Origin: Shewanella polaris
GTDB lineage: Bacteria > Pseudomonadota > Gammaproteobacteria > Enterobacterales > Shewanellaceae
NCBI RefSeq assembly: GCF_006385555.1
Contig: NZ_CP041036.1
Span: 3,038,001-3,102,000 of the forward strand
Length of the DNA: 64,000 nucleotides
Direction: 5' to 3'
The translations under genes were made by a program, and so were the position numbers. The notes under the pieces are model-generated. The model did no database searches. It was not told where the DNA came from and saw only the letters and a list, made by a program, of their open reading frames with translations. This document shows, piece after piece, positions 1-64,000 of the stretch; position 1 is the stretch's first letter, and every line of letters starts with the position of its first letter.

Positions 1-269
1 ACAACCAGCGTTGGCTGTTTGATTCACCTTATCTTCGCTTTCACTCTAGATGTTCGCAACATTCCGTTAATGCAGGTAAAGCCCCTACTGCACCTTTGAA
101 TAATGAATCAAACTCAGTAGTGATTTTTAGCCTGTTGTCAGCAGGAATATTGAGTCTATTGAGAATATCTTGGCTAGTTGAGCTAATTGCACCGCGTTTG
201 TCTTCTCGAATAATTCGCCCAGAATCTTCCACCAACACAATATAATCTTTAACGCTGAACATCAGTCCA
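1..269 (-). pseudogene. C-terminal fragment of a REP-associated (Y1/HUH) transposase
   Basis: This is a decayed partial copy of the intact RAYT-type transposase at 54245-55228: bases 1-268 align with about 54253-54520 at a constant offset and mostly identical sequence. The similarity stops abruptly near 269, just upstream of the codon for the internal MFSVKDY segment, so the catalytic HUH half is missing. The reading frame also carries a premature stop at 41-43, where TGA replaces the CGA arginine codon of the intact copy. The last few codons lie outside the window. A functional transposase is excluded; it is a relic showing that this family has moved within this genome. Confidence 0.9.
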
Positions 270-336
270 ATTGGGATGTTTTAATAACCAATATAGTTAG
301 ATCTTCATATTTTTATCTTGCTTGCAATTGGTGTGA

Positions 337-365
337 TTCAACTTTGAACTTGAGGACGTTGAAGA
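337..365 (+). repeat. 29-bp direct repeat, copy 1
   Basis: This sequence recurs at 990-1018 with a single mismatch, in the same orientation. It contains TGAACTTGAGGACGTTGAAG. The two copies bracket the small membrane-protein gene and the possible attC site. Whether it is a REP-type unit or the scar of an insertion cannot be decided here. Confidence 0.75.
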
Positions 366-436
366 AAATAGCGTGAGCTGGCCATGGATGGCACCACTAA
401 ATTAGGACGCGGCTTCTCACTGCCTATCCTTATTAG

Positions 437-649
437 TTATTTGTTTTTTGCACTCCACTTTCTAAATGTGTGTTTTGTACCCCACTTTCCAGAAATAATC
501 ATGACATAAACACCAATTGTAATTATACCAAACATTAATCCTATGAAAGGCGATGAACTCCCAACGAATATAGACATACCAAGTGAAGTTCCTAAGCATA
601 AGGTTACAGCACCAAGCTGCGCTCGATTTAGTTTATTGTTTAATTTCAT
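437..649 (-). CDS. Small two-helix membrane protein, unknown function
   Basis: No family was recognised. The product is about 70 residues with two hydrophobic stretches (roughly residues 12-30 and 35-53 of the shorter form), predicting a small inner-membrane protein with a basic C-terminal tail ending in KWSAKNK. The start at 649 is chosen over an in-frame ATG at 694 because AGGAGT lies about five bases upstream of it and nothing similar precedes the longer form. A possible attC-like site lies about 45 bases upstream on the same strand, which would fit a captured gene cassette. It sits in an accessory patch between a transposase fragment and a methyltransferase gene. Confidence 0.55.
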   Translation of the reverse strand: MKLNNKLNRAQLGAVTLCLGTSLGMSIFVGSSSPFIGLMFGIITIGVYVMIISGKWGTKHTFRKWSAKNK

Positions 650-692
650 TTTAGACTCCTCATCCGTGAATTTACTGAGAATAATCTTAAAC

Positions 693-752
693 ACATAACG
701 TTTTAGTATTTATGCGTTGCGCTGCTTGCAAGGCATAAATCGCTTGTTAGGC
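693..752 (-). other. Possible integron attC site (lone)
   Basis: Read on the minus strand, this 60-bp segment starts with GCCTAAC, ends with GTTATGT, and contains an inverted repeat ATTTATGC/GCATAAAT at 708-715 and 733-740 around a short asymmetric centre. The layout matches an attC site (R'' RYYYAAC, inner arms, R' close to GTTRRRY), and a small ORF follows the R' end as the first gene of a cassette would. R' deviates at one position, and no integrase or second clear attC is present. Confidence 0.4.
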
Positions 753-1179
753 TTGGCCGATGCCATATCCATATTAATCTGTATATTTTATGCTATAGGA
801 ATTTGCTTTTTAACGGTAGTGGTATTTTGTACAACCTTTCGGCTAATTGTCTGTTCTGATTACACCTTTTAAGGTGAGATTTAAAGTATTTCACTTTCCA
901 TTGACTGATTATTATTTTTATCCTGATAAACTTAACTAACACAAAATGAGATATAAGAGAGTTAATTTTTTGACTCTAAAATGTCCAAGTTCAACTCTGA
1001 ACTTGAGGACGTTGAAGATCAGCTCATATGTATCAGCTAATAAGCATCACCTCCAGAGCTTAACTCGATAAAGTTAACGTTCTTATTTTTCAATTTTTTG
1101 AGCTAGCGTTACTTTTATTCGTTTTATATCAAGTCTACTAGAGATAAAATTCAATATCGGTGGATATAAGGTATTAATA
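753..1179. other. Intergenic stretch with no gene seen
   Basis: AT-rich spacer of about 430 bases. It holds the second copy of the 29-bp direct repeat and the upstream region of the methyltransferase gene. No convincing ORF, RNA gene or clear promoter was seen. Confidence 0.6.
990..1018 (+). repeat. 29-bp direct repeat, copy 2
   Basis: One mismatch to 337-365. In this copy the left part forms a perfect inverted repeat: AAGTTCA at 988-994, ACTC loop, TGAACTT at 999-1005. That palindrome is imperfect in copy 1. The hairpin followed by a conserved tail recalls REP-type units. Confidence 0.75.
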
Positions 1180-2013
1180 ATGCAAAGTTTAATCAATTGG
1201 CAATTGCTACATAAGCGCTTATCTAAAAAAAAGAGACCAGAAAGTGAGTTTCTATTGAATTGGGATGAGTTTGCCGAAATGTATGATGGAATGATCCGTC
1301 TTGAAGCACGTTTTAGCGAACAGCAAGTCGCCTGTATGCCTATTGAAGCAAGTGATACCGTTGTCGATATTGGTTGTGGCCCGGGTCGTTTATCTGTGCC
1401 ATTAGCTCACAGAGCTCGCCAAGTAACGGCTGTGGATGCCTTTCCTAATATGTTAGCCCGCTGTATGAAAAACGCTAAAAATGCAGGTGTTGATAATATC
1501 AAACCGCTATTACAAGATTGGGAAGCTGAAGATGCTTTAGAACAAATAGGCATCCATGATATAGCAATAGCTTCCCGTTCAGTCGGTTTAGCCGATTTAA
1601 AAAAGCTCAATAAAATTGCCAGAAAATATGCCATTATCATCGCATTTGCCAATGCGCCGAGTTTAAAACAGATTCATTTTGAGTTTCTAGAAGGTATGAT
1701 TCCCAATGCTAAAAGAAGCAAAACAACAAAGGACAGAGCATTTAGTTATAACATTACTTACAATATGCTTTACGACATGGGCGCAGAACCAAATGTGTTA
1801 ATCCTTGATGATGGTTTTGAGGCTATCTATAACACCAAGCAAGAAGCCTATGATGATTTAACGTTTATGGGTAATATTCAACAAGATGTTGGGCATCTAT
1901 TTCATCAAAATATTGATAAACATCTTACCGCGACCGAAGATAATCGTTGGAAATTATTTTGTCCCACCCGTTCTTTTGTCATGTGGTGGAAAACCAGTGA
2001 TATAGTGGAATAG
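1180..2013 (+). CDS. Class I SAM-dependent methyltransferase
   Basis: A soluble methyltransferase of 277 residues. The SAM-binding motif I VVDIGCGPGRLS lies around residues 62-73 and is followed by the acidic strand-2 end VTAVDAF, the usual Rossmann-fold layout of small-molecule or protein methyltransferases. The C-terminal half (aromatic-rich, ending FVMWWK) is probably the substrate domain. The substrate cannot be read from sequence. The gene stands alone and converges on the M28 peptidase gene with a shared terminator. The start is the first ATG, with AAGG about eleven bases upstream. Confidence 0.85.
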   Translation: MQSLINWQLLHKRLSKKKRPESEFLLNWDEFAEMYDGMIRLEARFSEQQVACMPIEASDTVVDIGCGPGRLSVPLAHRARQVTAVDAFPNMLARCMKNAKNAGVDNIKPLLQDWEAEDALEQIGIHDIAIASRSVGLADLKKLNKIARKYAIIIAFANAPSLKQIHFEFLEGMIPNAKRSKTTKDRAFSYNITYNMLYDMGAEPNVLILDDGFEAIYNTKQEAYDDLTFMGNIQQDVGHLFHQNIDKHLTATEDNRWKLFCPTRSFVMWWKTSDIVE

Positions 2014-2023
2014 CTAACCCACT

Positions 2024-2053
2024 TATCGTATAAATATTAACATTTATACGATA
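2024..2053. repeat. Perfect 12-bp inverted repeat after the methyltransferase gene
   Basis: TATCGTATAAAT at 2024-2035 and its exact complement at 2042-2053 surround a six-base loop. It lies ten bases after the stop codon and just before the main terminator. No T-run follows, so it may be an mRNA 3' end stabiliser or part of a tandem terminator. Confidence 0.6.
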
Positions 2054-2060
2054 ATACCAA

Positions 2061-2085
2061 AAAGGAGGCTTTCGCCTCCTTTTGC
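2061..2085. terminator. Bidirectional rho-independent terminator
   Basis: AAAGGAGGC and GCCTCCTTT form a nine-base-pair stem with a TTTC loop. A T-run follows on the plus strand and a run of five T follows on the minus strand, so it can serve both the methyltransferase gene and the converging peptidase gene. Confidence 0.85.
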
Positions 2086-2117
2086 TTATCTAATCACTTT
2101 TTAATAGCCAACTGACA

Positions 2118-3698
2118 TTACTTACCGTCTTCCGCTCGACGCTTTTTAAAGTCTGAATCTTCGATCCATTTTGGCCAGTCGTTGTTGTTGGCTAGCTTTT
2201 CAATAATATCGCTGATTAATGCTAAGTCTTGCTCTACCCCGCCTAAATCCCAACTGGCATCGTAGTCATCGGCAGCTTGATGGTACTTGTGGGCGATGTA
2301 GTCTGGGTCGGTGTCGCCTAAACTCATAAACATTAAGCCCGGTACGCCTTGTTGGGCTAAGGCAAAGTGGTCTGAACGGAACATTAAGCCATTTTGTGGA
2401 CGAGGATCGGCTTTTACAGTACGACCTTGCGCTTTGGTAGCATCATCTAAATAAGTTTCAAGCTCTGAGACGCCTTGGCCGTAACGCAAGATGTAATCCA
2501 CGCCCTTGCCGACATTCATGCCGTCGATGTTTAAAAATGACACTAATTGCTTAGTAGGCACTGGTGGATGGGCGGCAAAGTATTGCGCGCCAATAAGGCC
2601 CGTTTCTTCTGCGGTAAAGGCTGCAAACAAAATAGACCGTTTTGGTGCTTTGTTTTGCTGTTTAAAATGACGAGCAAGTTGTAATACCCCAGCGACACCC
2701 GATGCATTATCAACAGCACCGTTATAAATACGGGTCTTGCCATCTTGAACGGTTTTACCTAAATGATCCCAATGAGCGTGCATGACCACCCATTCATCGG
2801 CTTGAGTTGTACCAGGTAATAACCCAGCGACATTATATGAGGTGGCTAATTCTATGGTATTTTTCACCGCTAGATTAGCTTTAAGCTTTAAAGGAATAGA
2901 CTTAAACCCAGCCTTAGCCGCAGTTAATTTTACCTTGTCATAATCTAGCCCTGCTGCCTGAAACACCTTTTGTGCGGTTTGATGTTGAATCCAACCCATA
3001 ACGCCAATGTGTGATTGATTTTTATGTTCGTCAACTAAGGTGTATTTAGTATTGGTGTTGCTGTTTTCTACTACGTTCCAGCCATAAGCTGCTGGTGCAG
3101 TTTCATGCACAATAAACACCGCTTTGGCACCCTGCCTTGCAGCTTCTTCATATTTGTAAGTCCAACGACCATAATAGGTCATGGCATTACCTTTAAAGAT
3201 GGCTGGGTCTTGGGTGGCAAATCCTGGGTCATTGACCAGCATGATCACTGTTTTGCCTTTTACATCGACATTGGCGTAGTCATTCCACTGATATTCTGGC
3301 GCATTAATACCATAGCCAACAAACACTACATCGCTGTTATCTAAACTGACTTGAGGTAACACTTGCTCTGTACGAGCGGTGAAATCAGTGCCGTTTTTAA
3401 ACACTACATCACCCATAGTCAGTTGCATTGTTTGATCGGCAGTAATTTTCGCCATTGGCACAGCTTGACGGTAACTGTCACCAAAACCTGGGGCAAGTCC
3501 CATCGCTTTGTATGCACTTTCTAAATACTCAACTGTCAGCTTTTCACCATGGGACAATGGCCCACGCCCTTCAAACTCATCACTCGCGAGGGTTTGTACA
3601 TCTTGACGGTAGGTTTTTTGATCAAATTGAAATGGCGTAGCATTTACGCTTGGTAGCAAAAACACACCAAACACGGCCAACAAACGAAAAGTATTCAC
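2118..3698 (-). CDS. Exported M28-family metallopeptidase (aminopeptidase type)
   Basis: A periplasmic or secreted zinc peptidase of 526 residues. The N-terminus has a Sec signal peptide ending about residue 20 (SVNA-TP). A PA-like insert occupies the middle third, and the M28 catalytic domain follows with HAHWDHLG, the bridging aspartate in VDNASG, the glutamate pair in TAEETG, NIDG, and a late histidine in KYHQ. These are the expected di-zinc ligands and general base of M28 aminopeptidases. It probably trims peptides for nutrition. It is a single gene upstream of the shared terminator; the exact specificity is unknown. Confidence 0.93.
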   Translation of the reverse strand: MNTFRLLAVFGVFLLPSVNATPFQFDQKTYRQDVQTLASDEFEGRGPLSHGEKLTVEYLESAYKAMGLAPGFGDSYRQAVPMAKITADQTMQLTMGDVVFKNGTDFTARTEQVLPQVSLDNSDVVFVGYGINAPEYQWNDYANVDVKGKTVIMLVNDPGFATQDPAIFKGNAMTYYGRWTYKYEEAARQGAKAVFIVHETAPAAYGWNVVENSNTNTKYTLVDEHKNQSHIGVMGWIQHQTAQKVFQAAGLDYDKVKLTAAKAGFKSIPLKLKANLAVKNTIELATSYNVAGLLPGTTQADEWVVMHAHWDHLGKTVQDGKTRIYNGAVDNASGVAGVLQLARHFKQQNKAPKRSILFAAFTAEETGLIGAQYFAAHPPVPTKQLVSFLNIDGMNVGKGVDYILRYGQGVSELETYLDDATKAQGRTVKADPRPQNGLMFRSDHFALAQQGVPGLMFMSLGDTDPDYIAHKYHQAADDYDASWDLGGVEQDLALISDIIEKLANNNDWPKWIEDSDFKKRRAEDGK

Positions 3699-3847
3699 AG
3701 ACTACATCCTTTGTTAATAACTAGAAAAATCATTGTAACAGCAAGCTTACAAAGGGAAAGCAGCAAAATGTAACGGGATAATAAGCGAACGTGTTGCTCA
3801 TGAAATAACCAATAAAGACCAGATATTAACACAAGCCCAAGGATGCT

Positions 3848-5305
3848 TTAAAAAAGCGGCAAACTTATCCCTTGCTGCCCTGCTTGCCCTAAATAACGTT
3901 TGTCTATCCATAAGCCGATAGCGGCAACTAATACGTCATCATAAAAAACCAATGGGATTTGCTGGCGACGCCAAGGTGGGATATTACATTCTTGCCACAG
4001 TTTTTTTAACTCACGCGGTTTTTGACGTTGTGATGTGGCAAATTGCGGATAACATTTTATAGAGCCAACAGCGCCAAAGCATATCGTGATGTTGCTGTTA
4101 GTTGGCGGAAAAGCTAATAAAGGTATATCAGCAGATGTTTGTTGGCTTAAATGATATTGATGCTGGCCGATTTCACACATCATATCTGCCTTATCGCCAT
4201 TAACTAGGCTGATAAAGTCAGCCGTTAATTGGCTAGAGGGTGGCGTTTCAAGCTCACTGTTTTTGAGTACGTATGCCACACGGGCAAAACGCTTAACGTG
4301 ATATTCGCCCCATTGAATGGTCACATTAGCATCATCTTTGGCAGCTAAAAGCTGTGACAGTATCTGCTGTAGTTGCGCTTGCGAAGGTAAACTAACGCCA
4401 CAATGAATTAAATAACCACGAAACAGTAATGCTTGCCAAGCGGCACTCAATTGACCAAACCCATTGAGCTTAAACCCGCTTGATTCGGTCATTAATGCGT
4501 TTTCATCACTGGCCAATACTAGCCATTGAGGTAAGCGATGACTGACTTCATCATCAACAATGTGTTGTTGCTCAGCACACAATGCCGCACTTCTCGCTGC
4601 TGTGATGGCAATACTGGGCCAACGCTGCTTTAAACGCGGAATAATATCTAAACGGAGAAAGTTACGGTCATAACTGTTGTCTTGATTACTTTCATCTTCA
4701 ATGTGAGTTAAGTGGTATTGAACGGAAAATTGCTCTATTTGATCACGGCTTATTGATAATAACGGCCGAAGTAACCAAGACTGTTTATACGCTTGCATAA
4801 CGCCCATTGCCGCCAATCCTTTTGGCCCCTGGCCTCGTTTTAGCGCCAGCAATAGCGTTTCGAGTTGGTCATCTTGGTGATGGGCAGTTAGCAAAATGTC
4901 ACCAGGATTAAGGTAACGATCAAATGCTTGATAACGAGCGTCGCGAGCCTGTGCCTCAAGACTTTGTCTGGGGCCTTTATCAACGTTAACTCGTTCTACT
5001 TGCAGTGGTAATTGGTAATGCCCTGCTCGGGTGACACAATGTTGTACCCAAGTGTCGGCATTTGCACTAAGCCCATGGTGAACATGAATAAGCAGGCAAG
5101 CAATATGTGGGTGTTTTTGCGCAAATACACTTAACCCATACGCCAGCACCTCTGAGTCAACTCCGCCACTGTAAGCCAGTACTAACTTAGGCGATGATTC
5201 ATCTTTAACTACACTCATTTGGTAAAGAGGTAATACAGCTTGTTCGAGCAAACTTAACAGTTGTTGTGCACTCATTTGCTCTGATAACGAAGACTTTTCA
5301 ATCAT
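3848..5305 (-). CDS. tilS: tRNA(Ile)-lysidine synthetase TilS
   Basis: It attaches lysine to cytidine 34 of the CAU-anticodon tRNA(Ile), changing its codon from AUG to AUA. The PP-loop SGGVDS is at residues 46-51, and HHQDDQLETLLL with the RGQGPKGLAAM segment is typical of TilS. The 485 residues allow the N-terminal catalytic domain plus the substrate-binding and TilS C-terminal domains (C-terminal sequence RELKKLWQECNIPPWRRQQIP). It is the last gene of the large operon, nine bases after dnaE. In E. coli accA lies between dnaE and tilS; here it does not. Confidence 0.97.
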   Translation of the reverse strand: MIEKSSLSEQMSAQQLLSLLEQAVLPLYQMSVVKDESSPKLVLAYSGGVDSEVLAYGLSVFAQKHPHIACLLIHVHHGLSANADTWVQHCVTRAGHYQLPLQVERVNVDKGPRQSLEAQARDARYQAFDRYLNPGDILLTAHHQDDQLETLLLALKRGQGPKGLAAMGVMQAYKQSWLLRPLLSISRDQIEQFSVQYHLTHIEDESNQDNSYDRNFLRLDIIPRLKQRWPSIAITAARSAALCAEQQHIVDDEVSHRLPQWLVLASDENALMTESSGFKLNGFGQLSAAWQALLFRGYLIHCGVSLPSQAQLQQILSQLLAAKDDANVTIQWGEYHVKRFARVAYVLKNSELETPPSSQLTADFISLVNGDKADMMCEIGQHQYHLSQQTSADIPLLAFPPTNSNITICFGAVGSIKCYPQFATSQRQKPRELKKLWQECNIPPWRRQQIPLVFYDDVLVAAIGLWIDKRYLGQAGQQGISLPLF

Positions 5306-5314
5306 GATGATCGC

Positions 5315-8300
5315 CTAATTAAACACGATTTTGACGTTGGTTGAACCAAGCATACTTTCTAGCGCTAGCATTAATTCATCACTAGGGTTCACTCGCCATT
5401 CTTCACCTAACATGATTTTGCCACTGGCTTGTTGTTTGGTGTAGTTAATCACAACAGGCACGGCGCCATTACGCCACGGTGTTAATGTTTGTTCAAAGGT
5501 TTCTAGCCAATCAGGGGTGACATCATCGCCATGAACGTTGATTTCTACCGCTTTGGCAAAGTGACTGCGCGCTTCACCAATTTCAATGATATTGCGCGCG
5601 TTCATGCGATTGCCGCCAGAAAAATCATCAAAGCTGACATCACCTTCACAAATAAGAATGCGATCTTTTTCAAGCATGTGGCCAAACTTTTCAAACGGTT
5701 CGGTAAATAACATCACTTCTAAACGGGCACTTTTATCATCTAACGTGACTAAACCCATTTTTGAGCCACGCTTAGTGATCATGACTCGCGTAGCCACCAC
5801 TAATCCCGCCGCTTTAACGGTTTTACCGCGCTCGGTTGGGTGAATGTCTTTTAAGCGGCCATTAGTGTATTGCTTAAGTTCTTTTAAATACTGGTTGATA
5901 GGATGACCAGTAAGATAAAGCCCTAAGGTTTCACGCTCACCTTCTAGCCAAATTTTATCTGGCCATGGTGTACATTGAACAAAGTTTTGCTTACTGTCTT
6001 CAGGCTCACTATTGAGCAAACCAAACATGTCATGCTGACCAATGGCTTCTGCTTTTGCGTGTTGTGCTGCGGCACTAATAGCCTCTGGCAAGGTTGCCAT
6101 CATTGATGCGCGATGCGGCCCTAACGTGTCTAAGGCGCCCGCTAAAATCAATTTTTCGATCACTCGTTTGTTGAGCTTTTTCAAATCCACACGGGCACAA
6201 AAATCAAATAAGTCGGTAAATGGACTGTCTTTACGTGCTTCTAAAATTGATTCTACAGGGCCTTCACCCACACCTTTAATCGCACCAATACCGTAAACAA
6301 TATTAAGGTCATCATCGACAGTAAATTTAAATAAGCCTTTGTTCACGTCTGGCGGAATTAACGGTAAGCCCATGCGCTCACATTCATCTACCAAGGTGAC
6401 AATTTTATCGGTGTTGTCCATGTCGGCAGACATTACCGCGGCCATAAACTGCGATGGGAAATGGGTTTTTAACCACAGGGTTTGATACGACACCAAAGCA
6501 TAGGCAGCTGAATGCGATTTGTTAAAACCGTAACCAGCAAATTTTTCTACTAAATCGAAGATCTTCATCGACAAGTCGCCATCGATGCCGTTATTAATAG
6601 CCCCTTCTTTAAAGGTGCCACGCTGCTTGGCCATTTCTTCAGGTTTTTTCTTACCCATTGCACGACGCAGCATATCTGCGCCGCCTAGGGTGTAACCTGA
6701 CAATACCTGAGCAATTTGCATCACCTGCTCTTGGTACAAAATAATACCGTAGGTGGGTGCTAGCAGCTCTTTTAAAGACTCATGCTGATATTCAGCATCG
6801 GGATATGAAACTTCTTCACGGCCATGCTTACGCTCAATAAAGTTGTCAACCATGCCTGACTGCAAAGGACCTGGGCGGAACAGTGCTACCAGTGCAATCA
6901 TGTCTTCGAAACAATCAGGTTGCAGACGTTTAATTAAGTCTTTCATACCACGAGATTCGAGCTGGAATACCGCGGTGGTTTCGTAGCGCTGCAATAATCT
7001 AAAACAGGCAGGATCAGCAAGTGGAATAGCTTCGATACGTACGGGTTCTTTACCTTCTTTAATTTGGCGCGGATTAATCATCTGCAACGCCCAATCAATA
7101 ATGGTTAAGGTACGTAAGCCCAAGAAATCGAACTTAACCAAACCCGCAGTTTCTACATCGTTTTTATCAAACTGAGTAACAGGGTTTAAGCCTTCGGCGT
7201 CGCAATATAAAGGCGCGAAATCTGTAATTCGGGTGGGGGCAATTACCACACCACCGGCATGCTTACCCGCGTTACGTGTCACACCTTCTAAACGGCGACA
7301 CATGTCGATAAGCTCTTTAACGTCTTCATCACCGTCATAGGCTTCAGGAAGCGCGGGTTCAACTTCAAAGGCTTTAGCCAATGTCATCCCTGGTTCAGCG
7401 GGGATTAATTTGGTTAGACGTTCAACAAAGCCATATGGATGACCTAATACGCGGCCAACATCTCGTACCACAGCTTTTGCTGCCATGGTACCAAAGGTAA
7501 TAATTTGCGATACCGCTTCACGGCCATAGAGTTCAGCGACATGATCAATTACCTCGTCACGGCGGTCCATACAAAAGTCGACGTCGAAATCGGGCATCGA
7601 TACTCGTTCAGGGTTCAAGAAACGCTCGAACAGTAAGTCATATTCAAGTGGGTCTAAATCAGTAATTTTTAGTGCGTATGCCACTAACGAACCCGCACCA
7701 GAACCACGACCTGGACCGACTGGAATATCGTTGTCTTTACCCCACTGAATAAACTCCATCACAATAAGGAAGTAACCTGGGAAACCCATTTGGTTAATCA
7801 CTTTCAGTTCAATCTCGAGACGTTCGTCATACTCTGGCCGTTTCTCGAGGCGAACTTGCGGATCAGGGAATAAAAATTCGAGACGTTCTTCTAAGCCTTT
7901 TTCTGAGGCAGTAACTAAGAAGTCTTCTATCGATAAATCGCCGGTCGGGAAATTAGGTAAAAAGTATTCATGTAAACGAATAGTGACGTTACAGCGCTTA
8001 GCAATTTCGACACTATTTTGAATGGCCGATGGAATATCGGCAAACAAGGCGATCATCTCGTCTTCGGTGCGCAGGTATTGTTGATCGCTGTAGGTTTTAG
8101 GACGTCGTGGGTCGACTAAGGTAAAACCATCATGAATAGCGACACGAATTTCATGTGCTTCAAAATCATCTTGTTTTAAAAATACCACTTGGTTAGTGGC
8201 GACAACAGGCAACCCTTTTTCCGATGCTAGCTCAACCGCCATGTGCAAATAGCGTTCTTCATGTGCACGACCAGTACGGATAAGCTCTATATAATAACGA

Positions 8301-8791
8301 TCTTCAAAATGTTGTTGATAAAAAGTAATCAGTGACTCAACTTGATGTTGATTGCCTTTTAGTAATGCCTTACCGACGTCACCATCTTTGGCGCCTGAAA
8401 GAATGATCAAACCACGGTTAAATTTGATTAGCCAGTCTTGATCTATCACAACTCTATTATCGACATGTCCACGAAGATAGGCTTCACTGATCAATTGAGT
8501 CAGATTTTGATAGCCCTCGTTATCCATGGCAATAATGGTTAAGGCACAAAATTCTTTCTCAAAACCTGGGGTTTGCACCCAAAAATCGGCACCTACAATG
8601 GGTTTAATACCAGCATTATTACAAGCTCCATAAAACTTTACCAAACCGCAGAAGTTGTTTTGATCGGTTAATGCTATCGCGGCCATCCCCTGATTTTCAG
8701 CGGCGGCAATGATAGGTTTCACTTTGGCAACGCCATCTGACATTGAATAATCACTGTGGACACGCAAATGAACAAAACGAGGATCGGACAT
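5315..8791 (-). CDS. dnaE: DNA polymerase III alpha subunit
   Basis: The replicative polymerase of the holoenzyme, 1158 residues, full length for the proteobacterial DnaE1 type. An N-terminal PHP domain begins at [15 protein letters not shown]. The catalytic palm carries PDFDVDF around residue 400 with its aspartates intact, then the fingers and helix-hairpin-helix region ([14 protein letters not shown]), and a C-terminal OB fold ([21 protein letters not shown]). It follows rnhB in the superoperon after about 110 bases and is followed directly by tilS. Confidence 0.99.
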
Positions 8792-8901
8792 AGATTATTT
8801 TTTCTTCGAAAAAGATGAATGAAACAACACGAAAATGCGGGATTTAGACTAGCAAACTAAGCGACGTTATCCAATGATTAAGTCGTTTAATCTTGGTCTT
8901 A

Positions 8902-9549
8902 TTACAAGGTATCCTGAAGCAAAATACGTTCTGCAACAGGTTTAAAACTTTTACGATGCTCAGGTAACACACCATACAAGGCTAATGCTTCAAAATGTGC
9001 CTTGGTTGGATAACCTTTGTGTTTAGCAAAGCCATATTGTGGATATTGACTGTCTAACGTATCCATCTCTGCATCTCGAGTCACTTTAGCAATAATTGAT
9101 GCGGCGCTGATGGCGGCAACTAATCCATCGCCTTTTATAATTGCATGGCTAGCAATACCAAACTCTGGCACCCGATTACCATCTACCAATACTCGTTCAG
9201 GTAAAATAGATAATCCAGCCACTGCGCGCTGCATTGCCAACATAGTGGCATGCAAAATATTCAGCTCATCAATTTCAGCCGGACTCGCTCGGCCAACACT
9301 CACACTTAACGCATTATCCATAATCTGTTGATACAAAGCATTACGACGTTTTTCACTGAGTTTTTTAGAATCGTTAAGGCCTACTATCGGTTTACTCGGG
9401 TCTAATATCACCGCAGCAGTCACCACATCGCCAACTAATGGACCACGTCCAACTTCATCAACACCAGCAACTTGCCCATGTGAAATAATGGCAACTTGTT
9501 CAGGAGTAATATTTTTTATCACGACGGGTAATGCGTTAATAGAAGTCAT
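8902..9549 (-). CDS. rnhB: Ribonuclease HII
   Basis: It cleaves RNA in RNA-DNA hybrids and starts removal of misincorporated ribonucleotides from DNA. The active site begins with DEVGRG at residues 31-36, followed by [17 protein letters not shown] and the [13 protein letters not shown] helix, all diagnostic of RNase HII. Its 215 residues are normal for the family, with a slightly extended N-terminus. It lies between lpxB and dnaE, 18 bases downstream of lpxB, as in many gammaproteobacteria. Confidence 0.98.
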
Positions 9550-9567
9550 TCGTTTTATCCTACAGCA

Positions 9568-10716
9568 CTAAGATGTTTCAATTAGCGCAACTACAGCATC
9601 AGCTGCACGTTCACTGGCATTGCACTTAAGTAACTGATGTAATTTTTCAAAGCGAGCATTTAGTGGCGCAAAATCTTGATTGAGTTGCTTGATCACTGCA
9701 TCGGCAATTAACTGTGGCTGGCAATTAGCTTGCATCAGTTCTGGCACTATGGTTTCGTTAGCCAGTAGATTAGGCAACGAAAAGTTTTTAATTTTCATCA
9801 TCCGGATACCTATTGCATAGGTAATCTGGCTGACACGATACGACACCACCATAGGACGTTTTACTAACATAGCCTCTAACGTCGCGGTGCCAGATGCCAA
9901 TAAAATACAATCCGCAGCAGCCATCACTTCGCGAGATTGCCCTTCAATAATAGTGACGTCTAAATCGGGAGCAAACTCCTCAAGCGCAGCAATAAATTGT
10001 TGACGACGAGCATCATTAACCACTGGAGTGACAAATTTAATATCTGGATAAGCTTGTTTGACCAATTGAGCCGCTTTGACAAACGGTTCTGCCAATTGCT
10101 TTAGCTCTCCGCCTCTGGACCCTGGTAATATCGCTAAGTATTCAGCATTAGGATCTAATCCTAATAACTGCCGAGCAACCAGCTTATCACTGTGCATCGG
10201 AATGTCGTCTGCAAGTGTATGCCCTACAAAAGTACAAGGCACTTGATGTTGGTCGTAAAACGCTTTCTCAAACGGCAATAACGACAACACCATATTAGTG
10301 GCTTTAGCAATTTTAAATATACGTTTTGGACGCCAAGCCCAAACTGACGGGCTGACATAATGGACTGTTTTGATCCCTTTGGCTTTTAATTTAAGCTCTA
10401 GGCCAATGTTAAAATCGGGCGCATCAATACCAATAAAACAGTCTGGCGCTAATTCCGTAATTTGTTCCACTAAGCTTGAACGAATATGCAGCAGTCGTGG
10501 TAAATGTGATAACACCTCGACTAATCCCATAATCGAAAGCTCTTCCATTGGAAATAAACTTTCAAACCCAAGCGCTTGCATACGAGGGCCACCAATGCCA
10601 ATAAAGCGCGCATCTGGATAGCGTTGTTTAAGTGAATTAACTAAACCGGCACCTAAAATATCGCCGGAGATTTCTCCGGCGACAATGGCAAATACTTTTT
10701 GAGAAGTGTGAGTCAT
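9568..10716 (-). CDS. lpxB: Lipid-A-disaccharide synthase
   Basis: A GT19 glycosyltransferase that joins UDP-2,3-diacylglucosamine and lipid X to give the tetraacyl disaccharide of lipid A at the inner membrane. Motifs include [13 protein letters not shown] at residues 13-25, FIGIGGPRM, the [12 protein letters not shown] segment and [10 protein letters not shown], with [11 protein letters not shown] near the sugar-nucleotide site. Its 382 residues match the family. It follows lpxA by nine bases, so the two are probably translated from one message. Confidence 0.99.
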
Positions 10717-10724
10717 TATGTCTT

Positions 10725-11495
10725 CTATCGAATGATGCCACGACCAGAGTGGTTAATAAACTCCATAAATGCTTTTACATTTATGTCATTTTCGGCCGCA
10801 CTGCTTAATTCCGCATTAGCTTCTTCAATAGTTAAGCTCTTACGAAATACCGTTTTATAAGCATTAAGAATAGCACGCTGGTCTGCTTTACTAAATCCAC
10901 GACGTTTCAAGCCTTCAAGGTTTAAGCCACGCGGAGCCGCGGGTGAACCTGCAGCCATAACAAACGGCGGTACGTCTTGTAAAATCAATGATGCTCCGGC
11001 GGTAAATGCATGGTCACCAATGTGAACAAACTGGTGCACGCCAGTCATGCCGCCTAAAATAACCCAATCACCAATATGCACATGACCGGCAATAGAAGCA
11101 TTATTGGCCATAATAACGTTATTGCCGACAAGACAGTCATGAGCAATATGAACATACGCCATAAATAGGTTATTAGACCCTATGCGAGTTTCGCCCTTGT
11201 CTTGAGTGGTACCACGGTGAATCGTGACAGATTCACGAATAATGTTATTGTCGCCAATAATTAAGCGAGTTTGTTCGCCTGCGTACTTTTTGTCTTGACA
11301 CTCTTCGCCAACAGAAGCGAATTGAAAAATACGATTACCTTTACCAATAACGGTTGGACCTTTGACCACTACATGAGAATTTATCCATGTGTCATCGCCG
11401 ATTTCAACATTTTCACCAATATAGGTCCAAGGGCCAATGGTGACATTGTTACCAATTTTGGCTGTTGGGTGAACAAACGCTAATTTATCTATCAC
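10725..11495 (-). CDS. lpxA: UDP-N-acetylglucosamine O-acyltransferase
   Basis: It catalyses the first step of lipid A synthesis, moving a 3-hydroxyacyl chain from ACP to UDP-GlcNAc. The protein is a left-handed beta helix of hexapeptide repeats (residues about 10-190), with the catalytic histidine in the [10 protein letters not shown] region and a C-terminal helical domain. Its 256 residues are standard. Its ATG overlaps the fabZ stop by four bases (ATGA), indicating translational coupling of the two acyl-ACP enzymes. Confidence 0.99.
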
Positions 11496-11953
11496 TTTTC
11501 AATCTCTCTACGTGCGCACATAATTTCAGCTGAACAAACCAGTTCACCATCAACCAAGGCTTCACCAATAAACACACCGATACCACGACGCTCTTTAATC
11601 ATTTTAACGTGAAAATGTATTTGATCGCCTGGCTCAACAACACGTCTAAAACGCGCTTTATCAATACCAGCAAAATAATACAATACGTCAGGAGATGGTT
11701 CTGTGCTCATGGTTTTAAACGCAAGCAAACCTGTTGCTTGTGCCATAGCTTCTAAAATTAGAACCCCAGGCATAACAGGTTGTATAGGGAAATGTCCCTG
11801 AAAAAATGGTTCATTAATCGTGACATTTTTAATCGCATGTAATTGCTCACCTACGGTAAAATCTAACACACGATCAATTAACAAGAATGGATATCTATGA
11901 GGCAGATATTTAAGTATCTCTTTAATATCCATGGTGTTTAATTGATTTGACAC
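11492..11953 (-). CDS. fabZ: 3-hydroxyacyl-ACP dehydratase FabZ
   Basis: It dehydrates 3-hydroxyacyl-ACP in fatty acid elongation and competes with LpxA and LpxD for substrate. A hot-dog fold with the signature [14 protein letters not shown] and the catalytic [20 protein letters not shown] stretch, including the active-site histidine and glutamate. I take a GTG at 11953 as start because AAGGA lies about seven bases upstream and the resulting 153 residues match the family. The longer in-frame ATG at 12004 would overlap lpxD and adds an unrelated leader. Confidence 0.96.
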
Positions 11954-11984
11954 ACTACATTCCTTAAATAAGGCAGAATTACAA

Positions 11985-13010
11985 TTATTCTGTGCCCTTA
12001 GCACTTTTTTCGAGATGTTTTACTCGATTAAAAAGCTCATCTAATTGACGGAAACGAACAGTGTTTCGACGCCATAATTTATTTTCCATCGCAATCGTCG
12101 CAGATGAATACACACCTTTATCACGGATAATGCTGGTCACATTCGTTCCGCCGCTAACATGAACTCCGTCAGCAATACTCAAGTGTCCTGCGATTGCACA
12201 ATTACCGCCAATAATACAGTATTTACCTATGGTACAGCTACCAGCCAAAATAGTACCACCTGCAATGGCGGTATTTTGCCCAATAACAACGTTATGAGCA
12301 ATTTGAATTTGGTTATCGATAATGACACCATCGTGGATTTCGGTATCTGATAATGCACCACGGTCTATACTGGTACATGCGCCAATTTCGACATGATTGC
12401 CAATACGAACGCCACCGGTTTGCGGGATTTTAATCCAGTTACCGCGCTCATTGGCATAACCAAAACCATCAGACCCAATAACAGACCCGGAATGGATGAT
12501 GCAATCATGGCCTATATGAACATTATGATAAACACTCACATTGGCCCAAAGACGCGAATTTGAACCTATAATACTGGTTTCTCCGACGACACAACCTGGA
12601 CCTATCTGAACATTTTCACCTAAAATAACCTTGGCACCAATGACCGCATTAGCACCAATAGCAACACCTTCACCCAAAATGGCTGAAGGATCTATTTGTG
12701 CAGAGGGATGAATACCTGGGGGGTCTTTAGGGGTGGTATCAAGTAATTGCGCTGTACGAGCAAAGCCGACATAAGGATCGTTAACGATCAAGGCATTGCC
12801 AGAATAACCATTTGCATCTTTTTCGCTCAGCAATACCGCACTAGCTTGAGTAGCCTCAAGCTGATCGCGATACTTGCTATTGGCTAAAAAAGAGAGTTGG
12901 CCTTGAGTTGCATTTTCAAGGGTAGCCACGCTAAATATTTCCAGGGTGTCATCACCTTTAACCGTTGCCCCCAATAATTGGCCAAGCTCTTTTAAAGTCA
13001 CTTTCTGCAT
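11985..13010 (-). CDS. lpxD: UDP-3-O-acylglucosamine N-acyltransferase
   Basis: It performs the third step of lipid A synthesis, adding the second 3-hydroxyacyl chain. An N-terminal uridine-binding domain (residues 1-100) contains [13 protein letters not shown]. The hexapeptide beta helix follows, with the catalytic histidine in [15 protein letters not shown] / IAHNVVIG, and a C-terminal helix ends the chain. Its 341 residues are the usual length. It lies five bases after skp, keeping the conserved order bamA-skp-lpxD-fabZ-lpxA-lpxB. Confidence 0.99.
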
Positions 13011-13015
13011 ATTTA

Positions 13016-13522
13016 TTATTGGCCTTTGCTTAAGGCTTCTACCACTTGGCTGCTAATATCAGCTTCTGGCTTAACAAAAATAACTGCGCCACGTTGTAGC
13101 ACCATGTCATATTGTTCTTTACTAGCAATAGTATTAATGGCTTTTTGAACTAGAACTAATAGCTTGTTTTGCTCTTCACCTTGACGACGACGCATGTCTT
13201 CGTCTAATGCTTTGCCTTTCAATTGGAATTCAGATTTTAGAGATTCCATTTTACGCACTAATTCAGTCTTTTGTGTGTCGCTCATTAACGCGCCATCACG
13301 TTGTTGCTTTTCAACCAAAGAACGCATTTCTTCCTGCATTTTTTGGACGCTTGCAACACGATCTCCAAATTCAGCTTTTAATGATTTTGAAATCTGTTCA
13401 CGCTGAGGCAGCTGTTCAAACACTTCGCCCATATCAACTACAGCGAGTTTTTCCGCTTGAGCTAGCATAGGTGTTGCACAAAATGCCAATGTAATTAAGG
13501 CGCGATTTACCATCTTTTTCAA
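13016..13522 (-). CDS. skp: Periplasmic chaperone Skp/OmpH
   Basis: It binds unfolded outer-membrane proteins in the periplasm and passes them to the BAM complex. A signal peptide ends at about residue 23 (MLAQA-EK). The mature part is strongly charged and helical (residues about 45-125), matching the coiled-coil tentacles of the trimer, and the N-terminal [11 protein letters not shown] strand is typical. It is 168 residues. It lies directly after bamA and before lpxD. Confidence 0.96.
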
Positions 13523-13578
13523 AGTAGACTCCTTGTTAAACTTGTTGTTATCAGCAAAACTTGCCGAGTGTATTTGTT

Positions 13579-16059
13579 TTAGAACGTTTTGCCAATATTG
13601 AACGAGAAAATTTCTGTCTCGTCATCTTCATATTCTTTCAATGGCCAAGCCAAACTGAACACCATAGGACCCATTGGGGATATCCACTGGACGCTCATAC
13701 CCCATGAGGCACGTATACGTTCCGGATCGCTATAATCACTTAACTGAGAGAATTGATCAGCTGGTAAATAACGATAACCATCATAATCAAACTCGGTATC
13801 CCACACGTTACCTGCGTCTAAGAAGAAACTGGTACGTACAGAGTTAGTGTAAGCTTCATCTAAGAATGGTGTAGGAACAATCACTTCCAAACTTGCAGTT
13901 GCAATGGCGTTACCACCAATTGAATTACCTTCACTCACATAAACAGTATCAACATTGCCTGGTAAGCTACAACCATCACCCGACGCGTCTGGTGAACATG
14001 CCTCACTACCACGATATAAGTAAAATGAACGAGGACCTACAGAATTAGACTTAAAACCACGTAACGAGCTCGAACCACCTGAATAGTAGTTTTCCCAGAA
14101 CGGCAATATTTGATCGTTGTCGTCAAATTTGCCATAACCATTGGCGTAACCTAGGTGAGCACGCGCTAACATGACAAACCCATGTTGAGGTGTCAGAGGG
14201 AAGTAAAAACTAGTGTCAAAATCCGTTTTAAAATACTGTAAATCAGAACCCGGCACTGTCATCTTACCGCTTAAACGTTGCGACGAACCATCAGTAGGGA
14301 ACTGACCACGGTTAACTGTGCTGCGATACCAACCAGCATTTAATTCAAAGTTATCAAAACTTAAGTCTGCGTCAGGATCATCATTACGATAAACATTATA
14401 AAAACGTACAGCTTGTTCGTAAGACGATATTTCTGAAATCGTATTATGACGGTAGCCAATACCACCGTTCAAACGATTAGATTCGTTAATTGGAAACCCT
14501 GAAGTTAATGCAACGCCATAAGATTTATTCTTATAACGCTCAAGATTAGCCTCATTAGCATCAAACTCGTTCCAAAAGATGCTGCCACCTAAGCTAACGC
14601 CATCTTTAGTAAAATATGGGTCGGTATAAGATAAATTAGCACTTTTTGAGTATTTGTTGGTATTAATACTGAAACCAGCTTGGTTACCTGTACCAAGGAA
14701 GTTATTTTGCTCAACACCAAACTGCAAACTCACGCCTGATTCAGTACCATAACCAACACCAGCATTAAATGAACCAGAAGGTTGCTCTTTCACCTTAATG
14801 GCCACATCTACTAAATCATCACTGCCCGGAACTTGAATCGTTTCAGCATCAACCGTTTCAAAATAACCTAAACGGTTAAGGCGTAGTTTAGACTGCTCAA
14901 TTTGGGCCGAATTTAACCAAGCCCCTTCCATTTGGCGCAATTCTCGTCGCATTACTTCATCTTTAGTAACTGTGTTACCAGTGAAGTTAATTGAGCGAAC
15001 ATATACACGTTTACCCGGATTAACATTGATGTTAAGAACCACTTCTTTAGTTTCATCGTTAATTTCAGGATACGTTTTCACTTCTGGATAAGCATAACCA
15101 AAGCGACCAAGGTATTTACTGTACATTTCTTCGGTGAATGTCACATCGGCACCGTTGTACATATTACCGGCTTTAATCGGCAAAATAGCTTTCATTAACT
15201 TTTCGCGACCCATAAGATCGCCTATTAAGTTAACTTCTTTTACTTTATACTTTTCGCCTTCATTCACATTGATAGTAATGTACAAACCTTTACGGTCTGG
15301 TGTCATTGCTACTTGTGTTGAAGTCACTTCAAAGCGAATATACCCTTGATTATGGTAATAAGTTTTGATGGTTTCTAGGTCAGCTTGTAGCTTTTGTTTT
15401 TGGTAACGACGCTCACCAAACAAATCCCACCAAGCAACATAATCTTTCAATTCAAGCATACCAATAAGTTCATAATCAGAAAACACAGTGTTACCCACTA
15501 CGTTTATCTGGCGGATTTCAGCCGCTAAACCTTCGGTGAACTTAAATTTAAGCTCAACACGGTTACGAGGTAAGTTGATGATTTGCGCTTCAACTTTGGC
15601 ACCGTATTTACCTACACCGTAATAGAAATCTTGCAGACCTTTTTCAATGCCTGTCAACATAGTTCTATCGAGCGATTCGCCAGCTCTAACACCAGAACCG
15701 TCAAGACTTTCTTGCAACTGTTCGTCTTTAATATCTTTATTACCTTCGAATGAGATAACGCTAATAGTTGGACGTTCTTTAACTGTTACATAAAGTATAC
15801 CGTCTTCATGACTGACACTAATGTTTTCAAAATTGGTTGAACCGTAAAGGCTCTTTATCGCTTGCTGTAATTTAACTTCATCTACTGTGTCACCTACTTT
15901 CACAGGCAAACTCAATAGTGCTGCACCGAGAGCAACTCGTTGCAAACCTTCTACTTGGATGTCGGTCACTTCAAAAGGTTGGAAAGACTCTGCCCAACCA
16001 TTCCCTGAAAAAGACGCGCCGACGAATAACATCGAGGCAAAAATTTTATTCAATCTCAT
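13579..16059 (-). CDS. bamA: Outer membrane assembly factor BamA
   Basis: The core beta-barrel subunit of the BAM machine, which inserts outer-membrane proteins. A signal peptide (about residues 1-23) is followed by five POTRA domains (to about residue 420) and a 16-stranded barrel that ends with an aromatic residue (IGKTF). The conserved loop-6 motif appears as LRGF. Its 826 residues are slightly longer than the E. coli protein. It lies between rseP and skp. A sigma-E promoter would be expected from the E. coli case but I could not identify one. Confidence 0.99.
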   Translation of the reverse strand: MRLNKIFASMLFVGASFSGNGWAESFQPFEVTDIQVEGLQRVALGAALLSLPVKVGDTVDEVKLQQAIKSLYGSTNFENISVSHEDGILYVTVKERPTISVISFEGNKDIKDEQLQESLDGSGVRAGESLDRTMLTGIEKGLQDFYYGVGKYGAKVEAQIINLPRNRVELKFKFTEGLAAEIRQINVVGNTVFSDYELIGMLELKDYVAWWDLFGERRYQKQKLQADLETIKTYYHNQGYIRFEVTSTQVAMTPDRKGLYITINVNEGEKYKVKEVNLIGDLMGREKLMKAILPIKAGNMYNGADVTFTEEMYSKYLGRFGYAYPEVKTYPEINDETKEVVLNINVNPGKRVYVRSINFTGNTVTKDEVMRRELRQMEGAWLNSAQIEQSKLRLNRLGYFETVDAETIQVPGSDDLVDVAIKVKEQPSGSFNAGVGYGTESGVSLQFGVEQNNFLGTGNQAGFSINTNKYSKSANLSYTDPYFTKDGVSLGGSIFWNEFDANEANLERYKNKSYGVALTSGFPINESNRLNGGIGYRHNTISEISSYEQAVRFYNVYRNDDPDADLSFDNFELNAGWYRSTVNRGQFPTDGSSQRLSGKMTVPGSDLQYFKTDFDTSFYFPLTPQHGFVMLARAHLGYANGYGKFDDNDQILPFWENYYSGGSSSLRGFKSNSVGPRSFYLYRGSEACSPDASGDGCSLPGNVDTVYVSEGNSIGGNAIATASLEVIVPTPFLDEAYTNSVRTSFFLDAGNVWDTEFDYDGYRYLPADQFSQLSDYSDPERIRASWGMSVQWISPMGPMVFSLAWPLKEYEDDETEIFSFNIGKTF

Positions 16060-16088
16060 AGAGCACTTCTAATTATTGTCTGTCTTGC

Positions 16089-17462
16089 TCAGAGTCGGGC
16101 GAAATCGTTGAATAAGGCTACGCCCATCAACATTAGCAGCAAAGCTGCACCAAACCTGAAACCTATTTCCTGTACCTTTTCGGGTACAGGCTTACCAGTA
16201 ATCACTTCTATAAAGTAATACAGCAAGTGTCCACCATCGAGCACTGGCAAAGGCATTAAATTAATAATCCCTAAGTTAACGCTGATGAGCGCGATAAACC
16301 CTAGAAAGTACACTAATCCGTAACTTGCACTGGCGCCAGCGCCTTGTGCAATGGAAATAGGACCACTGAGGTTTTTAACCGACACATCGCCGGTAAATAA
16401 TTTTTCAATCATCTTAAAACTGACGGCAACAAGTTGCCAAGTTTTATCTGTTGCAGCGACAATCGAATCTACTATGCCATACTCAAGCTCAAAGCGCATA
16501 TTATCAGGCCATGGTGCTTGGGTTGGACTAATGCCTATAATTCCGATAGTTTTACCGTCAGAATTTTGCTGTGCTTTTGGCACTACATTCACATTGATGG
16601 ATTGACCTTCACGTATCAATGTCATATTAATATTTTTGTTGGCAGAGCTTTGTACCACATCAACAAACGCTTTCCAATCACTGTATTGGACACCATTAAT
16701 ATTGACGAGTTTATCGCCCACTTTAATGCCAGCTTTTTCTGCCGCACTGTCTTTGCTGATCACCGCAATGGTAGGATCTATTCCCGGACGGAAAATGCCT
16801 AAACCTAATGAAGTAATTGGAGATTCTTTTTCTGGATCAAATTGCCACTGACGCGTATCGAGCTTAACGGTACGTAAGGGCATATCCACACCTGATAGTT
16901 CAGATAATGGCGCTAAGGTTATATCAATGCTTTCATCACCAATATGGCTAACCAAGGCTAAGTTAACCTCTTCCCAGGTTCTTACTTTTTGTCCTGATAC
17001 TGCCATTATTTGTTGCGGTTCAACCAACTGAATAACACTGGCAGGGCTATTTAACGTGGTGCTATCAATAACGGGTTTGATTGATGGAGTACCTATCAGA
17101 TACATAACGTACAAGGCTGCTATAGCAAAAATAAAGTTAGCAATGGGGCCTGCTGAAACAATGGCAATACGCTGCCATACCGTTTTACGGTTAAAGGCTT
17201 GATCGACGAGCTCGGCTGGGACGTCTTCTACCCGCTCATCAAGCATTTTGACGTAACCGCCTAACGGGATCATAGCCACCACATATTCGGTGCCATCTTT
17301 ACCCATTTTGCGCCAAATGGCTTTACCAAAACCAATAGAGAATCGTTCAACTTTTACCCCACAACGACGGGCAACCCAAAAATGGCCGTATTCGTGTGCG
17401 GTAATCAAAATACCTAATGCAACAATAAAAGAACCTAAGCTCCAAAAAAAATCTATCATCAT
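16089..17462 (-). CDS. rseP: Site-2 zinc metalloprotease RseP
   Basis: An inner-membrane protease that cuts RseA in the sigma-E envelope stress cascade and clears signal peptides. The zinc site HEYGH is at residues 23-27 in the first membrane helix. Two PDZ domains occupy the centre (around 110-300), and the third ligand lies in the LPVLDGGHLLYY segment near the C-terminus. The 457 residues match the RseP/RasP type. It is followed by bamA after 29 bases. Confidence 0.98.
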   Translation of the reverse strand: MMIDFFWSLGSFIVALGILITAHEYGHFWVARRCGVKVERFSIGFGKAIWRKMGKDGTEYVVAMIPLGGYVKMLDERVEDVPAELVDQAFNRKTVWQRIAIVSAGPIANFIFAIAALYVMYLIGTPSIKPVIDSTTLNSPASVIQLVEPQQIMAVSGQKVRTWEEVNLALVSHIGDESIDITLAPLSELSGVDMPLRTVKLDTRQWQFDPEKESPITSLGLGIFRPGIDPTIAVISKDSAAEKAGIKVGDKLVNINGVQYSDWKAFVDVVQSSANKNINMTLIREGQSINVNVVPKAQQNSDGKTIGIIGISPTQAPWPDNMRFELEYGIVDSIVAATDKTWQLVAVSFKMIEKLFTGDVSVKNLSGPISIAQGAGASASYGLVYFLGFIALISVNLGIINLMPLPVLDGGHLLYYFIEVITGKPVPEKVQEIGFRFGAALLLMLMGVALFNDFARL

Positions 17463-17471
17463 TCCCCTGAA

Positions 17472-18668
17472 CTAATTAAGTGCTTTAATAGCAGACATTG
17501 CTGTCATGCGAGCTTGTCCATCTAACTGTAAAATATCGCCAATACTCGCTAAACATGTTTGCGGTATGCTATCTAAACACCGTGCATTTATATCCGCAAT
17601 ATCAGTAAAACGTATTTGACCATTTAAGAAAGCTTCAACGGCAATTTCATTGGCCGCATTCAACACTGTGGTCGCTTCCTGTCCATGTTCACATGCTTGC
17701 ATTGCTAAACGTAAACATGGAAATCGACTGAAGTCAGGTTCACAAAAGCTTAACTGTCCGACTTTGAAAAAATCCAAAGGTTCAACACCAGCGTTAATTC
17801 TTTGCGGATAGCTCATACAATGAGCAATAGGAGTACGCATATCAGGGTTACCCATTTGCGCAATAACTGAACCATCGCGGTACTGCACCATGGAATGAAT
17901 AACGCTTTGAGGGTGTATCACTACTTTGAGTTGATCGGCCTGAGTATTAAACAACCAGCGAGCTTCAATAAACTCTAAGCCTTTGTTCATCATCGTGGCT
18001 GAATCGACAGATATTTTAGGTCCCATAGACCAATTAGGATGATTACAGGCTTGTGTCGGTGTCATCGCACTAAGTGTCGATAAATCCGTTTGCAAAAACG
18101 GACCACCTGAACCGGTTAATAAAATATGAGCGATGCCTGATGCGGCTAAATCACAATAACCCAATTGTGCTTGTGCATTGGTAGGTAAACATTGAAAAAT
18201 CGCATTATGTTCACTATCGACCGGTAACACTGTTGCACCAGAAGCCCTTGCCGTGTGCATAAATAATTCACCCGACATCACCAATGCTTCTTTGTTGGCT
18301 AACAGTACCCGTTTGCCCGCTTTAACAGCATCAAATGTTGGCACCAATCCCGCAGCACCAACAATGGCAGCCATAACGGTATCGGTATTAGCATCGGTAA
18401 CCAATGCATTAAGCGCTTCTGCCCCTGTTGTTACCTGAGTAACACTTCCTTGAGGTAATAAGGCTTTAAGTTGCATGGCGGCGCTCTCATCCACCATATG
18501 AGCATATTCAGGTTGATAGGTAATACACAATGCCAGCATTTTATCTACGCTGGCATTAGCCACTAGACCATAGACATGAAATTCCGCTGGATTATTTGCC
18601 ATCACACTTAGCGTGCTAGCACCTATCGAGCCTGTTGCCCCTAAAATCACCATATTTTGCATTGGCAT
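17472..18668 (-). CDS. dxr: 1-deoxy-D-xylulose 5-phosphate reductoisomerase
   Basis: It converts DXP to MEP, the committing step of the non-mevalonate isoprenoid pathway, using NADPH. The dinucleotide site [10 protein letters not shown] is near the N-terminus, the metal-binding [11 protein letters not shown] follows in the centre, and [12 protein letters not shown] is a family signature. The start is ambiguous; I prefer the ATG at 18668, which overlaps the cdsA stop as TGATG, over ATG codons at 18677 and 18662. The product feeds undecaprenyl synthesis by UppS, encoded two genes upstream. Confidence 0.97.
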
Positions 18669-19525
18669 CACATCCACATCGCTATGTAGATAAAGGTAAA
18701 TACCGGTAGCGCAGCAGTAAGGCTATCGATGCGGTCTAAAATTCCACCGTGTCCCGGTAAAATGGTGCCAGAATCTTTAATGTTAGCAGCACGCTTAAAC
18801 ATACTTTCAGATAAATCACCAAAAGCAGATGCTAACGCAGTGATTAACGTAACCACAATGAGTAAACCTAGTTCTTGTTCTGGTGCAACATACATAATGC
18901 CTGCCACCACAACCATAGACGTAATTAATCCGCCAACCAGACCCTCAAGGGTTTTTGCAGGGCTAACACTAGGCATCAGTTTATGTTTACCTAATTTACG
19001 ACCCGCAAAATAAGCGCCAGTATCGGTAGCCCACACCACTAACAATACTAAAAAGACTAATGTGCCACCATAATAAGGGTGAACATTGCTGCTTAACGAT
19101 TTAAGCGCGATCAAAGACGTAAAACACGGTATGAGTGTTAACTGACCAAACATGGATTTTAGCATTGGGCTTTTTTTCCATATGCTGGCGCTTTTAGGAA
19201 AACTAAACACTAATCCAATACTCACTATCCACCAAAATACACCAATGGTGATAATGGCAAGATACATGGGATGCAATTGTCCCTTAAACCATAAAACATC
19301 AACGGGGACCGCTAGATTAAGCGCTATCAGTAACAGACTGAGCGTCGCGGTAAAAGACCACTGAGTGACATTACAACTGGGGTCAATGAAACTCCCCCAC
19401 TCTTTTGCTGCAATTAAAAATACTGGTACTAACGCCCATGCAAAATAATTTGCAGGAAGTAAAAAGATTGCCCCAAGTACAATTGGGATTAACCACAATG
19501 CTGTTATTATTCGTTGTTTTAGCAA
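18668..19525 (-). CDS. cdsA: Phosphatidate cytidylyltransferase
   Basis: An integral membrane enzyme making CDP-diacylglycerol, the precursor of all phospholipids. It has about eight hydrophobic segments and the C-terminal signature [20 protein letters not shown] followed by GILDRIDSL, which is diagnostic. It is 285 residues. It lies between uppS and dxr, overlapping dxr by one base. Confidence 0.98.
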
Positions 19526-19544
19526 AAATTAATCCTCTTAAAAT

Positions 19545-20369
19545 TTATATTGCGCGTATATCTTCAATTTGACTTCCAGTCAAACCAAAACGGCGCTGCC
19601 GACTGGCAAAAATGGCAATAGCATCACGAAACGCTAGCTCATCAAAATCAGGCCATAAGGTGTCAGTAAACACCAACTCGGCATAAGCGGCCTGCCATAA
19701 AACAAAATTACTAATGCGGCAATCACCGCCTGTTCTTATCATTAAATCAACTTCGCTCTGATTTTGCATGCACAAATGTTCATTTAATGCCTCTTCAGTC
19801 ATCTGACTGCTGTTGATTTCACCACTTTCAACTTTTTTGGCTAATTTTTGTGCAGCCTGCAAGATATCCCAACGGCCACCATAGTTAGCTGCCACATTTA
19901 ATATCAAACCAGTATTGTTTATTGTTTTCTCTTGAGCAGCAGCAATCTGCTTTTGTAAACGCGTCGAAAATCGACTGGTATCACCAATAATATTGAGTTT
20001 AACTTGGTTTTTATTAAGCAGTTTTAATTCACGTTGTAACACGGTAAAAAACAGCTCCATTAACAAGCTGACTTCTTTATCTGGTCGGCGCCAGTTTTCA
20101 CTAGAAAATGCAAACAGAGTTAATGATTCAATGCCAAGTTGAGTCGCAGTACTTACCGCACGGCGAACCGCTTTAACACCTGCTTTATGGCCAAACACTC
20201 GAGCTTTACCCTGCAGTTGTGCCCAACGGCCATTACCATCCATAATAATCGCAACATGCTTGGGCAGAGATTGTTTTACCACATCAGATAATTGTTCCGG
20301 CAACAATTGCGAAGTCATTTGCTCCGAATCGGCTTTGGGGTCTGATTCAAACTCAACTGTAGATGACAT
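19545..20369 (-). CDS. uppS: Undecaprenyl diphosphate synthase
   Basis: A cis-prenyltransferase that builds the C55 carrier for peptidoglycan and O-antigen. The signature [14 protein letters not shown] carries the catalytic aspartate at residue 44, and the C-terminal [19 protein letters not shown] contains the second diphosphate-binding region. Here CRISN replaces the common RLSN. The N-terminus is about 20 residues longer than in E. coli and low in complexity; an AAGGA about ten bases upstream supports this start. It follows frr across a terminator-like hairpin. Confidence 0.98.
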
Positions 20370-20394
20370 CTACGACAATCCTTTATAAAAACAA

Positions 20395-20423
20395 ACGCCG
20401 TGTAGTATACCCTTACACGGCGT
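20395..20423 (-). terminator. Hairpin between frr and uppS
   Basis: ACGCCGTGTA and TACACGGCGT make a ten-base-pair stem with a nine-base loop. On the minus strand it is followed by TTTGTTTTT, as in a rho-independent terminator. Placed between two genes of one conserved cluster, it probably attenuates rather than ends transcription. Confidence 0.7.
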
Positions 20424-20450
20424 GTTAACTCTAGCGTCTAAGATGACAGA

Positions 20451-21008
20451 TTATACTTCCATCAACTCTTTTTCTTTTGCAATGAGAATTTGATCGATAC
20501 TCTTGATAGATGAATCAGTGTACTTTTGTACTTCATCTTCACTACGACGTACATCATCTTCAGTACATTCTTTGGCTTTTTCAAGCTTCTTAACTTCGCT
20601 GATAACATCACGACGAACGTTACGAATGGCAATACGACCGTTTTCTGCTTCATTACGAACGACTTTAATAAAGTCCTTACGACGCTCTTCAGTTAACGAA
20701 GGTAACGGAATACGCAATGTCGCGCCAGCAGTCATAGGGTTTAAGCCAAGATCAGAACTCATGATGGCCTTTTCTACCGCTTGAACCATAGTTCTATCAA
20801 ACACGTTTACAGTAAGTGTACGAGAATCTTCAACACCAACGTTTGCCACTTGCTTAAGCGGTGACATAGTACCGTAACAAGCAACTTGAATAGAATCTAA
20901 TAAACTTGGATGAGCACGACCAGTGCGAACTTTCGCCATTTGGTTTTTAGTCGAGTCAACACATTTACCCATGCGCTCTTGCGCATCCAACATAATAGTA
21001 TCAATCAC
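20451..21008 (-). CDS. frr: Ribosome recycling factor
   Basis: Together with EF-G it splits the post-termination ribosome. Its 185 residues form the three-helix bundle plus alpha-beta domain typical of RRF, with [20 protein letters not shown] and the C-terminal helix ending KEKELMEV. The start is a GTG at 21008 preceded by AAAAGGAAA, giving the full family length. It lies in the usual tsf-pyrH-frr order. Confidence 0.99.
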
Positions 21009-21127
21009 AATAATTTCCTTTTTGTCACAAATTCACGTTTGTTTGAGCATTAGCCTAAGAATGACACATGCAATAAAACCGCTCAAACAGTTAAATTATA
21101 TAATGTAAATATATTTTATGTCTGTGA

Positions 21128-21865
21128 TTAAGCAGGTTGTTTACTGCTAATAATCGTACCTTCTTCCTCACCCATGATTACACGACGAAGTGCACCAGGT
21201 TTGTTCATATTGAACACAAGGATAGGTATATTATGATCACGCGCCATGGTAAATGCAGCAAGGTCCATTACTTTTAATTCTGATTCAAGGACTTCTGCAT
21301 AGGTTAGCGTGTCATATTTAACAGCTTCAGGGTCTTTCATTGGGTCAGCAGAATAGACGCCGTCTACTTTGGTGCCTTTTAATACCACTTCAGCTTCAAT
21401 TTCGATACCGCGCAAACAAGCTGCAGAATCGGTTGTGCAAAAAGGATTACCCGTACCCGCAGCAAAAATGACTACACGGCCAGATTTCAATAAGCTAATT
21501 GCTTCAGCCCAATTATAGTCGTCACACACGCCTTTAAGCGGTATAGCTGACATTAGACGAGCATTAACATATGCTCGGTGTAAGGCATCACGCATGGCTA
21601 AGCCATTCATTACGGTTGCTAACATACCCATGTGATCGCCCACCACGCGGTTCATGCCTGCTTTTGCTAAGCCTTCACCACGGAACAGATTACCACCACC
21701 AATGACCACACCAACTTGAATACCGAGTTCAACAAGCTCTTTTACTTCTTGTGCCATACGATCAAGTACTTTTGCGTCAATGCCGAAGCCTTCTTGACCC
21801 ATTAATGCTTCACCGCTTAATTTAAGCAGAATACGTCTAAACGCTGGTTTTGGATTGGTACTCAT
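21128..21865 (-). CDS. pyrH: Uridylate kinase
   Basis: It phosphorylates UMP to UDP and is the allosteric hexameric bacterial UMP kinase. Motifs include KLSGEAL near the N-terminus, [12 protein letters not shown], and [13 protein letters not shown] in the nucleotide region. The start at 21865 (MSTNPK) is chosen because AGGATGAG lies about nine bases upstream. An ATG at 21883 in the same frame overlaps that ribosome-binding site. The product is 245 residues. Confidence 0.98.
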
Positions 21866-21890
21866 AATTCTCATCCTGATCATAACAAAA

Positions 21891-21908
21891 CCGCAGCGGT
21901 TGCTGCGG
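21891..21908 (-). terminator. Hairpin between tsf and pyrH
   Basis: CCGCAG and CTGCGG make a six-base-pair GC-rich stem with a six-base loop, followed on the minus strand by TTTTG. It lies in the 68-base gap between tsf and pyrH and could be a partial terminator that separates their expression levels. Confidence 0.65.
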
Positions 21909-21933
21909 TCTTAGGGTATTTAGATAAAAGCGA

Positions 21934-22785
21934 TTACGCTTTTTTAGTAGCAGCGATTTGCGCCGCGACTTCAGCAGCAAAATCTTCTGCTTTCTTCTCG
22001 ATACCTTCACCTACTTCTAAACGAATGAAGTTGGTTACTTTAGCGCCTTTCTCTTTAAGAACAACGCCAACAGTTTTCTTAGGTTCCATGATGTAAGCTT
22101 GACCAGTAAGAGATATCTCACCAGTGAACTTCTTCATACGACCAATAACCATCTTCTCAGCGATTTCAGCAGGCTTGCCTTCATTCATCGCGATTTCGAT
22201 TTGCAGCGCTTGCTCTTTTGCAACAAGATCAGCAGGCACATCTTCAGGGTTAACAAACTCTGGCTTAGAAGCAGCAACGTGCATTGCAATGTGCTTTAGG
22301 GTTTCTTCGTCAGCTTCGCCCGCAACAACAACACCAATACGATCACCGTGACGGTAAGACGCTAGGTTTGCACCATCGATATACTCAACGCGACGAATAT
22401 TGATGTTTTCACCAATTTTAGTCACAAGTGCAACACGAGTTTCTTCAAACTGTGCTTTTAAGTCTTCAATAGTGATTTTAGATGCTGCAGCAACATCTAG
22501 CACTGCGTTAGCAAATGCTAAGAAGTTTGAATCTTTAGCAACGAAATCAGTTTGACAGTTAACTTCTAATAGTGCAGCGAAACCGTCGCCATTCTTGATT
22601 AGAATAGTACCGTCAGCAGCGATGTTACCTGCTTTTTTGGCAGCCTTTGCAGCACCGCTCTTACGCATGTTATCAATCGCTAGTTCGATGTCACCGTCAG
22701 TTTCAGTCAGTGCATTCTTACAGTCCATCATGCCAGCGCCAGTGCGGTCACGAAGTTCTTTAACTTGGGCAGCAGTAATTGCCAT
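21934..22785 (-). CDS. tsf: Elongation factor Ts
   Basis: The nucleotide exchange factor for EF-Tu. An N-terminal UBA-like domain ([19 protein letters not shown]) is followed by the core with the conserved [13 protein letters not shown] motif that contacts EF-Tu. Its 283 residues are normal. It follows rpsB across a strong hairpin, and in E. coli the two are co-transcribed. Confidence 0.99.
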
Positions 22786-22828
22786 TGTTAAATCCTCTAT
22801 TTTAATTCGTCTAATTTTGCATTTATAA

Positions 22829-22852
22829 AACAGGGGCCCAAGGGCCCCTGTT
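22829..22852 (-). terminator. Strong GC-rich hairpin between rpsB and tsf
   Basis: AACAGGGGCC and GGCCCCTGTT form a ten-base-pair stem with a four-base loop, followed by a short T-run on the minus strand. It would be an attenuator that lowers tsf relative to rpsB, since the two genes form one operon in related bacteria. Confidence 0.8.
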
Positions 22853-22903
22853 CACCAATTATCTTATTGGCAAATAAGGGGGGATGCTAAGCATCACGCC
22901 TTA

Positions 22904-23632
22904 TTAAACAGCTTCTACGAAACCGTCTTGCTCAGCTTGAACAGCTAAATCTTGACCACGGCCAGCGTTAGCAGCTGCAGCAACAGAAGAAGTGTACAAA
23001 CGAATAGCACGCATCGCATCGTCGTTACCAGGAACGATGTAGTTAACACCGTCTGGAGCAGAGTTAGTATCAACAACTGCAACAACTGGGATACCTAGGT
23101 TGTTTGCTTCTTTAATAGCGATATGCTCATGGTCAGCACCGATAACGAATAATACGTCAGGTAAACCGCCCATGTTCTTGATTCCGCCTAGAGACTTTTC
23201 TAACTTGTCTAATTCGCGTGAACGCATTAACGCTTCTTTCTTAGTAAGCTTGTCGAAAGTACCGTCTACAGACTGGCTTTCTAGCTCTTTAAGACGCTTG
23301 ATTGACTGACGAACAGTTTTCCAGTTGGTTAACATGCCGCCTAACCAACGGTGATCAACATAGTACTGATCACAAGAAAGTGCAGATGCTTTAATCGCTT
23401 CGCCAGCAGCGCGCTTAGTACCTACGAATAAAACTTTACCTTTCTTAGAAGCAATGTTGCTAATGAAAGCTAACGCTTCGTTGAACATTGGTACAGTGTG
23501 CTCAAGGTTGATAATGTGTACACCATTACGAGCACCGAAGATGAAAGGCTTCATCTTAGGATTCCAGTAACGAGTTTGGTGACCGAAGTGAACACCAGCT
23601 TGAAGCATGTCGCGCATTGAAACAGTAGTCAT
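22904..23632 (-). CDS. rpsB: 30S ribosomal protein S2
   Basis: A ribosomal protein of the small subunit, needed for S1 binding. The N-terminal [22 protein letters not shown] and the [13 protein letters not shown] segment are signatures. It is 242 residues. It is the first gene of the long minus-strand cluster, has a conserved autoregulatory leader upstream, and is divergent from map. Confidence 0.99.
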
Positions 23633-23649
23633 TGTATATACCTTTATGT

Positions 23650-23750
23650 ATGTAAGGGGTTAGACCTCCACGCATCCCATGTTTCGACCCTCTAACTTCA
23701 ATAAGAATTAGAAAGCACCCCGAAAAATGTGTCGATACGTGTGTGATTTA
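23650..23750 (-). ncRNA. rpsB mRNA leader (S2 autoregulatory element)
   Basis: Read on the minus strand, the 5' UTR contains in order CACACACGTATCG, a CGGGGTGC box, a variable hairpin, and then CATGGGATGCGTGGAGG followed by TAACCCC. As I recall it, the E. coli rpsB-tsf leader has nearly the same conserved blocks in the same order; in that system free S2 represses translation by binding the leader. GGGGT at the first block can pair with AACCCC at the last. Boundaries are approximate. Confidence 0.85.
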
Positions 23751-23891
23751 GTATTTAAGTTAATTGCCATGTATAATGACCGTCATCTTTTACGGTTTGC
23801 CGAACTTTATGTGAATTCTGCTTATAAAAGCAACAATACGCATCTCGTTAACTCGAACCGTACAACAACAATCTTATACATAACGGCGCGC

Positions 23892-23920
23892 TTTATACCA
23901 TAAACGGCATGTAAATACAA
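23892..23920 (-). promoter_or_regulatory. rpsB promoter (extended -10)
   Basis: On the minus strand TTGTAT at 23915-23920 and TATAAA at 23892-23897 are separated by 17 bases, with a TGG extension immediately before the -10. The following GCGCGCCG is a GC-rich discriminator typical of stringently controlled ribosomal promoters and resembles the E. coli rpsB promoter. Transcription would start near 23885. Confidence 0.8.
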
Positions 23921-23985
23921 ATTTTTGCCGTAAATTCCTTGGGTAAAACATGCCTATTTTGACCGCCAAAAGATAGAGAGTTTTC

Positions 23986-24783
23986 ATGAGCATTGTCATC
24001 AAAAAAGCAGACGAAATAGAAAAAATGCGAGTAGCAGGTAAATTAGCAGCTAAAGTATTGGAAGTAGTAGCCCCTCACGTTAAAGCGGGGGTCACAACAG
24101 ATGAATTAAACGACATTTGTGCCAAGTATACCGAAGAGCAAGGTGCCATTTCTGCGCCACTCAATTATCACGGATTTCCGAAGTCTATATGTACTTCAGT
24201 TAACGAAGTGGTCTGTCATGGTATTCCTTGTGATTACGCCTTAAAAGAAGGCGATATGATCAATCTAGATATTACGGTGATTAAAGACGGTTATCATGGT
24301 GATACTTCAAAAATGTTTTTAATCGGTGAAGTATCAGCTAAAGATAAACGTTTGAGCCGCATTGCCCAAGAAAGTCTATATTTAGCGATTCGAAAAGTGC
24401 GTCCTGGTTTAAAATTAGGCGAAATTGGCACTACAATCGAAAAATTTATCAAAACCAGCAAAACAGGGCTTGATAAGTACTCAATCGTGCAAGATTATTG
24501 TGGTCACGGTATTGGAACAGGCTTCCATGAAGAACCTCAAGTTGTTCATTATAAAAACAATGACAAAACCGTGCTAAGACCAGGCATGTGCTTTACGATT
24601 GAACCTATGATCAATGCAGGTCGTCATACTACTGTTTTGGATAAAAACGATAATTGGACTGTTAGCACATCTGATGGTAAAAATTCAGCACAGTGGGAAC
24701 ACACCTTGTTAGTTACTGAAACGGGTGTAGAAATATTAACGTTACGTGAGGAAGAAGATTTTCCTCGCATCATTAATCACTAG
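23986..24783 (+). CDS. map: Methionine aminopeptidase type I
   Basis: It removes the initiator methionine from nascent proteins. The metal ligands are visible in INLDITVIKDGYHGDTSKMF (aspartates), GHGIGTGFHEEP (histidine), FTIEPM (glutamate) and WEHTLLVTE (glutamate). It is 265 residues, standard for type Ia. It is divergent from rpsB with a 353-base shared upstream region and is followed 21 bases later by glnD. Confidence 0.99.
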   Translation: MSIVIKKADEIEKMRVAGKLAAKVLEVVAPHVKAGVTTDELNDICAKYTEEQGAISAPLNYHGFPKSICTSVNEVVCHGIPCDYALKEGDMINLDITVIKDGYHGDTSKMFLIGEVSAKDKRLSRIAQESLYLAIRKVRPGLKLGEIGTTIEKFIKTSKTGLDKYSIVQDYCGHGIGTGFHEEPQVVHYKNNDKTVLRPGMCFTIEPMINAGRHTTVLDKNDNWTVSTSDGKNSAQWEHTLLVTETGVEILTLREEEDFPRIINH

Positions 24784-24804
24784 ATATAATTAGTAAGGAC
24801 ATCA

Positions 24805-27378
24805 ATGAATACTGCGCTGGACGCCAAAAATGCATTAATTGACTTAAACCAGCGCTTAGTTGAGCAATACACTGCAAAACATCCAATTGCTGATATTGTT
24901 AAACATCGTAGTCAATTTGTTGATTCCTTGCTAACACAAACTTGGCAAAATTTTGGCCTCAACAATGGCCATCTTACCTTAGTTGCCGTTGGCGGTTATG
25001 GTCGAGGTGAGCTGCACCCACATTCAGATATTGACTTACTGTTTTTGGTTGACGATGAACCATTATCAGCTGAAACTGAAACTCAGTTGAGTCAATTTAT
25101 TACCTACCTGTGGGATACGGGGCTTGAAATAGGCCATAGTGTTCGCACCATCGCCCAAACCATTGAGCAAGGTAAAGCCGACATCACCATTGCCACCAAT
25201 CTGATTGAAGCCAGACTACTTACCGGCAGTGAATTTCTATTTGATGTGCTATACGATGCCATTCGCCAACAAGACTTTTGGCCCTCTTACGACTTTTATA
25301 ACGCAAAAAAAGACGAGCAAACCGCTCGTCACAGCAAAGCCAGCGCCTTTGACTTAGAACCTAATATTAAAACCTGCCCTGGTGGATTACGCGATATTCA
25401 AACGATTGCTTGGGTAGCAATGCGCCATTTTGATGCCGCAACCTTAGAAGAACTCGTCGAACATGACTTTTTGTCACCAGCAGAATTAGATGAGCTCATT
25501 GAATGCCAAAATTTTCTTTGGGAAATCCGCTTTGCATTGCACATCACAGCTAACCGCAACGAAAACCGTTTGTTGTTCGATTTACAACGGCAAATCGCCA
25601 GTTTATTAGGTTATGAAGATGCCACCCAGTTAGCCGTTGAACAAATGATGAAGCGTTACTATCGCACGGTCCGCCGCGTGATGGAGCTTAACCAAATGTT
25701 ACTGCAATTGTTTAAGCGCGCGACATTAGGTCACACTCAAGCATTAGAAATACAGCCTATCAATGATATTTATCAACGTCGTGGACGTTATATTGAAGTG
25801 TTAGATGATGATGTGTTTAGCCTTCATAATGAGGAAATATTACGCTTATTCTTATTAGTAGCAAAAAACTCTAATATTCAAGGGATATATGCACCAACCT
25901 TAAGGTTGTTGCGTAATGCCCGCAGAGCACTGACCTCGCCCTTACAAGACAATCCGGCCTGTCGTAAGGTCTTTATGGAGATCCTAAAACATCCTCGGGG
26001 TATTGCGGCATTTTCATTAATGCATCAACACGGTATTTTATCGTCTTATTTACCTGCTTGGCGCAAGATTGAAGGCCAAATGCAGTTCGACTTATTTCAT
26101 GCTTATACCGTTGATGAACATACCCATCGATTGCTGCTCAATATTGAGCGTTTTTCACAAGCCGAGCAAAAAGATGAATTCCCACTGGGTGCCATCTTAA
26201 TTAATCAATTGCCTAAAAAAGGCTTATTGGTATTGGGAGCGATTTTTCATGATATCGCTAAAGGACGTGGCGGCGATCATAGTAAACTAGGTTCAAAAGA
26301 TGCCATCGATTTTTGCAAATTGCATGGTATGAATGATCATGACGGTCGTTTAGTGGCTTGGTTAGTTGAAAATCACTTAGTGATGTCAGTCACCGCCCAA
26401 CGCAGAGATATTTCAGATCCAGAAGTAATCGCACTGTTTGCTGAAAAAGTACATGATGCCGCCCACTTGAGTTATTTATATTGCCTCACGGTTGCTGACA
26501 TTTGTGCCACTAATGAAAAAACGTGGAACAACTGGAAAGGCTCACTATTACGAGATTTGTATTTTTCAACCCAACGAGTATTGGCTCGGGGCAAAGAAAA
26601 GCCTATCGATGTCAAAGCACGAGTTAAAGAGATCCAAGCCAAAGCTAAAAAAGAGCTTATTAGACGTGGATTAAAAGAAAAAGACATGGATGCACTCTGG
26701 TCTAGGTTCAAATCTGACTACTTTTTACGTCACCAACCAACTCAAGTTGCTTGGCACGCTGAAGCCATTTTAAAACATCATCACGATGAGCCATTAGTAT
26801 TAATGTCTAAAAATACCACTCGAGGTGGTACTGAACTGTTTATCTATAGCAAAGATAAACCTAAACTGTTTGCAACCGTAATGACGGTGTTAGATAACAA
26901 AAACATTAATGTGCATGATGCTAATATCATGACATCAAAAGATAACTATGCACTCGACACCTTTGTTATTCTAGAACAAGATGGTGAACCCATCATTCAA
27001 CTATCACGCATTCAAAGTATCCGTAAGGCATTAGAAAAAGCCTTAGCCACAGAAAAACCTAAATTACCAAAGTTTAGGAAATTAGCGCGGATCATGAAAC
27101 CTTTTAATGTTGCGACTCATGTGAGTTTCTTACCTAGTACTCGTCATGGTACAAGTATGATGGAACTAACCACCTTAGACACCCCTGGCTTATTAGCCAA
27201 AGTGGGTGACACGCTTTATCGTTGCAACGTAACACTATTGGCCGCCAAAATTACCACTATTGGTGAACGTGCAGAAGATTTTTTTATATTACAAAGCCAA
27301 AGTGGTACGGCCTTAGATGAGCCCCAGCAACAGCAACTATCTGACGCGCTAACACTCGCGTTAAAATCATCTAACTAA
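24805..27378 (+). CDS. glnD: Bifunctional uridylyltransferase/uridylyl-removing enzyme GlnD
   Basis: The glutamine sensor that uridylylates and deuridylylates PII proteins. The nucleotidyltransferase motif [19 protein letters not shown] is near residue 65-83, the HD domain is represented by [13 protein letters not shown] around residue 480, and two ACT domains fill the C-terminal 200 residues ([19 protein letters not shown] and [18 protein letters not shown]). The 857 residues are full length. It lies between map and dapD. Confidence 0.98.
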
Positions 27379-27423
27379 TTTAAACAATAAATTTACGTAA
27401 TCATTTAATATCAGGAGAAAACA

Positions 27424-28248
27424 ATGGAGGCTTTACGTCAACGCATTGAAGCTGCATTCGAAACACGTCAAGACATCTCACCTGCAAGCGTAGAACCAAG
27501 TGTTCGCGCTGATGTGGAAACCGTGATCAATATGCTTGATAAAGGCCAAGCACGAGTTGCTGAAAAAATTGACGGTGAATGGCATGTTCACCAGTGGCTA
27601 AAAAAAGCCGTTCTACTGTCTTTCCGCATTTTTGATAATGGCGTGATTGAAGGTGGAGACACCAAGTATTTCGATAAAGTCCCACAGAAATTCAGCAACT
27701 ATGATGAAGCTCGCTTTAAAGCAGAAGGCATTCGAGTGGTACCACCTGCAACGGTCCGTAAAGGTTCATTTATCGGTAAAAACACCGTATTGATGCCATC
27801 TTACGTTAATTTAGGTGCTTATGTTGATGAAGGTACTATGGTTGATACATGGGCAACTGTGGGGTCATGTGCACAGATAGGTAAAAACGTACACTTGTCT
27901 GGCGGTGTAGGCATTGGCGGCGTATTAGAGCCTTTACAAGCTGGCCCTACCATTATTGAAGACAACTGCTTTATTGGTGCTCGCAGCGAGATCGTTGAAG
28001 GTGTTGTCGTTGAAGAAGGCAGCGTAATTTCAATGGGCGTCTACATTGGACAAAGCACACGTATTTTTGATCGCGAAACCGGTGAAGTGCATTACGGTCG
28101 TGTTCCAGCGGGTTCAGTTGTAGTGTCTGGTAACCTACCATCTGCTTGTGGCAAATACAGTTTATATGCTGCGATTATTGTTAAAAAGGTTGACGCAAAA
28201 ACCCGAGGTAAAGTGGGTATTAATGAACTGTTGCGTATCGTTGATTAA
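27424..28248 (+). CDS. dapD: Tetrahydrodipicolinate N-succinyltransferase
   Basis: The succinylase-branch step of diaminopimelate and lysine synthesis. The protein has a helical N-terminus and a left-handed beta helix ([18 protein letters not shown] onward), with [16 protein letters not shown] and a C-terminal tail [12 protein letters not shown]. It is 274 residues. A clear AGGAG lies upstream of the ATG. It ends the map-glnD-dapD group before a strong terminator. Confidence 0.99.
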
Positions 28249-28274
28249 TTTTATAATCCGACGGTAAAAGTAAT

Positions 28275-28300
28275 AAAAAAGGCTCTTTGGAGCCTTTTTT
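28275..28300 (+). terminator. Rho-independent terminator after dapD
   Basis: AAAAAAGGCTC and GAGCCTTTTTT form a stem with a TTTG loop, followed directly by the T-run. The A-run on the other side allows it to act for the converging minus-strand HD-GYP gene too. Confidence 0.9.
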
Positions 28301-28376
28301 ATTACCATAAGCATTATGAATTTATGAGTATAATAATCAATCGGAACAGCATCATATTAGTAACCTCACAATGGCA

Positions 28377-30272
28377 TTATCTATTAAGCAATGCTGCGGC
28401 TAAAATCCGCCATGTCAACATACCAACGACTTGTTGCTTGTCATTATGAACAATCAAATAGCTAGCATTAGTTTTTTCCATCATCAATTTGGCATCATGC
28501 AAAATGGTATGATCGATAATCATATTCATTTTATGCACCATCACTTGATGCACTCGTTTATTAAGTAAACTTCTATCCACCGCACGCTCTGCTGCAGTAT
28601 CTAAAAAAGGGCTGTGCCAAAAAGCTAAAACATTACTATCGATCACGCCAATTGGGGTACGTTCTTTTTCCGATAATACTACGGCTACATCCATTTTAGC
28701 TTTTTTAATCATGGACTCAGCGTGTTCAAGAGTATGAAATTCTTCAAGAAAAACCACAGGTGCTAGTGGCAAGCCACTGACATATTGCTCTTCTTTAAAA
28801 TCTTCAACGGCCAAAATTTCAAGACAAGTATCAACAATAACTTCATCGAACACTTTACCTCTACCCTTAAGTAACTCTTGAGTTAACACCTCCATGCCTA
28901 GAGATGGGCGATACGGTCGATGACTTAGAATAGAATCTGCAACGTCGGCTACAGCAATTATTTTAGCTTCAAGTATGATGTCGTCAGCTTTTAATCCTTT
29001 GGGATAACCAGAGCCATCTAGGCGTTCATGATGCTGAAGGATCATTTGCTTGATAGGCCAAGGAAACTCCACTTCATCAACGATTAATGCACCTTGTTCT
29101 GGATGCTGTTTAATGAGACCAAACTCTGCGTCACTTAACCGCGATGGCTTAGATAAAATTTCGCTTGGAATAGCCAGTTTGCCAATATCGTGGATCAATG
29201 ACCCCAGTTTTAATCCTTCCAAAACCCCGGGGGTTAAGCCCATTTTTTCACCAATAAGATAACTTAACTGTGCGACTGACTTTTGATGTCCTGCTGTGTA
29301 AGCATCTTTGAGCTCAAGCGCTTCTGAAATAGCGCCGATCAGCTGCACTAGAATCGAGGTCATCTTTTCTTTTTGCATTTTAATAATGCTCGACTGCCTT
29401 GACACAGCCTTCATGGTACGAGGCAGTTCGACACTGTGCCACAAAATAGTTGCAAAAATGCTTAACGATTTGGCATCCACTTGAGTATAGGGTTTGTCTC
29501 TATTACCAACGCCAATAATACCCACAATTTTTTTACGATAATGAATAGGAATACACAGGTGATTTTTAAAAGCGAAAAAACCATCCTCTTGCGTTTTATT
29601 TTCAATCAGTTCAGTCAAATCGTTATGAATAACCGCTTTACGAGTCTTAATAGTTTCTGTCCAAATACCAGAATCAGCTTGATAAGTTTGTTGCTTAGAG
29701 ATAGTAAAGTAATCTTCTACATCATCATTCCAAGCTGTTTTAGTTATTTGGTTATTCTTTTCATCGAAAATATGTACATAACCCACTTTTGATTGAGTTA
29801 ACGACAGGCCTTGTTTTATTGCGGTAGTAAAAACCACATCACCACTCGCATTAATCACTTCTTCAATTTGATTAAGCCAATCATCACTAGACTGAATCGC
29901 CTGATGATAATCAGGGTGTAACTCTGTTAACCAAGCTTTATCTAACTCTATTTCAATGACCGTAATACACCAGGTTTCATCACTTTCTTCTATGGGGATT
30001 AAAGTAGCTTGTAATGCATGGCCTTTATCATCAACAAAATTGATAACATGGTGAGTTTGGCGTTGGTTAAAATCAATATGGTCTATTTTAAGAGCAGAAA
30101 ATGAATTTAAAAGCGGTTGTTTCAAAATAGTAACGATGGGTTTTTTTATCAATTTATACAGTGACTCACTCAGCTTAATTAATTCAAGCTTGTTATTAAC
30201 AATTCCCCAGCAAAGCCCAACTGTATTAGGTAAGTCTGATGGTTTTAAGAAAAAATTACTTTTTTGTAACAT
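28377..30272 (-). CDS. GAF / HD-GYP / CBS-like cyclic-di-GMP phosphodiesterase
   Basis: A 631-residue cytoplasmic signalling protein. Residues about 1-120 look like a PAS-type sensor. A GAF domain spans about 130-290 (LSLTQSKVGYVHIFD, FFAFKNHLCIPIHYRKKIVGIIGVGN), and the HD-GYP domain spans about 310-490 with HDIGKLAIP, HHERLDGSGYPKGL and ADVADS. The C-terminal 130 residues look like a pair of CBS-like modules. HD-GYP domains hydrolyse cyclic-di-GMP, so it probably lowers this messenger in response to a ligand sensed by the N-terminal domains. The CBS-like assignment is the least certain part. The gene stands alone. Confidence 0.85.
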   Translation of the reverse strand: MLQKSNFFLKPSDLPNTVGLCWGIVNNKLELIKLSESLYKLIKKPIVTILKQPLLNSFSALKIDHIDFNQRQTHHVINFVDDKGHALQATLIPIEESDETWCITVIEIELDKAWLTELHPDYHQAIQSSDDWLNQIEEVINASGDVVFTTAIKQGLSLTQSKVGYVHIFDEKNNQITKTAWNDDVEDYFTISKQQTYQADSGIWTETIKTRKAVIHNDLTELIENKTQEDGFFAFKNHLCIPIHYRKKIVGIIGVGNRDKPYTQVDAKSLSIFATILWHSVELPRTMKAVSRQSSIIKMQKEKMTSILVQLIGAISEALELKDAYTAGHQKSVAQLSYLIGEKMGLTPGVLEGLKLGSLIHDIGKLAIPSEILSKPSRLSDAEFGLIKQHPEQGALIVDEVEFPWPIKQMILQHHERLDGSGYPKGLKADDIILEAKIIAVADVADSILSHRPYRPSLGMEVLTQELLKGRGKVFDEVIVDTCLEILAVEDFKEEQYVSGLPLAPVVFLEEFHTLEHAESMIKKAKMDVAVVLSEKERTPIGVIDSNVLAFWHSPFLDTAAERAVDRSLLNKRVHQVMVHKMNMIIDHTILHDAKLMMEKTNASYLIVHNDKQQVVGMLTWRILAAALLNR

Positions 30273-30449
30273 CCTATCCTCACTCTTTACCTACACATAT
30301 TGAAAATATTAATACCGATGATATCGTAACCAGAATTATTATAATCTTTTACTTGCTACCATCGCTTACTCGCACTTAATCAACTTCATTGATGTTTAAA
30401 AGATAGCATCATCGAATTTAAATACCATGATGCATCTATTAAATGTACT

Positions 30450-31319
30450 TTAAAATACAACCGTTTTATTTCCGTACACCACAACTTGCTCATTTAGCAC
30501 TAATTGCAATGCTTTACTTAATACGCTTTTTTCTACATCTCGGCCATTATGGGCTAACTCTGCGGCACTAAAACTGTGATCAACCGAGATAACGTCTTGT
30601 TTAATAATAGGTCCCTCATCAAGATTATTATTAACAAAATGCGCCGTTGCACCAATAATTTTAACACCGCGATCCCATGCTTGCTTATACGGTGAAGCAC
30701 CAATAAAAGCAGGTAAAAATGAATGATGAATATTAATAATTTTATCTGCAAATGCAGTCACAAATTCTGGCGTGAGTACTCGCATATATTTTGCTAGTAC
30801 CACAAAATTGGGATCATATGGCTTAATCACTTTAAGCATAGCTTGTTCATGCTCTTGGCGACTTAACCCTTCATGACTGACAAAATGAAATGGAATATCA
30901 AACTTTTCAGTTAATGGCTGCAAAACATCGTAATTACCTACTACAGCTGCAATTTCAACATCTAAACCACCATAATAGGACTTCATTAAAATATCACCCA
31001 AGCAATGAGCTTCTTTTGTCACCATGATCACGATACGTTTTTTACCCATATCGACTAGTTTCATATGATTTTTTGCAGGTAACACATCACGAAGTTCACT
31101 CAACAAACGTTCATCATCAAATTGCCCCTCAAGTTCAGCACGCATAAAAAAGCGTCCTTGAGCATGGTCAACAAATTCGGTATTTTTAATAATATTGAGC
31201 TGATTGGCAAAACATACGCCGGTAATTTTTGCTATTAACCCTTTAGCATCGACACAATCGGTAATTAATACTTTGCGTTGTAGTTGGCTTAGATCGGTTT
31301 TTATGGATTGATGACTCAC
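30450..31319 (-). CDS. purU: Formyltetrahydrofolate deformylase
   Basis: It hydrolyses 10-formyl-THF to formate and THF, supplying formate for PurT and balancing one-carbon pools. An N-terminal ACT domain (RKVLITDCVDAKGLIAKITG) is followed by a formyltransferase-type domain with the catalytic stretch INIHHSFLPAFIGASPY and GATAHFVNNNLDEGPI. Its 289 residues match the family. Single gene with its own flanking spacers. Confidence 0.96.
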   Translation of the reverse strand: MSHQSIKTDLSQLQRKVLITDCVDAKGLIAKITGVCFANQLNIIKNTEFVDHAQGRFFMRAELEGQFDDERLLSELRDVLPAKNHMKLVDMGKKRIVIMVTKEAHCLGDILMKSYYGGLDVEIAAVVGNYDVLQPLTEKFDIPFHFVSHEGLSRQEHEQAMLKVIKPYDPNFVVLAKYMRVLTPEFVTAFADKIINIHHSFLPAFIGASPYKQAWDRGVKIIGATAHFVNNNLDEGPIIKQDVISVDHSFSAAELAHNGRDVEKSVLSKALQLVLNEQVVVYGNKTVVF

Positions 31320-31550
31320 GCTTACGACTCCTCTTTAACGACTATGTATGAGTGTGCCATTGAAAAGGAAATTTAGGTGATGTTTTTTAATGATAAATAC
31401 TCATAAATGCTAAAAAACATTCAATTTAAGCACAAAAGCTTAAAAACAGAGTAGATACGAAAAAAGGGTATATGTTTCATCGTTAAAATGAGTTTAAAAA
31501 AATAGATTTTAGAATTATAGCAATAAGTAACACCGAGTTAATCAATGCTG

Positions 31551-33029
31551 TTATCGACGTGAATCGAGGTACTTTTGCAGTAATTTACGCAAACTTTCGG
31601 CTTTAGTACCATAGACGACTTGCACCCCTTTCCCCATTACCACAACACCTTTGGCCCCCAAACGCATCAACCGAGCTTTATCAATTAAATTAGCTTGGTT
31701 AACACTAATTCGTAAACGGGTTAAACAGGCATTAATTTCAATAATATTGTCACGCCCACCTAAAGCCGCAATCATCGCACGCAGGCTTTCTTTAGGCTCA
31801 GCAGGTAAATCTGTTTGCTCTATTCGACCAGGAGTTTTCAAATTGAACGCTAAAATGCTAGCCCTGAAAATAGCATAATAAATTAATCCAGTAAGTGGCC
31901 CAAGTATCCAAATCCACTGAGTATTTTCTGAACGTGAAAACAGTAATGTGAAATCAACTAAGCCATGTGAAAAGACAATACTATGGTGAATACCAAGCAA
32001 AATACACACGCTATAAGCTATTCCTGTCAACAAGGCATGCACGATAAATAGAATCGGAGCAACAAACATAAATGCGAATTCAATGGGCTCTGTAACCCCC
32101 GTTAACCAACTTGCCGTAGCCGCAGATAACATAATTCCTGCTACCCTGTTACGTTCGGGTTTATCTGCGCAACGCCATATTGCCAGTGCAGCGGCAGGTA
32201 ACCCCCACATTTTGATTAAGTATCCCCCTGCGAGATTTCCCGCCAACGGATCGCCGGCTAAATAACGTGCCACTTCTCCTCTGACCACTGTACCTTGATT
32301 AATATACTGCCCCACTTCCAAATAAACTGGGGCATTCCAAATATGATGCAAACCTAGCGGAATGAGTAAACGCTCAACAGTACCATACACCCCAAAGGCG
32401 ATAGCGGGATCTTGATAAACAGACCAATCAGAAAGGTGCTCAATAACAGTCGATAAGGGAGGCCAAACATGTACTAATAGATAGGCCAATACCATAGACA
32501 GGGGGATAACAATAATAGGGGCACTGCGACGACCTTCAAAAAATGAAAATATAGCAGGTAGTTTTACATGATGACTGAGATTAACAGCTAAACAAGTGAT
32601 AGCGCCGACTAACATACCACCAGCGATACCAGTATCAATGGTTTGCATGCCCCATAATGGTCGCGATACGAGGCCATAAATATTTGTCAGGGCCCCCATA
32701 GTGGATAAAAACACCCCAAAACCAAATACTGCGGAAAACGCCGCAATCCCTTGATCACGACAAAAACCAATGGCTACAGCAACACTAAACAACAAAGGCA
32801 TCATAGTAAAAACTAGATTACCTACCGCTGACAGCACAGTATTTAATTCAGTTGGAATAAATGGCAACGGATTAACCGTTATTCCCAACATCAACCCTGC
32901 AGCAGGTAAAATAGCAATAGGTATTAGCAACGCCTGACTGAGACGCTGGGCAAATTTAAACCACTGTTGTGTAAAAAGGCTTACGCTACGCTTACCGATG
33001 TGACGGCGTTGTGCCAACTGGCTATCCAT
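31551..33029 (-). CDS. PTS sugar transporter subunit IIBC (glucose/N-acetylglucosamine type)
   Basis: A membrane permease of the phosphotransferase system, 492 residues. The IIC domain carries about ten hydrophobic segments and the signature GVTEPIEFAFMFVAP. The IIB domain is at the C-terminus, with the phosphoacceptor cysteine in NACLTRLRIS. No IIA domain is fused and none is encoded nearby, so it would depend on a separate Crr-type IIA. The sugar is uncertain. The longest reading frame overlaps the upstream flavodoxin gene by 49 bases, and no good internal start is evident, so the start may be leaky or mis-assigned. Confidence 0.88.
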   Translation of the reverse strand: MDSQLAQRRHIGKRSVSLFTQQWFKFAQRLSQALLIPIAILPAAGLMLGITVNPLPFIPTELNTVLSAVGNLVFTMMPLLFSVAVAIGFCRDQGIAAFSAVFGFGVFLSTMGALTNIYGLVSRPLWGMQTIDTGIAGGMLVGAITCLAVNLSHHVKLPAIFSFFEGRRSAPIIVIPLSMVLAYLLVHVWPPLSTVIEHLSDWSVYQDPAIAFGVYGTVERLLIPLGLHHIWNAPVYLEVGQYINQGTVVRGEVARYLAGDPLAGNLAGGYLIKMWGLPAAALAIWRCADKPERNRVAGIMLSAATASWLTGVTEPIEFAFMFVAPILFIVHALLTGIAYSVCILLGIHHSIVFSHGLVDFTLLFSRSENTQWIWILGPLTGLIYYAIFRASILAFNLKTPGRIEQTDLPAEPKESLRAMIAALGGRDNIIEINACLTRLRISVNQANLIDKARLMRLGAKGVVVMGKGVQVVYGTKAESLRKLLQKYLDSRR

Positions 33030-33445
33030 GTTTTAGCTTCTATTTCCGGTTCCATTGTTTCACAGGCATCAATTTCTAATCGCTCAGTAAGCGGCTTTGC
33101 GCCAAGCTCAGCTAGCAACTCATCAAACTTTTTTATCGCTCCACAAAAGGTTTCATAACTTGAATCACCTAGCCCTATTAAGCTGTATTGCAATGCTGGT
33201 AAATAAGGTGCTGCGGATTTAAGTTCATTAAACCACGGAGCAATATCTTCAGGTATATCTCCGTGTCCCGTGGTTGATGACACTATAATTAAAAATTCGT
33301 CTTGAGGAGGTACAAAATCTAATAATTCATTAGGTTGCCAAAGCTTAGTTGTAAAACCTAATTTTGCAATCGCCTTAGTCACTGTTTCTGCAGTAAATTG
33401 AGCGCTACCATAAACGGTACCAAAAACAACATTGACCTTTTTCAT
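32981..33445 (-). CDS. MioC-like flavodoxin
   Basis: A short FMN-binding electron carrier of 154 residues. The phosphate-binding loop VFGTVYGSAQFTAE is at residues 7-20, and SSTTGHGDIPEDI and IGLGDSSYETFC are the other flavin-contact loops, matching the MioC branch rather than long-chain flavodoxins. MioC has been linked to biotin synthase reduction in E. coli; this role is not evident from the context here. It overlaps the PTS gene downstream. Confidence 0.88.
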   Translation of the reverse strand: MKKVNVVFGTVYGSAQFTAETVTKAIAKLGFTTKLWQPNELLDFVPPQDEFLIIVSSTTGHGDIPEDIAPWFNELKSAAPYLPALQYSLIGLGDSSYETFCGAIKKFDELLAELGAKPLTERLEIDACETMEPEIEAKTWIASWHNAVTSVSVA

Positions 33446-33609
33446 GGTATACTTTCCCCTTAATTGTAATACGATATAAAATACCTTGAGTCTTAGTAAC
33501 TTACCTTACTGTATTCCTTGAGTCTCTCGCAAGTATCTTTTATGGTGTGATTAAAGTTGATATGACCAACCCTAGTTGGCTCAATGTGAAATAGCGCAAT
33601 AACGGAACC

Positions 33610-33777
33610 ATGACCATGCGACAAGTGAGCAGAAAGCGGAAACTCAAACTACAACATAAATTCGCCCATATACGCCGCAACTACTACTTCCGTATAGAAC
33701 AAAAGCAGCAGAAACTCATACCCAAAATCCCTGAGTTTGAAAAGCTTAAAGCTTTACTTGCTGACCATATGGACTAA
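33610..33777 (+). CDS. Small basic protein, unknown function (55 aa)
   Basis: An open frame beginning MTMRQVSRKRKLKLQ and ending LLADHMD, rich in lysine, arginine and aromatic residues (FAHIRRNYYFRIEQKQQK). An in-frame TAG lies 18 bases upstream of the ATG, so the start is close. Its stop overlaps the truC stop on the other strand by a few bases, the tight convergent packing that real genes often show. The composition suggests nucleic-acid or ribosome binding, but that is inference. The ribosome-binding site is weak. Confidence 0.5.
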   Translation: MTMRQVSRKRKLKLQHKFAHIRRNYYFRIEQKQQKLIPKIPEFEKLKALLADHMD

Positions 33778-34664
33778 CTTAATAGCATGCTTGGCTCAGA
33801 TGATAACAGATCATCATCCCAACCGAATTCCTTGAAAATAGTTAACCACTCTAACTCAAGCTCAGTTTCTATGTGCATCGGTTGTTGCGTTACCGGATGT
33901 ATAAACTGCAGACTTTTTGCAATCAACCACAAACGATTAATCGCAAAATGTTCACGGAAAAATTTATTTTGCTTGCCGTCACCATGCGTGGTATCTCCAA
34001 CGATTGGATGACGCAAATGTGCCATATGACGACGTAATTGATGTTTTCGCCCAGTATGAGGGCTTAATTTTATCAATCCATAACGGCTAGAAGGATAGCG
34101 GCCTGAACTAAACGGTATTTCTGTATTCAACAACGGCTGATACTCTGTCACGGCTTCTTGAGCAGCTTTGTTGGGATCAACATGCTTATCACCCAAAACA
34201 TCAAACTCTTGTTTTAAGGCATAATCTAAAGTGCCAGATTCATGCATATTGCCACGAACTATCGCTAAATAGTGCTTCTTAATACAGTGATTGGCAAATT
34301 GCTCACATAACAATCGAGCCACTTCGCTGGATTTAGCAAACAGCAGCACGCCAGATGTAGGTCGATCAAGACGATGCACAGGAAAGACATGACAACCCAC
34401 CAAATCTCGAGTCATCTGCATAGCAAAAAAACGCTCTCTACGGGCTAAATAACTGCGATGAACTAATAAACCTGCAGGCTTGTGAATAGCAACGATATGC
34501 TCGTCTTCAAATAGTATGTCGATATGGGGAGGGTGTAAATCATCGTCTAATTCGGTATCTGTAGTAGAGGGCATGTCAATGTCTTCTGAGCTTATTGGCT
34601 CACATAAGTCATCGTTATCTAATGAGTATTCAGCATCGTTATCTTTTGAGATCATGTTTATCAC
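33774..34664 (-). CDS. truC: tRNA pseudouridine(65) synthase TruC
   Basis: It isomerises uridine 65 in the acceptor/T region of certain tRNAs. A RluA-family catalytic domain carries HRLDRPTSG with the catalytic aspartate at residue 100, plus KHYLAIVRG and SPHTGRKHQLRRHMAHLRHPI. The first 45 or so residues form an unusual acidic extension (DNDAEYSLDNDDL and later serine/threonine-rich), absent from the E. coli enzyme. It is followed upstream by yqcC, as in many gammaproteobacteria. Confidence 0.93.
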   Translation of the reverse strand: MINMISKDNDAEYSLDNDDLCEPISSEDIDMPSTTDTELDDDLHPPHIDILFEDEHIVAIHKPAGLLVHRSYLARRERFFAMQMTRDLVGCHVFPVHRLDRPTSGVLLFAKSSEVARLLCEQFANHCIKKHYLAIVRGNMHESGTLDYALKQEFDVLGDKHVDPNKAAQEAVTEYQPLLNTEIPFSSGRYPSSRYGLIKLSPHTGRKHQLRRHMAHLRHPIVGDTTHGDGKQNKFFREHFAINRLWLIAKSLQFIHPVTQQPMHIETELELEWLTIFKEFGWDDDLLSSEPSMLLS

Positions 34665-34712
34665 TTTACTTATTTTGTATTGGCCAAATCTATATTGGTT
34701 TAGTTTATAGGC

Positions 34713-34742
34713 ACTTAATTTATATAGACTTAATTTATATAG
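34713..34742 (+). repeat. Tandem 15-bp AT-rich repeat upstream of truC
   Basis: ACTTAATTTATATAG occurs twice back to back (34713-34727 and 34728-34742) within an AT-rich stretch that precedes truC. It could create repeated promoter -10-like elements for truC; no function is evident. Confidence 0.75.
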
Positions 34743-34799
34743 ATTTCATTTTTATAGTATTTGTTGGTATTAATGTCATCAAGTGGCGCGGCAGTACTC

Positions 34800-35114
34800 T
34801 TAACGCTGACTAAGCTCAGCATCAAATTGCTGCAACTGAGCAACCATAATGGTGCCATAGGGCATACTTTGCCAAACATGTTCTGCCATAGGAGCCAAGG
34901 CCATATTGGTCGGCAAAGGTTGTCGTAGCACTACAAGCTCAGTCATCTTGGGAATAAAAATAAATTGTAACCATTGCTCAAATGCCATTACATCACAGCA
35001 AAATGGCGCAGTACTGACCATCGCAGTTTCAGGAGGTGGTGTTTCAGACCAAAGATCATAGGCCTTAAGCAATTGTTCTAATTTAATTAAATTATTTTTG
35101 CTGGTTAAATAAAG
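34800..35114 (-). CDS. yqcC: YqcC family protein (DUF446)
   Basis: A small conserved protein of unknown biochemical function. The helical N-terminus IKLEQLLKAYDLWSETPP, the FCCDVMAFEQWLQFIFIPKM segment and the MAEHVWQSMPYG motif match the family. In E. coli yqcC lies beside truC, as here. The start at 35114 begins where family similarity begins; a longer frame from 35162 adds 16 hydrophobic residues that look unlike the family and has no visible ribosome-binding site. Confidence 0.85.
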   Translation of the reverse strand, partial: LYLTSKNNLIKLEQLLKAYDLWSETPPPETAMVSTAPFCCDVMAFEQWLQFIFIPKMTELVVLRQPLPTNMALAPMAEHVWQSMPYGTIMVAQLQQFDAELSQR

Positions 35115-35210
35115 CATAAAAATGAACGACAATATCAAGGCTAAGTCCGAATATGATATCATTTAGCGGATTGAATACCCATCCAACTTCTTTGATTTAG
35201 TGACAACACA

Positions 35211-36224
35211 ATGACCGAGATAACCACCTTAAGCCAGTTTCTGACGACCGCTAATACTCAATTCCAAATATACGATTTAGGTCGCCGGGTGCAACATATC
35301 GATATGTTAGCATTTCAGCAAATCGACTCTTTACTGGCACCATACCCTTATCCAATTCAAGGCCATGCACAGTTTGCTATTGTATTTTGGCAGCAACAAC
35401 AATTACCGTATATTTGGTTTGTAAAATTACCTTTAGATGAACAAGGTTTGTTATCACCTGCGCCGCGAACTCAATTTATTAAGATGATTTTAGAAGCCCT
35501 CGGTCGTAATCCAACCCAAGCATTAACCGATGAACAGCAAGAGCAATTAGCCAATCATCCTTTTAGTTTTAAACCTAATCAACATAAATTGGCGTTATTT
35601 AATGCACTAGTTAGGCTTCAACTAGGCCAACCGGCATCGAGTCAATATGAGTTTGCCGCACAGTATTTATCAGGTCAAGCAGCACCAGATACTTGGCCAC
35701 AGCTGGGTTTACAGGGATTAGCTGATATTTGTGTTCGCGCAGATCAATTTAACCATATTGAAGACATCACCAACGCACTTGATAACGCACCAATTGAAGT
35801 ACAGGCTGCACTTTGCCAATGTTTAGAGCATATTAATGTCGATAAGCGCCTCGCCAAACTGTTATTCGAAAAATTAAATCAAGCCGAAGACCATCTAAAA
35901 GTAATATATTTAGCGGCATTGGCGTCAGATGTTCAATACAGTATGAAAGCGATTAATCATCTCAATGAGCAACAACTTTTAGATGATAATAAGCTCATCA
36001 CCATTGCAGCACGTAATTGGTTAGCCTTAAAAGATGACCTAACACGCAAAGGTTATTTAGAAGCATTAGCAAAACAACCTCAGCACTTCTTTAATCAAGT
36101 ATTTGCTGATATTGTGGCAATACCTAGCTTGCGATCAGGATTATTAGCCGACTTAAGGCATCCTGAAAGAAGTGTTCAATTAGCAACCGCAATTGGCGGA
36201 TTATTTAGAGCAACCAGCCTATGA
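35211..36224 (+). CDS. DUF3549 family protein
   Basis: A 337-residue soluble protein recognised as the DUF3549 family found in Shewanella, Vibrio and relatives. No catalytic motif is visible; the C-terminal two thirds are helical and repeat-like, resembling HEAT-type packing. It starts divergently from yqcC and its stop overlaps the next ATG by four bases, so it is co-translated with the DUF3301 protein. Confidence 0.85.
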   Translation: MTEITTLSQFLTTANTQFQIYDLGRRVQHIDMLAFQQIDSLLAPYPYPIQGHAQFAIVFWQQQQLPYIWFVKLPLDEQGLLSPAPRTQFIKMILEALGRNPTQALTDEQQEQLANHPFSFKPNQHKLALFNALVRLQLGQPASSQYEFAAQYLSGQAAPDTWPQLGLQGLADICVRADQFNHIEDITNALDNAPIEVQAALCQCLEHINVDKRLAKLLFEKLNQAEDHLKVIYLAALASDVQYSMKAINHLNEQQLLDDNKLITIAARNWLALKDDLTRKGYLEALAKQPQHFFNQVFADIVAIPSLRSGLLADLRHPERSVQLATAIGGLFRATSL

Positions 36225-36607
36225 TGAGTGATTTTTTATTAATTGTTGCTTTAGTCGTGATAGCGGCCTTTTTTTGGCAACTGCGACAAATGGCAGAGTC
36301 AAGCCGAACCCTTGCAGAGCAAGCCTGTAAAAAACAGAATGTACAATTACTTGCCATTGCAATGGAATCAGCTCGCCCAAGTGTTGGCGGCAATGCGGGT
36401 ATCTGTTGGAAAGCCACCTTTATGTTCGAATTTAGCACCGATGGTATCAACCAATATCGAGGCCATATTTTCATGCATGGTAATCGAGTCACAAAAATTG
36501 ATTGGCCAATATTCCCCGAACCAGAATGGATGGATGCCCCAATGGCCAGCGGTAAATTTGGTGGGTGTGGTAGCAGTAAAAGCTGTGATTCAGGTAAATG
36601 CCACTAA
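36221..36607 (+). CDS. DUF3301 family membrane-anchored protein
   Basis: A 128-residue protein with one N-terminal membrane helix (FLLIVALVVIAAFFW) and a soluble domain with the conserved SARPSVGG and FMFEFSTDG segments. The C-terminus is unusually rich in cysteine and glycine (GGCGSSKSCDSGKCH), which could bind metal. It overlaps the DUF3549 gene, a pairing known in related bacteria. Function unknown. Confidence 0.85.
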   Translation: MMSDFLLIVALVVIAAFFWQLRQMAESSRTLAEQACKKQNVQLLAIAMESARPSVGGNAGICWKATFMFEFSTDGINQYRGHIFMHGNRVTKIDWPIFPEPEWMDAPMASGKFGGCGSSKSCDSGKCH

Positions 36608-36637
36608 TACCCTCCTTTATTAGTCGATGTTGAATCC

Positions 36638-36672
36638 AAAAAAACGCTATTTTTCAAAAAATAGCGTTTTTT
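36638..36672. terminator. Bidirectional terminator
   Basis: AAAAAACGCTATTTT and its complement ending in GCGTTTTTT form a long stem with A-run and T-run flanks, so it can end both the DUF3301 transcript and the converging secreted-protein gene. Confidence 0.88.
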
Positions 36673-36689
36673 ATTGCCACACAATGCAA

Positions 36690-37397
36690 TTAAGTTTGTG
36701 GATTGTTGAGGATTTTATAATCGCTGTAGGTAACAGTTTGAACACTGTCGAGTGACCTAAAAATTGCTGCTGTACCCATTATAGTGGTTGATGTATGAGC
36801 TGGCATCACTAATCCCTCAAACACATCAAAACTTAACTCTAATTCAAATTTAGTTAAAGTAACTGAAAACGCAGGATTTAACTCGTCAGTATTTCTGATG
36901 AGAATTTTACGTAAATGCTTGGATGTTTTATCCAAATAAAGCACGCCTGCTAATACGTTATTGTCTAACTCATCAATATTTGGTGTAAACGTAAATGACA
37001 TATTATTGTCATCCTCACCGACAAAAACCAATGTCGACAAATCAATTAAATCAGAAAACGCTAATTCATAGCTAGTTTCGTCTTTATCTTGATGCAAATC
37101 TTGTTGACGTTCTCGGTATTCAGTTAAGCGTTTTTTACCAGGAGTATCACCATTTTCAGACACCAAACTCCAACGTTCAGTTTCAGGTAAGGATGCATTG
37201 AATTGTTCAATACGTGTCATGTCTGGCATCACTGTTTGCTGTGAATACTGCCAAAGCACCTTGGTACCGTCATTATTACTATTGAGATCGCTGAACGCTT
37301 GATCAACCCATTGTTGTGGTTCTTCGCTCACGACTGCATTGGCGTTATAGCAAACGAATGAAAAACCAACCAATAGTGCAACTTTAAACCCTTTCAT
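36690..37397 (-). CDS. Exported protein of unknown function
   Basis: A 235-residue protein with a Sec signal peptide (cleavage about NANA-VV, residue 21). The mature part is acidic and beta-rich and lacks a recognisable catalytic motif; alternating strands such as LAGVLYLDKTSKHLRKILI recall the open-barrel fold of LolA-like or outer-membrane lipoprotein-sorting proteins. The gene is isolated, upstream of a terminator on one side and the csrB-1 RNA on the other. I cannot assign a role. Confidence 0.75.
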   Translation of the reverse strand: MKGFKVALLVGFSFVCYNANAVVSEEPQQWVDQAFSDLNSNNDGTKVLWQYSQQTVMPDMTRIEQFNASLPETERWSLVSENGDTPGKKRLTEYRERQQDLHQDKDETSYELAFSDLIDLSTLVFVGEDDNNMSFTFTPNIDELDNNVLAGVLYLDKTSKHLRKILIRNTDELNPAFSVTLTKFELELSFDVFEGLVMPAHTSTTIMGTAAIFRSLDSVQTVTYSDYKILNNPQT

Positions 37398-37535
37398 GCT
37401 ATCTCCTTATACAATGGTGAGTTAGATATTGTGTACTTTAATGAGGTACTTTAATGAAGTACTCAAACCCTGCACATAGGCACTTTACAATTTGACAACA
37501 TAACCACCATTAGTTCCGCCGATACTGAAAAAAAG

Positions 37536-37946
37536 CCAAAAGAAAGGCCACGACAGTAAATGCCGTGGCCTCTTTGTTTCTTGTTAAGCTTTCCTGCTAT
37601 AACTGTGCTCCCTGCACCATCCATGCGTATCGCTTGCGTCCTGCTCTATCCTTGCTCAATCCTTGATGTTCCATGTACATAAAGTACTTTCCTTCTTACT
37701 CGATTATCCTTTTACCGAGCCTGCTCTATCCTGAGCGTGTCCTTATATCATCCATGAAATTCTTACTTTATCCTGTCGCAAATCATTTGCGTAGAATCTT
37801 GCATCCATTGCACACTATCATCCTGATAATGTTATTAAACTCACTTAATCCGCTATTGCGTCCATTGAGCAAGTCTACTGTTTCATCCTGAAACTCAAAA
37901 TCGTCCATTACGTCCATATACTCATGGTCTTCTAGACCTTTTTACT
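37536..37946 (-). ncRNA. CsrB-family regulatory sRNA, copy 1
   Basis: On the minus strand this 0.4-kb non-coding stretch contains 20 GGA trinucleotides, many in the context CAGGATG, AAGGAT, CATGGATG or AAGGA, spaced about every 15-25 bases and often between short inverted repeats. It ends in a rho-independent terminator (GGCCACG/CGTGGCC, then TTTCTTTT). This is the anatomy of CsrB/CsrC RNAs, which sequester the translational regulator CsrA. A possible promoter (TTGTTT, 16 bases, TATTAC) places the start near 37946, and an 18-bp UvrY-type palindrome lies about 194 bases upstream of that start. Ends are approximate. Confidence 0.88.
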
Positions 37947-37951
37947 ACCTT

Positions 37952-37979
37952 GTAATATTCCCGTCCTAGGAACAAACAA
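37952..37979 (-). promoter_or_regulatory. Possible promoter of csrB copy 1
   Basis: On the minus strand TTGTTT at 37974-37979 and TATTAC at 37952-37957 are separated by 16 bases. The start point this implies, near 37945, gives an RNA of about 410 nt, close to the known size range of CsrB RNAs. Confidence 0.45.
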
Positions 37980-38130
37980 ATAATAATTCATTTACCGTAA
38001 CGTAAACAGATACCTCAAAATGATTAAAGTCTCTCACAGATACCAAAATAATAAATATTAAATAGAATCAACAACTTAAATTTAAACTAGAAATATCAAC
38101 CATCAAATACGTGATTTGTCTCACACGATT

Positions 38131-38148
38131 TGTGCGATATATCTCACA
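38131..38148. promoter_or_regulatory. UvrY/GacA-type binding palindrome upstream of csrB copy 1
   Basis: TGTGCGATATATCTCACA is an 18-bp near-perfect palindrome (one mismatched pair). It resembles the TGTGAGAGATCTCTTACA site bound by UvrY at E. coli csrB. Its distance of about 194 bases from the inferred start also agrees with the remote position reported for csrB in E. coli. A half-site TGTGAGAGA on the minus strand lies nearer, at about 38032-38040. Confidence 0.7.
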
Positions 38149-38425
38149 AAGCAACAAGCAAAATAGGTAAACATTAAGTTAACTGTTAGCATTTACATAA
38201 CATTATTATTATCGCTACAGTTAGAAATAGGCTCAAACTATAATTTGGTTAGGATTTGGTTCAGTGGAAATACATCAATATGAGAATAATTAAGCTCAGA
38301 GCAAAACGGAAAGCTGGAGAGAAGCTACGCAAATGAGTTTTAGTTAAGTTAATAATGAACTAAAAACACCAGCAGTTAAACATTTAACAACAATTTAGGT
38401 ATTGTTGTTTTAATGACTCACATGT

Positions 38426-39691
38426 TTACAAAAAGCTTGAAAACAACATTATATTTAAAATCGTTAGAATTACGGCAATCGATAACAATAGCAGATTCAT
38501 TAATGTTGAATTTTTGTGTTTACCCATCACTTTTTTAGATGACGTCAAATAAATTTGCAAAAAAACGGTAATGGGTAATTGAATACTTAATATCATTTGC
38601 GAGATGATCAGACCTTTAAATGGGTCTGAAATCAAAAAAATAATCAACGTTGAAATGACTAATATCCCGGCTACCCCAATTTTAGTATGTGTGTTTCTGA
38701 TGTTATAAGGTTCTTTAAATAGTCCAGCATAAACGGAGCCACCAGCCATACCGGCGGTAATCGTTGAGGAAATTCCCGCAAACAATAAAGCAATGCCGAA
38801 AACAAGAGCAGCCTTTGAACCAAGCATTGGCGCTAAAAGATGTTGTGCCTGCTCTAACTCGGTAACGACTATCTTTTTATCAAAAAATGCAGCCGCCGCA
38901 AGTATAATCATTGCACTATTAATAGCCCATCCAATAATCATCGATACTAACGTGTCGGTAAATTCATACCTTAATTGCTTTTTAATAACGGCTTCATCTT
39001 CGTTGTTCCATTGCCGACTTTGAATGATTTCTGAATGCAGAAATAAATTATGTGGCATCACAACTGCGCCCAATACAGCCATTACAATCACCATAGAACC
39101 ATTAGGAATACTGACAGTTACCCAACTTGTTAGCGCTTCTGGCCAGTTAATGCTGACAATGCTCATTTCGTATAAAAAAGAAAAACCAATTATCGAAACA
39201 AAACCGATTATCAGTTTTTCAAGCTTGGTGTAAGTGTTTGTGAAGAGCAATACAATAACAATAGCGAGAACAATGACAGAGCCAACGACTATTGGTATAT
39301 CAAAAAGAAGTTTTAGTGCAATTGCACCGCCGAGAATCTCAGCTAACCCGGTCGATATAACCGCGAAAATGCTGGTCAAAAGGATAACTCTAGCTAGATG
39401 AATATTTACGTTTTTCATCGCTGATTCGGCTAAGCAATCCCCAGTGACAATGCCAAGATGCGCAACATTGTGCTGTAGTATAATCAACATCAAAGTCGAT
39501 AATGTCACCATCCACAAAAGTGTGTAGCCAAACATTGATCCAGCGGCAATATTTGAAGCCCAATTACCAGGATCAATAAAACCTACGGTGACCAGCAACC
39601 CCGGTCCCATATACTTCAGCACTTCACTAAACCCATGATTATGTTTGCTTTTATATTCAGGATGCAGTGTAAACAATGACTTGATTTTCAT
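38426..39691 (-). CDS. Nramp-family divalent metal transporter
   Basis: A proton-coupled importer of Mn2+ or Fe2+, 421 residues with about eleven membrane helices. The metal-coordinating DPGN in helix 1 (GFIDPGNWASN) and MPHNLFLHS in helix 6 are intact. The methionine of helix 6, thought to favour transition metals over Mg and Ca, is present. The family includes MntH, but this is a divergent branch, so I do not assign that symbol. It lies between two csrB RNA genes on the same strand. No Fur or MntR site was evident. Confidence 0.88.
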   Translation of the reverse strand: MKIKSLFTLHPEYKSKHNHGFSEVLKYMGPGLLVTVGFIDPGNWASNIAAGSMFGYTLLWMVTLSTLMLIILQHNVAHLGIVTGDCLAESAMKNVNIHLARVILLTSIFAVISTGLAEILGGAIALKLLFDIPIVVGSVIVLAIVIVLLFTNTYTKLEKLIIGFVSIIGFSFLYEMSIVSINWPEALTSWVTVSIPNGSMVIVMAVLGAVVMPHNLFLHSEIIQSRQWNNEDEAVIKKQLRYEFTDTLVSMIIGWAINSAMIILAAAAFFDKKIVVTELEQAQHLLAPMLGSKAALVFGIALLFAGISSTITAGMAGGSVYAGLFKEPYNIRNTHTKIGVAGILVISTLIIFLISDPFKGLIISQMILSIQLPITVFLQIYLTSSKKVMGKHKNSTLMNLLLLSIAVILTILNIMLFSSFL

Positions 39692-40371
39692 GAAGATTCT
39701 GGCTGGCCGTGTAATTACTCATTTGAATTAGACTAAACATTTATCTATTCACTCGCTGGAGGTTGATAGATAGACATCATATTATCCTTGGTTTAAAACC
39801 TTATACATTTATTTGATTAACGGTACGCCGTAGAAATAGCATTTAAGTATTTGATAACAATTATAGAAGTAGCAACGTCACACGCTGAAATTCTATTTTA
39901 TATCATTATTTTAGGCAATAATATCGGTAAATAAACTGAGTAGCATACGCTTAACTGATGACAATAGTTCCGTGTAAAAAAGCTATGACAAATGCCCTAA
40001 ACCAGTTAAATAACCTAGAACAATAACAAATAATACCCCTCGAACGAGTAGAAAAACAATAATTCCTGATGATAATCCGTGAAAAAATTCTAAGCTAATG
40101 AATACCTATCCACATTTGAAATAATAAAAATTTGAATTCATAAAGTGGGTACATAAGAGATTGATATAAATAATTTAAAAAGTAAAATTTTGAACGGTGT
40201 TATCAGTACGTTTGTTTCTAAACGGTACATTGCCACTTTAAACAAAAATAATTTTGATCATAAAGCGAGGCTTAAAACATGAGGGAACAACGCAAGCTAG
40301 GTATCAGCCAAATTGTTATGTTGTGAATAGTATTTCGCATAACCCAGCCCCAAAAAACATCCACGTTTGGC
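39692..40371. other. Intergenic stretch with no gene seen
   Basis: About 680 AT-rich bases between the Nramp gene and the csrB-2 terminator. It presumably holds the Nramp promoter. No convincing ORF, riboswitch or RNA was seen; the one sizeable plus-strand frame that begins here runs antisense into csrB-2. Confidence 0.5.
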
Positions 40372-40805
40372 CAGAAAGCAAAAGGGCACAACCTTACATA
40401 ATAAGTTTGTGCCCACTGGCACTTTTGTCAGCAATCCTGCTGATATATTGCTCCCTGCGTCATCCATGTACACCAGCTTCCTGCCGTCCTTTTCCCTGTG
40501 CTCATTTCCTTGTGTTTTTAATGTGGCTTACCATTTAAAAATACTTATGAGTGTCATTCCATTGAACAGTCGCTCCATCAACTGAGGGGTAAATCTGTTC
40601 AATCCGTTGAACCATCCATGCTGCATCCGGCAGTCCTATCCATATATCCTTGTGTCGACAAATTATCGTCTTCACCCATCCTTGATTCGGCTATCCATTT
40701 GCCGAGCTTATGCACTATTTCCTTGAGCGTGTCCTAGTATCATCCTTGATATTCTTAAGCATCATTAGTCTTATTTCTAATCCTAAGAAAACCAACTAAT
40801 GACCC
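40372..40805 (-). ncRNA. CsrB-family regulatory sRNA, copy 2
   Basis: On the minus strand this stretch contains 21 GGA trinucleotides in CsrA-type contexts (CAAGGATGA, CATGGATG, CAGGGAG, AAGGA) with little coding potential. It ends in a terminator hairpin GGGCACAA/TTGTGCCC at 40384-40414 followed by TTTTGCTTT. The first copy lies 2.4 kb away and shares the motif architecture and some blocks, for example AGGACACGCTCA. A palindromic UvrY/GacA box lies about 190 bases upstream of the inferred start. The 5' end near 40805 is estimated. Role by family: CsrA antagonist. Confidence 0.88.
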
Positions 40806-40983
40806 GCTTTCGATAACAATATAGTAACCTAAAAAAGTAATCTTAAAAGTCAGCCAATGCGCTTGAAAAAAATATTTTAGTTTTAAAAAAAACTAAAATA
40901 AACCTAATGTACTGATTGTAATTAATTTAAAATAAATCGCGATGCCAAACACTGACAACTTAAGATAAAATACCTTACATGCT

Positions 40984-41001
40984 TGTAAGATATGTCTTAC
41001 A
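40984..41001. promoter_or_regulatory. UvrY/GacA-type box upstream of csrB copy 2
   Basis: TGTAAGATATGTCTTACA matches the GacA consensus TGTAAG-N6-CTTACA exactly and is palindromic apart from the central bases. It lies between the csrB-2 promoter region and the neighbouring gene stop, about 190 bases before the inferred RNA start. Confidence 0.8.
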
Positions 41002-41029
41002 CCAATGTGAGCAAGTTAATCCTACAGCT

Positions 41030-41338
41030 TTACTTTCGCCATAAACGCATTAGCATTTGGCCAAACATAACCCAATCAGCCCACAAGCTGTATAACGGAT
41101 AAGTGAATGTTGCAGGCCGATTTTTTTCAAACATAAAATGCCCTAGCCATGCAAAACCATATCCGACTACAGGTAACCACAGCAACTGCCACCAATGGTG
41201 GTTAATCAGGGTATTAACCACAATCACCAAAATAATAGTACTGCCAATATAATGTAGCCTTCTACAAACGGGATCTTGATGCTGAGACAGATAAAATGGA
41301 TAAAACTCTGCAAATGAAGCGAAACGTTTAGGTTCCAT
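41030..41338 (-). CDS. Mpo1-like/DUF962 family protein
   Basis: A small membrane protein of 102 residues. The histidine-containing motifs LSQHQDPVCRRLHYIGS and WLGHFMFEKNRPATF are the family signature; in yeast the homologue Mpo1 is an iron-dependent dioxygenase of 2-hydroxy fatty acids. Two or three hydrophobic stretches lie between the motifs. The bacterial role is not established. Single gene. Confidence 0.88.
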   Translation of the reverse strand: MEPKRFASFAEFYPFYLSQHQDPVCRRLHYIGSTIILVIVVNTLINHHWWQLLWLPVVGYGFAWLGHFMFEKNRPATFTYPLYSLWADWVMFGQMLMRLWRK

Positions 41339-41522
41339 TAACTTACTCCTTTATTTGTACCGTTGACCTTTCGAACAAGATGTATACCAAACGTTTTCAA
41401 TTACAGTATTCAAGCTAGCGCTTTGTTACATAACACTTCAGTGAAACAACCATTCATTACCGCAGAAAGAATCCACAGTTCCATTCAGCTGAACATACGT
41501 GTTAGCTTATTCTAACGTTGCC

Positions 41523-42152
41523 TTATACCTTACTGTAAAACAAAATTTCACCATCAACGTTACCGATACTGACACTAGCAATATTAGTAAATCCTTGTTG
41601 TATAAATGCTTGATGATGCAATGGATTACTTACAAACACCCCTATTCCATCAAGTCCTGGTTGTTCATCACACCAACTCAATACCGCTTGAATTAATTTG
41701 GCACCATAACCTTTTTTTTGCTCATTAGGTGATAGAGCAATAAATTGTAAAACCCCACATTTTTGAGATGGGAGATGCTCTACGATACACGTTTCCTTGT
41801 CCATTAAACCTTGAGTAGATTTCCATCCTGTACCCAGCATCATTTTCAAACGCCAATGCCAATAACGTCCTTCACCCAAAGGCACTTGCTGAGTAATAAC
41901 ACACACAACACCAATTAAACGGTCGCCATCAAATAGACCAATCAAGGGTTGTTCTTGTTGCCATAATTCATTTAATTCTTCGCGAATAGCGGCTCGTAGT
42001 TTCTGTTCATATTGTTGCTTGTCATCTTGGCCAAGCACTTCCATAAAATATGGGTCGTCATGATAAGCATTGTAAAGAATAGAAGCCGCAACGCGTAAAT
42101 CTTCAGCCGTTAAGTAAACTGCACGTATGGTTTCCAAGGTATTATTGTCCAT
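41523..42152 (-). CDS. GNAT-family N-acetyltransferase
   Basis: A 209-residue acyl-CoA-dependent acetyltransferase. Motif A is visible as FIALSPNEQKKGYGAKLI (QxxGxG-like: KKGYGA), with the N-terminal strand LIGLFDGDRLIGVVCV and the late GIGVFVSNPLHHQAFIQQGF typical of the fold. The acceptor cannot be predicted. Single gene with its own spacers. Confidence 0.85.
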   Translation of the reverse strand: MDNNTLETIRAVYLTAEDLRVAASILYNAYHDDPYFMEVLGQDDKQQYEQKLRAAIREELNELWQQEQPLIGLFDGDRLIGVVCVITQQVPLGEGRYWHWRLKMMLGTGWKSTQGLMDKETCIVEHLPSQKCGVLQFIALSPNEQKKGYGAKLIQAVLSWCDEQPGLDGIGVFVSNPLHHQAFIQQGFTNIASVSIGNVDGEILFYSKV

Positions 42153-42326
42153 TATTATTCCTTGTTTTTTGACTCTATAAACTTAACTTAACAAGTTTGA
42201 AACAATCTACAAGTTTTGTTTACCCAATTAAGTAATAAAGCCGTTATCAACATCAGTTGTTTGCAATTTAGCGTATCAAGACTGATACTAAAATGGTTTA
42301 CTTAACCATGACGAGGAATGCTTCAA

Positions 42327-42557
42327 ATGGATACAACATCAAATGATTTAAGCCACTTATTTAAGCAATTAGGCTTACCCAATAATCAAGAGAGCATTAA
42401 TGACTTTGTTAACAAAAATAAACTTGATAAACATACATTGATGATTGATGCCGATTGCTGGAATTCAAGCCAAAAAGCATTTTTAAAAGAAGAGTTATCT
42501 GAAGACGCCCAATGGTCTGAAGTCATTGACCAATTGGACGTGATGATGCGAGCTTAA
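42327..42557 (+). CDS. DUF2789 family protein
   Basis: A 76-residue acidic helical protein of the DUF2789 family. LSHLFKQLGLPNNQESINDFV and FWS-like DCWNSSQKAFLKEELSEDAQWSEVI are the conserved halves (here CWNSSQ). I place the start at 42327 because GAGGA lies at a normal distance upstream, whereas it abuts the ATG at 42318. Function unknown. Confidence 0.85.
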   Translation: MDTTSNDLSHLFKQLGLPNNQESINDFVNKNKLDKHTLMIDADCWNSSQKAFLKEELSEDAQWSEVIDQLDVMMRA

Positions 42558-42597
42558 GAGTAATTTATTGTGAGTGTTAGGTGACACAATTCAATGA

Positions 42598-42981
42598 TTA
42601 AATTTGTTGATAGACAGTGTCACCCCAACCCACTAAAACGTCATCTCGAAATACTATTGGCGTACATTCGTCTTTGGTTGTTTTACCATTTCCTTCAGCC
42701 CATTGGGTTCGATAAAACAACACTTTGATAGACTGTTCGGCATGGTTTTGAGTTGGCTTAGTATAAGCCTCACTAAAATCAGCAGTGCCCATAACGGTTG
42801 TCACTTGATTACTGCTCATCCCTAAAGACAATTTGCTCAACAAATCACGATTTTTATCTTGCTGTTCTTGCCAATAATCGCCACTCTTAGACGATTCATG
42901 ATCGCCTACACTGATAACACAACCACTTAAGGCTAATGATGTTGCACCAATTAATCCTGCTGCGATAAGTTTTAATTTCAT
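42598..42981 (-). CDS. DUF3192 family lipoprotein
   Basis: A 127-residue protein with a lipoprotein signal peptide; the lipobox LSGC puts the acylated cysteine at residue 21. The SmpA/BamE-like element LSLGMSSNQVTTVMGTADFSE and a final strand VLVGWGDTVY follow. It is probably anchored in the outer membrane facing the periplasm. It converges on the DUF2789 gene. Role unknown. Confidence 0.85.
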   Translation of the reverse strand: MKLKLIAAGLIGATSLALSGCVISVGDHESSKSGDYWQEQQDKNRDLLSKLSLGMSSNQVTTVMGTADFSEAYTKPTQNHAEQSIKVLFYRTQWAEGNGKTTKDECTPIVFRDDVLVGWGDTVYQQI

Positions 42982-43137
42982 GTTGCATCCTTTTTGTTAA
43001 AATATAATCCACATGTATTTACAGATCTTTTAAGCCAAAATCATGACAAAAATAAGACATTGATTTATATAGACTTATTTTTAAATCAACAAAAATTAGT
43101 TAATCTCACACTCTTGAATTAAGGAATTTAGCCAACA

Positions 43138-43479
43138 ATGAGTCCAATTGAACAAGTGCTTGCAGCGGCTAAGTCAATTGCCAACAATGGGCATTCCCCT
43201 AGTTTGGCACTGATAAAAGGTCGTTTAGGTAATAGCATTCCAATGCCAATCCTAATCCAAGGATTACAACAATTTAAAGCATTGCCTAAGTCTGAGTGGC
43301 AAAATATACCTGAATTAAGCGATATCCCTTCTGCCGAAAATTTGCCAGCAGAACATTTGGATCCTGTTATGAAATTACAGCAGCAAGTGAGCGATATGCA
43401 GCAACTTATTGTGCAACTCACTCACAGAGTCCACGAACTTGAACAACAAGCCAGCAAAATGAATCATAAGGCTAAATAA
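43138..43479 (+). CDS. Conserved hypothetical protein with C-terminal coiled coil
   Basis: A 113-residue protein. Residues 1-45 resemble a small helix-turn-helix-like domain (AAKSIANNGHSPSLALIKGRL), then a short linker, then a heptad-patterned coiled coil at about residues 76-108 (LQQQVSDMQQLIVQLTHRV). AAGGAA precedes the ATG. It ends four bases before the DUF2310 gene and is probably co-transcribed with it; nucleic-acid binding would suit both, but this is inference. Confidence 0.75.
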   Translation: MSPIEQVLAAAKSIANNGHSPSLALIKGRLGNSIPMPILIQGLQQFKALPKSEWQNIPELSDIPSAENLPAEHLDPVMKLQQQVSDMQQLIVQLTHRVHELEQQASKMNHKAK

Positions 43480-43482
43480 TCC

Positions 43483-44256
43483 ATGTTTGTTTTTGAACTG
43501 CGCTTTGAATGTTTTGCAGATACCACCATTGAGGCAGCAGAAAAAGCTATTAATGGTTTACTTGAGGCTTTGCGTGCCAACGGACAAATATTGGGTCGTG
43601 AATTTGCGGTAGCTTTCAACGAAGGCGAATTTAGAGTTCGTTTGTTATTACCTGAAAAAACCAGCCTCGTTAATCGTTATAATAGCCCGTGGGTAAAAAT
43701 GACATTAGCAGGCTTAACAGCGGCTAAACTATTGGCTCCTAGAGAAAAATTTATCGGCCAAGACATTAATTCTGAAGCCAGCAACACTGACACACCATCA
43801 TGGCAACTGCTGTATACCAGCTATGTTCATATGTGTTCACCGCTGCGTAATGGAGACAACCTGTTACCAATCCCACTTTATCAACTGCCCGCGACGTTTA
43901 ATGGCGATCATAAACGCATCATAAAATGGCAAACAGAATGGCAAGCTTGTGATGAACTGCAAATGGCTGCGGCCACTAAAGCAGAATTTGCAGCATTAGA
44001 TGAAATCACCCGAGCTGACAGTGACCTATTTAGACGTGGTTGGGATTTACGTGGCAGGATAGAATATTTAACTAAAATACCAACTTACTATTATTTGTAC
44101 CGCGTGGGTGGTGAGTCTTTAGAAAGCGAAATGAACCGAGCTTGTCCACGTTGCGGTTCACATGAATGGAAACTCAAACAGCCACTTTTAGATATGTTTC
44201 ACTTTCGCTGCGAACCTTGCCGCATTGTGTCAAATTTATCGTGGGATCATCAATGA
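43483..44256 (+). CDS. Zn-ribbon protein of DUF2310 family
   Basis: A 257-residue protein ending in a zinc ribbon with two CxxC pairs (CPRCGSHEWK and CEPCRIVSN). The rest matches the DUF2310 family, sometimes described as possible nucleic-acid-binding Zn-ribbon proteins. It follows the coiled-coil gene directly and lies head-to-tail with syd on the opposite strand. Confidence 0.88.
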   Translation: MFVFELRFECFADTTIEAAEKAINGLLEALRANGQILGREFAVAFNEGEFRVRLLLPEKTSLVNRYNSPWVKMTLAGLTAAKLLAPREKFIGQDINSEASNTDTPSWQLLYTSYVHMCSPLRNGDNLLPIPLYQLPATFNGDHKRIIKWQTEWQACDELQMAAATKAEFAALDEITRADSDLFRRGWDLRGRIEYLTKIPTYYYLYRVGGESLESEMNRACPRCGSHEWKLKQPLLDMFHFRCEPCRIVSNLSWDHQ

Positions 44257-44320
44257 TCCCAATAAGCATTCAATAGCCGCATCGCTCAACGTCATTGAGA
44301 GATGCAGGTTACGGCTATCA

Positions 44321-44971
44321 TTATTTGTTTCCACGCAATGATTGCCACATGCTATTGATCCGCTGCCAGATCCCAGGATGATCGGTAACCGTAGAGGTAT
44401 CTTCGATAGGTTTAACGGGTGGTTTAACCACGGGAGACAACTGTTCGATAAATTGGCTTAATGATGCTGCAATGTGAGTGCTTTGCTTCTGACCAGGTAT
44501 TTCTACCCATACACTGCCATCATCATTGTTTACCGTGAGCATTTCATCACCATCACCTAGCACACCGATAAACCAAGTCAGTGGCTGTTTCAGCTTTTGC
44601 TTCATGATTAAATGACCAATTACATTTTGTTGCAAAATCTCAAAGTCAGCTTGATTCCATGCTTGAAGTAATTCACCGTCGCCAAAGCTTGAGGTAAACG
44701 GCAATGGAGCAGAAAAATATTGACCATAAAATGCATGAATATCAGGGTATAACTGAATATTTAATGCATGTTCAACATTAGTGAAATCAGCTATTTCATC
44801 ACGTTTAATAGGCTTCCAGAACACTACCTCATCACTATTTTCATCAAACTCACCTTGAATACATATTGACGCTTCGCCCAAAGGATAATAGCGTGGAAGT
44901 TCAGATAGAGTATCTTGATAAGAATGAAGATAATTTTTTATAAAGCAATCTAATGCAGATGAACAAGACAC
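44321..44971 (-). CDS. syd: SecY-interacting protein Syd
   Basis: A soluble 216-residue protein that binds SecY and is thought to check translocon assembly. The segments [33 protein letters not shown] and [17 protein letters not shown] are characteristic. The C-terminus has about 35 extra residues, proline-rich ([13 protein letters not shown]), compared with E. coli Syd. It is divergent from queF. Confidence 0.93.
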
Positions 44972-45025
44972 TTAAGCCACTCGTAGTTTATAATAAAACC
45001 ATATTTTGACACGGAAACCGATTCG

Positions 45026-45883
45026 ATGACAAACAATCACGACCCTTATAGTGATGCAGCTGCATTAAAAGGCCTAACATTAGGCCATGCAACTGCGTAT
45101 CAAGCTGAGTATGACGCGTCACTGCTGCAAGGGGTTCCACGAAAACTCAACCGAGATGCATTAGCATTAAGTGGTGAGCTTCCTTTTCATGGCACCGATA
45201 TTTGGACCGGCTATGAATTGTCTTGGCTTAACGCCAAAGGCAAGCCTGTTGTGGCCATTATGGAAGTTCAGTTAGACATTAACAGTGTCAATTTGATTGA
45301 ATCGAAATCGTTTAAACTGTACTTAAACAGCTTTAACCAAACTAAGTTTGAAAATGCTGAAGCGGTACAAGATACATTAAGCCGTGATTTAGCAGCTTGT
45401 GCTCAAGGAGAGGTAACAGTAAACGTTATCGAACCGAAACATTTCAACCTTGAACGCATTGTTGATTTACCAGGCACTTGTATTGACGACTTAGATATTG
45501 AAATCGAAGAATACACCTTTAAGCCCGATCACTTATTAGACAGCACCGACTCAGATAAAAGTGTCGCCGAAACGCTAAATTCTAATCTGTTAAAGTCTAA
45601 CTGTTTAATTACTTCGCAACCCGATTGGGGCAGCGTAATGGTACGTTATCAGGGGCCTAAAATTGATCGTGAAAAACTGCTGCGCTATTTAATCTCATTC
45701 CGCCAGCACAATGAATTTCACGAACAATGCGTCGAACGTATCTTTGTTGATTTAAAGAAATACTGTCATTGCACTAAGTTAACGGTTTATGCGCGTTACA
45801 CTCGCCGCGGTGGTTTAGACATTAACCCATATCGCAGCGATTTTGAAAACCCGCCAGAGTCAAACAGACTCGCCAGACAGTAA
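45026..45883 (+). CDS. queF: NADPH-dependent 7-cyano-7-deazaguanine reductase, type II
   Basis: It reduces preQ0 to preQ1 in queuosine synthesis. The long bimodular form (285 residues) carries the E(S/L)KSxKLYLNS substrate motif and the catalytic cysteine and aspartate in [13 protein letters not shown]. It is divergent from syd with about 55 bases between them and ends in a clear terminator. No preQ1 riboswitch was apparent. Confidence 0.98.
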
Positions 45884-45913
45884 CTGTTTGTAAACTCTTT
45901 TGCTGTAGACGCT

Positions 45914-45944
45914 AAGCCTTTATCGAATGATAAAGGCTTTTTTG
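45914..45944 (+). terminator. Terminator after queF
   Basis: AAGCCTTTATC and GATAAAGGCTT form an eleven-base-pair stem with a GAAT loop, followed by a T-run. Confidence 0.9.
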
Positions 45945-46314
45945 ATTTATCATTATTTTTATACCAACAATGACAAGTGCATATGATCTTTCGCTATTAA
46001 ATTTCAATCTTGAAACACCTTAATAAGCCATATATTTAGCTAAAGAGCACTCTCTTCAAGAGTAAACGGATCATCAAGACTACGTCCTAAATTTAAAAAG
46101 GTAGCCACACCAATTCCATTTTCAAGCCGTTATGAAAGAACGACTAGGGTACACATATTACTTCTCGAGACCTTTAACGACTCAAACTAAAATTGTGATT
46201 CAATATTGCACAATTGTTTACAATATTAGCTCATCTTCCCGCCCCCGTTTAAGCAATCGTTATGCTAATCTGCTAGTCACTCGACAATGACTAATCACTT
46301 TAACGAGACCTCTT
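45945..46314. other. Intergenic stretch with no gene seen
   Basis: About 370 bases between the queF terminator and the S10 peptidase gene. A 29-codon minus-strand frame at 46040-46129 reads plausibly as protein but has stops at both ends and no start; it may be debris of a lost gene. Confidence 0.5.
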
Positions 46315-47838
46315 ATGCGCCATTATTTATTCAAAACATGTGTCATCGTGCTCTGCCTGCAAAGTTTTTGCATTTCATCAACGGCTTTCGCCGACGAAAT
46401 AAGACAAGTTCCCATTGATGAAAAAGTGATCACTGAACATAAAATGCAAATCAATGGCAAAAAAATCTCCTATCACGCAACTACAGGTACTCAGCCAGTA
46501 TGGGATGACGAAGGTCACCCAACTGCAACCTTGTTTTACACCTATTACCAGCGCACAGATATTAAAGATGACAGTAACAGACCGTTAATTATTTCGTTTA
46601 ATGGCGGCCCAGGTTCTGCTTCGGTATGGATGCACATTGCCTACACGGGACCTAGAGTATTAAATGTCGACGATGAAGGTTATCCACTGCAGCCTTACGG
46701 TGTTAAAAATAACGACTACTCGATATTAGATACCGCCGACATTGTATATGTGAATCCAGTTAATACTGGCTATTCAAGAGTATTGCCTAATGCAAAAGGG
46801 AAAATGCCGTCAAAAGATGAACAACAAAAAATGTTCTTTGGCGTAAACGCCGATATTAAATATCTAGCGGAATGGGTTACCACCTTTGTGACACGTAATG
46901 AGCGCTGGCGCTCGCCTAAATATTTAATCGGCGAAAGCTACGGCACGGCACGCGTATCAGGTTTAGCTTTAGAGCTTCAAAAAAACCAATGGATGTATCC
47001 AAATGGCGTAATTTTAGTATCGCCAACCGATCTCGGCATTGAACGAAACGGACCTGTAAAAGCGGCCAATCGTTTACCGTATTTTGCCGCCGCAGCTTGG
47101 TATCACAAAGTGCTTGGGGAAGATTTACTACAACAAGATTTAACCCCACTACTGGCTGAAGTAGAGCAATTTACATTAAATCAATATCTGCCTGCGCTCG
47201 CTAAAGGTAGCTTTATTGAACCAGAAGAAAAACAACGTATTGCCGAGCAAGTAGCCCGATATTCAGGGCTAAGTGTCACTGAAGTACTGCAAAGTAATTT
47301 AGATATCGATACCAACTATTTCTGGAAAGCGCTTTTGCGTGACCGCCAACAAACCATTGGCCGCTTAGACTCGCGTTATATTGGTATTGATGAAAAGACT
47401 GTTGGTGGTCGACCTGACTACAATGCGGAACTGACATCTTGGTTACACAGTTTCACTCCAGCCATTAATGATTACCTCCGCACTGAACTAAATTACAAAA
47501 CGGATCTAAAATACAATATGTTCGGCCCTGTTCACCCATGGGATAAAAGTAAAGACAATACTGGTGCAAACTTACGCTTAGCGATGGCACAAAACCCATA
47601 CCTTAATGTCATGATTCAATCAGGCTATTATGACGGAGCGACCAATTACTTTGACGCTAAATATACTATGTGGCAACTTGACCGTAGCGGATTAATGAAA
47701 CATAGATTGTCTTTTAAGGGCTATCGCAGTGGCCATATGATGTATCTTCGTCATGACGACTTAAAACAATCGAATCAAGATTTACGCGAGTTTATAAAAA
47801 CAACGCTACCCACAACAGGCCAACCGGCAAAATACTAA
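46315..47838 (+). CDS. Exported S10 serine carboxypeptidase-like protein
   Basis: A 507-residue periplasmic or secreted peptidase. A signal peptide ends at about residue 26 (TAFA-DE). Family motifs are FNGGPGSASVWMH (oxyanion region), the nucleophile in GESYGTARVSGLAL, an aspartate in QSGYYDGATNYFDA, and the C-terminal histidine in RSGHMMYL, giving the Ser-Asp-His triad of peptidase S10. It probably degrades peptides outside the cytoplasm. Single gene with its own terminator. Confidence 0.92.
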   Translation: MRHYLFKTCVIVLCLQSFCISSTAFADEIRQVPIDEKVITEHKMQINGKKISYHATTGTQPVWDDEGHPTATLFYTYYQRTDIKDDSNRPLIISFNGGPGSASVWMHIAYTGPRVLNVDDEGYPLQPYGVKNNDYSILDTADIVYVNPVNTGYSRVLPNAKGKMPSKDEQQKMFFGVNADIKYLAEWVTTFVTRNERWRSPKYLIGESYGTARVSGLALELQKNQWMYPNGVILVSPTDLGIERNGPVKAANRLPYFAAAAWYHKVLGEDLLQQDLTPLLAEVEQFTLNQYLPALAKGSFIEPEEKQRIAEQVARYSGLSVTEVLQSNLDIDTNYFWKALLRDRQQTIGRLDSRYIGIDEKTVGGRPDYNAELTSWLHSFTPAINDYLRTELNYKTDLKYNMFGPVHPWDKSKDNTGANLRLAMAQNPYLNVMIQSGYYDGATNYFDAKYTMWQLDRSGLMKHRLSFKGYRSGHMMYLRHDDLKQSNQDLREFIKTTLPTTGQPAKY

Positions 47839-47861
47839 CCTGTTACAAAGTGAATTAATTG

Positions 47862-47895
47862 CGCCAACGAGATTATCAATATCGTTGGCGTTTTT
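47862..47895 (+). terminator. Terminator after the S10 peptidase gene
   Basis: CGCCAACGA and TCGTTGGCG form a nine-base-pair stem around an eleven-base loop, followed by TTTTT. Confidence 0.85.
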
Positions 47896-48045
47896 ATTTG
47901 CGCGTCGATTGAGGTTATCGTTCACCAATACACTGAATAGAAATAGATCGAATACATATACTCGTCCAACGTAAATGGCCATCGCTCTAAGTCATAATCT
48001 GCAAGAGCTCAACTTTAAATTTGGCTTTTTTGAAGAGCCTCTTTT

Positions 48046-48981
48046 TTATGAAGGTTTATATGCCTCTTTCATCAATGTCTCAATGGTTTGCCGTAACCAA
48101 ATACACGACTTATCTTGTGAATGCTTACTCGGCCAAATACTGAATAACTCAATAGGTCGAGTTTCAAACGGCAATTCAAGTAAATTAAGGTTAAATAATT
48201 GTGCGTAACTTTGGCTAAATGCGTAAGGCGCAATACCAATGGCATTTGATTTACTGATCAAAGACAACATACTCAATATCGACGACTGTTCACAATATAA
48301 CGTCCGTTGCGGTAAAGGTTCATTGGAAATAATGTCAGCGACACGCATGTTGTCGCGATGAAAACGATACATGACATGTTCTGCAGCAAAGTAATCTTCA
48401 CGACTAACGCTATTATGTATCTGAGGGTGCTGTTGACGTACAACACAGATAATCCGTTCTTGAGCGACCTTTTGAAAACGAAAAGTTTTGAGTTTTGGAG
48501 GCACAATATCAATTAACAAATCAATTTTTTGCATTTGTAAGTCTTGATATTGATCATCCTCATGCACAGGAGAATTTCGAAAAACCACTCTTACCGTTAA
48601 CTGAGCTAACGCCTTATCTAAGTGCGGTTGCAGTAAATCAATCACAGCTTCATTAGCATATATGGTAAATACTCGTGAAGAGGTATAAGGATCAAACTCG
48701 CTGATCCCCATCAATGTTTGTTCAATAGCATCAAGCATAGGTTGCACCGAATTAAAGATATACAACCCTGTCGCAGTAGGTTCAATACCACGACCAATCC
48801 GAATAAATAACTCACAATCTAATGCGATTTTAAGACGATTTATCGCATTACTCACAGAAGACTGGGTTAATGCTAACTGTTCAGCAGCACGAGTAATCGA
48901 CGATTGCTGACAAACCACACAAAACACCCGTAATAAATTCAAATCTAAAGTTGATAATTTATGGCTCAATTCATCATTCAT
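48046..48981 (-). CDS. LysR-family transcriptional regulator
   Basis: A 311-residue regulator with an N-terminal winged helix-turn-helix (DLNLLRVFCVVCQQSSITRAAEQLALTQSSVSNAI, abbreviated: residues about 12-46) and a periplasmic-binding-type effector domain after residue 95. The start at 48981 has AAGG at about seven bases; a frame from 49032 adds residues that precede this site. It is divergent from the alkylsulfatase gene, and LysR regulators usually control the divergent neighbour, so that gene is the likely target. Confidence 0.93.
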   Translation of the reverse strand: MNDELSHKLSTLDLNLLRVFCVVCQQSSITRAAEQLALTQSSVSNAINRLKIALDCELFIRIGRGIEPTATGLYIFNSVQPMLDAIEQTLMGISEFDPYTSSRVFTIYANEAVIDLLQPHLDKALAQLTVRVVFRNSPVHEDDQYQDLQMQKIDLLIDIVPPKLKTFRFQKVAQERIICVVRQQHPQIHNSVSREDYFAAEHVMYRFHRDNMRVADIISNEPLPQRTLYCEQSSILSMLSLISKSNAIGIAPYAFSQSYAQLFNLNLLELPFETRPIELFSIWPSKHSQDKSCIWLRQTIETLMKEAYKPS

Positions 48982-49024
48982 ATGCTTACCTTTATCATCA
49001 ATGCATTTACATTGTGAATATATT

Positions 49025-49046
49025 ATAACCATTTAGCTATAGTTAT
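49025..49046. promoter_or_regulatory. Candidate LysR operator
   Basis: ATAAC and GTTAT face each other 12 bases apart in the LysR/alkylsulfatase intergenic region, an interrupted dyad containing the T-N11-A pattern of LysR-family sites. No experimental support. Confidence 0.4.
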
Positions 49047-49120
49047 CTTTTGGTGTTTATTCCTTAAGATAGGTTCATCAAGTTTAAAACCTATATTTTA
49101 ATTTAACGAGGAATACCACT

Positions 49121-51106
49121 ATGAACAAATCAATCATCGCACTATCAATGATAACAACACTTTCACTCAATGCATTTGCAGCACAACACGAGCACGATCA
49201 TATAACGGTCGACTATCACGGAAAAGCGGCAACACCTGCTACTATTGCACATAATGCTGCCTTAGCAAAAAGCCTGAATTTTGATGACAAAGTCGCTTTT
49301 GAGCGTTTTAGTAAAAACCAAATTGCTGAGTTCGACCAAGCAACCGCTGACATTTTACGTGCAGAATTTAGCTTTATCAGTGAACAATTTCCGGACTCGG
49401 TTAATCCATCACTTTATCGCCAAGCACAACTCAATATGGTACCCAACGGTTTATATAAAGTGACTGACGGTATCTACCAAATTCGTGGCACTGACTTATC
49501 TAATATGACCTTGATTCGTGGTGAAACAGGCTGGATTGTTTATGATGTACTGTTAACAAAAGAAGCCGCAGAGCAATCACTAAAATTTGCTTTTGAACAC
49601 TTACCTGAAGGCAACAACTTACCCATTGTAGCAATGATTTATTCCCACAGTCATGCAGACCACTTTGGTGGAGCGCGCGGGGTTCAAAACTTATATCCTG
49701 ACGTGAAAGTGTACGGTTCAAATAATATTACCACAGAAGTTGTAGATGAAAATGTACTGGCTGGTAACGCGATGAGCCGCCGAGCTGGTTATCAATATGG
49801 CGCCACATTGGGTAAACACGATCATGGTATTGTTGATGCAGCCTTGGCAAAAGGCTTATCAAAAGGTGAAATTACTTATGTGAAACCAGACTATGAACTT
49901 AACCAACAAGACAAATGGGAAACGTTAACGATCGACGGGCTTGAAATGGTATTTATGGATGCATCAGGCACTGAAGCGGCCAGTGAAATGGTGACTTATA
50001 TTCCGTCTATGAAAGCGTTATGGACAGGTGAACTCACCTATGACGGTATGCATAACATTTATACATTACGCGGTGCCAAAGTACGTGATGCCTTAAAGTG
50101 GTCAAAAGACATCAACCAAATGGTCAATGCATTTGGCCAAGATGTTGAAGTATTATTTGCATCACATTCAGCACCAGTATGGGGTAATGGTGAAATTAAT
50201 CAATATCTTAAAATGCAACGTGACAATTATGGTTTAGTGCATAACCAATCATTACGATTAGCCAACCAAGGCGTTGTGATACAAGATATTGGCGATGCAA
50301 TCATGGACACTATTCCGCAACAGGTCACTTGGTATACCAATGGTTATCACGGCACATACAGCCACAACGCCAAAGCGGTTTACAACATGTATTTGGGTTA
50401 CTTTGACATGAATCCATCCAACTTAAACCCACTACCCACTCAACAAGAGGCAAGTAAATTTGTTGAGTATATGGGTGGAGCTAATAATATCGTGAAAAAG
50501 GCTAAAGCAGACTTTAGCGAGGGTGATTACCGCTTTGTGGCTACGGCACTCAACAAAGTGGTGATGGCCGACCCAAATAATCAACCTGCCCGAGACTTAT
50601 TGGCTGACACTTATGAACAACTTGGTTATCAAGCAGAAGGTGCAGGCTGGAGAAATATTTACCTTACGGGAGCCCAAGAGCTACGTATTGGTATTCAACC
50701 TGGCGCACCAAAATCAGCGTCACCAGATGTATTGAGCGAAATGGATATGACAACATTGTTTGATTTTCTAGCCGTTAAAGTGGACAGTATTGCAGCAAAT
50801 AAATTAGGGAATATAAGTTTAAATGTGGAAATTAAAGCAGCCAAAGGAGAGCCAGCTAACACAGTATTTGTAGAGCTAAGTAATGGTAACTTAAACAATA
50901 TCATTGTCGAAAAAGCTAAAGCGGCAGACGCAACCTTAACGATTGCAAAATCGGATGTTGTTGATATTTTATTAGGTCAAACAACGCTAAAGCAGTTGCT
51001 TGAGCAAGGTAATGCCACCATGACTGGCGACCAAGATGCCTTTAGTAAAATAGCTTCAACGTTAGTTCAATTTGACGAAAATTTTGAAATCGTTCCATTA
51101 CGTTAA
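49121..51106 (+). CDS. SdsA/YjcS-type alkylsulfatase
   Basis: A 661-residue periplasmic enzyme that hydrolyses primary alkyl sulfates such as dodecyl sulfate. A signal peptide ends at about residue 21 (NAFA-AQ). The metallo-beta-lactamase domain carries the zinc motif HSHADHFGG near residue 184 and further ligands in the EAASEMV and HSAPVWG regions; a helical dimerisation domain and a C-terminal SCP2-like lipid-binding domain (from about residue 540) complete the SdsA1 architecture. The gene is divergent from a LysR regulator and ends at a strong hairpin. Confidence 0.93.
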   Translation: MNKSIIALSMITTLSLNAFAAQHEHDHITVDYHGKAATPATIAHNAALAKSLNFDDKVAFERFSKNQIAEFDQATADILRAEFSFISEQFPDSVNPSLYRQAQLNMVPNGLYKVTDGIYQIRGTDLSNMTLIRGETGWIVYDVLLTKEAAEQSLKFAFEHLPEGNNLPIVAMIYSHSHADHFGGARGVQNLYPDVKVYGSNNITTEVVDENVLAGNAMSRRAGYQYGATLGKHDHGIVDAALAKGLSKGEITYVKPDYELNQQDKWETLTIDGLEMVFMDASGTEAASEMVTYIPSMKALWTGELTYDGMHNIYTLRGAKVRDALKWSKDINQMVNAFGQDVEVLFASHSAPVWGNGEINQYLKMQRDNYGLVHNQSLRLANQGVVIQDIGDAIMDTIPQQVTWYTNGYHGTYSHNAKAVYNMYLGYFDMNPSNLNPLPTQQEASKFVEYMGGANNIVKKAKADFSEGDYRFVATALNKVVMADPNNQPARDLLADTYEQLGYQAEGAGWRNIYLTGAQELRIGIQPGAPKSASPDVLSEMDMTTLFDFLAVKVDSIAANKLGNISLNVEIKAAKGEPANTVFVELSNGNLNNIIVEKAKAADATLTIAKSDVVDILLGQTTLKQLLEQGNATMTGDQDAFSKIASTLVQFDENFEIVPLR

Positions 51107-51128
51107 CTCTAAGCTAGCTCAACTAAAC

Positions 51129-51166
51129 ACAATTCAGCCGAAGTTTTGCTTCGGCTGAATTGTTTG
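51129..51166 (+). terminator. Terminator after the alkylsulfatase gene
   Basis: ACAATTCAGCCGAAG and CTTCGGCTGAATTGT form a perfect fifteen-base-pair stem with a TTTTG loop, followed by TTTG. It lies between converging genes and may serve both. Confidence 0.8.
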
Positions 51167-51224
51167 TACCGACTCGAATTAACTTTTCTGCTTAACATCT
51201 GATTTTAGAAAGTAGTTTTTGGCT

Positions 51225-52166
51225 TTAAACAAGTAGATCTGCCAGCGACAATTGGTAAATATTCAATGAATTATCAATGGGCTCTATTCTAAGTGAATGT
51301 TGTTCATTTACTTGATTAGTTAAGCCAAAGGTTATTGCAAAACGATATTGCTGGTCAAGCCGGCCTAATACTGTTTGCCACGCCATTGTGGTGGCGATGT
51401 CTTCATCCTCCGTAAAATGGAGCTTAACGTCTTGCTGTAACTCAATCGTTTGGTGTGATTTATCAGCGAGCTGCACATTTACATTCCCTTGCGTTATTAA
51501 GCCAAAATCAACAGAAAATGATTTAAGTGACAATGCTAAACCTAAACCACGGGCTTTAATGTAAGACTCTTTTACCGCCCATAAATCAAAAAATCGCTGT
51601 CGCTGCAATGATGATGGCAATTGTAATAAAGTGTCTGTTTCAGCTTGGGTAAAGTAGTGGTTAAGAATAGGTACAATATCGGTACTGCTACGTTCACGCT
51701 CAATATCAACCCCAAAACACAGGTCAGCATCAGCGTAATGATCAGCTTTTAACGCATGTCCACCCATCACTATCCCAATCATTAACCACTCACCGCTATG
51801 ACTTAAATTGAAATGCAGCCCTGTTTTCGCCAACAAATCTGGTGTTAGTGCCGGTTTACCTTTAGCACCGTAATTAAAACGCCACTCATTGGGCTTTAGT
51901 TCACTATGCCGTGATAACACAGCCCGAAGCCCTAAGCGTACTTGTAAACCATTATTGCGCGCCGACACGCTCCTATAACGGCTCACCTTAGCGGCCTCGT
52001 CATCAGTTAACCAACCTAATGCTAAACCCGCTTCAAAATCAGCAGGTGATAGCGCCCCATTAAGCGGCATAAAATAAACATAGGGTAGAGAAAGCCCAGT
52101 TGATCGATTGCCTAATTGAACCGCTGATGGTGTCGTTGATTGAGTTGCTGAGGACATGACCGACAT
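51225..52166 (-). CDS. 4'-phosphopantetheinyl transferase superfamily protein (Sfp type)
   Basis: It transfers phosphopantetheine from CoA to carrier-protein serines. The signature residues lie in FGVDIERERS (magnesium-binding aspartate and glutamate) and WAVKESYIKARGLGLAL. The 313 residues are longer than typical Sfp. In Shewanella a related enzyme, PfaE, activates the polyunsaturated fatty acid synthase, but no pfa genes are in this window, so its target is not known. Single gene. Confidence 0.88.
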   Translation of the reverse strand: MSVMSSATQSTTPSAVQLGNRSTGLSLPYVYFMPLNGALSPADFEAGLALGWLTDDEAAKVSRYRSVSARNNGLQVRLGLRAVLSRHSELKPNEWRFNYGAKGKPALTPDLLAKTGLHFNLSHSGEWLMIGIVMGGHALKADHYADADLCFGVDIERERSSTDIVPILNHYFTQAETDTLLQLPSSLQRQRFFDLWAVKESYIKARGLGLALSLKSFSVDFGLITQGNVNVQLADKSHQTIELQQDVKLHFTEDEDIATTMAWQTVLGRLDQQYRFAITFGLTNQVNEQHSLRIEPIDNSLNIYQLSLADLLV

Positions 52167-52382
52167 TAAAAATACATAACACTCTATTAAACGATAATAC
52201 GGCTAAATTACCTCAATAAGAACGATGCCGCGAGAGTTTTGTCAAATATCCCCCCATATAGCGAGTAGTGCAAATAAGCACTTTTAGCATCAAAAAAGAT
52301 ATTTTCGCTTTTACTGTTGATGATTGACGCTAATTCATCAACAATCACCACTATCATCACAACATCGAAAGCTTATACATTC

Positions 52383-53366
52383 ATGCGCATAGTCAGTTTA
52401 GTCATCATGCTATTTTTATCGCTACTCAGCTCAAACGCTGCGTTTGCTCAATGGCATCAAAAGAGTTTTGATGTAATGGGAACGCTGGCCCATGTTGAGT
52501 TTTGGCTACCCGACACTGCCGAGTCATCAACGGCAGATAATTTAATTGCCGCTGTAGAGCAAGAAATGCAACGCATTGATCAAACAATGAGTCCTTACAT
52601 CGCCACCAGCGAACTCAGTATCATAAATCGCGATGCCGCCACAAAACCCGTCAAAATCAGCCCAGAGCTATTTGATTTACTCACCGACGCGCAAGATATT
52701 GCCAAATTAACCAATGGCATGTTTGATATCACCTACGCTTCTGTCGGCTACCAATATGATTACCGTAAACACCAAAAGCCCGACCAAGCAGCCATTAACA
52801 ACGCATTAAAAGCGATAAACTACCAAGCGGTAATGCTCGATAAATCCACCTCTTCAGTTCGTTTTGCTCATACCGATGTCAAAATTGATTTAGGCGGCAT
52901 AGCCAAAGGACATGCGGTTAAAAATTGCATTGCGATATTGAAAGGCGCAGGCATAGAACATGCTCTTATCAGCGCTGGCGGCGACACGACATTACTGGGC
53001 GATCGCATCGGACGCCCTTGGTTTGTTGGTATAAAACACCCTCGCGCAGACGATAAAACTGCGGTGCAATTACCGCTTAGTAATGAGTCAATTTCAACCT
53101 CTGGCGATTACGAACGTTACTTTATCGAAGACGGCGTGCGTTATCATCACATTATTAATCCTAAAACAGGCGACTCAGCACGCAATGTTGTCAGCGTGTC
53201 GATTATCGGCAAAAATCCGACTTACGTTGATGCACTGTCCACCGCCATTTTTGTCATGGGATTACAAAAAGGCATGGCGCTAATCAATGAGTTACCTGAA
53301 TACGAAGCTATTATTATCGATAACCAACAAACATTGCATGTATCGACGGGACTACAACAAGATTAA
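52383..53366 (+). CDS. apbE: FAD:protein FMN transferase (ApbE family)
   Basis: It attaches FMN covalently to threonine in target flavoproteins such as NqrB, NqrC and RnfG. The start at 52383 yields a clean signal peptide (RIVSLVIMLFLSLLSSNAAFA); a longer frame from 52317 adds 22 polar residues and no ribosome-binding site. Motifs are DVMGTLAHVEFW, LGGIAKGHAV, ISAGGDTTLLG and YHHIINPKTG. It acts at the periplasmic face. No flavoprotein target gene is adjacent. Confidence 0.93.
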   Translation: MRIVSLVIMLFLSLLSSNAAFAQWHQKSFDVMGTLAHVEFWLPDTAESSTADNLIAAVEQEMQRIDQTMSPYIATSELSIINRDAATKPVKISPELFDLLTDAQDIAKLTNGMFDITYASVGYQYDYRKHQKPDQAAINNALKAINYQAVMLDKSTSSVRFAHTDVKIDLGGIAKGHAVKNCIAILKGAGIEHALISAGGDTTLLGDRIGRPWFVGIKHPRADDKTAVQLPLSNESISTSGDYERYFIEDGVRYHHIINPKTGDSARNVVSVSIIGKNPTYVDALSTAIFVMGLQKGMALINELPEYEAIIIDNQQTLHVSTGLQQD

Positions 53367-53439
53367 TATTGTGAATTAAGTTGATAGAAGCGATCTTGTC
53401 ACCCATACAGGTAAACCTAGCGTTATATTAATTAACTAC

Positions 53440-53483
53440 GTGGATGGCCATGTTAATTGTTGTTCACTCAAAAGCGGTGAACA
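53440..53483 (+). repeat. REP-like unit near the RAYT locus
   Basis: GTGGATGGCCATGTTAATT (53440-53458) differs by two bases from the GTGGGTGGCCATGTTAATC units at 55288 and 55357. It is followed by a hairpin TGTTCAC/GTGAACA at 53461-53467 and 53477-53483. A conserved GTRG-type head next to a palindrome is the usual form of REP sequences. Confidence 0.55.
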
Positions 53484-53562
53484 GCACTTCATACGACTTC
53501 ACGTCGCACGGGCATTTTCGTGTTAAAAAAGGCAGCACTAGTGATACCAACGCTGGCTATTG

Positions 53563-53593
53563 AGTTTGATACTCTATTACTCAGTATCAAACT
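53563..53593. repeat. Inverted repeat beside the Fic remnant
   Basis: AGTTTGATACT and AGTATCAAACT, eleven bases each and exactly complementary, flank a nine-base loop just after the Fic stop. No T-run follows, so its role as a terminator is doubtful. Confidence 0.6.
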
Positions 53594-53609
53594 TATTATC
53601 TTCCAACAC

Positions 53610-53981
53610 CTAAGCAGGCATTATAGCTTTTATAAACTCTGCAAACGGCACAACGTTATTATCTATCGAGGCATTCTCTAGCGCATCAAGGTACGCGGTA
53701 CGCTCAGTTACAGGAACAATTGTCCAGTTATAGCCTCCGAGCAAGAACATAAAGTTCATCAAAAACCTACTAGTTCTTCCATTTCCATCCGGGAATGGGT
53801 GTATGTACCCCAAGAAGAAATGTCCTAGTACAGCTTTTACAGCAAAATTCGGTTCGCTGACAATAAGGTCTTTCAATGCACCCATACAATCCATAAGCTG
53901 TTCACTCTGCGGCGGCATATGTCTCGACGTCCTGATGATGATTGGTCCCTTTCGGTAACCGGCCAAATCACGATCATTACA
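53610..53981 (-). pseudogene. Truncated Fic-domain protein
   Basis: The C-terminal ~120 residues of a Fic AMP-transferase. The catalytic motif HPFPDGNGR is intact, preceded by GPIIIRTSRHMPP typical of the flap region. Full Fic proteins of this type are about 350 residues, so the N-terminal two thirds, including any inhibitory helix, are missing. Upstream the frame runs into the REP-like repeats at 53982 and a stop, with no start codon better than TTG. The loss of the 5' part coincides with the edge of the RAYT/REP element. Confidence 0.85.
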
Positions 53982-54030
53982 ATACTAACCATGCCACCCA
54001 TTTTAAAATATTAACCATGCCACCCATTTT
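53982..54030 (-). repeat. Tandem REP-like units (two copies, period 26 bp)
   Basis: On the minus strand the unit reads AAAATGGGTGGCATGGTTA and occurs at 53982-54004 and 54008-54030 with one mismatch. It shares GGGTGGC and ATG with the units on the right side of the RAYT gene but in opposite orientation. Confidence 0.75.
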
Positions 54031-54244
54031 TATGATAATTAACATCACTGCTTTTAGCTTTGATTGCGATAATATTCTGCTCTATTCAAATGTATAAATT
54101 GAATGGGAATTATCAACAAACTGAGCGCTAAATTGATAATGGTAAGTAATGCGGCAAATCCAACACAGCACTAGTGGATTGATTGATATCAAGCTGGCAA
54201 TCAGGTTATTTTTTTAGTGTTAGTTCTAGTTTTGAAGTTAAGCC

Positions 54245-55228
54245 TTAAGCGCATAACCAACGTTGGCAGTTTGATGCGCCTTGTCGTCGCTTTCGCTCTA
54301 GATGTTCACAATATTCCGTTAATGCAGGTAAAGCTCCTACTGCACCTTTGAATAATGACCCAAAATCGGTAGTGATTTTTAGCCAGTTGTCGGCTGGAAT
54401 ATTGAGTCTATTGAGAATATCTTGGCTAGTTGAGCTAATTACACCGCGTTTATCTTCTCGAATAATTCGCCCGGTATCTTCCACCAGCACAATATAGTCT
54501 TTAACGCTGAACATCAGTCCATTAGGCATATCTAGCTGTTCATTACCGACAAAAGGTAGTAATTCCTTTGGTTGCTCACCTTTTATAGCTGATTGTATTC
54601 GACGTTGGATACTGGTGTAATCTGAAGTTTCAGGAGTTACAGCCATCTTGGCGCGGATAGGATTCAAGTCAACATAAGCCATACAACTTAGCACTGCTGC
54701 TTCGTCTAATAATGCTTGGGATTTAAACCGCCCTTCCCAGAATCTGCCAGTGCACTTATCTTCTTTATTGGCCTGTCTGGCAATCGGCTCACTTAAGGAG
54801 CGCATAAACCAACTGATATCAACCAAGCGTTGTCGGTATTGGGTTATAGAATCATTCACTGTTTTACGTTCAAATTCATTTAATTCTTCACCCTTAACAA
54901 ACTTTTGCGTCAGTAATGTCCCTTTAAAACCTTTATGCCACTGTACCAGCACCTCTTTATCTGACCAGTGCTTAGCTTTGTCAGCATCAACTTTTATCAC
55001 TACATGTAAATGGTTACTCATCACCGCATAAGCACAGATATCAATAGCAAAGATGGTCGCCAACTCAAGAATGCGCGAATCCACCCAATCTCGACGATGT
55101 TCAAAGTTTTCGCCTGTCGAATTATCAATCCCGCAAAGAAAAGCCTTGCGTACCACACGTGAGCAACAATGATAATAAGGTGTGTCATCTAAGCTAACGA
55201 TAGTTTGTCTTGGTCTGGCCATCATCAA
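54245..55228 (-). CDS. REP-associated Y1 transposase (IS200-like, RAYT)
   Basis: A single-strand-DNA transposase of 327 residues in the Y1/HUH superfamily. The HUH metal motif is in SNHLHVVIKV, with an upstream YYHCCSRVVRKAFLC core strand and the conserved GRFWEGRFKSQALLDEAAVLSCM and VDLNPIRAKM segments. RAYTs act on REP palindromes, and REP-like units lie on both sides here. The frame is intact. A partial copy is at the window start. The start is preceded by a TAAAGGG-type site about 15 bases up. Confidence 0.92.
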   Translation of the reverse strand: MMMARPRQTIVSLDDTPYYHCCSRVVRKAFLCGIDNSTGENFEHRRDWVDSRILELATIFAIDICAYAVMSNHLHVVIKVDADKAKHWSDKEVLVQWHKGFKGTLLTQKFVKGEELNEFERKTVNDSITQYRQRLVDISWFMRSLSEPIARQANKEDKCTGRFWEGRFKSQALLDEAAVLSCMAYVDLNPIRAKMAVTPETSDYTSIQRRIQSAIKGEQPKELLPFVGNEQLDMPNGLMFSVKDYIVLVEDTGRIIREDKRGVISSTSQDILNRLNIPADNWLKITTDFGSLFKGAVGALPALTEYCEHLERKRRQGASNCQRWLCA

Positions 55229-55237
55229 TCACCATTT

Positions 55238-55375
55238 TTAAAGGGTAATTAAAGCGTAGTCCATTGCTCGTTATTTAGCCAATAATTGTGGGTGGCCATG
55301 TTAATCTTAAAGGGTAATTAAAGCGTAGTCCATTGCTCATTATTTAGCCAATAATTGTGGGTGGCCATGTTAATC
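55238..55375 (+). repeat. 69-bp tandem duplication ending in a REP-like unit
   Basis: Two copies, 55238-55306 and 55307-55375, differ by one base. Each starts TTAAAGGGTAATT and ends with GTGGGTGGCCATGTTAATC. The first copy begins ten bases after the RAYT start codon. It is a recent duplication of the right-hand end of the RAYT element. Confidence 0.92.
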
Positions 55376-55806
55376 CTAACTTGATCGAAAAACAAGCCAA
55401 AAACCATAACCCCTTCTATTTAGAACTACTTAAAACAGTACCTGGCATTGGTAAGATTTTATCGCTGACAATCCTCTATGAAATCGGTGATATCAGTCGA
55501 TTTGAATCAGTACAAAAGTTTGCGTCATACTCTCGATTGGTCAAATGCAAAGCGGAGTCAGCCGGTAAAACCTACGGCACCAATGGCAATAAAATCGGTA
55601 ATGCTCATTTGAAATGGGCATTCTCCGAAGCAGCGGTACTTTACCTACGTGGTAATGACAAAGCACGTAACTACCTTAATCGATTACAAAAACGAATGAG
55701 TAAAGCAAAAGCGTTGTCAGCACTGGCACATAAGCTTGGCCGCTGCGTCTATTTCATGCTGAAGAACAAAACGGTGTTTGATGAACAACGATTCTTAAAA
55801 GGATAA
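55376..55806 (+). pseudogene. C-terminal fragment of an IS110-family transposase
   Basis: The frame encodes only the C-terminal Transposase_20 part: TVPGIGKILSLTILYEIGD is the IS110 HhH-like motif, followed by FASYSRLVKCKAESAGKTYG and KMGNAHLKWAFSEAA-like sequence. The N-terminal DEDD catalytic domain is missing, and the sequence joins the REP-like unit at 55375 directly. It is therefore non-functional and was cut when the RAYT/REP element arrived or recombined. Confidence 0.88.
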
Positions 55807-56289
55807 GTCGCGCATGAACGTCTAACTAGATACTCTTAAAAAGAGAAGCGAGCATGACCGTGAATGATGTGGCTAATGAAGCAATGACTTCTTTCCATCA
55901 TCACTATGCCAAATGCTATTTAAGCTACATTGCCTTGATTAGACACCTTATTGGCGCGCATTAATAAATGCAATCAACAAAGTCGTTTACACCTTAAATG
56001 AGCCTAAAACTAACTGTGCACAAAGCACCTCTGACTTGAATAGTGCCATCTTAGGGTTAACCGATAAATGTCTAGTGCCCCTGACCATTTCAAAGGAAAG
56101 AAAAGCGTCAGGCAGCGATAAGATCGCACTAAGAGAGCCTCTATATGTGTTTGCTGTAAACGATGATTTGACAGCTAAATGACAGACGAAGTAGATGAAT
56201 TTGTTGATTGATTTTAATTTGACTGCAAAAGCAGTCAAATAAGTTAGGCTCGCCTATTGACTGGCGGAAGGCTCATATGTGTTAAGTTG
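55807..56289. other. Intergenic stretch with no gene seen
   Basis: About 480 bases after the IS110 remnant. A minus-strand frame at 55987-56238 has only a TTG start inside a hairpin and no recognisable product. The hairpin TTTGACTGC/GCAGTCAAA lies at 56218-56239. GTTAGGC at 56243-56249 might be part of a recombination site. Confidence 0.5.
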
Positions 56290-56826
56290 CTATTTTAAAC
56301 AAAATAATCCACAAGCTTCTGTCAATTTTTCAATAACTTCAAGTGTACTTTTATTTTTATAGTACAACAAATTGGTGTCATCGTAATTCTCTAGGTAAAC
56401 AGCATCAATGCTTGGTAGGACAACTTGAAAAAACCTACCATGTGGACCACCAGCCTTATGAAAACCAACATTACTTATTGTTGGGTAAGTATATTCGAGG
56501 CCTGCATTGATTGATGTAAATGCTTTGAATGAAACAAATTCATTTCTTCCTTTACCCTTGCACCGATAAGTAAGAACTTCAGTTTCATTAAACAGAAGTT
56601 CTCTGAAACGCATAAATGAACTATTTCTTTTTTCTTGATCTTCTTTTGATATTTGAGAGCCGAAACTTTTTTCTGCTTCATCACGGGTTAACCAGTGATC
56701 AAAAACAGTTATGGCAACAAATTCATATTTTTCAGTTTGATCATCACAACCTAAATTTTCTATATCAGGAAATTTTTTTGATAAGGCTTGTTGTCTATTT
56801 TTATTAACATTTACAAATTTACGCAT
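56290..56826 (-). CDS. Unknown protein in a mobile-element scar (178 aa)
   Basis: No family recognised. The product is a soluble, mixed alpha-beta protein with an N-terminal basic segment MRKFVNVNKNRQQ and a C-terminal half with GGPHGRFFQVVLPSIDAV. Codon use is more AT-rich than in the housekeeping genes. On the minus strand GTTAGGT lies 15 bases before the start and GCCTAAC about 40 bases after the stop, positions reminiscent of integron cassette borders, but the hairpins between are weak. It is bounded by an IS110 relic and a long empty spacer, consistent with acquisition by transfer. Confidence 0.6.
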   Translation of the reverse strand: MRKFVNVNKNRQQALSKKFPDIENLGCDDQTEKYEFVAITVFDHWLTRDEAEKSFGSQISKEDQEKRNSSFMRFRELLFNETEVLTYRCKGKGRNEFVSFKAFTSINAGLEYTYPTISNVGFHKAGGPHGRFFQVVLPSIDAVYLENYDDTNLLYYKNKSTLEVIEKLTEACGLFCLK

Positions 56827-57433
56827 AAACTATCCATAGCAACCTAACAGCTTATTAAAGGGCCAAATAAATTTAAAGTCGGCCGTTTAAGTTATTGATT
56901 AATATCATCCTACATTTGCTATCTTATTGAAGTAAAGCAATTAATTGTATCTAACAGACAAAAACAAACCGAGCTTGCGCGTAAAGTAGAATTTGCTTTC
57001 ACTTTACAAAAAATTAAAGATAACAATATCAGATAATTACGATTTCTATATTTTTAAAACGATACAACTAAAGAACGATTTTTAAACATTATTTAGCGTA
57101 AATCGATGAAAAACCATTATACCTGTACATAAAATAAGTGCATGCCACATAAAAGTGTGCATGCTGATTTTTCTTTAATTCTTTTGATTTTTTCACATGC
57201 GAAGCATGTGGCTTTTGGGGTTAAGGGGTGTCCCCCTTGCCCGAGTTTATCTCCCATTGAAATACACCTTGGTACAGAAATGATCAAACTTTAAGATAAA
57301 CGCACAGATAGCCGAGCTTACAAGGATGTACTCGCAGCGTGTCACAGAAGTGTTTGCACTAGAGGCGACTCAGTAACATCCATGCCAGTGCAATATCAAC
57401 AATGTCCTTTGATTATCTTACAGAAAAACCAAG
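56827..57433. other. Intergenic stretch with no gene seen
   Basis: About 600 AT-rich bases. It has two hairpins: CACATGC/GCATGTG at 57194-57210 followed by GCTTTT, and an AAGGGG-TGT-CCCCCTT element around 57223-57240. Neither is clearly tied to a gene. No ORF with coding character was seen. Confidence 0.5.
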
Positions 57434-59011
57434 CTACACTATTGGTTGAAACGCGGTTAACGAATCAAGCATAGTGGCATTGCCTAATCCTTGTCCTGGG
57501 GCAATTGATGTAAACTGGCTTTGTTCGCCATGTAGAGCCATATAATTTAGCAATACGGTTTCAACTAACAAGTTAACGTTATTGGCCGACGGCGCTGACG
57601 CGGTATCAACTGATGCATCAGATCGCATAAAACCAATTTGTTGTTTCATAGCCATTTGGTCGGCATTGCCGCCCATTAGCTGCGGTTTGCCAGACGGATT
57701 GTAGACTAAAAAGAATGACGCGCCTGTTGATGAGTTATCGCCTGTCCATTCGCCTTTACCGCGCCCTTCCATTGAGTCATCGATGCGACCATTGCTAGCA
57801 ACTGAGCCATCACTAAACACGTATAACATTAACGGCATATTGCGACGTGAAGCATATTCTAAACATGCGCCCATGCAGCGACCAGCTCGTAAATCTCTTA
57901 ACTCACCAGTGGCGCGCTCGCCAGTGTGATAGTCAAACCCCCCCATGGTGACAGTACCCGCACCAGAAAAGCCATTAACCACTAACTTCATGATTGAGGC
58001 GGTTTTTTGGAACTCAGACTCTGAATCAAATTCATTAATCCCAAAAATGCCACCAGGGCCAACAATATCAGGATCTAACAATGGGTTTAATGTTGATGGA
58101 TCGCCAAAGCGGTCGGCAAGATCGGCACTTTTAACATAACCACAATTAACCAAATCTTTAATCACATCACCGCGGGTAACTTGCGTGTTCACCGCCGCCA
58201 TTTTTTGCGCGCTAATACGTTGAATACTTTCCATTACAGCCACGGCATCACGTTGCGACAATAAATTGAATAAATCACCTACATCCACTAAACCTGTTAC
58301 GTCTGACGGTCGGTCAATTTTAGTGGGCCGTTTGCTTAAATCGATAAAGCTGGTGGGCGCCATTGAATTGCCGCCTGAATCTGAATTACGCGACCCCACT
58401 AGCGGCATTAACGAACCGTTCGCCCCTGCTGCCGCAATGGCATACATTGGATTGTGTGGATTATTGCCCGTGTCATTGTCTGAACGGTTTGGGATCACAG
58501 CACCATTGATACGTGATGCGGTATCTGACGATACTTTCTCTAAAATCCCGCGTAAAAAAGCCGAGTCAGAGTGAAACGCCAGCCCTAAATCAGTATTAAT
58601 AAAATCAGACATTCCCGCATTGGGGTTCGCAATAGACGGAGCCATATCACCAGGTAAACCCAGCTTGTTATAACCAGCCGTGGATAAGAAATCTTGCTGG
58701 CCGCCAGCGCCACCAACGAGTACGTTAGAGCCAGCAATGTTAGCACCACCGGCTAAATCGAAACTAATAAACGGAATTTTCCCCGCCCCTTGTACGCTTA
58801 TGCCACAAGAGTCTCTTAGTGCTTCAAGATCAGGCGATAACGCCGCATTGGCTTTATTAGGGTTAGCAAACATGCTAAATAGCGATAAACCGGCAACTGC
58901 CGCGCCCCCTTTGTACAGGCCTGTCGAAATAAAATCTCTTCGAGTCATCGGTTTACGATGGTCAGCAAACAACAATGGACTGTCAGGATGAAGGTGCTTA
59001 GGTCTAGTCAT
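57434..59011 (-). CDS. Tat-exported DUF1501-like protein
   Basis: A 525-residue protein exported folded through Tat: MTRRDFISTGLYKGG near residue 22 is a twin-arginine motif, followed by a hydrophobic stretch and the mature start near NKANA-AL. The mature part resembles DUF1501-type proteins of the alkaline-phosphatase-like fold, though this is a weak call from the FISFDLAGGANIAGSN and GGFDYHTGERATGELRDL regions. AAGGA precedes the ATG. It is the last gene of an operon with two heme-binding proteins, and in many bacteria DUF1501 genes accompany DUF1588/planctomycete-type cytochromes. Substrate unknown. Confidence 0.72.
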   Translation of the reverse strand: MTRPKHLHPDSPLLFADHRKPMTRRDFISTGLYKGGAAVAGLSLFSMFANPNKANAALSPDLEALRDSCGISVQGAGKIPFISFDLAGGANIAGSNVLVGGAGGQQDFLSTAGYNKLGLPGDMAPSIANPNAGMSDFINTDLGLAFHSDSAFLRGILEKVSSDTASRINGAVIPNRSDNDTGNNPHNPMYAIAAAGANGSLMPLVGSRNSDSGGNSMAPTSFIDLSKRPTKIDRPSDVTGLVDVGDLFNLLSQRDAVAVMESIQRISAQKMAAVNTQVTRGDVIKDLVNCGYVKSADLADRFGDPSTLNPLLDPDIVGPGGIFGINEFDSESEFQKTASIMKLVVNGFSGAGTVTMGGFDYHTGERATGELRDLRAGRCMGACLEYASRRNMPLMLYVFSDGSVASNGRIDDSMEGRGKGEWTGDNSSTGASFFLVYNPSGKPQLMGGNADQMAMKQQIGFMRSDASVDTASAPSANNVNLLVETVLLNYMALHGEQSQFTSIAPGQGLGNATMLDSLTAFQPIV

Positions 59012-59141
59012 TGTTGAATCCTTTTTGTGTCTGTATTAAGGCTACATCCGTTGCATGCGTTAATCGTGAAACGGTCAATCCAACAACCGTTTTTATATGC
59101 TGCGCGGTTAATGGTATCAATCGCTTTATATATCGTTTCAT
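59004..59141 (-). CDS. Very small ORF coupled to the DUF1501-like gene
   Basis: A 45-codon frame starting MKRYIKRLIPLTAQ and ending GFNND. It begins 11 bases after the LamG-gene stop and ends in ATGACTAG, where its stop codon overlaps the start of the DUF1501-like gene by eight bases. AGGGGGC precedes its ATG. The basic, partly amphipathic product has no recognisable domain. It could be a real small protein or a translational relay. Confidence 0.4.
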   Translation of the reverse strand: MKRYIKRLIPLTAQHIKTVVGLTVSRLTHATDVALIQTQKGFNND

Positions 59142-59152
59142 ACTGTCGCCCC

Positions 59153-61597
59153 CTATTGCACTAACATCACGGCACTGGCCAATACGGCTGCGCAACTAGA
59201 CTTGGCGATAGTACGGGTACGTTCGGCAGTACAAGTGCCACTACAAATCGACAGACCGCTCACTAAGCTATCAAGTTCATTGTAAACCGAACTTTGACTT
59301 GGCTGACTTGCTAACGATAACGGCATAAGTTGGTTAATTAACGGGTTCAATAAATTAGCGCGTTCAGTGGCATTTAACGCCACACTAGGCACGGCAGTAA
59401 AGTCCACATCAGGGAACCAATTACCACGAATCGTGTTGTCTTCAATCGCAGTGTCACAATAGGCAATTGCAAGCTGGGTGATGCCCATTTGCTGCGCTGA
59501 AATAAAGGTTTCGATATTTTCTAGGCTCGGCAATTGACGCTTAACGAGTTGGTAAGTATCAAAAACTTTGGTCGATTGTTGTTCGACGCCCGTGAGCATA
59601 CTCATACTGTGATTGATTTCAGCAAAGTTACGCACGCCAACTTGGGCCGACTGAGTCGTTGCAGGCACCTCGGCTGGGGTAACAAATACCCCAGGTAACA
59701 CCACATAGGTGTGTTCGCCCAATTGTTCAAAGGTTAAGAAAAACTCATCCAAATTAGCACCTTTTTCAAGGGCGATAATAGTACCCAGCGAAGATATTGA
59801 AAACGGCTCAGCAATCGCTTGGCTTGCCGATAAAGACAAGTCCAAATTAGCATAAGACTGACCTTGAGCACTTTCTTTACCGTTAATACCAATACGTAAG
59901 CCTTTAATATCAAAACTGTCGGCAACAGGCGTACCATCAATGTTCACAATAGCTACATTGCTGAATAAATAGCTGTAGTTATCAAACTGACTGACTTCAA
60001 ACATGACGTAGGTATTTGGAAGATCAATTAAATGACTTATCGAGAACAGTAAAAAGAATTTTTCACCCACTCCAACATTATAGTTTTGTTGTACTTGCTC
60101 AGGTGCGAGCACCCGATTATAAATAGCCAATAAGCGAATGTCGCCTTGCCATACATGTTGGTTTGACGCTTCTTTGCCCAAAATAAGCGCAAAGCTGTCG
60201 TCCCAATTGGCCAGCGGCGCAATGTCTTCATCGACAACATCAATTAATTGACCATTAACATAAATACTGCGGCCAGCGGTGGCATTATAGGTCATCACTA
60301 CATGCTGCAATGTTGCTTGTAATACTTCATCGGCATCTGGCGTACTTAAGGCCGGCTCACCATTAGTGTTTGACGCTTCAGTACGAAGCATAACATCATA
60401 ATTATATAGGGTTTGTCCTAAGGTAAAGTTACGAGCATCGTCACCTGCAGAATAGGTTACAATACGGGCGGGACCTTCTTGAGTTACATTATTGGGAGTG
60501 ACCCAGGCTTCAACAGAAAGCTCACCAGTGGCAGTAATTAAATCATGTAACTTTTTACTGTTAGCGGTACTCGCCTGCGCTTTACCGTTAGTAAACGACA
60601 AGCCCCAACTGCCCAACCAATCTACATCACCTGTTAGGCTTAAGTTGGCTGCGGGTGAAATGCCTGACGTGTCATAAGCAATGCTGCCCTCACCTGTTTT
60701 AAATTGATATAAAGCAATTACGTCAGTTTCGAAGCGTCCACCACTTGATGCGGTAATGCCATCGGTTAAACGCAATGATTTTGACACCACCATGTCTGGT
60801 GAGATTTCATCAAGTTCAATGCCATCACTGAAGGCTATAATCGCATCACGCATTTCAATGCTGTCGTCTACACAATTGCTCCAACAATTATGAAACTCAG
60901 AACCTAACCGCACAACAAGCCTTGATTGCGCAGGATCATCTAAGTTAATGACCCCTTTAGCAGCTTCATAAGCTTGCTCAATGTCGTTACTGGCAAAAAA
61001 CGGCGACTGTGCAGCTTGCACGCCTTCGTTATGGCAAGACGCACAATATTGATTCACGATGGGATAAACGTGCTGACTAAATAGGCTGCTGTCATCAGGG
61101 AAGTTTTTACTTGAACCAGGATCACGAATAACCGGTGCGGTCAGCTCAATAGTATTGGCACTGCTAACACGTTCATCGGCCCACAATTTTATCCATTGAG
61201 TCATGGTTTCGCCACAAGCTGAATCACTGGCGAGCCAACAATTGTGGCCACCAGCCACTTTGCTAACCAAACGTGATGCTTTGGGGTCGGTTAAATCAAC
61301 CAATGGATTCGTGGCGGCATAAGCATCATTTACATCATTGCGACTAGCAAAATAAGGCGCTTGATTACCTTCTGTATGACACGCACCGCATTTTTCTTGG
61401 GTTGAAATATTATCCCACAATGATGTTTTGTATTTTTGAATATCAGCCGTTGCCGCTGCGGGGCCGGTATACACGTCAGATTGCGGGTTTTGTTGTGCAG
61501 GCGGATTTTTTTCAACATCCCCACCGCCACAAGCAGAAAGCCCCAAGATTAATGAGACAATAACAAGGCCTTTAGCCATTAAATATTTCACGGTCAT
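59153..61597 (-). CDS. Diheme LamG-domain lipoprotein
   Basis: An 814-residue envelope protein. The lipobox LSAC puts the acylated cysteine near residue 23. Two CxxCH heme-c motifs (CGACH near 69, CASCH near 184) each start a repeated unit that continues PYFAS/PFFAS, DAYAA/QAYEAA, and then an HNCW motif, so the N-terminal 270 residues are an internal duplication. A LamG/concanavalin-type domain lies at about 290-510 (ELSVEAWVTPNNV, HVVMTYNATAGRSIYVNGQ). The C-terminal 300 residues are unclassified and end with paired cysteines (CSGTC). It overlaps the upstream gene by four bases. Confidence 0.82.
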   Translation of the reverse strand: MTVKYLMAKGLVIVSLILGLSACGGGDVEKNPPAQQNPQSDVYTGPAAATADIQKYKTSLWDNISTQEKCGACHTEGNQAPYFASRNDVNDAYAATNPLVDLTDPKASRLVSKVAGGHNCWLASDSACGETMTQWIKLWADERVSSANTIELTAPVIRDPGSSKNFPDDSSLFSQHVYPIVNQYCASCHNEGVQAAQSPFFASNDIEQAYEAAKGVINLDDPAQSRLVVRLGSEFHNCWSNCVDDSIEMRDAIIAFSDGIELDEISPDMVVSKSLRLTDGITASSGGRFETDVIALYQFKTGEGSIAYDTSGISPAANLSLTGDVDWLGSWGLSFTNGKAQASTANSKKLHDLITATGELSVEAWVTPNNVTQEGPARIVTYSAGDDARNFTLGQTLYNYDVMLRTEASNTNGEPALSTPDADEVLQATLQHVVMTYNATAGRSIYVNGQLIDVVDEDIAPLANWDDSFALILGKEASNQHVWQGDIRLLAIYNRVLAPEQVQQNYNVGVGEKFFLLFSISHLIDLPNTYVMFEVSQFDNYSYLFSNVAIVNIDGTPVADSFDIKGLRIGINGKESAQGQSYANLDLSLSASQAIAEPFSISSLGTIIALEKGANLDEFFLTFEQLGEHTYVVLPGVFVTPAEVPATTQSAQVGVRNFAEINHSMSMLTGVEQQSTKVFDTYQLVKRQLPSLENIETFISAQQMGITQLAIAYCDTAIEDNTIRGNWFPDVDFTAVPSVALNATERANLLNPLINQLMPLSLASQPSQSSVYNELDSLVSGLSICSGTCTAERTRTIAKSSCAAVLASAVMLVQ

Positions 61598-62862
61598 TCT
61601 CCCATACAGTAGTTGCCAACTTCAGCAAACACGCGCTTAAGTTGGTAAGAATTCTGTTTAAAAGAAGCCGTAGTGGCACTAATTTGTGCAATATCCGCTT
61701 GGCTTTCTGCATCTCGTAAACACACAGTTTTAAACACTTTTTTGACTTGGCATTGCGCAAAGGCATTGCTGTTTGCCAACTCTTGCCCTAAGGATTTAGC
61801 TCCACTACCTTGACCTGACAAACTGTTATCCCAACCCAATTTTTGATTAGGTCCTTCGCGCCAGTAATTGTTCCATTTATCGTTTGGCGTTGCATAGCCA
61901 AAAGGAAAGCTGGTTGAATTGATATGATACTTACCTTGCACTCGAGTGCCGGTGGCAGGGTCGGTTTGACCGCTGGTGTTGTAAGCTATCGCACCAGCCT
62001 CACCGGTTGGATCTTGGTCACGGTTAAACTCATATTCATAATAAGCAAACGCTTGTGCCAGCGGATCCATACCACTGTGGCAACTTGAGCAGTTATTAAT
62101 AAACAAACGACTGTCACCACCTGGGCTGCGGCTCACATCTTGTCGAATACGATCGGTTGGGCGGGTGTTGTCTTTTAATGGCTCTAAATCGGTACACAAA
62201 TGATTCATTAAGGTAAAACGAAAAATGGCGCGGTTAGTGCCTAAATAGAAAAATTCTTTCGCCGCGGCACGGCTAGTTAACACCCCAGCGGTTGCGTCAG
62301 CAGGTAATCCATTCACACTCGATTGAGTGGTTCGCTCCAAGCCGTCTTTTAAATCAATAAATTGGTCTTCTAACGCTTGATAATGGTCATTATTGTTGCG
62401 GTTGTAACTGGGCAAGCTCAAACTATTTTTACCTACATACACCATGTCTGCTTGAAGAATATCTCTGAAATCAACATCGTCCCTAACCGCACCAATCACA
62501 GTGGCAGAATAGTCATTTAACGGCGCAAAAATGTCTTGATCAATATTGGTCCACGGCGTGGCGAACAATTTCAACGTCGTAGAATAAAATGCCGGCGTTT
62601 CCATTGCGAGGTAGGCGGCTTCGATGGATTTGCCATCATCAAGTAATGCCGCCATATTTTGCAATGTGGCTTCTGAAGCGGGAACCCCAGCGATGCGGTC
62701 ATGCAATTGTTTTGCTTGCTCTAAGCTGGCCGCTACTGCATTGATCGAGAAAAGACCAAATACACCAAGTGCTAATACACCCCTAACCTGCTTAGAATGC
62801 ATTGTTTTTCCATAATAAGATAATAAGCTGAGGCTTTTTATCGTACGAAGTCGTTGCTTCAT
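61594..62862 (-). CDS. Monoheme DUF1588/DUF1585-like exported protein
   Basis: A 422-residue protein with a long signal peptide ending about residue 45 (AVAA). The heme-c motif CSSCH lies in NNCSSCHSGMDPLAQAF near residue 260. The layout AGVLTSR, GTNRAIFRFTLMNHLC, CxxCH-x-MDP and a late AFAQCQVKKVFKTVC recalls the DUF1588 and DUF1585 modules of planctomycete-type cytochromes, though this is a remote resemblance. AAGGAG six bases before the ATG gives a strong start at 62862. It is the first gene of the operon. Confidence 0.78.
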   Translation of the reverse strand: MKQRLRTIKSLSLLSYYGKTMHSKQVRGVLALGVFGLFSINAVAASLEQAKQLHDRIAGVPASEATLQNMAALLDDGKSIEAAYLAMETPAFYSTTLKLFATPWTNIDQDIFAPLNDYSATVIGAVRDDVDFRDILQADMVYVGKNSLSLPSYNRNNNDHYQALEDQFIDLKDGLERTTQSSVNGLPADATAGVLTSRAAAKEFFYLGTNRAIFRFTLMNHLCTDLEPLKDNTRPTDRIRQDVSRSPGGDSRLFINNCSSCHSGMDPLAQAFAYYEYEFNRDQDPTGEAGAIAYNTSGQTDPATGTRVQGKYHINSTSFPFGYATPNDKWNNYWREGPNQKLGWDNSLSGQGSGAKSLGQELANSNAFAQCQVKKVFKTVCLRDAESQADIAQISATTASFKQNSYQLKRVFAEVGNYCMGE

Positions 62863-63167
62863 ACTATCTCCTTGTTAGCACTTGACTGCCTTACATTGAA
62901 CTGACATTGATGTTTGCACATGATGAAAATCGAATTGTGCTGATTAAATCATTCAACGGCTCACAATAAAAGTTTTAATTTTGTTAATTTTTTTGACACT
63001 TACAGCCAATTACTTGACGTCAAAAAAAATACCTACCCCGTCAAAAAAAAGTATTCAAACTATTTAATAAAAAGTGTTGAAACACTGGCTCTAGAAAGCA
63101 ATAATGTCAGGCGCCATCAGGTTTTGCCATGATACTAACAAAAATAATAAATCGTTAAGGAAAACAA
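62863..63167. promoter_or_regulatory. Divergent intergenic control region
   Basis: About 305 bases between the heme operon and the propeller lipoprotein gene. It holds a direct repeat GTCAAAAAAAA (twice, near 63019 and 63041) and a perfect dyad AGTGTT-GA-AACACT at 63073-63086 that could be an operator. A shared regulator for both transcripts is plausible but unproven. Confidence 0.4.
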
Positions 63168-64000
63168 ATGAGGCCGACTTTTGGCTATAACATTATGATG
63201 TTTACGGTAATTGCATTGTTATTGGGATGTAACACCGAAACAGCAATTAAAGATCAACAGCCTGATCCTGTTCTGGTTGAATATCCTGTGGTTTATATTG
63301 AGCGTAATTTAACTGCGGTCGATCAAACACCGGCACAATTTCAATCCCTTAATCCTGCCTATTTTAACCCTGGCGCTCAATTACTCATTAAACGCAATGC
63401 CTTCGCTGATTCACCTGCGACGAATTTAACAGCCTCCTTATTTGCTGAAGATCAGTTGATTGATATTCGCGATCTGTCAGTGTCTGACGATGGCCAACAA
63501 TTGCTTATGGCCATTCGCGCACCAGAAATCGATGGTGTTGACGACGATGAACAACCTAAATGGAATATCTGGCGTTATACAGTTTCTAGCCAAACCTTAG
63601 AAAGAATCATCACGAGTGACATAACAGCTGAGCAAGGCAATGACCTAATGCCTGCGTTTTTGCCAGACGGCAGAATTATATTTGCATCAACCAGACAACG
63701 TTTATCTCGAGCCATTTTGCTTGATGAAGGTAAACCACAATACACAGCATTAGATGAAAGCCGCGCTAATGAAACCTTCAATATCCATGTAATGGACCCA
63801 GACGGCAGCGCCATTAAGCAGTTAACCTTTAACTTAAGCCATGACTTTTACCCATTGGTACTGCAAAGCGGAAAGATTTTATACAGCCGCTGGGACCGTA
63901 TGGGCGGCGACCATGGTATTAACCTGTACCGTATGAATCCAGACGGAACTGAAAACGAATTAGTATTTGGCTGGCATTCGCATCAATTGACCCTTGACGG
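63168..64000 (+). CDS. Beta-propeller lipoprotein resembling HZS-alpha middle domain (cut by window end)
   Basis: The first 277 codons of a longer gene. The lipobox LLLGC puts the acylated cysteine at residue 21. The rest has WD40/TolB-like PD40 repeats: LSVSDDGQQLLMAIRA, MPAFLPDGRIIFAST, NIHVMDPDGSAIKQLT, and YSRWDRMGGDHGINLYRMNP followed by DGTENELVFGWHSH. The last block is typical of the propeller found in the middle domain of hydrazine synthase alpha and relatives in other bacteria. No hydrazine chemistry is implied. AAGGA lies about eight bases before the ATG. It is divergent from the heme operon. Confidence 0.75.
   Translation, partial: MRPTFGYNIMMFTVIALLLGCNTETAIKDQQPDPVLVEYPVVYIERNLTAVDQTPAQFQSLNPAYFNPGAQLLIKRNAFADSPATNLTASLFAEDQLIDIRDLSVSDDGQQLLMAIRAPEIDGVDDDEQPKWNIWRYTVSSQTLERIITSDITAEQGNDLMPAFLPDGRIIFASTRQRLSRAILLDEGKPQYTALDESRANETFNIHVMDPDGSAIKQLTFNLSHDFYPLVLQSGKILYSRWDRMGGDHGINLYRMNPDGTENELVFGWHSHQLTLD

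Follow-up and report, generated by a model that had tools for sequence, protein, structure and literature searches.

The window analyzed here is a stretch of 64,000 nucleotides from Shewanella polaris (NCBI RefSeq assembly GCF_006385555.1, contig NZ_CP041036.1, positions 3,038,001 to 3,102,000 of the forward strand), and all coordinates refer to it unless stated otherwise. On its minus strand, the window holds two genes for CsrB-type sponge RNAs, termed U for the copy upstream in transcription and D for its downstream partner, with a metal transporter gene in the gap between them and an open reading frame (ORF) of 235 amino acids beside D (Table 1). Between positions 40372 and 40805, GGA occurs 21 times on the minus strand and not once on the plus strand, and when 434-base stretches were sampled from both strands of the window with a step of 20, all 40 of those with at least 13 GGA motifs fell on U or D. 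A covariance search run at an E-value threshold matched both copies over the full length of the CsrB family RF00018, U at 40374 to 40688 (46.3 bits, E 1.5e-10) and D at 37534 to 37848 (59.7 bits, E 1.3e-14). A preliminary description of this DNA had proposed that U is a CsrB-family small RNA with 21 minus-strand GGA motifs and a terminator, located about 2.4 kb from a second such RNA on the same strand, and these points were borne out, as 2394 bases separate the two GGA islands. The terminator hairpin of U was absent from the output of the simple terminator scanner that listed the one of D. For alignments, U was taken as 40366 to 40811, with a stray GGA lying beyond the terminator, and a plus-strand ORF of 94 amino acids (40254 to 40538) overlaps part of the gene.

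Table 1. Features of the sponge RNA locus in the window.
Feature	Position	Strand	Evidence or remark
235-amino-acid ORF beside D	36690..37397	-	Clade marker; part of a block likely exchanged; without Pfam or NCBIfam match
Gene D, CsrB-type sponge RNA	37534..37970	-	21-22 GGA; transcript ends are estimates
Terminator hairpin of D	37543..37573	-	Terminator scanner
UvrY box of D, TGTGAGATATATCGCACA	38131..38148	-	One departure from TGTRAGN6CTYACA, three from TGTAAGN6CTTACA
Nramp-family metal transporter gene, cargo in the U-D gap	38426..39691	-	PF01566, 352.7 bits
Gene U, CsrB-type sponge RNA	40372..40811	-	21 GGA; transcript ends are estimates
Terminator hairpin of U, then T run	40384..40414	-	Read from the sequence; stem conserved in 11 species
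UvrY box of U, perfect TGTAAGN6CTTACA	40984..41001	-	Motif match

Both copies score below the RF00018 gathering score of 71, and at that score Rfam reports no CsrB match in the window. Its one match there is a t44 RNA (23659 to 23763, minus strand, 79.7 bits), which exceeds the cut-off. The same shortfall is found for most CsrB RNAs of the genus: RF00018 matches 112 of 117 genomes at E <= 0.001 and exceeds the gathering score in 5 of the 117, and in a second round of 30 genomes, some repeated and some new, 26 had a match at E <= 0.01 and one exceeded the gathering score. Because the RNAs missed in this way include those of G076 (genomes and loci are cited by our own handles), which is taken for S. 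oneidensis MR-1 and whose RNAs would thus be experimentally known, the gathering score was not treated as defining. In most Shewanella genomes, CsrB will be missing from annotation based on this score. A nucleotide search with U as the query was too insensitive, with matches in 6 of 40 genomes, and the covariance family was used instead.

The two RNAs are predicted to fold as expected of sponges that carry GGA in hairpins, with the motifs mostly unpaired or in loops. The mean unpaired probability is 0.73 for GGA compared to 0.44 for all bases in U, and 0.69 compared to 0.41 in D, and none of 60 GGA-preserving shuffles reached this difference for either copy. Folding energies are likewise better than those of shuffles, modestly for U (z -2.61) and with a z of -5.92 for D. 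When U was aligned across 11 species, GGA was identical in 205 of 210 comparisons versus 1715 of 3060 for other triplets, and in the corresponding alignment of D the counts were 181 of 187 versus 1983 of 2887, with several D sequences lacking the 5' end and at least eight comparisons available for only 16 of the 22 motifs. The consensus fold of U contains 80 pairs, 8 of which have changes on both sides, and the covariation term is -1.08 kcal/mol. The conservation of GGA is strong evidence, and the covariation is weak. The block AGGACACGCTCA, previously noted as common to the two copies, is present in each, though at different places (about base 71 of U and base 223 of D), and alignment of U with D confines their likeness to about 66 columns around this block and to a 3' block, CATGGATG..GCAGGGAGCA.

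Each gene is preceded by a putative UvrY box, for which the consensus was taken from PMC3171408, starting 219 bases before the first GGA in U and 183 bases before it in D. Across the 4.65-Mb genome, only the box of U matches TGTRAGN6CTYACA exactly; a reversed control pattern, however, occurs twice per strand, and the case for this box therefore rests on its position rather than its rarity. The single departure in the box of D is not found in the D boxes of most relatives. In 74 of 86 pairs, neither box departs more than once from TGTRAGN6CTYACA, against a background of 29 of 640 random 420-base stretches from the same loci that contain such a box, some of which may overlap real ones. A promoter scan of the region returned 17 promoter-like sites, no excess over the 17.4 expected from shuffles, and was thus given no weight. 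The genome has a single CsrA gene and, over the cut-off, a single UvrY gene (409.6 bits, 214 residues, with the stop as its natural end).

For comparison across the genus, the locus was taken from 121 Shewanella genomes out of 129 searched. The 121 exclude G072, which had a match, G094, G108, G117, and G121, which had none, G123, which had weak matches only, and two further genomes. This gave 128 loci, the window included, of which 101 had both flanks and 27 were set aside; among the latter are both halves of the split loci in G041, G046, G067, G093, G128, G130, and G142, as well as G127, for which no island was called. Two GGA islands are present in 86 of the 101 loci with both flanks, one in 14, and three in one, and the conserved site of the same-strand pair lies between a DUF3301 gene and Mpo1-like/GNAT genes, as it does in the window. 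Copies at the same position align better than those at opposite positions in 92% of 3655 genome pairs (74% in the most diverged fifth). The U copies of the window and G076 barely align (score 43), and their orthology thus rests on position. G157, which belongs to a different genus of the family, shares these neighbors and has two islands, with 14 and 18 GGA, and poorer boxes, with two and three departures. Given the two copies at 86 of 101 loci and the two islands in this sister genus, the duplication predates the genus, in agreement with the earlier suggestion that it is old, and the sponge pair is a feature of the whole genus at one conserved site rather than an oddity of one strain.

Several loci deserve separate mention. 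In G133 (L223), U and D hardly differ (alignment score of 995, the mean being 75), pointing to gene conversion or a recent duplication. G059 (L083) has three sponge islands at the locus rather than two. The downstream copy of G122 (L119) is the largest island called, with 83 GGA in 1046 bases (the median is 25 GGA), and other GGA-rich islands are found in G081 (62), G110 (57), G073 (55), and G003 (54). In the single-contig genomes G041 (L065/L066), G142 (L232/L233), and G130 (L122/L123), the copies lie 1.0-1.7 Mb apart (~1.7 Mb in G041 and G142), so rearrangements also break the pair.

The transporter between the copies has a different history. Its protein scores over the cut-off of NF037982 and below that of the MntH subfamily model NF001923. 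Relatives at E <= 1e-30 are found in 13 of 127 genomes of the genus, its own included, the best outside its own being 34% identical, whereas a species-genome scan reaching close relatives only recovered proteins 87% identical in an uncultured Psychromonas and 86% identical in Pseudoalteromonas sp. TB64. The gene was thus acquired laterally. It is a local insert and a bystander, with no visible role in the sponge system. The only repeat found bounding the insert is a 10-base A+T-rich match, and hence there is no target-site duplication or mobile-element end, while the donor segment is untraceable, since the similarity of the Psychromonas and Pseudoalteromonas DNA to the window is limited to the transporter gene.

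Other species carry different genes in this gap. With an enlarged junction defined as a distance more than 1 kb over the median, and the clade defined as the loci carrying the 235-amino-acid ORF, 8 of 10 clade loci have an enlarged U-D gap, versus 1 of 76 others (G076). None of the other eight junctions is enlarged in the clade, and the junction between the DUF3301 gene and D is enlarged in 5 of the 76 others. In the clade, however, this junction holds the 235-amino-acid ORF and measures ~0.8-1.07 kb, compared to a median of 161 bases, placing it just below the threshold, so the contrast with the U-D gap is not clean. The eight loaded clade gaps hold seven different cargo sets: the Nramp transporter in the window; a Gfo/Idh/MocA oxidoreductase in G101, with a piece shared by G041, where the locus is split and the piece adjoins D; a formate/nitrite transporter with CBS domains, a LuxR-type protein, a THAP4-like protein, and MsrA in G064; a carbonic anhydrase and MsrA in G138; two GGDEF proteins in both G071 and G111; a LysR-type protein and a short-chain-dehydrogenase-like protein in G083; and an HD-domain protein in G141. 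The U-D gaps of G114 and G119 are without any ORF of at least 100 amino acids. The direction of the cargo relative to the sponge RNAs differs between species.

The two loci with the same cargo, G071 and G111, are 97-100% identical over the cassette and 63-91%, mostly 70-85%, over its surroundings, with identity rising inside U (80, 92, and 95%) and dropping inside D (95, 91, and 86%). This is the pattern expected after a recent exchange by homologous recombination, with its ends apparently inside the sponge genes, although these ends cannot be placed to the base because the sponge genes are themselves conserved. Within the ORF beside D, window positions 36751 to 37250 are 97-98% identical to G141, compared to 68-88% for other tiles, and this block is likely the product of horizontal exchange as well. 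Since both RNA genes are conserved and each would have its own promoter and terminator, the DNA between them could be replaced by homologous recombination without harm. It may therefore be that the sponge genes serve as the homology arms of a natural cassette-exchange site, and that, in one Shewanella clade, laterally acquired genes now settle in a duplicated regulatory-RNA locus, a reading to which we give even chances. One clear exchange is no rule. Searches of the open literature for the U-D gap as a hotspot, or for this arrangement, returned only the papers cited here, and no report of the variable cargo came to light. This cargo of the clade is the only new point here, a modest observation, and the gap can serve as a test case for a site of gene exchange bounded by small-RNA genes.

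These data must be weighed against other explanations for the arrangement. The cargo genes could be old genes of the clade that were lost differentially rather than gained or exchanged, and the 795-base piece with MsrA shared by G064 and G138 (82% identical) and the oxidoreductase piece shared by G101 and G041 (88%) would fit such a history. We nonetheless consider it unlikely for the cargo as a whole, given that the transporter is at most 34% identical to anything in the other searched genomes of the genus and 86-87% identical to proteins of other genera, and that the nearly identical cassette of G071 and G111 sits amid far more divergent surroundings. The transporter might also belong to the system, its position having been selected, for example, to couple metal uptake to CsrA. 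Its direction of transcription does match that of the two sponges, but a terminator lies between U and the transporter gene, and the gap of other species holds unrelated genes in either direction, or none, leaving this the most improbable of the explanations considered.

A further alternative is that only one copy still works, U or D having become a decaying relic after the insertion of the transporter gene. The departure in the UvrY box of D in this genome points in this direction, as do the 14 of 101 loci with a single copy, which imply that loss is tolerated. However, GGA is conserved at 97-98% in both copies across the clade, the copies in the window hold 21-22 of them, terminators are present in both, and both fold better than shuffles. 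A relic is thus very unlikely, and U is very probably a genuine sponge gene maintained by selection.

The observations made here comprise motifs, structure, conservation, boxes, synteny, the cassette exchange, and the presence of genes for CsrA and UvrY. We conclude with high confidence that U and D are CsrB-type sponge genes, predicted to be UvrY-driven and CsrA-sequestering, that have been kept as old duplicates, and that the transporter is unrelated cargo in a gap with gene turnover, to which recombination has contributed at least once. By analogy with S. oneidensis, from which we infer the transcription of U and D, their control by UvrY, and their action on CsrA, BarA would phosphorylate UvrY, which would bind the box ~180-220 bases before the first GGA and switch on U and D, each from its own promoter. 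With ~21 GGA sites each, mostly in loops or otherwise unpaired, the RNAs would then bind CsrA and keep it from its targets, so that CsrA-controlled mRNAs are released. The pair would stem from a duplication older than the genus, with selection keeping both copies, while genes would come and go in the U-D gap of the clade, helped at least once by recombination that appears to end inside the RNA genes.

U is a member of a known, published Shewanella pair; Kulkarni et al. 2006 is cited for the first prediction. In PMC3171408 (2011), csrB1 (420 bp) and csrB2 (421 bp) of S. oneidensis MR-1 flank SO_1616, a 1203-bp transposase gene, both give signals in northern blots, and uvrY and barA mutants lose both RNAs more than 100-fold. 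The notion that no pair with this arrangement had been reported is thus contradicted by that source, which covers csrB1 and csrB2, their northern blots, their UvrY dependence, and the gene between them. The same paper describes csrB2 as 3-10 times more abundant, the double csrB mutant as growing like the uvrY mutant, and the two csrB genes of S. putrefaciens CN-32 and like species as adjacent, unlike those of MR-1, while PMC11045786 reports that either S. oneidensis csrB RNA in trans restores siderophore synthesis of the double mutant. The proposal that two copies raise sponge dosage is plausible, but these published data (PMC3171408, PMC11045786) speak of redundancy and of unequal and differently timed expression. 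G076 is taken for MR-1 or a near relative because it has a 1203-base Mutator-family transposase ORF between its two islands, and, provided that the MR-1 locus tags rise with coordinates, csrB1 probably corresponds to U and csrB2 to D.

The MR-1 pair and the window pair are very probably at the same site, and both consist of two CsrB-type genes, each with a UvrY box, and a gene inserted between them. They differ in that the insert is a transposase in MR-1 and an Nramp transporter in the window. With the wider CsrB/RsmB family RF00018, U and D share a full-length match, many GGA in loops, and a terminator, but like most Shewanella copies they fall below the gathering score. CsrB copies in tandem are also found in G031 (L281, another family of the order), where five matches ~0.7 kb apart, all over Rfam's cut-off, span positions 5864 to 8935 of that locus; this array has five copies, and the genes that flank the pair in Shewanella were not detected there. 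Vibrio, too, has several sponges belonging to one family, with csrB1-csrB4 described for V. tasmaniensis in PMC11882849; the Shewanella pair, for its part, sits at one conserved site.
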